Below, in pieces: positions 1-41,333 of a stretch of DNA of 41,333 nucleotides. Origin of the DNA: Gemmatimonadota bacterium (GTDB lineage: Bacteria; Gemmatimonadota; Gemmatimonadetes; Gemmatimonadales; Gemmatimonadaceae); assembly GCA_016871915.1 (NCBI GenBank), contig VHBP01000020.1, forward strand, positions 1-41,333. The letters are read 5' to 3'. The notes beneath the pieces are model-generated. The model saw only the letters and a list, made by a program, of their open reading frames with translations. It made no database searches and was not told the DNA's origin. Made by a program: the position numbers and the translations under genes. Each line of letters opens with the position of its first letter. Position 1 is the first letter of the stretch.

Positions 1-409
1 AGGCGTTCCGCCGCGCGGTGCTCCGGCTCTTCGTGCGCCTCAAGCTGTTTGATGAGGAGCAGGCCGCCGGCGTGCTCACCTGGCCCCACTCGGGGTCCAC
101 GTGCACACCGCCGTGTGGGAGGGCTCCTTCGGTTGCCCGAGGAAGATCGCGCGTTCGCGACGCGGCTCGCCCGGTACTGCGCGTGGAACCCCGTCGCGCT
201 GGAGCGGCTCACCTCTCACCGCGGAGCGACCGCGGTGACGTACCGATCCGACAAGTCGGAGGGGCCGACGGCGGGGACCGAGACCGCCGACCCGCTCGCG
301 TTCCTGGCCCGGGTGCTCGTGCACATCCCGGACAAGGGGCAGGTCACGACTCGGTACTACGGCTGGTATGCCAACCGTCCGCGCGGGATGCGGGGCAAGG
401 CGGCGTCAG
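1..409 (+). pseudogene. Remnant of an IS91-like transposase, frameshifted and cut by the window edge
   Basis: Recognisable pieces of the C-terminal part of an IS91-family (Y2) transposase occur in order but in three frames. One frame gives a segment near 18-90 (RLKLFDEEQAAGVLTWPHSG). A second gives HVHTAVWEG near 95-121. The third gives EEDRAFATRLARYCAWNPVALERL, then VTYRSDKSEGPTAGTE and RYYGWYANRPRGMRG, from about 133 to 400. These pieces match the usual tail of such transposases, which mobilise DNA by rolling-circle transposition. At least two frameshifts and missing residues make it non-functional. The 5' part lies outside the window. It marks the left edge of the metal-handling island and suggests past mobility there. 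Confidence 0.8.
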
Positions 410-445
410 GCAGAAGAATCACCCAGCGCTTGAGCTGCGGGACCC

Positions 446-739
446 TCATGCATGCCGAATCGACGTGCCGCGTGGCGGCTCGGCTTCAGGCTGCGCATCC
501 GCCACATCGGCCTCCGTCACCTCCCCGATGGGCCGCGGCACCTTCGCCACCCACTTGTAGCCAGTGGCGTCTAGGGTTGCCAGTACCGTCTCGATCGGTG
601 GGCACCCCGGCTCACTGCACCGGAGCTCTGTGACGAGCACCACGGCATCGTCAGGCAAGGAGAGGCGCCTACGCAACCATCCTTTCACGAGCGTGAGCTG
701 CGCGGCATCGGGGCGAGCGCGCGGCTGGAAAAGGGACAT
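446..739 (-). CDS. Small conserved protein next to the cobalt cluster
   Basis: This 97-residue protein starts at MSLFQPRARP, with a weak GAGAAG-like site upstream. The reading frame extends further upstream but has low-complexity Arg-rich content there, so the internal ATG is preferred. The core carries a TELRCSEPGCPPIETVLA motif with two cysteines, followed by a WVAKVPRPIGEVTEADV segment. I recall similar small proteins beside CobW-type GTPase genes, but I cannot name a tested function. The CSEPGC pair could bind metal or a cluster; this is inference. The gene is divergent from cbiM, across a 299-base spacer. Its C-terminal tail abuts the transposase remnant, so the last 15 or so residues may be altered. 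Confidence 0.7.
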   Translation of the reverse strand: MSLFQPRARPDAAQLTLVKGWLRRRLSLPDDAVVLVTELRCSEPGCPPIETVLATLDATGYKWVAKVPRPIGEVTEADVADAQPEAEPPRGTSIRHA

Positions 740-1038
740 TGGCTTCTCGAGGGACTGGTGACGTCTCGCGCGCCGGAGTTCGCGTGCGAGTGCGGTCGTT
801 GGCGTAGAGTCGCACCCAAGTGAGCCGTCATCGCGTCGCAAAGCTGTCGAGTGGTCGATTCCGAGTGCTCGACGGTCGGATTCGCGTGGTGAAGCCGCGC
901 GCGTAGCCCGACCGATGGGATTCGACCGTTCACCGGCCCAAGACGTCCGGTCAACCGCCGACTGACGCCATCCCGGAGCGAATGCTCGAGGATTCAGAGT
1001 CTGGTTCGTAGTACGCTTGTCGCGCACGAGGATCTCTC
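740..1038. other. Divergent intergenic region between the small protein gene and cbiM
   Basis: This 299-base spacer should contain the promoters of both flanking units. I looked for a cobalamin riboswitch because cbiMNQO operons often have one, but saw no B12-box-like core. The clearest structure is an inverted repeat GTCGAG-N16-CTCGAC at 846-873. No convincing -35/-10 pair was found. A ribosome binding site for cbiM, CGAGGAT, lies at 1028-1034. Confidence 0.5.
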
Positions 1039-1683
1039 ATGCATATCGTCGAAGGCTTTCTCCCAGTCCGACACGCGATTGGCTGGACCGTCGCTGCGCT
1101 GCCGTTCGTCGCCGTTTCGGCGCGCGCGGTAAGCCGGCGCGTGAACGCGGAGCCTGCGCAGCGTATGCGGCTGGCCGCGAGCGGAGCTTTCGTGCTGCTC
1201 CTCAGTTCGCTCAAGCTGCCCTCGCTCGCCGGAAGCTCGGCGCATCCCACAGGCACGGGGCTCGGCAGCGTACTCGTGGGGCAGGCGTGCATGCCGGTCA
1301 TGGCAGGCTTGGTGTTGCTGTTCCAAGCAGTGGTGCTGGCACACGGCGGCCTGACCACATGGGGAGCTAACGTGTTCTCGTTGGGTGTCGTGGGCCCGTG
1401 GGTGGCCATCGGCACGTTCCGGTTGGCCGAGCGCGTCGGGGCCAGCCCGCCGCTCGCCGTCGGCGTCGCCGCCGCTTGTGCGGACCTTGCGACCTATGCG
1501 TGCACGGCGATGCAACTCGCGTGGGCATTCCCAGGCGCCACAGGGGTAACGGACGCCTTCGTGCGGTTTGCCCTGGTGTTTGGCGTGACCCAACTGCCGT
1601 TGGCGGCCCTGGAGGGTGTGTTTAGCGCCGCGGTGTGGAAGTCCATCGCACCGCTGTCAGGCCGCCGTCCGGCCCTCGCGTGA
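1039..1683 (+). CDS. cbiM: Cobalt ECF transporter substrate-binding membrane component CbiM
   Basis: The 214-residue integral membrane protein begins MHIVEGFLP, the CbiM N-terminal signature in which the amino terminus and His2 help coordinate Co2+ inside the membrane. A second family motif, SSAHPTGTGLG, lies near residues 66-76, and several long apolar segments follow. CbiM is the substrate-specific S component of the CbiMNQO energy-coupling-factor cobalt importer. The start is fixed by the required Met-His pair and by a CGAGGAT site 5-11 bases upstream. It is the first gene of the operon and its stop overlaps the GTG of cbiN. A nickel-specific NikM is an alternative, but the presence of CbiN and of CobW and adenosyltransferase genes favours cobalt. 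Confidence 0.93.
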   Translation: MHIVEGFLPVRHAIGWTVAALPFVAVSARAVSRRVNAEPAQRMRLAASGAFVLLLSSLKLPSLAGSSAHPTGTGLGSVLVGQACMPVMAGLVLLFQAVVLAHGGLTTWGANVFSLGVVGPWVAIGTFRLAERVGASPPLAVGVAAACADLATYACTAMQLAWAFPGATGVTDAFVRFALVFGVTQLPLAALEGVFSAAVWKSIAPLSGRRPALA

Positions 1684-1973
1684 GCACGCGGTCGTGGCGG
1701 CTCCATGTGCGGGCTGCGTCGGCTGGCGCGGTTGCCGGCGCGCTGCTGACCCTGAGCGCGCACGTACTGGCGGGTGATCGTCGCGGCACGGACGATGCCG
1801 CGCGCGAGACGGCGACGCAGCTGGCACCGCAATTTGAGCCGTGGGCGCAACCGCTGATCGAGATCAGTGACGGCGCGCAGCTTCCGCTGTTTGTGGTACA
1901 GGGCATGCTCGGCGGCGCGCTGCTCAGCGTGAGCGTCGCGGTGCTGCGACGCGGGCGGTTCGATGCATCGTAG
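1680..1973 (+). CDS. cbiN: Cobalt ECF transporter accessory protein CbiN
   Basis: The 97-residue protein starts at a GTG that overlaps the cbiM stop codon (GTGA), so translation is probably coupled. It has an N-terminal membrane segment (about residues 8-26), a periplasmic loop and a second membrane segment (about 68-86). The loop contains a GTDDAARE stretch and a PWAQPLIEISDGAQLPLFVVQ region that corresponds to the CbiN signature before its second helix. CbiN is a small two-helix protein needed together with CbiM for cobalt uptake. Upstream in-frame codons exist but would lie well inside cbiM. Confidence 0.85.
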   Translation: MSTRSWRLHVRAASAGAVAGALLTLSAHVLAGDRRGTDDAARETATQLAPQFEPWAQPLIEISDGAQLPLFVVQGMLGGALLSVSVAVLRRGRFDAS

Positions 1974-2691
1974 CGGGCCGGTGCGGAGAGGCTGGCGACA
2001 GCGGCATCCGCTGCCCAAAGCGCTGCTCAGCGGCGGCTTGCTGGCGGCGGCATTGGCCTTGCCACACCCTGGTGGCCTGCTGGTCGCCCTCGTCGCTCCG
2101 GCACTGGCCGTTGGCCGTGCCGGCGTGAGAGTCCGGCAGTTCTGGCGCGCCGCACGAGCACCGCTGGCATTCGTGCTACTCGCGGCGCTAACCGTCGCAC
2201 CGAGTATGCAGGTCACAGCCAGCGGACTGACATTCGATGGGTTTAGTCTCGACGCCGCCTGGCCCCTCCTCACCCGCAGCCTTGGCGCGCTCGCGGCTAT
2301 GCTCCTGCTGACGCTGTCGACACCGCCGGCGGACCTGCTGCGCCTGCTGCAGCGCCTTGGCGTCCCTGTAGCAGTCGCGGAGGTCGGGCTGGGCATGCTC
2401 CGCTTGCTCGATATCCTTGGCGAGGAGCGGCAGCGGTTGCAGCAGGTCACGACACTGCGTGGGGGCACCGTGAGCACGGCGGCGCAGCGCCGGAGTGCGA
2501 CCGCCATGGCGAGCACGCTATTCGAACGCGGCATCCGGCGGGCGGACCGCCTCGGACTCGCGCTGCAGTTGCGGAGTCCGGAAGGCCTGCTTGCCACCCA
2601 GCCCGGGCACGACGCGTTGCGTGCGTCCGACGTTGCATGGTCCGCGGCGGTCGCGACGATTCCGCTGTTGATGTGGTGGCGCTGGTCATGA
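1963..2691 (+). CDS. cbiQ: Cobalt ECF transporter transmembrane T component CbiQ
   Basis: This 242-residue membrane protein overlaps the end of cbiN by 11 bases and is itself overlapped by the ATGA start of cbiO. It has five or so apolar segments and a cytoplasmic region around residues 105-205. That region includes a DLLRLLQRLGVP helix and an RRADRLGLALQLR segment, matching the coupling helices by which CbiQ transmits ATPase motion to CbiM. CbiQ is the scaffold of the CbiMNQO complex. Confidence 0.88.
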   Translation: MHRSGPVRRGWRQRHPLPKALLSGGLLAAALALPHPGGLLVALVAPALAVGRAGVRVRQFWRAARAPLAFVLLAALTVAPSMQVTASGLTFDGFSLDAAWPLLTRSLGALAAMLLLTLSTPPADLLRLLQRLGVPVAVAEVGLGMLRLLDILGEERQRLQQVTTLRGGTVSTAAQRRSATAMASTLFERGIRRADRLGLALQLRSPEGLLATQPGHDALRASDVAWSAAVATIPLLMWWRWS

Positions 2692-3902
2692 CCGCTGCGG
2701 ACCTTGTCTTCGACGGCGTCACGCTGCGCTACGGCGACACCGTGGGATGTCGTGACGTGTCGCTGCGCGCGACGGGCGGTCGCATCACCGTGTTGCTCGG
2801 TGAGAACGGATCGGGCAAGTCGAGCGTACTCGCGGCTGCGGCTGGGCTGCATCGGCTTGCGAGTGGCACCGTGCGCGCGGGCGACACGACGCTGGCATAC
2901 ACGCGTCGTGGGCTCGCGGACTGGCGACGACTTGTCGGTCTCGTGATGCACAATCCCGATGACCAACTTCTGGGCACAACCCTCTGCGAAGATGTGGCAT
3001 TCGGGCCGACAAACCTTGGCCTACCACCGCGAGAGATTGCGGCGCGCGTTGATCGTGTGCTCGCCGCACTTGACCTTGAGGAACTGCACGATGCCTCGCC
3101 CGCGTCGCTGAGCCACGGACAGAAGCTGCGCGCGGCGATCGCAGGGGTCATCGCGATGGACCCGCCAGTCCTGTTACTGGATGAACCCACCAGTGGCCTC
3201 GACACGGCAGCGACTACACAACTCGAGCATGTGCTACTCGAGATGCGCAACGCCGGGCGCTGCATTGTGTTAAGCACACACGACATCGAGTGTGCCTGGC
3301 GCATCGGTGACGACGCGGTCGTCCTGCAACATGGTGCCGTCGCCGCCGCTGGTGCCGTGCGCACACTTCTCGCTGACAGCGGGCGCTGCGCCACTCTGGG
3401 CTTGCGCCCACCGACCGCCGTGGCCGTCCGCGATGCACTGCAGGCGTGGGAACGTCCCCTGTCCGCCGCGATCGCCAACGAGACGTCATTCTCGCTAACG
3501 ACGAAGCGTCGCGCCTTGGCATCTGTCGTCGTGTGTGTGGGCTGCTGTTGCGGTCGCGTCGATCGTGGACGCCCAGCCGTGCCGGTGGATTGGCTCAAGG
3601 CAGAGTTCAAGCGCCGAAAACTGCTGCACCACGTGCACCTCACGATCAGCGGCTGCCTTGGCCCCTGCGACGTGCCGAACGTCGTCGCGATCGCCAGCGA
3701 CGCGGGCACCTTCTACCTCGGCCGCCTCGAGACGCAGCGCCACTTCGAGGCCCTCGTCGAATGGGCCAGCGACTCGTGGACCGCTGGCACACTGCTGCCG
3801 CTTCCACCGCTGCTCGCTCCGCTCCGCTTCGAACGCTTTGCAATGCCCGCCACCGCCGCGACGGCCGCAGCTGATGCGACTGTCACGGCCGTCATCCCCT
3901 AA
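2688..3902 (+). CDS. cbiO: Cobalt ECF ATPase CbiO fused to a thioredoxin-like [2Fe-2S] ferredoxin domain
   Basis: The 404-residue protein starts at an ATG overlapping the cbiQ stop (ATGA). Residues 5-235 are a full ABC ATPase: Walker A GENGSGKS near 38-45, Q-loop HNPDDQ near 89-94, signature LSHGQ near 142-146, Walker B VLLLDEP near 162-168, and a switch histidine in STHD. This domain energises cobalt import. After a linker, residues about 280-365 form a second domain with CVGCCCG (284-290) and GCLGPCD (323-329). That pattern is typical of thioredoxin-fold [2Fe-2S] ferredoxins of the COG3411/DUF1636 type. Ordinary CbiO has about 270 residues and lacks this part. The tail after 365 is Ala/Pro-rich. 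The fusion appears continuous with no frameshift. Confidence 0.9.
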
Positions 3903-3922
3903 CTGTATCCGCCGGAGTCTCC

Positions 3923-5266
3923 ATGCCCGACACCCAAGTCCCAGTTACCGTCCTCACCGGCTTCCTCGGCGCCGGCAAGACCACGTTGCTCAACCGCATT
4001 CTCACTGAACAGCACGGTAAGCGTATCGCCGTAATCGAGAATGAGTTCGGCGAGATCGGCATCGACAACAACCTGGTCATTAACGCTGAGGAAGAAGTCT
4101 TCGAGATGAACAACGGGTGCATTTGCTGTACCGTGCGCGGCGATCTCATTCGCATCCTTGGCAGCTTGATGCGCCGCCGCGAGAAGTTTGACTACATCCT
4201 CATCGAGACGACGGGGCTGGCTGACCCAGCGCCGGTGGCGCAGACGTTCTTCGTCGATGATGAGATCCAGAGCAAGCTTCGGCTCGATGGTGTCGTCACT
4301 GTGGTCGACGCGAAGCACGTGTGGATGCACCTTGAATCGTCCAGCGAGTGCCAGGAGCAGATAGCCTTTGCCGATATGATCATTCTGAACAAGATCGACC
4401 TGGTGCCGGCTGACCAGGTCGAGGTGCTGGAGCAGCGCGTGCAGGCGATGAACGCCATGGCGCGCGTCGTCCGCGCCAAGGACGCGGTCGTGGACATCCC
4501 GGCCCTGCTCGACATCGGCGGCTTCGACCTCGAGCGGGCATTGAAGGTAAATCCGGCCTTTCTCGAGCCGGAATATCCGTTCGAATGGGCGGGCGAGTAC
4601 GCGCTCATGGCCGGGCGCCATGTGCTGACGCTGCAAGTGGGCCCTGACCCCGCGATGGAACTGCTGTTCCTCCGCTACGCTGGGGACGGCGACGGCATTG
4701 CCGCGACGACGGAACACGCGGCTCGGCGCTTCTCGTACGAGACCGTCCCTGTCGGGAGCGGCGGCAGTCTCGCGCCGAGCGACACGCCGGTGAGGCTGCA
4801 CTTGGCGCAGAAGGGTGCGACGACCGTCTACCTCGACATACCGAGCGACGGGCGGTATGTGCTGTTTACCGAGCACCGACCGGAGGAATTCGCTGCGACG
4901 TTTGAGGCACCGAGCGGCGCAGTCGCATCGCTGCGCGAACATGTGTTCAACCCTGAACACGAGCACGATGACGAGGTGACATCCGTGGGTCTCGAATCGA
5001 AGCGCCCACTCGACGGGAAGAAGCTCAACGCATGGTTCTCAAAGATCCTGATGGAGAAGGGTGTCGACATCTTCCGGATGAAGGGCATCGTCGCCATTGA
5101 CCAGGAGCCGGAGCGCTTCGTGTTCCAAGGGGTGCACATGCTGTTCGACGGCCGACCGGGAGGGCGGTGGCAAACGGATGAGCCGCGGCACAGCCAGTTG
5201 GTGTTCATTGGGCGCAACCTCGATCGCGCTGAACTGGAGACGGGGTTCCAAGCGTGTCTCGCCTAG
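3923..5266 (+). CDS. CobW-type G3E GTPase, probable metallochaperone
   Basis: The 447-residue protein belongs to the COG0523/CobW branch of the G3E P-loop GTPases. The Walker A motif GFLGAGKTT spans residues 13-21, the metal-binding CICC (CxCC) motif lies at 66-69, the ETTGLADP switch is near 104-111, and the NKID guanine-specificity motif is near 154-157. The C-terminal CobW domain covers about 345-447, preceded by a His/Asp-rich stretch (NPEHEHDDE) that may bind metal. Residues about 205-340 form an extra middle region that many shorter family members lack. Such proteins use GTP to deliver Co2+, Zn2+ or other metals to client proteins. The gene sits 20 bases after cbiO, which supports a role with cobalt. 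The exact client is unknown. Confidence 0.88.
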
Positions 5267-6285
5267 CTGACGCCGCCGCCGAGCGCGTGTGGGGCTTGGC
5301 GATTCCTGAGTTTCCTCGCGCCTTGGCGTGGCTTGCGCCGCAGGGGCGGCGGGTGGCGGTGCTGAGCAGTGAAGGCACGCTGGCGGCCATCGATACCGTG
5401 GCTGGCGATGGCCTCTGGCGCACGGCGGCGCATCAGGGCGCGTCTGCACTCGCGGTGTCTCCGGACGGCCGCATCGTCGCGACGGGCGGCGAGGATGGCA
5501 TGCTGCGCCTCTGGAATGCCGAGGATGGCACGGCCATCGCCGAGGTTCGCGCCCGCGGGTGGGTCGAGCGAATTGCGTGGACACCCGACAGTCGGAGGGT
5601 GGCCTGCTCGGCGGGGCGCTGCGTCTGGCTCTGTTCGGCGACCGGCGAGATCGAGCGCGTCCTCGACGGGCATCTGTCGACGATTGCGAGCCTCGCGTGG
5701 CGTGCCGACGGGGCGCAGCTTGCGGTCGCGCACTATGGCGGTGTCACGCTCTGGGAGCCGGAATTGGAGGCGCCGCGACGCATGCTTGAGCGGAAGGGGT
5801 CGATCCTCGACGTCGCGTGGCATCCGAAGGGCCGGTGGCTCGCCGCCGGATGCCAAGACCAAGCGGTGCAGCTCTGGAATCTTCGCGCCGCTAAGCACCT
5901 CTACATGTCAGGATACATGACCAAGCTCTCGTGTGTGGCCTGGGACCGGGACGGGCGCTACCTCGCGACCGCCGGCGGCCCCGGCGCAACCGTTTGGGAC
6001 TTTGCAGGCGCCGGGCCAGAGGGCAGTCGCCCGCTCTCGTTGCATGGTCATGAGAACCTGGTCACGGCGCTTGCATGGCGGCCGACAGGAACCGCGATTG
6101 CCGTTGGCGATGCCGATGGCCGAACACAGCTGTGGCGCATCAATGGCAAGGCCGCCGATCGCCGGGCGCGCTTGGAGTGTGGCGGCGGCGTTGCCGCGCT
6201 GGTGTGGTCCCCCGACGGCGAGATGCTGGTTGTGGCCAGCGAGGACGGGAACATCGATGGATTCATCGTACGGAGGCAGGGGTAA
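5254..6285 (+). CDS. WD40-repeat protein linked to the CobW GTPase
   Basis: This 343-residue protein starts at a GTG that overlaps the cobW-like gene by 13 bases. It consists almost entirely of WD40-type blades, with repeated [20 protein letters not shown]-like units ending in LW, VW or VWD around residues 87, 125, 169, 210, 248 and 294. It probably folds into a seven-bladed propeller, an interaction platform without catalytic residues. There is no signal peptide, so it should act in the cytoplasm. The overlap with the GTPase gene suggests that the two proteins work together. Its role in metal handling is not established from the sequence. Confidence 0.82.
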
Positions 6286-6288
6286 GCG

Positions 6289-6666
6289 ATGACGACGTGG
6301 AATCTCAGCGGAACGGAGCGCCTCGTGTTGCTCTGCAACGGCGACACCTGCATGAGCCGCGGCGGTGACGCCGTGACCGTCGCGCTGCGGCGCGCGCTGC
6401 AGGCGGAGGGGCTGGATCCGCAGGTGCACACGGCACGGACACGCTGCCTGGGACGCTGCGATGATGGCTGCACGGTGGTCGTGCAGCCCGACAATGTGTG
6501 GTACCGCACCGTGACGCCAGACTCGGCCGCGCAGATCGTCACCGAGCACTTGGTGGCCAACCGCCCGGTTGCGCCGCTGGTGAGTTTCCGGCCTGCAGAA
6601 GAGGGTGGCTTGATGCAGGTCGGAGGCGTCACCGACGGCAAAATAAAGCCGGGACTCGAGCGGTGA
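6289..6666 (+). CDS. Thioredoxin-like [2Fe-2S] ferredoxin family protein
   Basis: The 125-residue protein has LLCNGDTC near residues 14-21 and RCLGRCDDGC near 52-61. This is the four-cysteine arrangement of thioredoxin-fold [2Fe-2S] ferredoxins (COG3411; also the fold of the NuoE C-terminal domain). The WYRTVTPDSAAQIVTEHL segment resembles the final strand and helix of that fold. It starts three bases after the WD40 gene, and its stop overlaps the GTG of the permease gene. It is the second copy of this fold in the operon, after the one fused to CbiO. It could pass electrons or sense metal or redox state; neither is shown. Confidence 0.8.
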   Translation: MTTWNLSGTERLVLLCNGDTCMSRGGDAVTVALRRALQAEGLDPQVHTARTRCLGRCDDGCTVVVQPDNVWYRTVTPDSAAQIVTEHLVANRPVAPLVSFRPAEEGGLMQVGGVTDGKIKPGLER

Positions 6667-7745
6667 CCATCGGCGCGATTGTGAGCGAATTCGGATTGCG
6701 GCTTATCGCAAATCTACTCGAGGTCGCGCCATCGCTCGTGCTCGCCTACGCCATCACGGGACTGGCTAGCGAGTTTGTCCCAGCTGCGTCGCTCGCGTGG
6801 CTGGGGAAAGGGTCATCCTTCGTTCGTGCATTGAAGGGTATGGCAATCGCTGCGCCGATGCCGCTGTGCTCCTGCTCCGCCGTGCCGCTCTTTCAGCGGC
6901 TCAGTGCTGTGCCGGGCGGCGGCGTCGCCGCGTTCGCGTTCCTGCTTGCCGGGCCTGAGCTCGGCTTGGACTCGGTGTTGATCTCGATTCCGCTCCTCGG
7001 CGCACCCATGACTGCGCTCCGCACCGCCGCCGCGGTGCTGGTCGCGGTGGTCGTCGCACTGATCCTTGGGCGCGCCGTGGGTGACGCGGCACCCGTGCCG
7101 ACAGGTCGGCGGGCGATGCCCGTCACGACGCCAATCGCTCCACCAGTGCGGGAGCGCATGCGGCGCGCGTTCCACTTCGGATTCGAAGAGTCGCTCGGGC
7201 ACACCTTGCTGTGGATCTTGGCTGGATTGCTAGTAGCGGCACTCGTGGCCCCGACGCCAGCGGCGGCCACTGTCGCCTCGTGGCCGACGCCGCTGCAAAT
7301 CCTTGCTCTCGCTGCCCTCGGGATGCCGACGTACGTCTGCGCCAGCGCGGCGACGCCACTGGTCGCGACGCTTCTCGCCAGCGGCGTGTCGCCGGGCGCG
7401 GGTATTGCATTCTTGATCGCCGGGCCGGCGACGAACCTCACGACGTTCGCGCTGGTCGCGCGCTGCTATGGCCGACCGGCCGCACGTCTGTTCACGGCGT
7501 CGGTGCTGTTGACCGTGGTCGGTGTCGCATGGGCGGCTGACAGCGCGGCACGTCGGCTTGACGTCGAAGCGCCCCTCGCCAGCAGTGCTGTGGTCGAGAG
7601 TGCATCGGTGTGGCAACTGGTCGCGGTCGCGCTGCTTGGCATCGCGCTGTCACGGCTCATCATCCGCCGCGGCTGGCGACACTTCGTGGCAGAACTTCGG
7701 GCGCCGTTTGCGACAGTGCCGCATGCCGACGCGCCACGGCTGTAG
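6663..7745 (+). CDS. ArsP/SO_0444-like permease, probable metal or metalloid efflux
   Basis: The 360-residue membrane protein starts at GTG in a GTGA overlap with the ferredoxin gene. It has about eight to ten membrane segments arranged in two halves. The first half carries the conserved PLCSCSAVPLF motif (near residues 63-73), and the second carries GMPTYVCASAATPL and AGPATNLTTF. These are hallmarks of the DUF318/ArsP permease family and the SO_0444 Cu/Zn efflux group. The paired cysteines of CSC are likely to line the path. As the last gene of an operon that begins with a cobalt importer, it may export excess metal. The substrate is inferred from context only. Confidence 0.8.
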   Translation: MTIGAIVSEFGLRLIANLLEVAPSLVLAYAITGLASEFVPAASLAWLGKGSSFVRALKGMAIAAPMPLCSCSAVPLFQRLSAVPGGGVAAFAFLLAGPELGLDSVLISIPLLGAPMTALRTAAAVLVAVVVALILGRAVGDAAPVPTGRRAMPVTTPIAPPVRERMRRAFHFGFEESLGHTLLWILAGLLVAALVAPTPAAATVASWPTPLQILALAALGMPTYVCASAATPLVATLLASGVSPGAGIAFLIAGPATNLTTFALVARCYGRPAARLFTASVLLTVVGVAWAADSAARRLDVEAPLASSAVVESASVWQLVAVALLGIALSRLIIRRGWRHFVAELRAPFATVPHADAPRL

Positions 7746-8213
7746 CAACCTCAGCGCTTCCGCGTGATACTCACCAGGCAAAGAGCGCTGTCCGTCACGC
7801 AGGAATGCAGAGCGTCAGGAGCGTGATGGCGAGGCGCCTTCGGGCGCGGTGCAGCAGCATTAGAATGCCTCGTATGTCCGTTCAGGTAATCGGTCGGTTT
7901 GGTGAAGGATCATCGTCATCGTGGAGGGCGCCCTTTGTCTCTCGCTTGGCATGGGTTGCTCCGACTGACCCAACGGGCCAGAACGATTCGCGAAGGATTA
8001 GAGACTGACTGTTCCAAACTTTGCAAATTCACAATTACTCGCGTCACCTTCATGAGCCCCCAGCCCAGCGTCCCGCTGAGGGAGAGCAGGAAGAGCGCGA
8101 AGGCCCCAACTACGCCGCGCTAGTGGCCGTCGAGCTGGTCATCGTCGCCGAGATGGAGGATGAGGGGGCGAACCATTAGTTCGTGGCTTGGCCCCGCATC
8201 GGTCGGATCGAGG

Positions 8214-8351
8214 TCAATCGGCTTTGTGCTCGATGGCGTCGAGGAGAGACTGTAACGTGAGGAAGATGTCGCGCGTGGCCTCCGCACGGATCACCCGTCC
8301 GCGGTTGTATGCCCGACCGAGGTTGGCAACGCATCCGCCGGGGTAGGGCAT
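8214..8351 (-). CDS. Possible 45-residue protein or gene fragment
   Basis: An ATG-to-TGA frame encodes MPYPGGCVANLGRAYNRG followed by a helix-like segment, EATRDIFLTLQSLLDAIEHK. The composition looks more protein-like than the surrounding shadow frames, and the C-terminal half could be an amphipathic helix. I do not recognise the family. It lies in a decayed spacer and may be the end of a lost gene instead of a functional small protein. Confidence 0.25.
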   Translation of the reverse strand: MPYPGGCVANLGRAYNRGRVIRAEATRDIFLTLQSLLDAIEHKAD

Positions 8352-8431
8352 CGCGGGGTTTTCGCTCCCGTGCGTCAGCAGCACAGAGAGGGGACGTGCC
8401 GGGCCGCTCGAACAGCCGCCGGCGATCGCGG

Positions 8432-8587
8432 GATGCCTTCATGGCGGGCTACCGGAATGCGGAGGTCCGCTGCCTCGACATCGACCCGCGTACGGCGGGG
8501 GTCGGGCCGATCGGGCACACGGGGTATTTCCTGCGTCGGGCGGAGCCGCTCTGGGGGGAGGTACTCGATTGGTTCAAGGGGCGGTGA
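8432..8587 (+). pseudogene. C-terminal remnant of an alpha/beta hydrolase
   Basis: A frame ending at 8587 encodes RDAFMAGYRNAEVRCLDI, then VGPIGHTGYFLRR and a final LWGEVLDWFKGR. In alpha/beta-fold hydrolases of the serine aminopeptidase type, the end of the protein carries the catalytic histidine in an IGH-GFF context followed by a terminal LW-WL helix, which this resembles. Nothing upstream in the same frame looks like the rest of such an enzyme. The piece is therefore read as a truncated relic just ahead of the S41 gene. Confidence 0.5.
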
Positions 8588-8594
8588 AACCGAG

Positions 8595-10103
8595 ATGCCG
8601 GCATCGAACGTACGGATGCGAATGACCATGCAGTCCCGAGCTGATCTGCGCTCTCGTCTCCATTGGACCGTGGTCGTCTGCTCCGTCGCCCTCAGCGGCT
8701 GTTACCTCTACCGCGACCCCGTCACGCCGCCCCCGGTCATCGCCGCGAGCACCCTGCCGCGGAGCGCCGCCGTCGAGGATCTCGACTCCCTGGTGACGAT
8801 CGTCTCGGAGGCGCACCCCAATCCGAGTCCGCGATTCCAGCCCCTCCGCGACTCGCTGGCGCGCGCGTGGCCGGACACCATCTCGCGTGCACGGCTCGCG
8901 CGGGACCTGAACCGACTACTCGCCGTACTCGGCGATGGGCACACGGGTCTCTCGCTGGATGGGCTAGAGGAGGAGGCCGCCCTCGCGAATGGTGGCCGCA
9001 GCTGGCCGTTCGCGGTGCGCCGCACGGTGGATGGCATCATCATCGGGAGGGTGGTCGGGAGCGATACGACCGTCCTCCGATCCGGGGATCGCCTCGAGGC
9101 GATCAACGGGATGCCGATCGATTCGCTCGTGGAGGAGATCGGACGCGCGGTGCCCGCCGAACTCCCCGCGTACCGTGATGCACGCGTGCTGCGGTTCCTC
9201 GGATCGAGCCTCTGGCTGGAGGGGATCCGTCCGCCGGCCGATCTCCGCATCACCGCCGTCGATGGGACTTCCCGGTCGGTCCGTGTGCTCGGTGCCACCC
9301 GGCAGGAGCTCCAAGCCGCCTCGGGTGCACAGGGGCAACCTGAACCGCTCACCGTGCTCGGCGTGCGCGATTCGGTGCTCCTACTGGACCTTCGGCGCAT
9401 GTGGGGCGCGCCGGAACGCGCCGCCTTCACGGCGCGTCTCGACTCGGCCTTCGAGGCAGCCGCACGCAGCGGAGTGCGTGCGGTCGTCGTCGATCTCCGT
9501 CGCAATGGTGGGGGTGACAGCCGGTGGGGCACACAGCTCCTCTCGTATGTGACCGGGGATTCGCTGTCGCAAGGCGTTCGGAAGGAGTGGAAGGGGAGCC
9601 GACGCTACCGGATGTTCTTCAAGTCGCGCGTCTCGCCCGTCCTCCGATACACGATCCCCTTCTCCTGGTTCGATGCCCCGATCGGGGGGCTCTTCAGCGG
9701 TCCCGATGGCACGATGGCCGTCATACCGTTCACGCGGGATCTCCCCGCCGCCAATCCTCGGCGCCTCGAACGTCCGCTCTGTCTGCTCATCGGCCCGGGG
9801 ACCTTCTCGAGCGCGATGATGCTGGCCAATACCGCGCGACGCAGTGGTGTGGCCACACTCATCGGCGAACCGACTGGTGAACCACCGAACTCCGGTGGCG
9901 AGGTGATGTCCTTCCATCTCCGGCGGAGCGGTCTCACCGGTCAGGTCTCGAGTGCCTACTTCATGCTGGATGAGGATCCAGCCGGGGATCGTCGTGGCGT
10001 GCTACCACACATCACGGTGGTGCCGACGCGCGAGGATATCCGGGTAGGGCGGGATCCCGTGATGGAGCGGGCGATGGCGTGTGGGCGACTCCAGACATCG
10101 TGA
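8595..10103 (+). CDS. S41-family (tail-specific protease-like) lipoprotein
   Basis: The protein has up to 502 residues. An N-terminal signal segment (HWTVVVCSVALSGC) ends in a lipobox, so it is probably a lipoprotein anchored to the cell envelope. The C-terminal half is a peptidase S41 domain: VVVDLRRNGGGDS, then GPGTFSSAMMLANTARRSG, where the Ser of the FSS segment is the likely nucleophile, then IGEPTGEPPNSGGE. A PDZ-like region (GDRLEAINGMPIDSL) lies before it. The start is uncertain: ATG at 8595, 8616, 8622 and 8628 are all in frame and none has a strong ribosome site. The lipoprotein signal would fit the latest start best. The substrate is unknown. A small membrane protein gene follows after 50 bases. 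Confidence 0.83.
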   Translation: MPASNVRMRMTMQSRADLRSRLHWTVVVCSVALSGCYLYRDPVTPPPVIAASTLPRSAAVEDLDSLVTIVSEAHPNPSPRFQPLRDSLARAWPDTISRARLARDLNRLLAVLGDGHTGLSLDGLEEEAALANGGRSWPFAVRRTVDGIIIGRVVGSDTTVLRSGDRLEAINGMPIDSLVEEIGRAVPAELPAYRDARVLRFLGSSLWLEGIRPPADLRITAVDGTSRSVRVLGATRQELQAASGAQGQPEPLTVLGVRDSVLLLDLRRMWGAPERAAFTARLDSAFEAAARSGVRAVVVDLRRNGGGDSRWGTQLLSYVTGDSLSQGVRKEWKGSRRYRMFFKSRVSPVLRYTIPFSWFDAPIGGLFSGPDGTMAVIPFTRDLPAANPRRLERPLCLLIGPGTFSSAMMLANTARRSGVATLIGEPTGEPPNSGGEVMSFHLRRSGLTGQVSSAYFMLDEDPAGDRRGVLPHITVVPTREDIRVGRDPVMERAMACGRLQTS

Positions 10104-10153
10104 TGCAGGTACACGCAGGCGTAGTATTCCATGCACCCTCAACAGGACGACCT

Positions 10154-10342
10154 ATGGATTCCAATCTCGACCAATACGCCGTGGGCTGGGGGACGCTCGC
10201 CCTCATCAATGCGAACCTTGCCCAGCTCAAGGGGCGCAGCGGGCTCTGGTGGTTCGTCGGATCCCTGATCGGCGGTCCGGTCGTCACCTTCTTCCTGGCA
10301 CTGGCCGATCCGGTCCGCACGGAATCGAGCGGTGAAGGCTGA
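10154..10342 (+). CDS. Small membrane protein, 62 residues
   Basis: An ATG preceded by AGGACG (10144-10149) opens a 62-residue protein. A central INANLAQLKGRSGLWWFVGSL part is followed by an apolar stretch to about residue 51, giving one long or two short membrane segments. Similar short proteins with a KGRSG turn before a membrane helix are common in Proteobacteria and related groups but lack a tested function. Its 3' end lies upstream of the secreted LolA-like protein gene, and both may share a transcript with the S41 gene. Confidence 0.65.
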   Translation: MDSNLDQYAVGWGTLALINANLAQLKGRSGLWWFVGSLIGGPVVTFFLALADPVRTESSGEG

Positions 10343-10409
10343 CGGATCCCCCTCGCCATTTTTCATCATCGACCTCACCCACGCACGTTCACTTCAACGC
10401 CGACTCACC

Positions 10410-11111
10410 ATGCGCTTCATGCTTCGCGCGGCGACCGCCGCCCTCATCCTCGGGACCGCTGTTCGCGCCGAGGCACAGCTCCCCACCGTGCAGCAGGTCT
10501 ACGACCGGTACGCCGCCGCCGTAGGTGGCGTGGCGGCGTGGAAGCCGGTCACTGGGCGCACCGAGACCGGCACCGCCAACATCACCTTCGTCGGGATCAG
10601 CGGGAGCTACGAGCGCTTCATGGCGCTTCCCAACAAGAACCGCCTCATCATCGATCTCGGGGTGGCCCGGATCGACCAGGGATTCGACGGGGAGAAGGGA
10701 TGGGTGGATCAGGGGCAGGGCCCTCAGCCCATGCCCGCCGAGATGACGAAGAGCATGGCTGAGGTGATCCCCGACGGCGCGTACTTTCTGAGCCCGACCC
10801 AGCATGCCTCAGCTACCATCACGGCGAAGGAGACCTTCGAGGGAGTCGAGGTCTACAAGATGGAGACCACGTCCAAGTCGGGCGGTCAGGCCGTCGAGTA
10901 CTTCGAAGTGGCCAGCGGACTGCGTCGCGGTCGGGTCACGAAGGCGCCCGGTGGCGATCAGGTCGCCATCTACAAGGACTACAAAGCGTTCGATGGCAAG
11001 CAGGTCCCTACGACCGTCATCCAGCGCAATGGCCAGGGTGATGTCGTACTCACCCTCACGACGCTGACCTTCGGTACGCCGGCCGCCAGCGTCTTCAAAG
11101 CACCATTCTGA
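10410..11111 (+). CDS. Secreted protein resembling outer-membrane lipoprotein-sorting proteins
   Basis: The 233-residue protein starts at MRFMLRAATAALILG, with a signal peptide that ends near AEA before QLPTVQQVYDRYAAAVGG. That mature N-terminus, PTVQQVYDRYAAAVGG, is typical of LolA/LolB-like periplasmic proteins that carry lipids or lipoproteins in a curved beta-sheet. The remainder has alternating beta-type segments such as GVEVYKMETTSKSG and VVLTLTTLTFG. A more upstream in-frame ATG at 10332 would bury the signal peptide, so it was not chosen. The exact cargo is unknown. Confidence 0.7.
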   Translation: MRFMLRAATAALILGTAVRAEAQLPTVQQVYDRYAAAVGGVAAWKPVTGRTETGTANITFVGISGSYERFMALPNKNRLIIDLGVARIDQGFDGEKGWVDQGQGPQPMPAEMTKSMAEVIPDGAYFLSPTQHASATITAKETFEGVEVYKMETTSKSGGQAVEYFEVASGLRRGRVTKAPGGDQVAIYKDYKAFDGKQVPTTVIQRNGQGDVVLTLTTLTFGTPAASVFKAPF

Positions 11112-11148
11112 GTCCCGTGTGCTCGCGGGCACTCGGTGAGCGCGCGCC

Positions 11149-12432
11149 TCAACTGACCGTCGTCGTCTTCCGCTTGAGGAAATCCATCAGGATGAACTGC
11201 CCCAACGTCATCGTGTTGGTGAAGTAGGCTCGCCCCTTCGTGATCCCGCAGACCATCTTCACGAACTCCACCAGCGCGCGGTCCCGCGCGAGCATGAAGG
11301 TGTGCACCGGGATCCCCGCCTTGCGGCAGGCCGCGACCTCGGTCAGGGTCTCCTGCAACACGAACGGATCGAATCCCATCGGGTTCTTGTAGATCTGCCC
11401 GTCAGGGAGGGTAAGCGCCGATGGCTTCCCGTCGGTGATCATGATGATCTGCCGCATCTCCTTCCGCTGAGCGTTGAGGATCCGCCGCGCCAGCTTGAGC
11501 CCCTCGGCCGTATTCGTGTGATACGGCCCCACCTGCGCCGAGGCGAGCGCGCCGAGCGGGATCTCCTCGGCGGAGTCGTGGAAGAGCACCACGGAGATCG
11601 TGTCGCCGGGGAACTGCGTGCGGATGAGATGCGTGAGGGCGAGCGCGACCTTCTTCGCTGGCGTGAAGCGATCCTCCCCGTAGAGGATCATCGAGTGCGA
11701 ACAGTCGAGCATGAGCACCGTCGCGCAGCTCGAGCGGAAGTCGGTCTGCCGGACCATGAGGTCGCGGTAGTCGAGATCCATCGGGACCTCGAGTGACCCA
11801 GTGCGCAGCATCGCGTTCTTGAGGGTCTCGTTGACGTCGAGGTTGAGCACATCGCCGAACTCATAGGGCCGGCTCCCGGCATCGGACTCCACCCCGGTCG
11901 CGAGATGTGGGGTCTCGTGCGAGCCGACGCTACTGCGCCCCATCCCGCCGAGGATCCCACGCAACGCCTTGTAGCCTAGGAAGTCGATCCCCTTGCCGGT
12001 GAGATCGAACTGCACCTGCTGCGCGGCGGCCTGCGCGAGTCCGCCGGGCCCAAGCACCGAGCGCGGATCGGCCTTCCCCTCGCCGGTCGGCTTGGCGGTG
12101 AGGAACCCCTCGGCGATCAATCGCTGGACGATCTCATCCAACAGGGTGGAGAGCTTCGCCTCGGAGATCTCGTCACCATCGCCGCGGAGCGCCTCGAGCA
12201 TCTCGGGGGTGAACTGCCCACTCGAGATCAGCGCCTCGAGGATCGCCTGCCGCAGCGCATCGAGGGAGCGGTCCCCGGAGTGGTCGGCGTCGGAGAGCCC
12301 CCACGGGTCGGGGTTCCCCCCGCCCGCGAACCCCGACTGGAGGAGGAAGTCCGCCAGTTTATCGAGGAGCGCCTGGAGATCGACGGCATCGCCCGATTCG
12401 GGACGGAACTTGGAGTAGGTATGGAAGCGCAT
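11149..12432 (-). CDS. VWA-domain protein, partner of a MoxR-type ATPase
   Basis: The 427-residue protein has a mostly helical N-terminal half and a von Willebrand factor A domain from about residue 235. The metal-ion-dependent adhesion site is visible as DCSHSM (a DxSxS form), a Thr in HTNTAEG, and the TDGKP motif near 336-340. There is no signal peptide. VWA proteins of this kind work with MoxR/ChlI-like AAA+ ATPases in metal insertion or protein remodelling. A suitable ATPase lies at 13742-15259 on the same strand, separated by a plus-strand MFS gene. The start at ATG lacks a clear Shine-Dalgarno sequence. Confidence 0.85.
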
Positions 12433-12512
12433 GGGGGGCTATCCGCCGAACACCGGGCGAGGCCGCGAGGTTCCGTCCGAGGGGGCCGCGTGGCGACCTT
12501 TCGGGGAGTCGC

Positions 12513-13745
12513 ATGTCGCGTTCCCTCTTCCGTACCGCGCAGAACCCCTTCCGGCTCCTAGTCCAGTACCGGGACTTCCGGCTCTTCTGGGTGGGCCAGA
12601 CGGTCTCGCTCGTCGGGTCATGGATGCAGCAGATCGCGGTCGGCTGGACCGCGCTCGATCTCTCGAACGACCCCTTCCTGGTGGGGCTCGTCGCGGCGGC
12701 CGGCACCTTCCCGATCCTCCTCCTCTCGATCCCCGGCGGTCATGTCGCTGATCGACATGAGCGGCTCCGCGTGGTGCGGATCGCGCAGGCCCTCTTGCTC
12801 GCCGAGGCGGCGCTCCTCTGGCTCTTCTCCGTCACGGGGCATCTGACCATCGGGTGGCTCCTCGCCCTCTCCCTCTTTGGCGGGGTGATGGCGGCGTTCG
12901 AGATTCCCGCGCGCCAATCGTTGATCGTCGAGCTGGTGGGGAAGGAGGATCTCCCGCAGGCGATCGGGCTCAACTCCACCGGATTCAACCTCGCGCGCGT
13001 CGCGGGCCCGAGCATCGCGGCACTCGTCGTCGCCACGCTCGGGGTGTCGTGGACCTTCGGGTTGAACGCGCTGAGCTATCTCGCCGTGTTGATCGCGCTC
13101 TCGCTGATGACGCCGATCCCGCGCGATCGCGAGACCCGCCCCTCACGCAATGTCTGGCACGGGCTACACGAGGCGTACGCGCATATCCGCACGACCCCGC
13201 CGCTCGGGATGCTCCTCGCGATCGCGATGGGGTTCTCCATCCTCGGTGTCCCCGTGCTCTCGCTCCTTCCCGTGGTCGCGCGCGACCAACTCGGGCTCGG
13301 CGCCGATGGCTACGGCTCGCTGATGGCGACCTTCGGACTCGGGGCGGTGATGGGGGCGCTGGTGATCGCTGCGACGGGGGGTGGGGCCAAGAAGGGGCGA
13401 CTCTTCCGTCGGGCCTCCTTCGCGCTCCCGATCCTCCTCCTCGCCTTCGCGCTCTCGCATCAGGTCATCCTCGCCGCACTTCTCCTCTTTGGCGTGGGCC
13501 TCGCGATGATCCTCAACAACGCCCTCGTGAATGCGCGGCTCCAAGAGCTCGTCCCCGATACGCTCCGAGGGCGCGTGCTCTCCATCTATGTGATGGTCTA
13601 CGTCGGGGGCTCCCCGATCGGGAGCGCGACGAGCGGCTGGGTGGCGCGTGCCGCGGGGGTGGAGTGGGCGATCGGCGGGGGCGCGGTGCTGATGTTCCTG
13701 TTCGCCATCTGGGCCTTCCGCCGACAGCCCCGCCTCGCGGCCTAG
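12513..13745 (+). CDS. MFS transporter of the EntS/MFS_3 type
   Basis: The 410-residue membrane protein has about twelve apolar segments. The ADRHERLRVV loop is the typical motif A region between helices 2 and 3, and the N-terminal FRLFWVGQTVSLVGSWMQ and the middle ARQSLIVELV segment are characteristic of the MFS_3 group that includes the enterobactin exporter. It probably exports a small molecule; the substrate cannot be read from sequence. A strong GGGGAG site at 12503-12508 fixes the start. The gene is divergent from the VWA gene. Its TAG stop shares a CTAG tetranucleotide with the stop of the convergent ATPase gene. Confidence 0.86.
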   Translation: MSRSLFRTAQNPFRLLVQYRDFRLFWVGQTVSLVGSWMQQIAVGWTALDLSNDPFLVGLVAAAGTFPILLLSIPGGHVADRHERLRVVRIAQALLLAEAALLWLFSVTGHLTIGWLLALSLFGGVMAAFEIPARQSLIVELVGKEDLPQAIGLNSTGFNLARVAGPSIAALVVATLGVSWTFGLNALSYLAVLIALSLMTPIPRDRETRPSRNVWHGLHEAYAHIRTTPPLGMLLAIAMGFSILGVPVLSLLPVVARDQLGLGADGYGSLMATFGLGAVMGALVIAATGGGAKKGRLFRRASFALPILLLAFALSHQVILAALLLFGVGLAMILNNALVNARLQELVPDTLRGRVLSIYVMVYVGGSPIGSATSGWVARAAGVEWAIGGGAVLMFLFAIWAFRRQPRLAA

Positions 13746-15259
13746 TTCTCGTCCTCGTCCGTCTCCACCGGCCGCTGCGATCGCCGCGCCGCGCGTCCGT
13801 AGCGTCCCCCCTCGGAGCGCGAGAGCTTCCGCCGCGCCACCAACGCCTCGAGCACGAGCTCGCAGGCCACCAGCAGATCCGCGGGGTCCTCGGTCGCGAG
13901 CCCCGCTTGGGTGAGCTGCTCCACCAACCCCGGCACCACCGAGAAGCCGATCTGCGCCGAGGCGGTGCCGGCATCGTCGCTCACCTGCAGCGCCTGCCCC
14001 TGCTCGAACCAGAGGATGATCGCATCGAAGTCGATCGAGACCTCGCGCTCCTTGAGCGTCGCATCGGCGGCCCGACGGATCAGCTCACGGGCGATCGTCG
14101 CCCCACCGATCAGCTCCCCCTCATACTCGAGTTCGATCTTCCCGGTGATTGCGGGCAGCGCGGCATAGACATCGGCGAGACGCGGGACGATCTCGGTCTC
14201 CCCCAACTGCATCGCGCGACGCTCGGCGTTCGAGATCACGTTCTCCAGCAGGGTGATCGAGAGGCGCTGCGAGACGCCGGAGCGCTGGTCGATCCGCTTC
14301 TCCGCGCGTGCCTCGAAGGCCACGCGCTCCGCCACCTCGGCGACGATCGGCGAGAGCCGGATCTGGAGGCCACCACGATCGGTCCACGCCTCCTGCGCGG
14401 TGATCCGCTGCGCGAGTTCGACCGACGTCGGATAGTGCGTGATGATCTCGCTCCCGATCCGATCCTTGAGCGGGGTGATGATCTTCCCGCGCGCGGTGTA
14501 ATCCTCGGGGTTCGCGGTGAAGGCGAGGACCACGTCGAGGGCGAGCCGCACGGGATAGCCCTTGATCTGCACATCCCCTTCCTGCATCACGTTGAAGAGG
14601 CCCACCTGCACCTTGCCCGCGAGGTCGGGGAGCTCGTTCAGCGCGAAGAGCCCGCGATGCGCGCGCGGGAGCATCCCGTAGTGGATCGAGAGCTCGTCAG
14701 AGAAGAGGTGTCCGCCACGCGCCGCCCTGATCGGATCGAGGTCACCGATGAGATCGGCAACGGTCACATCGGGGGTCGCGAGCTTCTCGACGTAGCGTTG
14801 ATCGGGGGAGAGCCAGTCGATCGGGGTATCGTCTCCCGCGGTACGGATCAGGTCACGCCCGAACTTGGAGATCGGGGCGAAGGGATCGTCGTTCGTCTCG
14901 CTCCCCGCGATCACCGGGAGCGCGGGATCGAGCAACGTCGTCATCGCGCGCAGGAGGCGCGACTTCGCCTGCCCGCGGAGCCCGAGCAGGATGAAGTGGT
15001 GCCGCGAGAGGAGCGCGTTCACGATCTGCGGCATCACCGAGTCCTCGTAGCCGAGCACGCCGGGGAAGAGCGGGGCGCGGGTCGCGAGCTTGGCGAGGAG
15101 GTTGGTGCGGATCTCCTCCTTCACCGAGCGACCGCGCAGGGCGGGGGCGCCGAAGGGAGAGGACTTGAGGGCGCCGAGGGTGGTCGGCAGAGACTGGGTC
15201 ACAGGAGAGCTCGGGTGAGGGAACCTCTGCTCAACGCGCGAGCCCCTGTGGGGGTTCAC
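13742..15259 (-). CDS. AAA+ ATPase of the MoxR / magnesium-chelatase I type
   Basis: The 505-residue protein has a Walker A-like GLRGQAKSR near 94-102. A Walker B-like LFALNELPD follows, in which Asn replaces the first acidic residue, then the FTANPEDYT sensor region and RIGSEI. This matches ChlI/BchI-like AAA+ ATPases that pair with VWA proteins. The C-terminal part, past about residue 400, is helical and ends in an Arg-rich and then acidic tail. The GTG at 15259 overlaps the stop of the upstream oxidoreductase gene (GTGA). An internal GTG at 15202 is an alternative start. The likely partner is the VWA protein at 11149-12432. The client is unknown. Confidence 0.85.
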   Translation of the reverse strand: MNPHRGSRVEQRFPHPSSPVTQSLPTTLGALKSSPFGAPALRGRSVKEEIRTNLLAKLATRAPLFPGVLGYEDSVMPQIVNALLSRHHFILLGLRGQAKSRLLRAMTTLLDPALPVIAGSETNDDPFAPISKFGRDLIRTAGDDTPIDWLSPDQRYVEKLATPDVTVADLIGDLDPIRAARGGHLFSDELSIHYGMLPRAHRGLFALNELPDLAGKVQVGLFNVMQEGDVQIKGYPVRLALDVVLAFTANPEDYTARGKIITPLKDRIGSEIITHYPTSVELAQRITAQEAWTDRGGLQIRLSPIVAEVAERVAFEARAEKRIDQRSGVSQRLSITLLENVISNAERRAMQLGETEIVPRLADVYAALPAITGKIELEYEGELIGGATIARELIRRAADATLKEREVSIDFDAIILWFEQGQALQVSDDAGTASAQIGFSVVPGLVEQLTQAGLATEDPADLLVACELVLEALVARRKLSRSEGGRYGRAARRSQRPVETDEDEN

Positions 15260-17337
15260 CCTGCGACCCGGATCTCCACGAGATTGTCATAGAAGACGGG
15301 CCCCGCCCCCATATCGGTGAGGCGCTGGCTCGTCGTCGCGTTCACGTTCCGGCCATCGGGGGAGCTCTTGGCCCACCAGATCCCCGGCGCCCACGCCACC
15401 CCCTCTCGGATCCCCTCACGCAGTCGCGCGGTGGCTTTGAAGTGCCCGCGATCGTTCTCGACGATCACCCGCATACCATCGGTGATCCCGCGACGTTCGG
15501 CATCGCGAGGATGGAGCGAGACCTCGGGCTCGCGCGCCGCCCGCTGGAGCGACCCCACGTTCACGAAGGTCGAGTTCATGAACTGATGCGCCGGCGACGA
15601 GATCAGCGCGATCGGGAAGCGCGCCGCGAGCGCGGGATCCCGCTCGGGGGACTCGTAGGGCGGGGTGTAGGTCGGGAGGGGATCGAGCCCCATCGCGGCC
15701 ATCCGCTCCGAGAAGAACTCACACTTCCCGCTCGGGGTGTGGAACCCGCCCTGTGCGAAGGGGAGATAGGGCGTCGGGAGCTCGAGGCGCACCCACCCCT
15801 GTTCGCGGAGCGCATCCAAGGTGATGGAGCGCATCCGCGGGTCGTTCGTCTCGAGCGCCTGCGTGATCAAGCGCGCATCATCGTCCCGCAGGCAGGGATC
15901 GGTGAGCCCCATCAGCGCGGCGAGCCGGCGGAAGATCTCGGTGTTCGGGAGCGCCTCGCCCAGGGGCGCGATCGCCGGCGTGTTGAGCGTCGCATAGAGA
16001 TGCCCGTACGACCAATGCAGATCGTCGTGCTCGAGCTGCGTCGTCGCCGGGAGGATCCATTCGGCGTAGTCGCAGGTATCGGTACGGAAGTGCTCGAGGA
16101 CGACGGTGAAGAGATCCTCGCGCGCCATCCCGCGCGTCACGGTGAGATGATCGGGGGCGATCGCCGCGGGGTTCGAGTTGTAGATCACGAGGGCACGCAC
16201 CGGCGGGCCACCGATCCCAGCATCAGCGGTGGTGAGCGCCTGCCCCAAGAGCGACATGTTGATCGTGCGCGTCCCGGCCGGGATCAGATCGGGACGCTGC
16301 AGCGCCGCCTTGTTGAAGGCGAAGTTGGCACTCGAGGAGAGCTGCACCCCACCCCCTGCGCGCCGCCAATGCCCCGTGACCGCCGGGAGGCAGCTGATCG
16401 TGCGCACCGCCATCGCGCCACCGGCGTGCCGCTGCAGGCCGTAGTTGATGCGGATGAAGGCGGCCCGCGCCTTCCCATACTGCCGTGCCAACGTCGCGAT
16501 CCGCTCGGCGGGGATCCCGGTGATCTCGGCGACACGCGCCGGCGGGTACTCCCGCACGCGCTCGCGGAGCGCATCGGCGCCGAGGGTGTGCTGCGCGAGA
16601 TAGTCGTCGTCCTGCAGCCCCTCGTTGAAGAGCACATGCATCAGCCCGAGCGCGAGCGCGGCATCGGTGCCGGGGCGGATCCCGATCCACTCGTCGCACT
16701 GTTCGGCGGTGCGCGTCTTGATCGGGTCGATGCAGATCACCGGCGCGCCGCGCTCACGCGCCTGCAGCACGAAGGGCCAGAGATGCGGATTCGAGGTGAG
16801 GGTGTTCGTCCCCCAGAGGATGACGAGATCGCTCTCGGGCACCGTCTCGATATCGGTCCCGATGCTCGCACCGAGGGTCATGCGCATCCCCATCATCCCG
16901 GCGGTCGCGCAGATGGTGCGATCGAGCAGCGAGGCGCCGATGCGATGGAAGAACCGCCGATCCATCGATTCGCCTTGCAGCAATCCCATCGTCCCTGCGT
17001 AGGAGTACGGGAGGATTGACTGCGGCCCATCTGGTGATGCGATGATCGCGTTCAGTCGTGCCGCGATCGCTTCGAGCGCCTCATCCCAGCCAGTGGGTTC
17101 GAAGCGTGCACCGGGTCCTTTCGGCCCGACGCGACGCAGGGGCGTGAGCACCCGATCGGCGTGATAGGTGCGCTCCAGATACCGGTTCACCTTGGTGCAG
17201 AGGAACCCTTGGGTGACCGGGTGGGAGGGGTCGCCCTGGATCCGGGTGGCACGGCCGGCCTCGACCGTCACCAGGGTGGCGCAGGCGTCGGGACAGTCGT
17301 GCGGGCAGGCGCCACGTAGGACCTGTGGGAGTGTCAT
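15256..17337 (-). CDS. Molybdopterin-dependent oxidoreductase with an N-terminal [4Fe-4S] site
   Basis: The 693-residue protein belongs to the DMSO-reductase superfamily (COG0243). The N-terminus carries CPHDCPDAC and a later Cys in GFLCTK (residues 11, 15, 19 and 47), which bind a [4Fe-4S] cluster. It continues through the large Mo-bis-MGD-binding region (LVILWGTNTLTSNPH; ICIDPIKTRTAEQCDEW) to the C-terminal dinucleotide-binding domain (VSLHPRDAERRGI). There is no twin-arginine signal, so it should be cytoplasmic. The electron donor and substrate are unknown. The start has no Shine-Dalgarno sequence and an AT-rich upstream region, so a short or leaderless transcript is possible. It is translationally coupled to the AAA+ ATPase gene. 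Confidence 0.88.
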   Translation of the reverse strand: MTLPQVLRGACPHDCPDACATLVTVEAGRATRIQGDPSHPVTQGFLCTKVNRYLERTYHADRVLTPLRRVGPKGPGARFEPTGWDEALEAIAARLNAIIASPDGPQSILPYSYAGTMGLLQGESMDRRFFHRIGASLLDRTICATAGMMGMRMTLGASIGTDIETVPESDLVILWGTNTLTSNPHLWPFVLQARERGAPVICIDPIKTRTAEQCDEWIGIRPGTDAALALGLMHVLFNEGLQDDDYLAQHTLGADALRERVREYPPARVAEITGIPAERIATLARQYGKARAAFIRINYGLQRHAGGAMAVRTISCLPAVTGHWRRAGGGVQLSSSANFAFNKAALQRPDLIPAGTRTINMSLLGQALTTADAGIGGPPVRALVIYNSNPAAIAPDHLTVTRGMAREDLFTVVLEHFRTDTCDYAEWILPATTQLEHDDLHWSYGHLYATLNTPAIAPLGEALPNTEIFRRLAALMGLTDPCLRDDDARLITQALETNDPRMRSITLDALREQGWVRLELPTPYLPFAQGGFHTPSGKCEFFSERMAAMGLDPLPTYTPPYESPERDPALAARFPIALISSPAHQFMNSTFVNVGSLQRAAREPEVSLHPRDAERRGITDGMRVIVENDRGHFKATARLREGIREGVAWAPGIWWAKSSPDGRNVNATTSQRLTDMGAGPVFYDNLVEIRVAG

Positions 17338-17480
17338 TGCGAGTTAAGTTATTAAATGACAACGGGTTATGCAACAATTCATCCGCAATGAGCTATTGTG
17401 ACCGAGTCGGCCCCGTGGTCGTCCAACCAGACGAAGGGCTTCAACTCGTTGTCTTTTAACAGGTTGACGACTTCAGGCTG

Positions 17481-17509
17481 TTGACGGACCCTGTGGGTGA
17501 TAATATGAT
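17481..17509 (+). promoter_or_regulatory. Sigma-70 promoter of the Ala-rich lipoprotein gene
   Basis: A -35 element TTGACG (17481-17486) and a -10 element TATGAT (17504-17509) are separated by exactly 17 bases. The expected transcript start near 17516 gives a leader of about 66 bases before the ATG at 17582. This is the clearest promoter in the window. Confidence 0.75.
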
Positions 17510-17517
17510 TATCGCCC
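17495..17517. promoter_or_regulatory. Palindrome overlapping the -10 element, possible operator
   Basis: The two ten-base arms GGGTGATAAT and ATTATCGCCC flank a three-base centre (ATG) and match at nine of ten positions. The site covers the -10 box and the probable transcript start, where a bound repressor would block transcription. The GATAAT...ATTATC half-sites resemble those of Fur-family regulators, though the spacing differs from the classical Fur box. The regulator is not identified. Confidence 0.5.
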
Positions 17518-17581
17518 ATGCGCCCGACCGCGAACGTTTCGCGGGACCGTGCATAACCCCCATCCAAGAGAGACCAGCCCC

Positions 17582-17770
17582 ATGAAGCGCATCGTTCTCG
17601 TTGCCTCGATCTTCGCTCTCGCCGCCTGCGGTGGCGCCAAGACTGAGGAGGCCGCTCCGGCCGCTGATTCGACCACCGTCGCCCCGGCTCCGGCCGTGAC
17701 CGACTCGGCCGCTCCGGCCACCACCGACTCGGCCGCTGCGGCCGCGCCGGCTGCCGCGCCCGCGAAGTAA
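17582..17770 (+). CDS. Small Ala/Pro/Thr-rich lipoprotein
   Basis: The 62-residue protein starts MKRIVLVASIFALAACGG, a lipoprotein signal with a lipobox ending at Cys16. The mature part is a low-complexity Ala-rich chain with repeated DSAA/TDSAAP-like units (TDSAAPATTDSAAAAAP), predicted to be disordered. It probably ends up as a short lipid-anchored tether in the envelope. The leader contains AGAGAGA about 10 bases before the ATG. It is monocistronic, with its own promoter and terminator-like hairpin. Its function is unknown. Confidence 0.8.
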   Translation: MKRIVLVASIFALAACGGAKTEEAAPAADSTTVAPAPAVTDSAAPATTDSAAAAAPAAAPAK

Positions 17771-17794
17771 GTCGTTTCGCGACGCAGTGACGAG

Positions 17795-17821
17795 GGCGCG
17801 ACCCGCATTGCGGGTCGCGCC
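17795..17821 (+). terminator. Hairpin terminator after the small lipoprotein gene
   Basis: A perfect twelve-base stem GGCGCGACCCGC / GCGGGTCGCGCC encloses an ATT loop, 24 bases after the stop codon, and is followed by TTCGTCGTTT. The T-run is weak but the stem is very stable. It could also serve the convergent minus-strand ygfZ gene. Confidence 0.7.
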
Positions 17822-17871
17822 TTCGTCGTTTCACCCTAACCTCGAGAGTTCAGGTGATCAGGTCTCAGTGG

Positions 17872-18822
17872 TCAGGCTGGGACGATCTCCCGAACCGTCA
17901 CGCTCGCCGACGCATCAGGGCGCACTGAGAGCGTCGTCCCCGGTGTGACCTCGCGACGCACCATCGCGATCCCGATCGCCTCGCCGTTTGCGCGCACGAC
18001 GCTCGAGCGCACCTCACCGACCTCGGCTCCCTCTGCGTTCAGGAGCACCGCGCCCACCGGGAGCGCCGTCGCACAGTCGACCCAGCGCAAGAGGCGATTC
18101 ACATGCCCGCGGAAGTGGATGCGTGCCACCACCTCCTGCCCGGTGTAGCACCCTTTCGCAAAACTGATCGCGCCGAGCGTATCGAGACACGCCTCTTGTG
18201 CGATCGTCTCATCGGTCATCTCGACACCAAAGGCGGGGACCCCCGCCTCGATTCGCTCCGCGAGCAGCTGCGCTGCCGTCGCCATCGGCCAGCCGGCACC
18301 GAGAAGCGTCTCGCGCAGCGCGTCGATCGTCGCGCGGTCGCCGATGCAATCGAACCCCCGGGTCGCGGTGTCCCGTGCACGGACGACCCAGATGCGCAGC
18401 TCACCGGATGTGATCCAGCATCCACCGAGGGGCGCGAGCCCATCGAGCACATCGATCGCGACGCCACCCCACACGGCGATCGCCGCCGCGGCGCCATCGC
18501 CGCGCACCCCGAGGCACCCCGTGGAGTCGGTGATCACCGCGTAACGCGCCAGCCGCGGGTTCACATACTTCTTGATCATCGCGACGAACCCCTCGGTGGC
18601 TGACGCCTCGGTGTCGACGAGGCAATCGCTCCCACGATCCATCACGCGACAAAGGGCGAGGACGCGCCCCTTGGCCGTGAGCGCGGTGGCATACTGACCA
18701 CTTCCCTCGACGAGGGCGGTCACCTCGTTGGTGAGGAGACCATTGAGCGCGGCCTTGGCCTGCGCGCCGTCGAAGGTCATGCGGAGCCGATCGCTCCGCT
18801 CCATGAGGAAATGGGTATTCAC
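17872..18822 (-). CDS. ygfZ: YgfZ/GcvT-like folate-binding protein
   Basis: The 316-residue protein contains the diagnostic KGCYTGQE motif at residues 223-230, whose cysteine is the hallmark of YgfZ. YgfZ is a tetrahydrofolate-binding paralogue of the glycine-cleavage T protein that helps maintain or repair certain Fe-S enzymes. The start is a GTG in a GTGA overlap with the HAD gene stop; an ATG at 18804 is an alternative. Being downstream of the Fe-S protein gene glcF suggests a role in keeping that cluster intact, which is an inference. Confidence 0.88.
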   Translation of the reverse strand: MNTHFLMERSDRLRMTFDGAQAKAALNGLLTNEVTALVEGSGQYATALTAKGRVLALCRVMDRGSDCLVDTEASATEGFVAMIKKYVNPRLARYAVITDSTGCLGVRGDGAAAAIAVWGGVAIDVLDGLAPLGGCWITSGELRIWVVRARDTATRGFDCIGDRATIDALRETLLGAGWPMATAAQLLAERIEAGVPAFGVEMTDETIAQEACLDTLGAISFAKGCYTGQEVVARIHFRGHVNRLLRWVDCATALPVGAVLLNAEGAEVGEVRSSVVRANGEAIGIAMVRREVTPGTTLSVRPDASASVTVREIVPA

Positions 18823-19502
18823 AGGGGATCTCCGGAGGGCGAGGCACGGAGGGCGCGCACGCGATCGGGGGTGAGGTCGGCGAGGGATTCGATCCAGGCA
18901 TCGGCTTCGATCGCCTCGTGCGCCGGCGCGGCGCCGACGAGGATCGTTCCGAGGCCGGCGCGTCGCCCCTCGCGAATCTTCTCGAGGGCATCGGTCACGA
19001 TATATGGCTGCAGGCGCTGACCGGGAAAGAGCGTCTGGGTCTGGGCGACGACGCGTATCCACGCAGCGGGGAGCCCCGACCTGAGGTCATCGGCGCCGAG
19101 GATCGGACGAAAGAGCCCTGTGCATCCCGCGCGCTCGATGAGGGCATCGATCTCACGGCGCGCGGCGCGACTCACGATCGCGAGCCGCGCGATCGCCGAG
19201 AGGCGCTCGAGCGTGGAGAGCAGGGCAGGGGCGATGGTGATCCCACGTGCGATTCGGTCGGCGAAGGCCTGCTCCGCCCGCAGCGTGGCGAGCGTGACGG
19301 CGGTGGGATCCTCCGGGACACCGAGCAATCGCCGTGCATAGGCAGCCGCCGATTCGACGGGGAGTGATCGAAGCTGTTCCCAGGTGGCGTCATCGAGCGT
19401 GAGCCCATCAGCGGCGAGCGCAGTGGTCAGCGCCGCGCGGCGTGCGGGCGCGGTCTCCACGAGGATCCCTTCGATTTCGAAGCAGAGGACCGGCACATCC
19501 AT
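18819..19502 (-). CDS. HAD-superfamily protein with degenerate catalytic residues
   Basis: The 227-residue protein has the overall HAD layout. The N-terminal strand is LCFEIEGILVET, where a phosphatase would have FDxDG, so the nucleophilic Asp is Glu. Motif II is recognisable as IVSRAARRE. The usual motif III Lys appears missing in the DDLRSGLPAAW segment, and the acidic pair of motif IV is replaced by VTDALEKIREGRRAG. It is therefore likely to be catalytically impaired or to have another role. It lies between glcF (10-base gap, AGGA site) and ygfZ. A phosphoglycolate phosphatase origin would fit the glycolate context but is only a guess. Confidence 0.75.
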   Translation of the reverse strand: MDVPVLCFEIEGILVETAPARRAALTTALAADGLTLDDATWEQLRSLPVESAAAYARRLLGVPEDPTAVTLATLRAEQAFADRIARGITIAPALLSTLERLSAIARLAIVSRAARREIDALIERAGCTGLFRPILGADDLRSGLPAAWIRVVAQTQTLFPGQRLQPYIVTDALEKIREGRRAGLGTILVGAAPAHEAIEADAWIESLADLTPDRVRALRASPSGDPL

Positions 19503-19512
19503 ACCGCGAATC

Positions 19513-20868
19513 CTAACGGCGGATCCCCTCGCGCTCGTAGCCCTCGTCGAGCAGCTCCACCGGATGGCGTGCGGCGACCTCGCTCCCGGCGAGCACCAAC
19601 CCGCCGCCGATCTGCATGAGGCACCCCGGGTTCCCGGTCGCGATCACCTGGGCTCCTGACTCCGCGATCCGTGCCAGCTTCGGCGAGAGGACGCGGGTCG
19701 CCACGTCGGGTTGGATCAGGTTGAAGATCCCTGCGCTCCCGCAGCACTGGTCGCTATCGGCGAGCGGCACGAGCCGGATCTGCGAGGCGGCGCGGAGGAC
19801 GGCGAGCGGGGGATCGACGATGCGCTGCGCGTGTTGCAGGTGGCAGGGGGCGTCGTAGGCCACCGGCGTCAACGCCTCGTGCGAGGTCGCGGTCGCCGAT
19901 CCCCCAGCCGCCGCAGGCCCAACCGCCGCGAGCAGCTCGCTCACATCGCGTACCCGCGCGGCGAATCGCGCGGCACGGTCCGCCCACGCCAGATCGTCAG
20001 CGAGGAGATGTCCGTACTCCTTGCACATCGCCCCGCAGCCGGCCGAGTTGAGCACGATGGTCTCGGCGCCGCTCGTCTCGAAGGCGGCGATGTTCGCGCG
20101 CGCGAGGGCGCGTGCCCCGTCGAGATCTCCGGCGTGCGCATGGAGCGCGCCACAGCAGCGCTGCCCCTGCGTCTCGCACATCGTCCACCCATTCCGAGCG
20201 AGTGTCCGCTCCGTGGCCCGATTCACCTCGGTGAAGATCCCCTCCATCACACAGCCGGTGAGGAGTGAGGCGGTGCCGCGGTCGCCCATGTTCGTTGTAC
20301 CAGTCTGAGCTGAGGCCGCACGCGTTCCCGGCGTACCGGCACGCGCGCGCGTCGGACGCGCCGTCGAGGCGAGCATCGCGAAGGGCATCGCGAATCGTGC
20401 CGGGAGCACTCTCGCCAGCACACGCGCCACGCCGAGGTCGCGCACCAGACGTGCCGCCACGAGTGCCGGCCGCAGCACCCACTCCCGCGAGAACCCCCAG
20501 AGCAGGAGCCGCCCGATGATCGGGAGTGGCCGATACGCCGCCACCGTCGCGCGTGTCGCCTCGAGGAGCTGCCCGTACGGTACACCGCTCGGGCAGGCGG
20601 TCTCACAGCCGCGACATCCGAGACAGCGGTCGAGATGTTGCCCCACCGTCGGATCGTCTGGCGCGACCGTCCCATCGAGGAGTGCCCCCATCAGCAGCAG
20701 GCGCCCGCGGGGGGAATCGTTCTCGTCCTCGAGGGCAAGATAGGTCGGGCAGGCGGGGAGGCAGAAGCCGCAGTGGACGCAGCTGTCCAATCCCGCGCGC
20801 GCCGCCTCGAGCGGAGAGCCGGGGAGGGCGCAGGGTGCGGTGGGCGGGGTGAGTGAGCGCTGTGTCAT
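19513..20868 (-). CDS. glcF: Glycolate oxidase iron-sulfur subunit GlcF
   Basis: The 451-residue protein has two ferredoxin-type cluster motifs, CVHCGFCLPACP near residue 30 and CLGCRGCETACP near 82. These are followed by two cysteine-rich CCG domains (QRCCGALHAHAG and DQCCGSAGIF), the layout of GlcF and related heterodisulfide-reductase-like proteins. It carries electrons from the flavin subunits to the respiratory chain. Its ATG overlaps the glcE stop as TGATG. A Thr/Ala-rich segment around residues 168-196 looks like a linker insertion. Confidence 0.9.
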   Translation of the reverse strand: MTQRSLTPPTAPCALPGSPLEAARAGLDSCVHCGFCLPACPTYLALEDENDSPRGRLLLMGALLDGTVAPDDPTVGQHLDRCLGCRGCETACPSGVPYGQLLEATRATVAAYRPLPIIGRLLLWGFSREWVLRPALVAARLVRDLGVARVLARVLPARFAMPFAMLASTARPTRARAGTPGTRAASAQTGTTNMGDRGTASLLTGCVMEGIFTEVNRATERTLARNGWTMCETQGQRCCGALHAHAGDLDGARALARANIAAFETSGAETIVLNSAGCGAMCKEYGHLLADDLAWADRAARFAARVRDVSELLAAVGPAAAGGSATATSHEALTPVAYDAPCHLQHAQRIVDPPLAVLRAASQIRLVPLADSDQCCGSAGIFNLIQPDVATRVLSPKLARIAESGAQVIATGNPGCLMQIGGGLVLAGSEVAARHPVELLDEGYEREGIRR

Positions 20869-21812
20869 CAGCGCGCTCCCAAGAGGCCGGGGTTCAGCAC
20901 GCGCTGCGGATCGAATCGCTCACGGAGCCGGCGCGAGAGGGCGTCCCAGCGCCAGTGGCCGGGACCAGCGCGCGGAGCGGCGTGCTGCCGCACCAGCGGC
21001 CAGATCGCGTCGCCATCGACCGTCGTGAGCCGACCGAGGCGCGCCAGCGCGTCCTGCGCCGCCGCGACGAACTGGGCGTTGCCACCGATCCGCACGAGCC
21101 AGCGTCGCGCGCCAGGTTCCGTCGTCGCGGGGACCACACCGGCCATCTTGGCCCACACAGCCCCGCCGTCCATACGAAGCAGCGCCAACGGCGCGTACGG
21201 CCCCCGCGCGAACGCCGTCACCGCGTCCTCAGCCGAGATCGGCGCCTCGAGCACCATCGTGCGATCCACTGCCGGTCGTGCACGCAGTCGCAGATGAAGC
21301 TGTGTGATCACGCCCAGCGTCCCCCAGGCGCCGATCATCAGCCGCGTGAGATCGAACCCGGCGACGTTCTTCACCACGCGTCCACCCGCCTCGATCACGC
21401 GCCCCGTCCCATCCACGCACTCGAGCCCGAGCACCAGCGTGCTCGGTTGCCCCAAGCGCTCGGCGAAGGGGCCGGCGGTCGCCGTCGCGGCGGTCGCCCC
21501 CACCGTCCCGAGGTCATCGCCCCAGGGCAGCAGGGGACACCATTGATCGTGCGCGCGCGTCGCCATCTCGAGCTCGGCGAGCGTCGTCCCCGCGCCACAA
21601 CTCAGGGTGAGATCGGCCGGATTGTAGGCGGTGATCCCTCTCAACACCGTCGTCGTGATCCCATCGGACGCGTCGACGGGTGAACCCACGTCGAGCCAGC
21701 GCCCGGCACCCACGATGCGCAGACCCCGCCCTTCGCGTGCGGCCTCCCGTATCAGGGCGGCGAGCGCCGCGGCATCAGTGGGTGCGTGCACTCGGCGCCG
21801 CCAACCATTCAC
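20868..21812 (-). CDS. glcE: Glycolate oxidase FAD-binding subunit GlcE
   Basis: The 314-residue protein belongs to the FAD-binding PCMH family. It shows LRIVGAGRWLDVG near the N-terminus, LTLSCGAGTTLAELE, the GTVGATAATATAGP flavin-binding loop, and GRVVKNVAGFDLTRLMIGAWGTLGVIT. It ends with the usual RFDPQRVLNPG motif. The GTG at 21812 is chosen because GGAG lies five bases upstream; it overlaps glcD by 38 bases. A later GTG at 21791 is possible. Much longer upstream extensions of this frame lie inside glcD and are not real. Confidence 0.88.
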   Translation of the reverse strand: MNGWRRRVHAPTDAAALAALIREAAREGRGLRIVGAGRWLDVGSPVDASDGITTTVLRGITAYNPADLTLSCGAGTTLAELEMATRAHDQWCPLLPWGDDLGTVGATAATATAGPFAERLGQPSTLVLGLECVDGTGRVIEAGGRVVKNVAGFDLTRLMIGAWGTLGVITQLHLRLRARPAVDRTMVLEAPISAEDAVTAFARGPYAPLALLRMDGGAVWAKMAGVVPATTEPGARRWLVRIGGNAQFVAAAQDALARLGRLTTVDGDAIWPLVRQHAAPRAGPGHWRWDALSRRLRERFDPQRVLNPGLLGAR

Positions 21813-23187
21813 GACAGCTCCGCACCGGGACCACCTTCCCAGGATTCGCCCGCCGGTCTGGATCGAACACATCGCGGAGCGTGCACATCGCATCGAGGGT
21901 ATCCGCACCGAAGAGCGCGGGCATGTAGTCGAGCTTATCGAGCCCCACGCCATGCTCCCCGGTGATCGTCCCCCCCACCGCGATGCACCGATGCATGATC
22001 TCCGACATCGCCTCCGCCACCCGCGCCGACTCCGCGGGATCATCGGCGTCGTATGGGATATTGGGATGCAGGTTCCCATCGCCGGCGTGGAAGACATTGC
22101 AGACGCGCACGTCGTGACGCATGCCGATCGCATGGATCTCCTCGAGGAGGTCGGCGAGCTTCGTGCGCGGGACCACGGCATCCTGCACCACGAGATGCGG
22201 GGCGACGCGCCCCATCGCGCCGAACGCCTTCTTGCGCCCCTGCCAGAGGCGTGCGCGCTCCACCGCGTCACGCGCCACGCGCACCTCGCGTGCCCCCGCC
22301 TCGCAGCAGAGCCGTTCGATCGCTTCGGCATCGGCATCGAGGCCGGCCACGGCCCCATCGACCTCCGCGAGCAGCACCGCCGCCGCATCGCGCGGATACC
22401 CCGCCGCGTAGACGCTCGACTCCACCGCCTCGATCGTCGCGTGATCCATCAGCTCGAGCGCCCCGGGGAGGATCCCCGCGGCGATGATCCGTGAGGTCGC
22501 ATCGGCGGCGGCGCGTACGCTCGTGAAGTCCGCGAGCAGAGTGATCACCCCCTCGGGGATCGGGGCGAGGCGCACCGTGACGTCGAGGACCACGCCGAAG
22601 CACCCCTCACTCCCGACGAAGGCGCCGAGCAGGTCGTACCCCGTCCCTTCGCCACGATCGAGCGCCATCACCTCGCCATCAGGGAGGACCACCGTCGCGC
22701 GCACCACATGATCGAGCGTCACCCCGTACTTGAGGCAGTGCGGGCCCCCCGCGTTCTCCGCGATGTTCCCGCCGATCGTGCAGGCACTCTGCGAGGAGGG
22801 GTCAGGGGCGTAGTGCAGGCCGAGCGGCGCGACCGACTTGGAGAGCGTCGCATTCACCACGCCGGGCTCGACCGTCGCGGTGCGTGCGTCTGGGTCGATC
22901 GCGAGGATCCCCTTCAGGCGATGCAGCCCGAGCAACACGATCCCATCGGCGAGCGCGCCACCCGAGAGCCCTGTGCCGGCGCCACGTGCCACGAAGGGCG
23001 CTCCCGCCTCAGCCAGCACGCGGACCACGCGCACCACCTCGCCTCGCGTCCCCGGGAAGACGGCGAGACTCGGGATCGCCCGGTGCCCCGGGAGTCCGTC
23101 GGATCGGTAGACCAGGAGCGAAGGGGGCCGCGTAAGCAGGTGCGCGGCCCCCACGATCTGCTCCAAGGCGGTGGCGAGCGTCGCCAC
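21775..23187 (-). CDS. glcD: Glycolate oxidase FAD-linked subunit GlcD
   Basis: The 470-residue protein has the PCMH flavin-binding domain (PFVARGAGTGLSGGAL; SACTIGGNIAENAGGPHCLKYG; LLGAFVGSEGCFGVV). It also has the C-terminal FAD-oxidase domain with HAGDGNLHPNI and GEHGVGLDKLDYM, both typical of GlcD and D-lactate dehydrogenases. With GlcE and GlcF it should oxidise glycolate to glyoxylate at the membrane. A D-lactate or other 2-hydroxyacid substrate is possible. Translation starts at GTG, 15 bases after the sigma factor stop codon. Confidence 0.9.
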   Translation of the reverse strand: MATLATALEQIVGAAHLLTRPPSLLVYRSDGLPGHRAIPSLAVFPGTRGEVVRVVRVLAEAGAPFVARGAGTGLSGGALADGIVLLGLHRLKGILAIDPDARTATVEPGVVNATLSKSVAPLGLHYAPDPSSQSACTIGGNIAENAGGPHCLKYGVTLDHVVRATVVLPDGEVMALDRGEGTGYDLLGAFVGSEGCFGVVLDVTVRLAPIPEGVITLLADFTSVRAAADATSRIIAAGILPGALELMDHATIEAVESSVYAAGYPRDAAAVLLAEVDGAVAGLDADAEAIERLCCEAGAREVRVARDAVERARLWQGRKKAFGAMGRVAPHLVVQDAVVPRTKLADLLEEIHAIGMRHDVRVCNVFHAGDGNLHPNIPYDADDPAESARVAEAMSEIMHRCIAVGGTITGEHGVGLDKLDYMPALFGADTLDAMCTLRDVFDPDRRANPGKVVPVRSCREWLAAPSARTH

Positions 23188-23202
23188 CCGGTCAGGCGTC
23201 CG

Positions 23203-24093
23203 TCAGGTGACGGCCCAGAACCCCGCGAGATTCCGGCCTTCGGGACAGGTACGGAGTTTGTCGAAGGCGCGCTCGCGGATCTGACGGATCCGCTCCCGCG
23301 TCACCCCCATCAATGCCCCGATCCGCTCCAGCGTCATCGCCTCGGCGCCGCTGTCGAGCCCGTAATAGAGGTTGAGGATCTTCCGCTCGCGCGGCGTCAG
23401 ATACTGCCGGAAGACGCGATCGATGCACTCGCGCATCATCTTGGTGTCGGTCCGTTCCTCGATCTCCACACCATCGGCGCCGGTGAAGCGGTCACCGAGC
23501 GTGCTCGCGTCGCGGTCGGAGCGATCGACGGGGGCATCGAGTGAGACCTCGGTCCCCGACATCGACTTGGAGGAGCGGATCGTCTCGGGCGATTCATCGA
23601 GCATGCGCCCCAGCTCAGCATCCGTCGGGTCGCGGCGCAGCACCTGCGCCAACACCATCTCCGCACGTGAGAGCTTGATCAGCTGCGAGTTCTGGTTGAG
23701 CGGGATGCGCACCGAGCGCGTCTGTTCCGCGAGGGCCTTCAGGACGGCCTGACGCACCCACCATACGGCGTATGAGATGAACTTCACACCCTGGTCAGGG
23801 TCGAACTTCCGAACCGCCTTGAGCAGCCCCTCGTTCCCGATCGCCACGAGCTCGGAGAGGTCGAGGCCATGGCCCTGATACTTCTTCACATAGCTGATGA
23901 CGAATCGGAGATTCGCGGTCACGAGCCGCTCGGCGGCGGCCTCATCCCCCTTTTGCGCGAGCCGAGCGAGGCGCTTTTCCTCGGCGGCATCGCTGATCAA
24001 CGGGAGTTTCTGGATGTCGAGGAGATACTGATCGAAGGCCGAGGAGGGGGCCGAACGGAAATACCCCTTCGCTCTCGTCTCACTTGCGTGCAT
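23203..24093 (-). CDS. Group 2 sigma-70 family RNA polymerase sigma factor
   Basis: The 296-residue protein has region 1.2/2.1 (FDQYLLDIQKLPLIS; LVTANLRFVISYVKKYQ), region 2.2-2.4 (LVAIGNEGLLKAVRKFDPDQG; FISYAVWWVRQAVLKAL), region 3, and region 4 with LTPRERKILNLYYGLD and the GVTRERIRQIRERA helix-turn-helix. It lacks the long region 1.1 of primary sigma factors. The start at ATG 24093 follows GGGGTGGG; an upstream extension would swallow its probable promoter. It appears to head the glcDEF unit. Confidence 0.88.
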   Translation of the reverse strand: MHASETRAKGYFRSAPSSAFDQYLLDIQKLPLISDAAEEKRLARLAQKGDEAAAERLVTANLRFVISYVKKYQGHGLDLSELVAIGNEGLLKAVRKFDPDQGVKFISYAVWWVRQAVLKALAEQTRSVRIPLNQNSQLIKLSRAEMVLAQVLRRDPTDAELGRMLDESPETIRSSKSMSGTEVSLDAPVDRSDRDASTLGDRFTGADGVEIEERTDTKMMRECIDRVFRQYLTPRERKILNLYYGLDSGAEAMTLERIGALMGVTRERIRQIRERAFDKLRTCPEGRNLAGFWAVT

Positions 24094-24195
24094 ACCCACC
24101 CCATCGACCGCGTGTTGGAGGAACCGGCGCCGGGAGTCGCCTACTCGAACCGCTACTGGGACGTCGGACCGGCGCATCGAGCCACCGGGACCGTC

Positions 24196-24225
24196 AGGGT
24201 ACAGATGAGAGGGAATGACGGTCAA
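24196..24225 (-). promoter_or_regulatory. Possible promoter of the sigma factor gene
   Basis: On the minus strand, TTGACC (24225-24220) and TACCCT (24201-24196) lie 18 bases apart, about 100 bases before the ATG at 24093. The -35 is good and the -10 poor. It supports the downstream ATG over the in-frame codon at 24225. Confidence 0.4.
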
Positions 24226-24303
24226 CAGCCAAAAAGCGTGCCAGAGATGACGCCTGGCTGCCTGTATCCTGTAAGACGTTGTCAGATAACGCCTTAAGCC
24301 ATC

Positions 24304-25386
24304 TCACATTTCTGCGATGGTTTGGCGGACCGCGGGCTCCTCCACCGGGATCCCGTATCCCTGCGCGGCGCCCGCCATCTGGCCGATGGCCGCGGGCAGG
24401 GCGTATCGCACCGTGCCAGCGCGCGCCTTCTTGTCCTGACGCGTCGCGGCGAGGATCGCGTCACGATCCAATGACGTCGGCAACGCGATCGGTAACCCTG
24501 CGGCGCGCACGACCTCGATGATCCGCTCTGGCACGCTGGCCGCCGCGAGGCCGAGCCGCACGGCAAGCCGCGCTTCGGCCACCATCCCGATCGCCACCGC
24601 CTCGCCGTGTGTGACGGCATAGCCCGAGACCTGCTCGATCGCATGCCCGATCGTATGACCGAAGTTGAGCACCTGTCGCCGGTTCGCTTCCCGCTCGTCC
24701 GCCGCGACGACCGCGCCCTTGATCGCGACCGAGCGCTCCACGAGTTCGTTGGCGGTCTCGCGCGGGAGGGGCGCCGCATCCACGAGCGCCGGCATCTGCG
24801 CGTGGAGCCACTCGAGATAGCTGGCATCGGCGATCACCCCATGCTTGATCGCCTCGGCAAGTCCTTCGCGCCGCGCCGCGAGCGGGAGCGTCGCGAGGAA
24901 GGTCGGATCGATCCAGACGATCCCCGGGTGATGGATCGCGCCGACGAGATTCTTCCCGGTTGGGGTGTCGACACCGGACTTGCCGCCGATCGCGGCATCG
25001 ATCATCGCGAGGAGCGAGGTGGGGCACTGCACGAAGGGGACGCCGCGGAGATAGGTCGCGGCGATGAAGCCGGCGAGGTCGCCGGTCACGCCGCCACCGA
25101 GGGCGACGAGCACCGTGTCGCGACCGCACCCGCGCGCAAGGAGCGCATCGGTGAGCGCGGCCCACATCTCACGGGTCTTGGAGGCCTCCCCTGCCGGGAA
25201 GGTCAGGAGGGCGTCGGCGGCAAGCGCCGAGCGCATGCGCTGGCCGTGGAGCGCAGCGACGGTGGCGTCCGCGAGGATCACCACGCGATGCGCCGGCCAC
25301 TGCGCCGCAATCGCACGCCCGAGCGCCTCGGGCGGATCCTGCGCGATGACGATCCGCGCGCCGTGCAACGTGCGCGCCACGCTCAC
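24304..25386 (-). CDS. aroB: 3-dehydroquinate synthase AroB
   Basis: The 360-residue enzyme converts DAHP to 3-dehydroquinate, the second step of the shikimate pathway. It shows the NAD-binding LVALGGGVTGDLAGFIAATY segment, the PTSLLAMIDAAIGGKSGVD loop, GKNLVGAIHHP, the EAIKHGVI metal-site region and the NFGHTIGHAIE histidine motif. The length is normal for the family. It starts at GTG, one base after the stop of the adenosyltransferase gene, with a GGTAGG site. A small imperfect hairpin follows its stop at 24275-24297. Confidence 0.95.
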   Translation of the reverse strand: MSVARTLHGARIVIAQDPPEALGRAIAAQWPAHRVVILADATVAALHGQRMRSALAADALLTFPAGEASKTREMWAALTDALLARGCGRDTVLVALGGGVTGDLAGFIAATYLRGVPFVQCPTSLLAMIDAAIGGKSGVDTPTGKNLVGAIHHPGIVWIDPTFLATLPLAARREGLAEAIKHGVIADASYLEWLHAQMPALVDAAPLPRETANELVERSVAIKGAVVAADEREANRRQVLNFGHTIGHAIEQVSGYAVTHGEAVAIGMVAEARLAVRLGLAAASVPERIIEVVRAAGLPIALPTSLDRDAILAATRQDKKARAGTVRYALPAAIGQMAGAAQGYGIPVEEPAVRQTIAEM

Positions 25387-25387
25387 C

Positions 25388-25939
25388 CTACCAGGTCACC
25401 TCACCGGCGCCCGCCCGGCGATTGGCGACACGCGCCAGCACGAAGAGGAGGTCCGAGAGGCGGTTGAGATAGACCACCACGATCTGCGGGAGTTCGGTGT
25501 CGCGCTGCAGGTGGATCACCGCCCGCTCGGCGCGGCGACAGACCGTGCGCGCCACGTGCAGCGCCGCCGCCTTGGGCGTCCCGCCGGGCAGGATGAAGGC
25601 GGTGAGGGGCTCGAGCTCCCCCTCGCCGTCGTCGATCGCCTGTTCGAGCTGCGCGATGCGCGCGTCGGAAATGCGCGCCTTCGCGAGCTGCTCCTTCATC
25701 TTCTCGTGATCGGGGGTCGCAAGGAGCGCCCCGAGCGCGAAGAGGTCGCGCTGCACCGGGGCGAGCACCTCGTCGATCCGCGGCATCATCTCGATCGAGC
25801 GCGCGAGCCCGATCACCGCATTAAGTTCGTCGACCTCGCCGTAGGCGGAGACCCGCGGATGGTCCTTGGCGACGCGGCCGCCGCCGAAGAGTCCGGTGTC
25901 CCCGTCGTCACCGGTCTTGGTGTAGATCTTGAGCGTCAT
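25388..25939 (-). CDS. PduO-type cob(I)alamin adenosyltransferase
   Basis: The 183-residue enzyme attaches the adenosyl group to cobalamin, using ATP and cob(I)alamin. The N-terminal TKTGDDGDTGLFGG ATP-binding motif is followed by AYGEVDELNAVIG, and later by RTVCRRAERAV and YLNRLSDLLFVLAR, all conserved in the PduO family. The length is typical. A GGGGG stretch sits before the ATG. It heads the unit with aroB and is divergent from the flavoprotein gene. Its presence shows that this organism uses adenosylcobalamin, which fits the cobalt importer at the left of the window. Confidence 0.93.
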   Translation of the reverse strand: MTLKIYTKTGDDGDTGLFGGGRVAKDHPRVSAYGEVDELNAVIGLARSIEMMPRIDEVLAPVQRDLFALGALLATPDHEKMKEQLAKARISDARIAQLEQAIDDGEGELEPLTAFILPGGTPKAAALHVARTVCRRAERAVIHLQRDTELPQIVVVYLNRLSDLLFVLARVANRRAGAGEVTW

Positions 25940-26041
25940 CCCCCAATCTAACCCGGGCCTACCGGACCATGCGGTGGGGAGGCAGGACGGAGGGCGACGA
26001 GTGTTGCTCCCTCGACCCATCGGGGGCGACATTTCCCTCTT

Positions 26042-27073
26042 ATGGCATTACATGCAACCCGGGACCTCTCCATCATCGGCGCAGGTCCGGCCGGACTCTT
26101 CGCGCTCTTCTACGCTGGCATGCGAGGCGCCTCCGCGCAAATTCTCGACGCCCTCCCCCAGCCGGGGGGCCAGCTCGCGGCGCTCTACCCGGAGAAGTTC
26201 ATCTTCGATGTGGCTGGATTCCCCAAGGTCCTGGCGAAGGATCTCGTCGCCGCCCTCACCGCGCAGGCGGGGCAGTTCGGTCAGCCGATCCACTGTGGGC
26301 AGCGCGTCGTCGCACTCGAGGAGGCCGATGGGCTCCTCACCCTCGTCACCGAGACCGATCGCTTCCCCTCGCGCGCGGTGATCATCGCCGCCGGGATCGG
26401 TGCGTTCTCCCCGCGCAAGCTCCCGCAGCCCTGCGCGGAGCCCTGGTATGGGCGCGGGATCGATCCCGTGGTCCTCGAGCCGCAGGCCTACGCCGGTAAG
26501 CATGTCGTGATCATCGGCGGGGGCGACTCCGCCTTCGACTGGGCGCATCAGCTGCAGGGGATCGCGGCCTCGATCGCCCTGGTGCATCGCACCGACCGCT
26601 TTCGCGCGCACCAGGCCACGGTCGATCAGGTCATGACCGCGGCGGCCGAGGGTCGTGTGGCGGTGCATACCTTCCACGAACTCGCCGAGGTGCACGCCGA
26701 GGTGCACCCCGAGGGCGAACGGATCGTGGCGCTCGAGCTCAAGGACACCAAGGCGAAGACCACGCGGCGCGTCCCCTGTGATGTGGTCCTCCCGATGCTC
26801 GGCTTCGTGAGCGACCTCGGGCCGCTCGGCGACTGGGGGCTCACCCTCGAGAAGGACGAGATCGTCGTCGACCAGACGATGGCGACGGGGCGCCCGGGCC
26901 TCTGGGCCGCCGGCGACATCACCACCTACCCTGGCAAGCTCAAGCTCATCGCGACGGGATTCGCCGAGGCGAGCATGGCGGTGAATCAGGCGGTGCACTG
27001 GATCTATCCTGAGAAGAAGGTGAATCCGGGGCACTCCTCGAACCTCGCGGTCTTCGGGCAGAAGGACGACTAG
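26042..27073 (+). CDS. Ferredoxin-NADP reductase-like flavoprotein
   Basis: The 343-residue protein has the thioredoxin-reductase fold. It has an FAD-binding motif IIGAGPAGLFALFYAGMRG near residues 10-28, a NAD(P)H-binding VVIIGGGDSAFDWAHQ near 155-170, and GLWAAGDITTYPGKLKLIATGFAEA near the C-terminus. No CxxC redox pair is present where thioredoxin reductases have one (GGDSAFDW), which marks the TrxR-like ferredoxin/flavodoxin-NADP(+) reductases (YumC type). The start has no clear ribosome site. It is three bases upstream of tamA and probably cotranscribed with it. Confidence 0.87.
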   Translation: MALHATRDLSIIGAGPAGLFALFYAGMRGASAQILDALPQPGGQLAALYPEKFIFDVAGFPKVLAKDLVAALTAQAGQFGQPIHCGQRVVALEEADGLLTLVTETDRFPSRAVIIAAGIGAFSPRKLPQPCAEPWYGRGIDPVVLEPQAYAGKHVVIIGGGDSAFDWAHQLQGIAASIALVHRTDRFRAHQATVDQVMTAAAEGRVAVHTFHELAEVHAEVHPEGERIVALELKDTKAKTTRRVPCDVVLPMLGFVSDLGPLGDWGLTLEKDEIVVDQTMATGRPGLWAAGDITTYPGKLKLIATGFAEASMAVNQAVHWIYPEKKVNPGHSSNLAVFGQKDD

Positions 27074-27076
27074 TCG

Positions 27077-29311
27077 ATGCGTCTGGCACCGGGACTCGCG
27101 GCGGTGATGGGGCTGATGCTCGCCGCGCAGGTCGCCGGCGCGCAGGAGACCCGGTGCGAGCGCGGGGACACGGAGGTGCGGGAGGTCCGCTTCAGCGGGA
27201 ACGTCGCCTTCACCGACGATGAGTTGCTCGTCGGGATCGTGACCACCCCGTCGTCGTGGTTGCGGCGTACCACACGCTACTTCGGCGTGCGGCACTGCCT
27301 CGCCCCGCGCGAGTTCCCGCGCGACGTGGAGCGCCTGCGGGTCTTCTACCGGAACCACGGCTTCGTCGAGGTGGAGGTCGACACCGTCGTCATGCGGGTC
27401 CGCGACGAGGCGGTCACGATCCGGTTCGATATCACCGAGGGGGAGCCGATCCTCGTCGACCGCGTCCTAGTCGATGGGCTCGACGAGGTCCCGGAGGCGC
27501 TCACCATCCAGCGGGGGCTCCCCGCCGCCATCGGGGAGCCATTCGATCGCTATGCGAATCGTGCGACGCTCGACACGATCACGCGGCGTCTGCGGAACAC
27601 CGGCTATCCGGAGGCGGAGGCCTTCCTCGGGTACGACATCCGCTTCCTCGAGCGGCGGGCGACGGTGCGGTTCGATGTGGCGCCGGGCCCGCGGCGGCGT
27701 CTCGGGGAGATCCGCATCCTCCGCAGCGGCCCGGATGGCACACCGCCAGAGATCTCGACCGGGGCGGTGCGCAACCTCGCGGGACTCAGCAGCGGCGAAC
27801 TCTATCGGGAGCGGCAGCTGGAGCGTGCCAAGCGACTCCTCTACCAGAGCGAGGCGTTCGCGAGCGTCGAGGTGCGTCCCCTCCTCGCGAACGCCGATTC
27901 CGTGCTCGCCGTCGAGATCGAGGTCACGGAGGCCGCGCTGGGGAATGCGCGCTTCGGCGCCGGGATGGCGAACCTCGACTGCGTGCGCACCACGGCGGAG
28001 CTCACACGCCACAACATCTTCCAGACCGCCTCGCGGCTCGAGCTCCGCGCCCGCGTCTCCAAGATCGGCGCCGACCAACTCTGCCCAGGGCTCACCAGTC
28101 GCGACCCGTATAGCGAGACGCTCAACTACTACATCAGCACCACGGTCACCCAGCCGTTCATCTTTCGCTCCCGCTTCGTCCCGACCTACACGCTCTATCA
28201 GGAGCGTCGTGGCGAGTATCGCGCCTTCCTGCGCGAGGCCCCGATCGGGGTCAGCGCCTCGTTCTCGCGCGCGGCCGCGGCGCGGTCCCTCAATCTCGGC
28301 TACAGCATCGAACTCGGACGCACCGAGGCGCAGCCCGCGCTCTTCTGCGCGGTCTTCAACGCCTGCATCGCCGCCGACCGTGAGGCGCTCCAGCGCTTCC
28401 AGCGCCTCGCCGTGGTGAGCGCCGCGACGAGCTATGCGCAGACCGACGATGCGATCGATCCCTCGCGTGGGATCGTCGCGCGGGGCGACATCCGCTACGC
28501 TTCCAAGTTCGTCGGCTCCGATGCCGCACTCGAGTTCGCGCGCTTCTCCCTCGATGGCTCGGTCTACCGCCGCATCTCGGACGACATCGTCCTCGCGATG
28601 CGCCTGCGCGTCGGCGGCGTCGTGGGGCCCACCTTCGCGATCGATGCTAAGGAGCGGTTCGTGCCGGCGCAGGAGCGCCTCTTCGCGGGCGGACCGACCA
28701 CCGTGCGTGGCTTCCGGCAGAACGAACTCGGCCCCGCCGTCTACATCCCCGAGGTCTATGACACGGTGAGTGTGGCCGGCACCAGGGTCAGTGGCTTCGA
28801 TGTCGGGGACACGGTGTATTTCCAGGCGAGTGACTCCGGGGGACGGCGCGCGGTCCCCACGGGCGGCAATGCCATGGTCGTCGGGAACATCGAACTCCGC
28901 TTCGCCAGCCCCGTCTTTCCGGAGTTGCTCAGTCTCGTCGCGTTCGCCGATGCGGGGCGCGTCTGGAACCGTGGGGTCGGCGTGGAACGTCTGCGCTTCA
29001 CCACGTTGGCGGTCACCCCCGGCTTCGGGGTGCGCGTGCGCACGCCGGTGGGTCAGGTTCGTGCCGACGTCGGCTACAACCAGTATCGGCCCACCGCCGG
29101 CGCGGCATACTTCGATGCCCCCCTCACCGACGGGGGCGCCCTCTACTGCGTGAGCCCTGGCAACACCCTCGCCGTGACCAAGGTGCTCGAAGACGGGATC
29201 GCGCGCGTCGTACAGGCGGCCGGCGCATGCCCGGGCACGTACCAGCCGTCGCGCGCCGAGAACTTCCTGAGCCGCCTCACCTTCGCCTTCGCGATCGGGC
29301 AGGCGTTCTAG
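27077..29311 (+). CDS. BamA/TamA-family outer-membrane protein (TamA-like)
   Basis: The 744-residue protein has a signal peptide ending near VAGAQ, then POTRA repeats (VREVRFSGNVAFTDDELL is the first; another around EPILVDRVLVDGLD; a third around GEIRILRSGPDG). A C-terminal Omp85-type beta-barrel follows, with GPTTVRGFRQNELGP and GNIELRF. It ends in FAIGQAF, the C-terminal aromatic signature of outer-membrane proteins. It should help insert or secrete outer-membrane proteins. The next gene, one base downstream, encodes a TamB-like protein, so the TamA assignment is preferred over BamA. Gene order is the basis for this. Confidence 0.87.
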   Translation: MRLAPGLAAVMGLMLAAQVAGAQETRCERGDTEVREVRFSGNVAFTDDELLVGIVTTPSSWLRRTTRYFGVRHCLAPREFPRDVERLRVFYRNHGFVEVEVDTVVMRVRDEAVTIRFDITEGEPILVDRVLVDGLDEVPEALTIQRGLPAAIGEPFDRYANRATLDTITRRLRNTGYPEAEAFLGYDIRFLERRATVRFDVAPGPRRRLGEIRILRSGPDGTPPEISTGAVRNLAGLSSGELYRERQLERAKRLLYQSEAFASVEVRPLLANADSVLAVEIEVTEAALGNARFGAGMANLDCVRTTAELTRHNIFQTASRLELRARVSKIGADQLCPGLTSRDPYSETLNYYISTTVTQPFIFRSRFVPTYTLYQERRGEYRAFLREAPIGVSASFSRAAAARSLNLGYSIELGRTEAQPALFCAVFNACIAADREALQRFQRLAVVSAATSYAQTDDAIDPSRGIVARGDIRYASKFVGSDAALEFARFSLDGSVYRRISDDIVLAMRLRVGGVVGPTFAIDAKERFVPAQERLFAGGPTTVRGFRQNELGPAVYIPEVYDTVSVAGTRVSGFDVGDTVYFQASDSGGRRAVPTGGNAMVVGNIELRFASPVFPELLSLVAFADAGRVWNRGVGVERLRFTTLAVTPGFGVRVRTPVGQVRADVGYNQYRPTAGAAYFDAPLTDGGALYCVSPGNTLAVTKVLEDGIARVVQAAGACPGTYQPSRAENFLSRLTFAFAIGQAF

Positions 29312-29312
29312 C

Positions 29313-32300
29313 ATGGATCTCCGCCGCCGCCTCGTCCTCGTGATCAGCGCTCTGCTGATGTTCTGCCTCTGCGCAGGGGTCGTGGGCGGGTTCGTGGCGT
29401 TGACGCAGGGGGCACGGGGGCGTGAGCTGATCCGGCAGGGCGTGGAGCTCGGCATCGGGTTCGCCGTGCGAGGGCGCGTCCATATCGGGACCCTCGACGG
29501 GACCTTCATCACCGACCTGACCGTGGACTCGCTCGAGATCCGCGATGTCGACGATGGTCCCCTGGTCACCACCGGTCCCATCCGCGTCACCTTCGATCCC
29601 CGTGATCTCCTCGACGGTCAGATCCTCGTGCGCTCCATGACCCTCGCGCGCCCGCGACTCGACCTGCGTGAGGGCCCCACCGGCGTCTGGAACATCGCTC
29701 GGACTTTCCCGCCCTCCGAGCAGCCGGCCAAGCATCGGGGCCGCGGGGAGTTCGCGAACCTGATCGTCTTGGAGCAGGTCACCGTGCGCGACGGTGCCGT
29801 CCGCCTCGCGATGGCGGACGCCGCCACCGCGCCCTTCGAGTTGGCGGCGATCGATGCTGACATCCCGCGCATCCGCCTCGCCCATCCCGACTCACTGGGT
29901 CTCGCCCTCACCCTCGCCCAGGCCTCCCTCGAGGAGCGCGCCCTCCCGCTCACAGTGCGAGAGCTTGGGGGATCGGTGCGCGTCGGGGCCGACTCGCTCT
30001 GGCTGGACTTCCCGCGTCTCCGACTCGCGCACTCGCGGGCACGGGTGCAGGGGTTCGTGGCGTGGGGCGACTCGACCCCGAGGATGCGGATTCGCATCGA
30101 TGGCGATTCGATCGGCTTCGGAGATCTGCGCTCCTTCTCCGCGTTCGTGCCTGTGGAGGGGAGTGCCCGCGGTGTGGTGGAGCTCCGCGAGGCCGCCGAC
30201 GCCGCAGGCGGGATCGAGGTCGCCCTTTCGGCGCTCGAGGCGCGCGCGCGCGGGTCGCGCGTCCAGGGCGGTCTCACCATCGTCGTGGGGGCGGGGGATC
30301 CGGTGGTGCGCGATCTTACGCTCGAGGCCGCTCCGATCGACCTCGCACTCGTCAGCGCCATCACCAAGACCGTACTCCCGATCGACGGGACCATCACCGG
30401 CCGCGTGCGTGCGGCGGGGGGGGCCCTCGATCGCTTCGTCGTCGACCGCGCTGCCTTCACCTTCCGGGATCGTCGCGTGGACGGGGCGGTGAGTAGTGCG
30501 CAGTTCCGTGGCGAGTTCGATCTCACGCGCCCCGAGACGCCGGTCTTCCGAGGCGTGACCGTCCGAGTCGATTCGCTCGATCTCCGCACCGTGCAGGCCA
30601 TCGATGCCACGCTCCCGCGTCTCGCGGGGCAGGTGGTGGCGTCCGTCCGACTCTCCGCCGCGTGGCCCACGCTCCAGTTCCGCGACCTCGATCTCGTCCA
30701 TCGCGATGGCGAGGCTACGCCGTCGCAGGTGGTCGGGGCTGGGCGTCTCTCCCTCGGCACCGTGCCGAGCATCGATGCGAGCCTCCTGGTGACACCGATC
30801 GCCCTCGGGACCCTCGCGCGCTCCTTCCCCGAGGTCACGCTACGGGATGACTACTCGGGCCCGATCCGACTCGTGGGTCGCGCCGACAGTCTCGCCATCA
30901 CCACGCAGCTCGACGGGGCCTCGGGACGGCTCGATGCGGCGCTGATCCTCGATGTCCAGGCACCGCTCTATCGTGTCACCGCCCAGAGCACGGTCACCGA
31001 CTTCCGACCGCGGCTCGCCTTCGCCGACACGACCCTTCCCGCCGGCGTCGTCTCGTTTCGCCTGACCACCGATCTCGGGGGCGATTCGCTTCCCGACCTC
31101 ATGGGCGAGGCGGCCCTTGACCTCACCCGGTCGCAGATCGAGGGGGTCCGGATCTTCGGCGGACGCGCGCGCCTCCGCTTCGGCGACGGGGCGATGATGA
31201 TCGACACGGTCGCTCTGGAAAGCACCGCGCTCGACCTCAGTGCCTCCGGCGCGCTCGGTCTCCACGCCCCGGTCCGTGACTCGGTCCTCGTACGGGCACG
31301 CATCGACTCCCTCGGCGGGCTTCGCCGATGGGTGACCAACGAGGCCAGCGATTCGATCGCCGGCCGCCTCCGCCTTGATGGCGTCGCCGAGGGATGGATC
31401 GGCGACTTCACGGTGCGCACCGCCCTCGATGGCGAGGGGCTCCTTCTCGCCGGAAGCACCGCGCGGCGCATCGATGGCCGCCTCACCGTCCTCGGCTTAC
31501 CTCGTCGTCCGACCGGCACCCTCTCCTTCGGCGCCGATACGGTCGAAGCGGCCGGGCTCGGATTCTCTCGCACCTTCGCCCGCGCTGCGCTCGACAGCAG
31601 TGCGGTCACGCAGCTGGACCTGCAGATGACGGGCACGAGTGGGACACTCGCCCGCGCCCGGGGCCGCATCACCCCACAGGAGGGAGCCACCCACTTCGGG
31701 CTTGACTCCCTCGTGATCGCCACGGGACTGCAGCGATGGACGCTCACCTCCAGTGCACAGATCACCCAGCGTGCGGAGGGGCTCACCCTGGACCCGATCG
31801 TCGTGCGCGGCGGGAGCGGTGCGGAGCTCCGCGTGGAGGGAGCGTTCCCCCTCGTCGGGCCGATCGACCTGCGCGCCGTCGCGCGTCAGGTACCGGTGGC
31901 GGACCTCGCCGAACTCCTCCAGGTCACGGGGACGCAGGAGGGACTCGTCGACCTCGACGCTGAGCTGCGCGGGTCGCGGGCCACCCCGCGGCTCACGGCC
32001 CGCGCCTCCGTGCGGGAGGCCCTGATCAGGGGCGTGCGGATCGATTCGCTCGCCGCCACCGCGCAGGGCGGCGCCGACGGTATGCGGCTCACGGCCCGGC
32101 TCGGACGCCGGCCGGTCGCCGATCTGCGCGCCGAAGCCGATCTCCCGATCCGATTGCGGTTCGATGGCGGAGAGGCTGGGATCGCGGAGGCGGCGCCGCT
32201 CATGGTCAGGGTGCGCAGTGACTCGGTGAGCTTGGGACTCTTCGACCTCTATACCGCGCCCCGAGCGACCGACCCCGGGACCTTCGCCCTCAACCTCGAT

Positions 32301-33737
32301 GTCGGTGGGACCTGGGCCAAGCCTCAGGTGAATGGGGGACTCGTGGTGCGGAACGGCAATCTCCTCCTCACCCCCCTCGGTGATGTGACCTGGCGCGACG
32401 TGACGGCGGACATCGCCCTCGTCGGCGACAGCATCGCGATCCGCCGCGTGAGCGCCAACTCGCGCTCCGATGGGCGCAACGGCCGGGGCAGCATCGCCGG
32501 CTGGCTCACCTTCGGCGATCGTGAGAACCCACGCTTCGATATCTCGGTCCGCGCCGGCAACTTCCATGTCTACAACGTCCGCGGCGTCGCGGATGTGGAT
32601 GTCTCGGACAGCCTCCGGCTCGCCGGCTCGCTTGCGGCAGGGACCCTCACGGGGGGCGTCACCGTCGAGCGCGCGCTCGTGACGATCCCCGAGGTCGCCA
32701 CCAAGAACGTGGTCTCGCTCGAGGCCTTCGACCGCTTCGGTGCCGCCGACTCGAGTGTCGCCGCGCAGCGCCTCCTCCCCGCGCGATCCTCCTCCTTCAT
32801 CGACAACCTGCAGATCCGGAACGTCCCGGTCCGCATGGGCCGCGACGTCCGTCTCTTCTCCAAGGACGAGGCCAACATCTTCCTCGGGGGTGCCGTCAAC
32901 ATCACGCGGAGTCGCGCCGAGCGTGGTCGGGCGAGTGCGGAGACGCAACTCGCACTGACCGGCGCCCTACAGACGGTGCGCGGCACCTACACCCTCAACC
33001 TCGGTCCCGTGAGCCGGAAGTTCGAGCTCGAGCGCGGAGAGGTGGAGTTCTTCGGCGAACCCGAGCTCAATCCCACGCTCGACATCTCCGCGATCCACAC
33101 CATCCGGCAGTACAGCAAGCAGGGGTCGCAGCCCGACGTACGTATCCGGGTCCAGATCGGCGGTACGCTCCTGGAGCCCACCCTCGCGCTCACCACGCCG
33201 GACTCGGCGCGCGTCAAGAATGCCGATCTCATCAGCTATCTCGTCACCGGTGGTCCGAGCTTCGAGATCGGCGCCGAACCAACGGATTACACGTCGACCG
33301 CGGCCCGTGTGCTCATCGGGTCGCTCGGTGGCTTTTTGAGCGGCAAGGCGGCGGGGGGGCTCTGCGACGATGCGGTGCTCTCCACCTCGTCGGCGGACCA
33401 GAAGCAGAAGGGGCTCGCGAACGTCGGGTCGAGTGTGCTCGAGGGGATGCGCTTCAACTGCGCGAAGGCGATCAACGACAACACCTTCGTCCGTCTCGAC
33501 GCCGGCCTCTGCCAGGTCGGGCAGTTCGTCTCCGGGGGCGGGATGGGGACGGCGGCCTCGCTCGCCAACTCCATCGGCGTGAAGCTCGACTACATCATCC
33601 GCCCGCAGCTGACCCTCTCGGCCGGTGTCGAACCTCCGACGAGCGCGGTCCTCTGCGCACAGAACGTGAGCGCCCGCGGGTTCGTCCCGACCCCGCAGCA
33701 GTGGGGTGTCGATCTCTTCTGGGCGTGGCGCTTCTGA
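29313..33737 (+). CDS. TamB-like translocation and assembly protein
   Basis: The 1474-residue protein has one N-terminal membrane segment (about residues 8-29, LVLVISALLMFCLCAGVVGG) followed by a very long beta-rich region. The first ~1,050 residues hold repeated short beta-strand units with a VDSL/DSLxLR pattern, as in AsmA/TamB bridge proteins that carry lipids across the periplasm. The C-terminal part (about 1,090-1,474) is the DUF490/TamB domain, with TLNLGPVSRKFELERGEVEFFGEPELNPTLDISA-type strands, then a barrel-like tail ending WAWRF. It likely spans inner to outer membrane with TamA. Length and domain order are normal. Confidence 0.88.
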   Translation: MDLRRRLVLVISALLMFCLCAGVVGGFVALTQGARGRELIRQGVELGIGFAVRGRVHIGTLDGTFITDLTVDSLEIRDVDDGPLVTTGPIRVTFDPRDLLDGQILVRSMTLARPRLDLREGPTGVWNIARTFPPSEQPAKHRGRGEFANLIVLEQVTVRDGAVRLAMADAATAPFELAAIDADIPRIRLAHPDSLGLALTLAQASLEERALPLTVRELGGSVRVGADSLWLDFPRLRLAHSRARVQGFVAWGDSTPRMRIRIDGDSIGFGDLRSFSAFVPVEGSARGVVELREAADAAGGIEVALSALEARARGSRVQGGLTIVVGAGDPVVRDLTLEAAPIDLALVSAITKTVLPIDGTITGRVRAAGGALDRFVVDRAAFTFRDRRVDGAVSSAQFRGEFDLTRPETPVFRGVTVRVDSLDLRTVQAIDATLPRLAGQVVASVRLSAAWPTLQFRDLDLVHRDGEATPSQVVGAGRLSLGTVPSIDASLLVTPIALGTLARSFPEVTLRDDYSGPIRLVGRADSLAITTQLDGASGRLDAALILDVQAPLYRVTAQSTVTDFRPRLAFADTTLPAGVVSFRLTTDLGGDSLPDLMGEAALDLTRSQIEGVRIFGGRARLRFGDGAMMIDTVALESTALDLSASGALGLHAPVRDSVLVRARIDSLGGLRRWVTNEASDSIAGRLRLDGVAEGWIGDFTVRTALDGEGLLLAGSTARRIDGRLTVLGLPRRPTGTLSFGADTVEAAGLGFSRTFARAALDSSAVTQLDLQMTGTSGTLARARGRITPQEGATHFGLDSLVIATGLQRWTLTSSAQITQRAEGLTLDPIVVRGGSGAELRVEGAFPLVGPIDLRAVARQVPVADLAELLQVTGTQEGLVDLDAELRGSRATPRLTARASVREALIRGVRIDSLAATAQGGADGMRLTARLGRRPVADLRAEADLPIRLRFDGGEAGIAEAAPLMVRVRSDSVSLGLFDLYTAPRATDPGTFALNLDVGGTWAKPQVNGGLVVRNGNLLLTPLGDVTWRDVTADIALVGDSIAIRRVSANSRSDGRNGRGSIAGWLTFGDRENPRFDISVRAGNFHVYNVRGVADVDVSDSLRLAGSLAAGTLTGGVTVERALVTIPEVATKNVVSLEAFDRFGAADSSVAAQRLLPARSSSFIDNLQIRNVPVRMGRDVRLFSKDEANIFLGGAVNITRSRAERGRASAETQLALTGALQTVRGTYTLNLGPVSRKFELERGEVEFFGEPELNPTLDISAIHTIRQYSKQGSQPDVRIRVQIGGTLLEPTLALTTPDSARVKNADLISYLVTGGPSFEIGAEPTDYTSTAARVLIGSLGGFLSGKAAGGLCDDAVLSTSSADQKQKGLANVGSSVLEGMRFNCAKAINDNTFVRLDAGLCQVGQFVSGGGMGTAASLANSIGVKLDYIIRPQLTLSAGVEPPTSAVLCAQNVSARGFVPTPQQWGVDLFWAWRF

Positions 33738-33778
33738 CCCGGGTATCGTTCGACGTCGGGTCTTATCGAGGGGGACAC

Positions 33779-33982
33779 ATGGACGGTGACCAGATGGTAT
33801 GTCGGGCCTGTGGGCGGACGGAGCGCGCCTCGGAGGGATTCCCCTGCGAGCGGTGCGGGACCTTCATCGGTCAGCTCTGCAACCTCGCGGGGGTGAACGG
33901 GTGTGCGCGCTGCGTGGCGGAGTCCGGGGCAGGGCCGATGGGTGGGGTGCCGCGTGCCCCGAGTGCGTCGGGGACGCCATGA
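33779..33982 (+). CDS. Zinc-ribbon mini-protein coupled to a peptidase gene
   Basis: The 67-residue protein starts at MDGDQMVCRACG with a GAGGGGG site just upstream. Cysteine pairs occur as CRAC, CERC, a single Cys in QLC, and CARC, enough for one or two zinc-ribbon knuckles. Its stop overlaps the ATG of the P1 peptidase gene (ATGA). I do not recognise a named family. It may be a regulatory or nucleic-acid-binding ribbon, but that is a guess. Confidence 0.6.
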   Translation: MDGDQMVCRACGRTERASEGFPCERCGTFIGQLCNLAGVNGCARCVAESGAGPMGGVPRAPSASGTP

Positions 33983-34947
33983 GTGACTCGCTGCGCCGCT
34001 TCGGCCTCGCGGTCGGACATGCCACCGATGCGGCCGGTGGCACGGGGTGCACGGTGATCCGTGGGATCGATGCGCCGCATCGCGCCGCCTGCGCGGTGAT
34101 CGGGCGCGCGACGGGGTCGCGTGAGCTGGCGCTCCTTGAGCCCGGGCATCTCGTCGAGCGGGTCGATGCGATCCTCCTGAGTGGCGGTTCGGCCTATGGG
34201 CTCGATGCCACCGGCGGTGTGATGCGGTGGATGGAGCGCGCGGGGCGCGGCTTCCCAGTGGGGGGCGGGGTGGTGCCGATCGTCCCGGCGGCGGTCTGTT
34301 TCGACCTTGAGCCGATCGGTCGTTTCGATGCGCGCCCGACCGTCGAGATGGCGGAGGCGGCATGCGCGTCGGCGACGAGCGATGGGATCGCGGAGGGGTC
34401 GGTCGGGGTGGGCACCGGGCTCACCGTCGGGAAGGCGTTCGGGCCGGCGCAGGCGATGCGCGGCGGGTTCGCGCTCGCGGTGCGCGAGGGCGATGGATGT
34501 GCGGCGGCGGCGATGGTCGCGGTGAATGCCTACGGCGATGTGCGCGATGCGGCAGGGGCGATCATCGCGGGGGCACTCGGGAGCGATGGCGGATTCATCG
34601 ATACCGCGCGGGTGATCGCCGCGGGGGAGCTCGCGGCACCGGGCATCTCGCGTGGTGTTGGGCTCGCGCCGAACACCACCTTGGCGGTCGTCGCGCTCGA
34701 TGCTGCCTTCACGCGCCTCGAGCTGCAGGGGATCGCCCAGGCCGCGACCGCGGCCTATCACCGCCGCATCACCCCCGCGGGGACGCGGGTGGACGGGGAC
34801 ATCATCTTCGCCCTCGCGCCGATGGAGGGGCCCCGCGCGTCGGTGGCGCAGGGGGAGATGCTCGCCGTCGCCGCCCTCGAAGCCGCGATCGAGCGGGCGG
34901 TGCGATTGGCCCGAGGACGCGATGGTGTCCCCGGGCTCGCCGACTAG
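33979..34947 (+). CDS. P1-family (DmpA/NylC-like) self-processing hydrolase
   Basis: The 322-residue protein belongs to the peptidase P1 group, Ntn-like hydrolases that cleave themselves to expose a nucleophile. It shows LLSGGSAYGLDATGGVMRW, the IVPAAVCFDL segment, EGSVGVGTGLTVGK, and GLAPNTTLAVVALDA, in which the Asn232-Thr233 bond is the expected autocleavage site. The family includes DmpA aminopeptidases and 6-aminohexanoate-oligomer hydrolases. The substrate here is unknown. The ATGA overlap couples it to the zinc-ribbon gene. Its TAG stop abuts the stop of the convergent DUF6941 gene. Confidence 0.88.
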   Translation: MSDSLRRFGLAVGHATDAAGGTGCTVIRGIDAPHRAACAVIGRATGSRELALLEPGHLVERVDAILLSGGSAYGLDATGGVMRWMERAGRGFPVGGGVVPIVPAAVCFDLEPIGRFDARPTVEMAEAACASATSDGIAEGSVGVGTGLTVGKAFGPAQAMRGGFALAVREGDGCAAAAMVAVNAYGDVRDAAGAIIAGALGSDGGFIDTARVIAAGELAAPGISRGVGLAPNTTLAVVALDAAFTRLELQGIAQAATAAYHRRITPAGTRVDGDIIFALAPMEGPRASVAQGEMLAVAALEAAIERAVRLARGRDGVPGLAD

Positions 34948-35373
34948 TTACGAGACCAGCGCGCCCATCGGTGGGAGGGTCGTCGATCCCCCACGCACAT
35001 GCAACGGGAGTTCGGCGCAGAGCTCGCCATCGAGGATCACCCGCATCGCGTGTGTCCCGGCGACCTGCACCGGCAGGTCGATCGCCGCGATCACCGGGAC
35101 GTCGAGTTCGACGGCGCCCGCCGGCGGAGGGCCCACTTCGAGCTCCCCTGACGACGACCAGAGCTCCTGCTCCCCCGGTCCCACCCAGCTGAACCCCAGC
35201 GTGTGCCGTCCGGCGTCCTCGGCGTGCGCCTTCAGGCGAACCACCATGGTGGCCCGAGGGTGGACGGCGGGGAGGGCGGCGACCTGGAGGGCATCGAACA
35301 CCCCGAGGATGTTCAACTTCCCTTCCTGGGAGATGTTGGCGGCGTCGGCGAAGAGTGCGAAGGAGACGTGCAT
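34948..35373 (-). CDS. DUF6941-like hypothetical protein
   Basis: The 141-residue protein has a predicted beta-rich fold. The N-terminus MHVSFALFADAANISQEGKL and the GVFDAL and AVHPRATMVVRL segments match the pattern of DUF6941 proteins as I know it. Those are small soluble proteins of unknown function. There is no signal peptide. The gene is convergent with the P1 peptidase gene, and its TAA begins directly after the peptidase stop codon. The upstream region is shared with the divergent EamA transporter gene (47 bases). Confidence 0.65.
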   Translation of the reverse strand: MHVSFALFADAANISQEGKLNILGVFDALQVAALPAVHPRATMVVRLKAHAEDAGRHTLGFSWVGPGEQELWSSSGELEVGPPPAGAVELDVPVIAAIDLPVQVAGTHAMRVILDGELCAELPLHVRGGSTTLPPMGALVS

Positions 35374-35420
35374 CGGGGAAAGATAGGGGTGGGACCCGGA
35401 CCCCCGTTAGACTTCCCAGG

Positions 35421-36323
35421 ATGCCGCAGACACCCGCCCCCACCACATCCCGTAGCTGGTTGGGTCTCCACACCACGGAGATCGGCCTCGTCGCCATGGC
35501 GGTGATCTGGGGGGTGAACTTCTCGGTCGTGAAGTACGGCACCCAACAGATGGATCCCCTCGCCTTCAATGCGTTGCGGATGTCGGTTGGGTGCGTGGTG
35601 CTCATGGCGATGGCCCTCGGTGGGAGCGGGGTGCTGCCGAGTTGGTCCGATCGGTGGCGCCTCATGTCGCTGGGAGTGCTCGGACACTGCATCTATCAAC
35701 TCTTCTTCATCTCGGGACTCGCACGCACCCGCGCGGGCACCGCCGCGCTCGTGGTCGCGGCGAGCCCGGCGGCGGTCGCGATCGTCGCGCGCGCCTTCGG
35801 TCATGAACGGCTCGCCCCGCGTGCCGTCTGGGGGATCGTCGCCTCCATCACGGGTGTGATGCTCGTCGTCGGCGGGAGTCTCACCACCGACGGCACCGGG
35901 CATCTGATCGGCGATCTGCTCGTCCTCTGCGCGGTGATCGCCTGGGCCTTCTACACGAGCGGGCTCCTCCCGCTCGCCAAGCGGAACGAGGCGGTGCAGG
36001 TCGCCGCCTGGACCCTGTTGGGTGGGGTGATCCCGCTCTTGGGCTTCGCCACCCCAGGGCTCCTACGGACCACCTGGTCCGAGGTGACACTCCTGACCTG
36101 GGGCGCGGCCCTCTATGCGGGCGTGCTCGCGATGGTGATCGCCTACCTCTTCTGGTATCGCGGCGTCCATCACCTCGGGCCGACGCGCACCTCGATGTAC
36201 TCCAACCTCCAGCCGATCGTCGCCGTCCTCTTCGCGTGGGCGGTGCTCGGCGAGGTCCCCACGCTGACGCAGGGGATCGGCGCCGCCTCGGTGATCGGCG
36301 GGTTGTATCTGGCCCGCACGTGA
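35421..36323 (+). CDS. EamA/DMT-family transporter
   Basis: The 300-residue protein has ten membrane segments in two EamA repeats. The first begins EIGLVAMAVIWGVNFSVVK; the second is centred on LVLCAVIAWAFYTSGLLPLA and ends in FAWAVLGEVPTLTQGIGAASVIGGLYL. Such proteins export metabolites. The substrate is not visible. The GTG of the next gene overlaps its stop (GTGA), so it heads a four-gene unit with the HAD, CYTH and acpS genes. Confidence 0.88.
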   Translation: MPQTPAPTTSRSWLGLHTTEIGLVAMAVIWGVNFSVVKYGTQQMDPLAFNALRMSVGCVVLMAMALGGSGVLPSWSDRWRLMSLGVLGHCIYQLFFISGLARTRAGTAALVVAASPAAVAIVARAFGHERLAPRAVWGIVASITGVMLVVGGSLTTDGTGHLIGDLLVLCAVIAWAFYTSGLLPLAKRNEAVQVAAWTLLGGVIPLLGFATPGLLRTTWSEVTLLTWGAALYAGVLAMVIAYLFWYRGVHHLGPTRTSMYSNLQPIVAVLFAWAVLGEVPTLTQGIGAASVIGGLYLART

Positions 36324-37003
36324 AGACCGTCGTCCTCTTCGACATCGATGGCACGCTGCTCCTGAGTGGTGGGGCGGGACGCCGCGCGATGGAGCGCGCG
36401 CTCAGCACCCACTTCGGGCACAGTGGCTCCCCCACGATGCGCTACGACGGGAAGACCGATCCCTGGATCGTGCGCGAGTCGATGCGGCATGCCGGCTTCG
36501 ATGATGCGGTGATCGAGGCGCGGATGCCGACGGTGATCGCGCACTATCTCGAACAGCTCGAGCATCACCTCGGAGAGACGCGCGCCCTCCCGGGCATCCA
36601 CGCGGTCGTCGATGCCGTCGAGGCCGCCGATGATCTGGTGCTCGGCCTGCTCACCGGGAATGTCGTCCGCGGCGCGCAGCTCAAGCTCGGTGCGATCGGT
36701 CTCGCCTTCGAGCGTTTCGTCGTCGGGGCCTTCGGCTCCGATCATGAGGAGCGCCCCGCGCTCGCGCCGATCGCCCAGGCGCGAGCGAGCGAGCACCTCG
36801 GCTATCTGGTGCCAGGCGATCGATTGGTGATCATCGGCGACACCCCCGCTGACATGACCTGCGGACGTGGGGTCGGCGCGCGCGCGATCGGGGTGACCAC
36901 CGGCTCGTACGGCCACGACGATCTGCGCGCCCACGACGCCGTCGCGACCTTCGACGATCTCACCGATACCGCGCGCGTGCTCGAGGTGATCCGCGGTGCG
37001 TGA
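36320..37003 (+). CDS. HAD-superfamily phosphatase with intact motifs
   Basis: The 227-residue protein has an intact motif I (LFDIDGTLL, residues 6-14), motif II in GLLTGN, and motif IV in VIIGDTPADMTCGRGVG. This is the phosphoglycolate phosphatase-like subgroup with a helical cap. It should hydrolyse a small phosphate ester. GTG start, coupled to the EamA gene; it overlaps the CYTH gene by eight bases. Confidence 0.85.
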   Translation: MKTVVLFDIDGTLLLSGGAGRRAMERALSTHFGHSGSPTMRYDGKTDPWIVRESMRHAGFDDAVIEARMPTVIAHYLEQLEHHLGETRALPGIHAVVDAVEAADDLVLGLLTGNVVRGAQLKLGAIGLAFERFVVGAFGSDHEERPALAPIAQARASEHLGYLVPGDRLVIIGDTPADMTCGRGVGARAIGVTTGSYGHDDLRAHDAVATFDDLTDTARVLEVIRGA

Positions 37004-37589
37004 AGTCGAGCTCAAGGGGATCCTCCCCGATCCCGAGGCCACCGTCGCGGCGCTCGAGCAGGCGGGGGCGACGTTGCTCTACCGTGGGCGACTCGAGGAT
37101 CGTCGCTTCGACACGCCAGAGCGCTCGCTCGCGCTCCGCGACCTGGTGCTGCGGCTTCGCACCTATCGCACGGCGGATCGCGTCGAGGCGCATCTCGATT
37201 GGAAGGGTCCCACCCAGTACGTGGACGGGTACAAGGTGCGCGACGAGGAGACCACGACCCTCGGCGATCCGGCAGCGCTCGCCATCATGCTCGAGCAGCT
37301 CGGGTTTGTGGTCACCCGTGAGATCGACCGCGAGATCGCACAGTACCGGGTGGCCGGCGCTGTCGTGCGCATCGAGCGCTACCCGCGCCTCGATGTGCTC
37401 GCCGAGGTGGAGGGGGAGCCCGCCGCGATCGAGGCGGCAATTCGTCTGCTCGGCGTCCCGCGCGCGGCCTTCACCACCGGGCGACTCCCTGACTTCGTGC
37501 GTGCGTTCGAGGCGCGTAACGGCCAGCGCGCGGCGCTCTGCGATCGTGAGCTCGCTGGTGACTACCGCTATTCGGCCTCCGATGCCTGA
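36996..37589 (+). CDS. CYTH-domain protein (class IV adenylate cyclase or triphosphatase type)
   Basis: The 197-residue protein starts at GTG with VREVELKG, holding the EXEXK motif that defines CYTH proteins. The remaining pattern (LVLRLRTY; AHLDWKGP; VRIERYPRLDVLAEVEGEP) supplies the basic and acidic residues lining the tunnel that binds triphosphate and metal. Substrate could be thiamine triphosphate, ATP (as class IV adenylate cyclase) or inorganic triphosphate. The sequence alone does not decide which. Confidence 0.83.
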   Translation: MREVELKGILPDPEATVAALEQAGATLLYRGRLEDRRFDTPERSLALRDLVLRLRTYRTADRVEAHLDWKGPTQYVDGYKVRDEETTTLGDPAALAIMLEQLGFVVTREIDREIAQYRVAGAVVRIERYPRLDVLAEVEGEPAAIEAAIRLLGVPRAAFTTGRLPDFVRAFEARNGQRAALCDRELAGDYRYSASDA

Positions 37590-37610
37590 GTATCGCGTGC
37601 GGGTGTGCCG

Positions 37611-37994
37611 ATGATCGTCGGGATCGGCTTCGATCTCGTCGCCATCGCGCGCATCGAGGCTTTGGTCGCGCGCCATGGTGATCGTGCGCAGGATCGGCTC
37701 TTCACCGAGAAGGAGCGCGCCTATGCTGCAGCGCGCGGTCGGCCGGGGATGCATCTCGCCGCGCGTTTCGCCGCCAAGGAGGCGGCCTACAAGGCGCTCG
37801 CCGGGAGCGAGGAGGCCCGCGCGATCGGGTGGCAGGAGATCGAGGTGGTCCGCACCGATGGGGCCCCGGCACTCGTATTATATGGTCGCGCCGAGGCCAG
37901 GGCGCGGGTGCTCGGGGTGCGGCGGATTCATCTGTCGCTGACGCACACCGATGAGACGGCGGGCGCGATGGTGGTGTTAGAAGCTGAAGGCTGA
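37611..37994 (+). CDS. acpS: Holo-[acyl-carrier-protein] synthase AcpS
   Basis: The 127-residue enzyme transfers 4'-phosphopantetheine from CoA to acyl carrier protein. GIGFDLVAIARIE holds the Mg-binding Asp, and RFAAKEAAYKAL holds the catalytic Glu-Lys motif. A GTG at 37605 is an alternative start; ATG at 37611 gives the canonical MIVGIGFD. The last residues LEAEG and the TGA stop are encoded inside a heptanucleotide repeat, so the C-terminus was probably changed by its insertion. Confidence 0.9.
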   Translation: MIVGIGFDLVAIARIEALVARHGDRAQDRLFTEKERAYAAARGRPGMHLAARFAAKEAAYKALAGSEEARAIGWQEIEVVRTDGAPALVLYGRAEARARVLGVRRIHLSLTHTDETAGAMVVLEAEG

Positions 37995-38068
37995 AGGCTA
38001 AAGGCTGAAAGAAAAGAGGCGCTCGTTTTTTCTTTAAGCTTTCAGTCTTGAGCTTTTAGCCCTAAGCC
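37983..38068. repeat. Inverted pair of degenerate heptanucleotide repeats between acpS and lgt
   Basis: Four plus-strand units (GCTGAAG twice, GCTAAAG, GCTGAAA) occupy 37983-38010, and a run of similar units in reverse orientation follows to about 38068. The centre contains AAAGAAAAGAG...CTC...TTTTCTTT, so the whole can fold into a long imperfect hairpin with a T-run on the plus strand (38025-38031). It probably acts as a bidirectional terminator for the convergent genes. It encodes the last codons and stops of both acpS and lgt. Confidence 0.75.
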
Positions 38069-38849
38069 CCATCCAGATCGCACCGCAGACCATAAAGCCC
38101 AACGCGATCACCTGTGCCACCGTGAGTGGTCCCACGAACCGATCGTCCTTGGCGCGCAGGAACTCCACCAGGAAGCGCTCGATCCCCTGCAGCACGCAGT
38201 AGGCGCCGAAGAGCCAGCCGGCGGCATGCTTGTGATCGCGAAGCCGCCAGAGGATCGCGAACATCACGAGCCCCATCGCCGTCTCGTAGAGCTGCGTCGG
38301 ATGCACCGCGAGCACCTGCGAGGGCGGCATGTCGGCATACCCCTGCAAGCCGAACTGCTGCACGAGGTTCGCCACGGTGCTGGGCGGCGCGCCTTCGGGG
38401 AAGGCCACCGCGAGCGCGCCGTTCCAGGGCCGGCCGTAGTCATCACCCACGGCCCAGCACCCCGTGCGCCCCACCGCATAGGCCGCGGCGAGCGCCGGCG
38501 CACAGGCATCGGAGATCTCAGCGAACGACCGCTTCTTCGACTTGATGACGATCACGCTCGCGATGATCCCGCCGATCAACCCGCCCCAGAAGACGAACCC
38601 CGCGCGGCTCAGGATCGCACCCGGGTCCCCGGTGAGGATCGCGTAGTAGAGCTTCCCCCCTAAGAGTCCGCCGATCACCGCGCCGACGGTGACATCGGCC
38701 ATGATCCCGCTCTCCTGCCCGCGACGGTCGAGCTCCTCCGTCGCGACCATCTGGCCGATGACGAAGGCGAGGAGCATGCCGAGCCCGAACCCGGTGATCT
38801 GCAGCGGACCGAGGTCGTAGGCGAAGGGGTGGTGCGTGATCGGTGTCAT
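38034..38849 (-). CDS. lgt: Prolipoprotein diacylglyceryl transferase Lgt
   Basis: The 271-residue membrane enzyme adds diacylglycerol to the lipobox cysteine of lipoproteins, such as those encoded at 8595 and 17582. The ITGFGLGMLLAFVIG helix, the GFVFWGGLIGGI segment and the catalytic GRTGCWAVGDDYGRPW signature are present, followed by HPTQLYE and the ERFLVEFLR segment. The C-terminal residues RAKSSRLKA and the TAA come from the heptanucleotide repeat. The gene is the last of the rsmB-rpe-tlpA-tsaD-lgt unit. Confidence 0.92.
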   Translation of the reverse strand: MTPITHHPFAYDLGPLQITGFGLGMLLAFVIGQMVATEELDRRGQESGIMADVTVGAVIGGLLGGKLYYAILTGDPGAILSRAGFVFWGGLIGGIIASVIVIKSKKRSFAEISDACAPALAAAYAVGRTGCWAVGDDYGRPWNGALAVAFPEGAPPSTVANLVQQFGLQGYADMPPSQVLAVHPTQLYETAMGLVMFAILWRLRDHKHAAGWLFGAYCVLQGIERFLVEFLRAKDDRFVGPLTVAQVIALGFMVCGAIWMGLRAKSSRLKA

Positions 38850-38861
38850 GATGAGGGAATC

Positions 38862-39956
38862 CTAGCGGCGCGAGACCGTGGCGTCGACGAGGCCGGGAAT
38901 CGGGTGAGTGGCGTGGGCGTTGAGCGAGGCGTCGTGCCGCACCCCCCGCTCGAGATGGAAGAGCGCTGCCGCCCCGATCATCGCGGCGTTGTCGGTGGCG
39001 AGCCGCGGGGTGGGAGCGAAGACCTCCCCACCGAACGCCGCGGCCCCCTCCCGCATCGCGGTCACGAGGGTCCGGTTGCACGCCACCCCGCCACCCAGGA
39101 CGATCCGGGTACGGCCATGCGCGCGCACGGCCCGCAGCGTCTTTGCCACCAAGGTCTCGACCATCGTGTCGTGGAAGCCGCGCGCGATTTGCGGCCGATC
39201 GCGATTGAGATCGTCGCTTCCGCGCACGGCGAGGAGCACCGCGGTCTTGAGTCCGCTGAAGGAGACATCGTAGTAGTCGGCGTCGCCGAGTCGTTGCCCG
39301 CCGTTCAGCATCGGCCGCGAGAAGCGGAAGCGTGTGGGATCCCCTTCGCGCGCGAGCGCCTCCACATGGCGGCCGCCGGGGTAGGGAAGCCCCAAGAGCT
39401 TCGCGACCTTATCGAACGCCTCACCAGCGGCATCGTCACGCGTGGCACCGAGGAGCCGATAGCTCCCCCACGCTTCGACGTCGATCAGCAGGGTGTGCCC
39501 ACCGGAGACCAGGAGCGCGGTGAAGGGCGGCACCGCCTCGGGATGCTCGAGCGCCGTCGCGAAGAGATGCCCCTCCATGTGGTGCACCCCGATCACGGGG
39601 ACCCCGATCGCCGTCGCGAGCGCCTTGGCATAGCTCACCCCGACGAGCAGCGCCCCGACCAACCCCGGCGCATGCGTCACCGCGATCGCATCTATTCCAC
39701 CCTGTTCGCTTTCAGCTTCTAGCCTTGAGCCTCCAGCCTTCAGCTCTACCCCCGCCTCGCTCAAGGCCTGTCGCACCACCGGCACCATTGCCGTCAGATG
39801 CTCCCGCGACGCGATCTCCGGCACCACCCCACCAAAGATCCGATGCACATCCTGCGAGAGGATCACCAGCGACTCGAGCCGCGGCGCGGCCGCCGTCCCG
39901 CTCACCACCGCGGCGGAGGTCTCGTCACACGAGCTCTCGAGGGCGAGGACCCGCAT
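38862..39956 (-). CDS. tsaD: tRNA threonylcarbamoyltransferase subunit TsaD
   Basis: The 364-residue enzyme takes part in t6A modification of tRNAs that read ANN codons. It has the ASKHA-type LALESSCDETSAAV start, the metal-binding HHMEGH motif, SGGHT, and GGGVACN near the C-terminus. Between ALSEAGV and GIDAIAVTHAPGLVG there are about fifteen extra residues (ELKAGGSRLEAESEQG) encoded by a heptanucleotide repeat, in frame. Typical TsaD has about 335-345 residues. The insertion lies in a loop before the HAPGLVG strand and probably does not stop function. Confidence 0.92.
   Translation of the reverse strand: MRVLALESSCDETSAAVVSGTAAAPRLESLVILSQDVHRIFGGVVPEIASREHLTAMVPVVRQALSEAGVELKAGGSRLEAESEQGGIDAIAVTHAPGLVGALLVGVSYAKALATAIGVPVIGVHHMEGHLFATALEHPEAVPPFTALLVSGGHTLLIDVEAWGSYRLLGATRDDAAGEAFDKVAKLLGLPYPGGRHVEALAREGDPTRFRFSRPMLNGGQRLGDADYYDVSFSGLKTAVLLAVRGSDDLNRDRPQIARGFHDTMVETLVAKTLRAVRAHGRTRIVLGGGVACNRTLVTAMREGAAAFGGEVFAPTPRLATDNAAMIGAAALFHLERGVRHDASLNAHATHPIPGLVDATVSRR
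39710..39744 (-). repeat. Five heptanucleotide repeat units inside tsaD
   Basis: On the minus strand the units read GCTGAAG, GCTGGAG, GCTCAAG, GCTAGAA and GCTGAAA. They follow the same GCTNRAR pattern as the array between acpS and lgt. Together with flanking bases they keep the tsaD frame open. Confidence 0.8.
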
Positions 39957-39967
39957 CGCGTGAGCGC

Positions 39968-40567
39968 TCAGGGCCGCGGTTCGGCGAGCAACCGTTCGAG
40001 CTGCGCGACGTTCGTCTCGCTATCCCACGCCTCGGCGCCGATGCTCCGCCGGCGGATCGTCCCGTCACGGCCGATGATGAAGGTCTCCGGCACACCGGTG
40101 GTCTGATAGATCCCTTCGATCGCCTTGCTCGCATCATGGAGCAGCTCGAACGAGAGCCCGAACTCGTCAGCGAACTCGCGGATCCGTCGCGCACTGCCGG
40201 GATCATCGACGCTCACCGCGACGATCTTCAGCCCCTTGGGCCCGAGCCGCTCCTGCAACCGCTGCATGGAGGGCATCTCCACGCGGCAGGGGCCACACCA
40301 GGTCGCCCAGATGTTGAGGAGCACGACCTCGCCACGATAATCATCGATCCCCTTGGTCTCGGGCGCACTCGCCTTCGGCGCCTCCGCGCCCGTCGCCCCG
40401 CTCGCCGCCACCGGGATCGCGGCGAAGTCCGGTGCCGCTCCGCCGATCCTAAGCGGGAAGAGCTCCGGTGCCAACCGCAGCATCGCCACCCAGAGGGCGA
40501 CACCCAGCCCCACTGAGGTGCCGATGATCACGAGCCACTGCTTCCGCTCCGACATGCCTGAAGTCAT
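39968..40567 (-). CDS. TlpA-like membrane-anchored thioredoxin
   Basis: The 199-residue protein has an N-terminal membrane anchor (about residues 11-33) and a periplasmic thioredoxin-fold domain. The active site WATWCGPC has cysteines at 91 and 94, with the cis-proline region at TGVPETFII. Proteins of this type reduce disulfides in the periplasm, for example for cytochrome c maturation; the client here is unknown. An Ala-rich linker around 52-70 separates the anchor from the domain. ATGA overlap with rpe. Confidence 0.87.
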   Translation of the reverse strand: MTSGMSERKQWLVIIGTSVGLGVALWVAMLRLAPELFPLRIGGAAPDFAAIPVAASGATGAEAPKASAPETKGIDDYRGEVVLLNIWATWCGPCRVEMPSMQRLQERLGPKGLKIVAVSVDDPGSARRIREFADEFGLSFELLHDASKAIEGIYQTTGVPETFIIGRDGTIRRRSIGAEAWDSETNVAQLERLLAEPRP

Positions 40568-41238
40568 GCGTGCGCCTGGCAGAGGCCACGCAACGCACGA
40601 ACCTCAGCGGCCGGATCCGCCGCCGAGAAGATCGCGTTGCCGGCGACGAAGGTATCGGCCCTCGCCTGCCAGCAGGCCGTGATCGTATCGCGCGCGATCC
40701 CGCCATCCACCTCGAGTACCGCCCTGCTCCCCACGCCATCGAGGAGCTGCCGCGCGCGCTGGATCTTCGCCACCGAACTCGGGATGAAGCGCTGCCCCCC
40801 GAAGCCCGGGTTCACACTCATGATCAGCAGCAGATCGATCTCCGCCGCGACCTCGCGTACCGTCTCGAGTGGGGTCGAGGGGTTCATCGTCACCCCCGCC
40901 ATCACGCCGAGCTCCTTGATCCGCATCACCTGCCGATGGAGATGCGGCGCCGTCTCCACATGGATCGTGAGCGTCGCCGCCCCCGCCTGCACGAATGAGT
41001 CGAAGTATTGCTCCGGTTGCTCGACCATCAGGTGCACATCGAGCGGAAGCTTGGTCAGACGCTTGCAGGTCTCGATCACCTTCGCGCCGAAGGTGAGGTT
41101 CGGGACGAACTGCCCATCCATCACATCCACGTGGAGCCAGTCGGCCCCCGCGGCCTCGAGCATCGCGAGCTGCTCGGCGAGCTTCCCGAAGTCGGCGGAG
41201 AGGAGTGAAGGGGCGATGCGCACGGTACGAGCGGTCAT
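40564..41238 (-). CDS. rpe: Ribulose-phosphate 3-epimerase Rpe
   Basis: The 224-residue TIM-barrel enzyme interconverts ribulose 5-phosphate and xylulose 5-phosphate. Diagnostic segments are APSLLSADFGKL, DWLHVDVMDGQFVPNLTFG, the LDVHLMVEQP motif, MSVNPGFGGQRF and VDGGI. The ATG at 41238 is one base after the stop codon of the rsmB gene. A more upstream in-frame ATG would lie inside rsmB. Confidence 0.95.
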   Translation of the reverse strand: MTARTVRIAPSLLSADFGKLAEQLAMLEAAGADWLHVDVMDGQFVPNLTFGAKVIETCKRLTKLPLDVHLMVEQPEQYFDSFVQAGAATLTIHVETAPHLHRQVMRIKELGVMAGVTMNPSTPLETVREVAAEIDLLLIMSVNPGFGGQRFIPSSVAKIQRARQLLDGVGSRAVLEVDGGIARDTITACWQARADTFVAGNAIFSAADPAAEVRALRGLCQAHA

Positions 41239-41239
41239 A

Positions 41240-41333
41240 TCAGGCGAGTCCTCGGCGGAGGCGAGCGGCGAACGATCCATCGGTCCCGTGGCGCTGCGGG
41301 AGGACGCGGAGGCGTCCCGCGTCGAGCACCGAC
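41240..41333 (-). CDS. rsmB: C-terminal end of 16S rRNA methyltransferase RsmB (partial)
   Basis: Only the last 30 codons are inside the window. They read GRLRVLPQRHGTDGSFAARLRR near the end, matching the C-terminal LRVLPQ..GTDGFF.A.L segment of RsmB (Sun family), which makes m5C967 in 16S rRNA. Frame and stop codon fit the family end. The rest of the gene lies beyond the right edge. Confidence 0.75.
   Translation of the reverse strand, partial: SVLDAGRLRVLPQRHGTDGSFAARLRRGLA

Follow-up and report, generated by a model that had tools for sequence, protein, structure and literature searches.

Apart from CobW, little is settled about how imported cobalt reaches its target without zinc or nickel displacing it. 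Among the described systems closest to the locus studied here, CbiMNQO ECF transporters import cobalt or nickel, and COG0523 GTPases of subfamily 5, which have a WD40 neighbour, have been linked to zinc and zinc limitation (Haas 2009, PMC2770081). DUF1636 (PF07845), a short cysteine-rich domain, was earlier assigned to the thioredoxin-like [2Fe-2S] ferredoxins (PMC4520260). No paper on a fusion of CbiO with a ferredoxin was found in the literature. In this study, we analysed a stretch of 41,333 nt from a Gemmatimonadota bacterium (assembly GCA_016871915.1, contig VHBP01000020.1), referred to as the window. It revealed a tightly packed run of plus-strand genes (1039–7745; Table 1) with a complete CbiM, CbiN, CbiQ and CbiO operon, in which CbiM clears its equivalog cut-off (TIGR00123) as in known CbiMNQO importers. 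In contrast to these, CbiO carries an extra C-terminal domain, and genes for a COG0523 GTPase, a WD40 protein, a ferredoxin and an ArsP-like permease follow in the same operon. This ferredoxin is a second, canonical one of the thioredoxin-like [2Fe-2S] type (6289–6666). Within the window, no B12 riboswitch was detected upstream of cbiM, the single one of the genome being located on another contig.

Table 1. Features of the cbiMNQO operon in the window and of GCCCG–CobN genes at other loci (prefixed L)
Feature	Position	Strand	Evidence
cbiM, ECF S component	1039–1683	+	TIGR00123 212 bits vs cut-off 184
cbiN	1635–1973	+	PF02553 27.7 bits vs cut-off 25
cbiQ, ECF T component	1963–2691	+	PF02361 E=2e-21
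CbiO ATPase module of fused gene	2688–3434	+	PF00005 / TIGR01166; coding frame by codon model
Junction, shortened CbiO C-terminal tail into domain	3435–3497	+	62 nt shorter than G235 between two anchors
TAA in +1 frame, possible cbiO stop relic	3496–3498	+	Codon model: frame disfavoured by 11.8 nats
GCCCG-family domain, predicted thioredoxin-like [2Fe-2S] ferredoxin fold, C-x2-CCC and C-x3-C	3498–3839	+	HMM, conserved cysteines, predicted fold
C-terminal tail and stop codon of fused gene, low-confidence	3840–3902	+	pLDDT mostly <50
COG0523 GTPase (cobW family, GCICC motif)	3923–5266	+	PF02492 E=1e-64; TIGR02475 209 bits vs cut-off 332
WD40 beta-propeller protein, conserved partner of COG0523 gene	5254–6285	+	
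Separate canonical thioredoxin-like [2Fe-2S] ferredoxin, C-x4-C and C-x3-C	6289–6666	+	PF01257 30.7 bits vs cut-off 24.8
ArsP-like / SO_0444-type permease, start approximate	6660–7745	+	PF03773 E=6e-26; NF033936 167 bits, cut-off 300 missed
GCCCG–CobN cobaltochelatases (Granulicella, Deinococcus, Spirosoma)	L138:5875–10257, L139:6010–10305, L140:5986–10275		

The fused gene is one open frame of 404 aa from the ATG at 2688 (alternative upstream ATG at 2637) to the stop at 3902, and, as observed in the initial annotation, it reads from the ATPase into a cysteine-rich domain with no stop between the two parts. Residues 1 to about 235 were identified as an ABC/ECF ATPase (PF00005, E=5e-24, 85.9 bits against a cut-off of 25; TIGR01166 cbiO, E=5e-58) with the usual ATPase motifs on inspection of the sequence. 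Though the NCBIfam cbiO cut-off was narrowly missed (195.6 vs 211.8 bits), the operon context with CbiM, CbiN and CbiQ supports a CbiO function, in agreement with the earlier description of this part as an ECF ATPase. Compared to the closest relative, G235, the window revealed a net deletion of 62 nt between two conserved anchors, a shortening that brought both genes into one frame; with it, the cbiO stop and the start of the second gene are lost.

In all 14 relatives with cbiO directly before the gene for this domain, the two are separate genes, overlapping by 4 nt (ATGA, GTGA or TTGA) in 11 of the 13 measured loci and by 10 nt in the other two. The fusion was seen in one genome only, a draft assembly of 120 contigs, while the gene is absent from all 11 genomes of the same genus. 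How often CbiO carries such a tail, a question raised in the initial annotation, was surveyed in the 80 loci retained (see below) and in as many as 395 genomes from the phylum, a subset of known CbiO, where the fusion came up once. An assembly or sequencing error, with both genes in reality separate and overlapping as in the 14 unfused loci, would account for a singleton in a draft genome and for the TAA at 3496–3498 in the +1 frame. We consider such an error unlikely, since a single-base error would need to hit a stretch of about 20 nt, the ancestral start of the second gene has no start codon (the nearest, TTG at 3516, lies within the domain), and the fused frame scores best as coding sequence across the joint. 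For positions 3434–3498, a codon model trained on the neighbouring genes placed this frame ahead of the TAA frame by 11.8 nats and of the third frame by 3.5; as a control, 740 segments taken from the very genes used for training were scored, and the true frame came first in 98.8% of them. Judged from this one draft assembly, the fusion is quite probably a genuine feature of a living genome. Its domain tail is under purifying selection compared to the closest relative (pN/pS 0.26, a rough ratio with synonymous sites near saturation).

With an alignment of four sequences as query, 84,980 species genomes yielded 150 relatives of the domain, and 80 of these were retained; viral contigs yielded no relative. 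Alignment of 70 relatives with the window revealed a distinct family with the pattern C-x2-CCCGRTDKGxPxVPxDWLK..., in which six cysteines (C14, C17–19, C54 and C58 in domain numbering) are conserved in at least 97% of the 71 sequences. GCCCG family is our own label for this otherwise unnamed family; CbiY was rejected as a name, being a BluB-like flavoprotein. Residues 271–384 (nt 3498–3839) matched the family HMM with E=1.6e-51, but since the HMM was built from the window and the 70 relatives, this match marks the limits of the domain and is no proof of it. The conservation of the cysteine pattern in the aligned relatives and the purifying selection put the domain far beyond chance. Both motifs quoted in the initial annotation are present (CVGCCCG at 3534–3554, GCLGPCD at 3651–3671), and its span of 3525–3790 takes in the conserved core but stops short of the C-terminal end of the domain. 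The domain was described there as DUF1636-like, but membership was rejected in favour of a separate family, as only about 21 bits were reached against the Pfam cut-off of 31.6 (range 18.9–21.3 bits). Both are short, cysteine-rich and thioredoxin-like with sub-threshold sequence similarity, seen in 17 of 62 members at E≤0.01, whereas the GCCCG family is set apart by C-x2-CCC and by its own long conserved core.

The AlphaFold2 model of the domain had a pLDDT of 82 with core blocks above 90; one row of the 62-sequence input alignment (L101) is probably out of register, which should matter little given the 61 others. The model matched thioredoxin-like [2Fe-2S] ferredoxins best, with Z 11.1 and an rmsd of 2.2 Å across 92 residues for 1M2A from Aquifex, and Foldseek against the PDB resulted in only two matches at E≤0.001, the thioredoxin-like ferredoxin 9jn8 and HydB. 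The domain is therefore predicted to adopt the thioredoxin-like [2Fe-2S] ferredoxin fold, as had been proposed for the tail of CbiO. Cysteines sufficient for the four ligands of a cluster are present in two loops (C14, C17–19, C54, C58), from which the ligands of the putative cluster would be drawn. The predicted fold and the second motif, C-x3-C, are shared with Aquifex ferredoxin (1M2A), FeSI (5ABR) and NuoE, whereas the first motif is C-x2-CCC, resulting in six conserved cysteines rather than four, and the family falls below NCBIfam cut-offs. A predicted ferredoxin fold with the cysteines needed, next to a canonical [2Fe-2S] ferredoxin in the same operon, would also suit an iron-sulfur or redox gate, in which oxidation or loss of the cluster alters ATPase activity, so that import tracks iron-sulfur or redox status with no handover of metal. 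For such a gate, which we regard as rather improbable, the extra conserved cysteines of the CCC motif are superfluous, and the fusions and gene neighbourhoods of the family suit metal or corrin chemistry better.

In a plasmid search, CobN with an N-terminal GCCCG domain came up in Granulicella, in Spirosoma and in five records from Deinococcus (four annotated as CobN, one without annotation), and thus in Acidobacteriota, Bacteroidota and Deinococcota. Three of these fusions were confirmed by HMM (E ~1e-28). The same kind of domain is fused to a cobalt protein in both settings, though the partner is a cobaltochelatase there and an importer ATPase here. In Granulicella, the gene comes after CbtB-CbtA, in Deinococcus ficus after a gene annotated as nickel transporter. 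Within the fetched flanks of the 80 loci, a COG0523 gene was found in 43, a WD40 gene in 39 and cbiM in 16; a COG0523 neighbour also occurs at archaeal loci, including Poseidoniales. In Firmicutes and Planctomycetes, the GCCCG gene is located beside cbiA and cbiG, cobO, cobT, NicO transporters or a chelatase-like gene; for these neighbours and those in Acidobacteriota (see below), ten identities come from Pfam and the remainder were read from their own sequence. It is these unrelated transporters, CobO and CbiA, together with CobN, that fit a redox gate less well. The cobalt and B12 neighbourhoods across phyla and the CobN fusions favour metal handling over generic redox sensing, and with importer ATPase and cobalt chelatase as two independent fusion partners, metal handling appears to be the best reading.

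The CobN fusion and, in Firmicutes, the vicinity of cbiA, cobO, cobT and nitroreductase-like genes would likewise suit a dedicated ferredoxin of the B12 pathway, acting as reductant for cobalt either in corrinoids or at the chelatase. This role as electron donor is very unlikely in our view, as the family occurs in Gemmatimonadota genomes without CobO or a convincing CbiA or CobN, and adjoins importers and COG0523–WD40 pairs where other B12 genes are absent. PF07685 matches in Gemmatimonadota were short and partial, and were rejected as CbiA.

With regard to the recipient and the metal, the initial annotation had taken the adjoining gene for CobW. A cobW-family COG0523 GTPase does adjoin the fused gene, but its CobW identity was rejected based on the TIGR02475 equivalog (208.9 vs a cut-off of 332.1 bits). 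By its WD40 neighbour (5254–6285), it resembles Haas subfamily 5; the order of COG0523 gene and WD40 gene is the same (PMC2770081), whereas CbiMNQO and the GCCCG gene are found here in place of znuABC. Searches of the genome revealed no znuA, no CobO and no CobN. A CobN-like gene was rejected as such and turned out to be BchH, a magnesium chelatase subunit, on contig C37 of the genome (L136, L137); judging by this gene, the organism probably is, or once was, a phototrophic member of the Gemmatimonadota. Since CobO and CobN are missing, a role at CobN cannot apply to the fused protein here and cobalt for B12 synthesis cannot be assumed. Considering also the missed CobW cut-off, the zinc-linked subfamily and the missing znuA, the metal of the operon could be cobalt, zinc or nickel.

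Altogether, cbiO and a GCCCG ferredoxin-fold gene would ancestrally have been separate and tightly overlapping, and loss of the stop of the one and the start of the other would have joined them, giving an importer ATPase with its former partner on the C-terminus. There, the GCCCG domain is most likely a cytoplasmic cysteine-rich metal-handling module at the ATPase face of the importer. It would receive or gate the incoming Co(II), or a different divalent metal, perhaps by way of a [2Fe-2S] cluster or next to one, and might pass the metal on to the COG0523 GTPase of the adjoining gene. Organisms that make B12 would use this module directly for inserting cobalt, given its fusion to CobN there. 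While the open frame, cysteines, predicted fold, neighbourhoods and CobN fusions come directly from the data, we infer that the fusion is genuine in the living genome, that a metal or cluster is bound, which metal it is and in which direction it moves. As a whole, we give this explanation about an even chance. The earlier idea of a metal handover thereby gains circumstantial support from the CobN fusions and the several types of adjoining cobalt importers, but CobW as recipient was not borne out. A broader and more doubtful possibility is that GCCCG proteins are an unrecognised bacterial and archaeal cobalt metallochaperone, which would dock at importers (CbiMNQO, NicO, CbtA) and deliver to CobN or COG0523 GTPases, with the window and the CobN fusions as two ends of one delivery line. 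The fusion itself is one singleton variant; of broader interest is the family, which is unnamed and linked to cobalt. Small and conserved, and joined in one lineage to an importer ATPase but in three phyla to a cobaltochelatase, its domain offers a concrete candidate for the route from importer to target, and since free-standing versions occur in culturable bacteria, the idea is directly testable.

The regions upstream of cbiM or of the GCCCG gene, searched for a Zur-type palindrome, had no motif in common and nothing convincing in the window; AT-rich dyads were located there in L049, L058 and L084, with a weaker one in L020. In Acidobacteriota (L041, L042, L075), the GCCCG gene is located behind a large gene, which in L041 encodes a P-type ATPase (Pfam) with a His-rich N-terminus, its counterparts in the other two being of similar length with a similar beginning. 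A related cluster, L015 (G055), is suggestive of a metal-limitation island, with four COG0523 genes packed into 19 kb.
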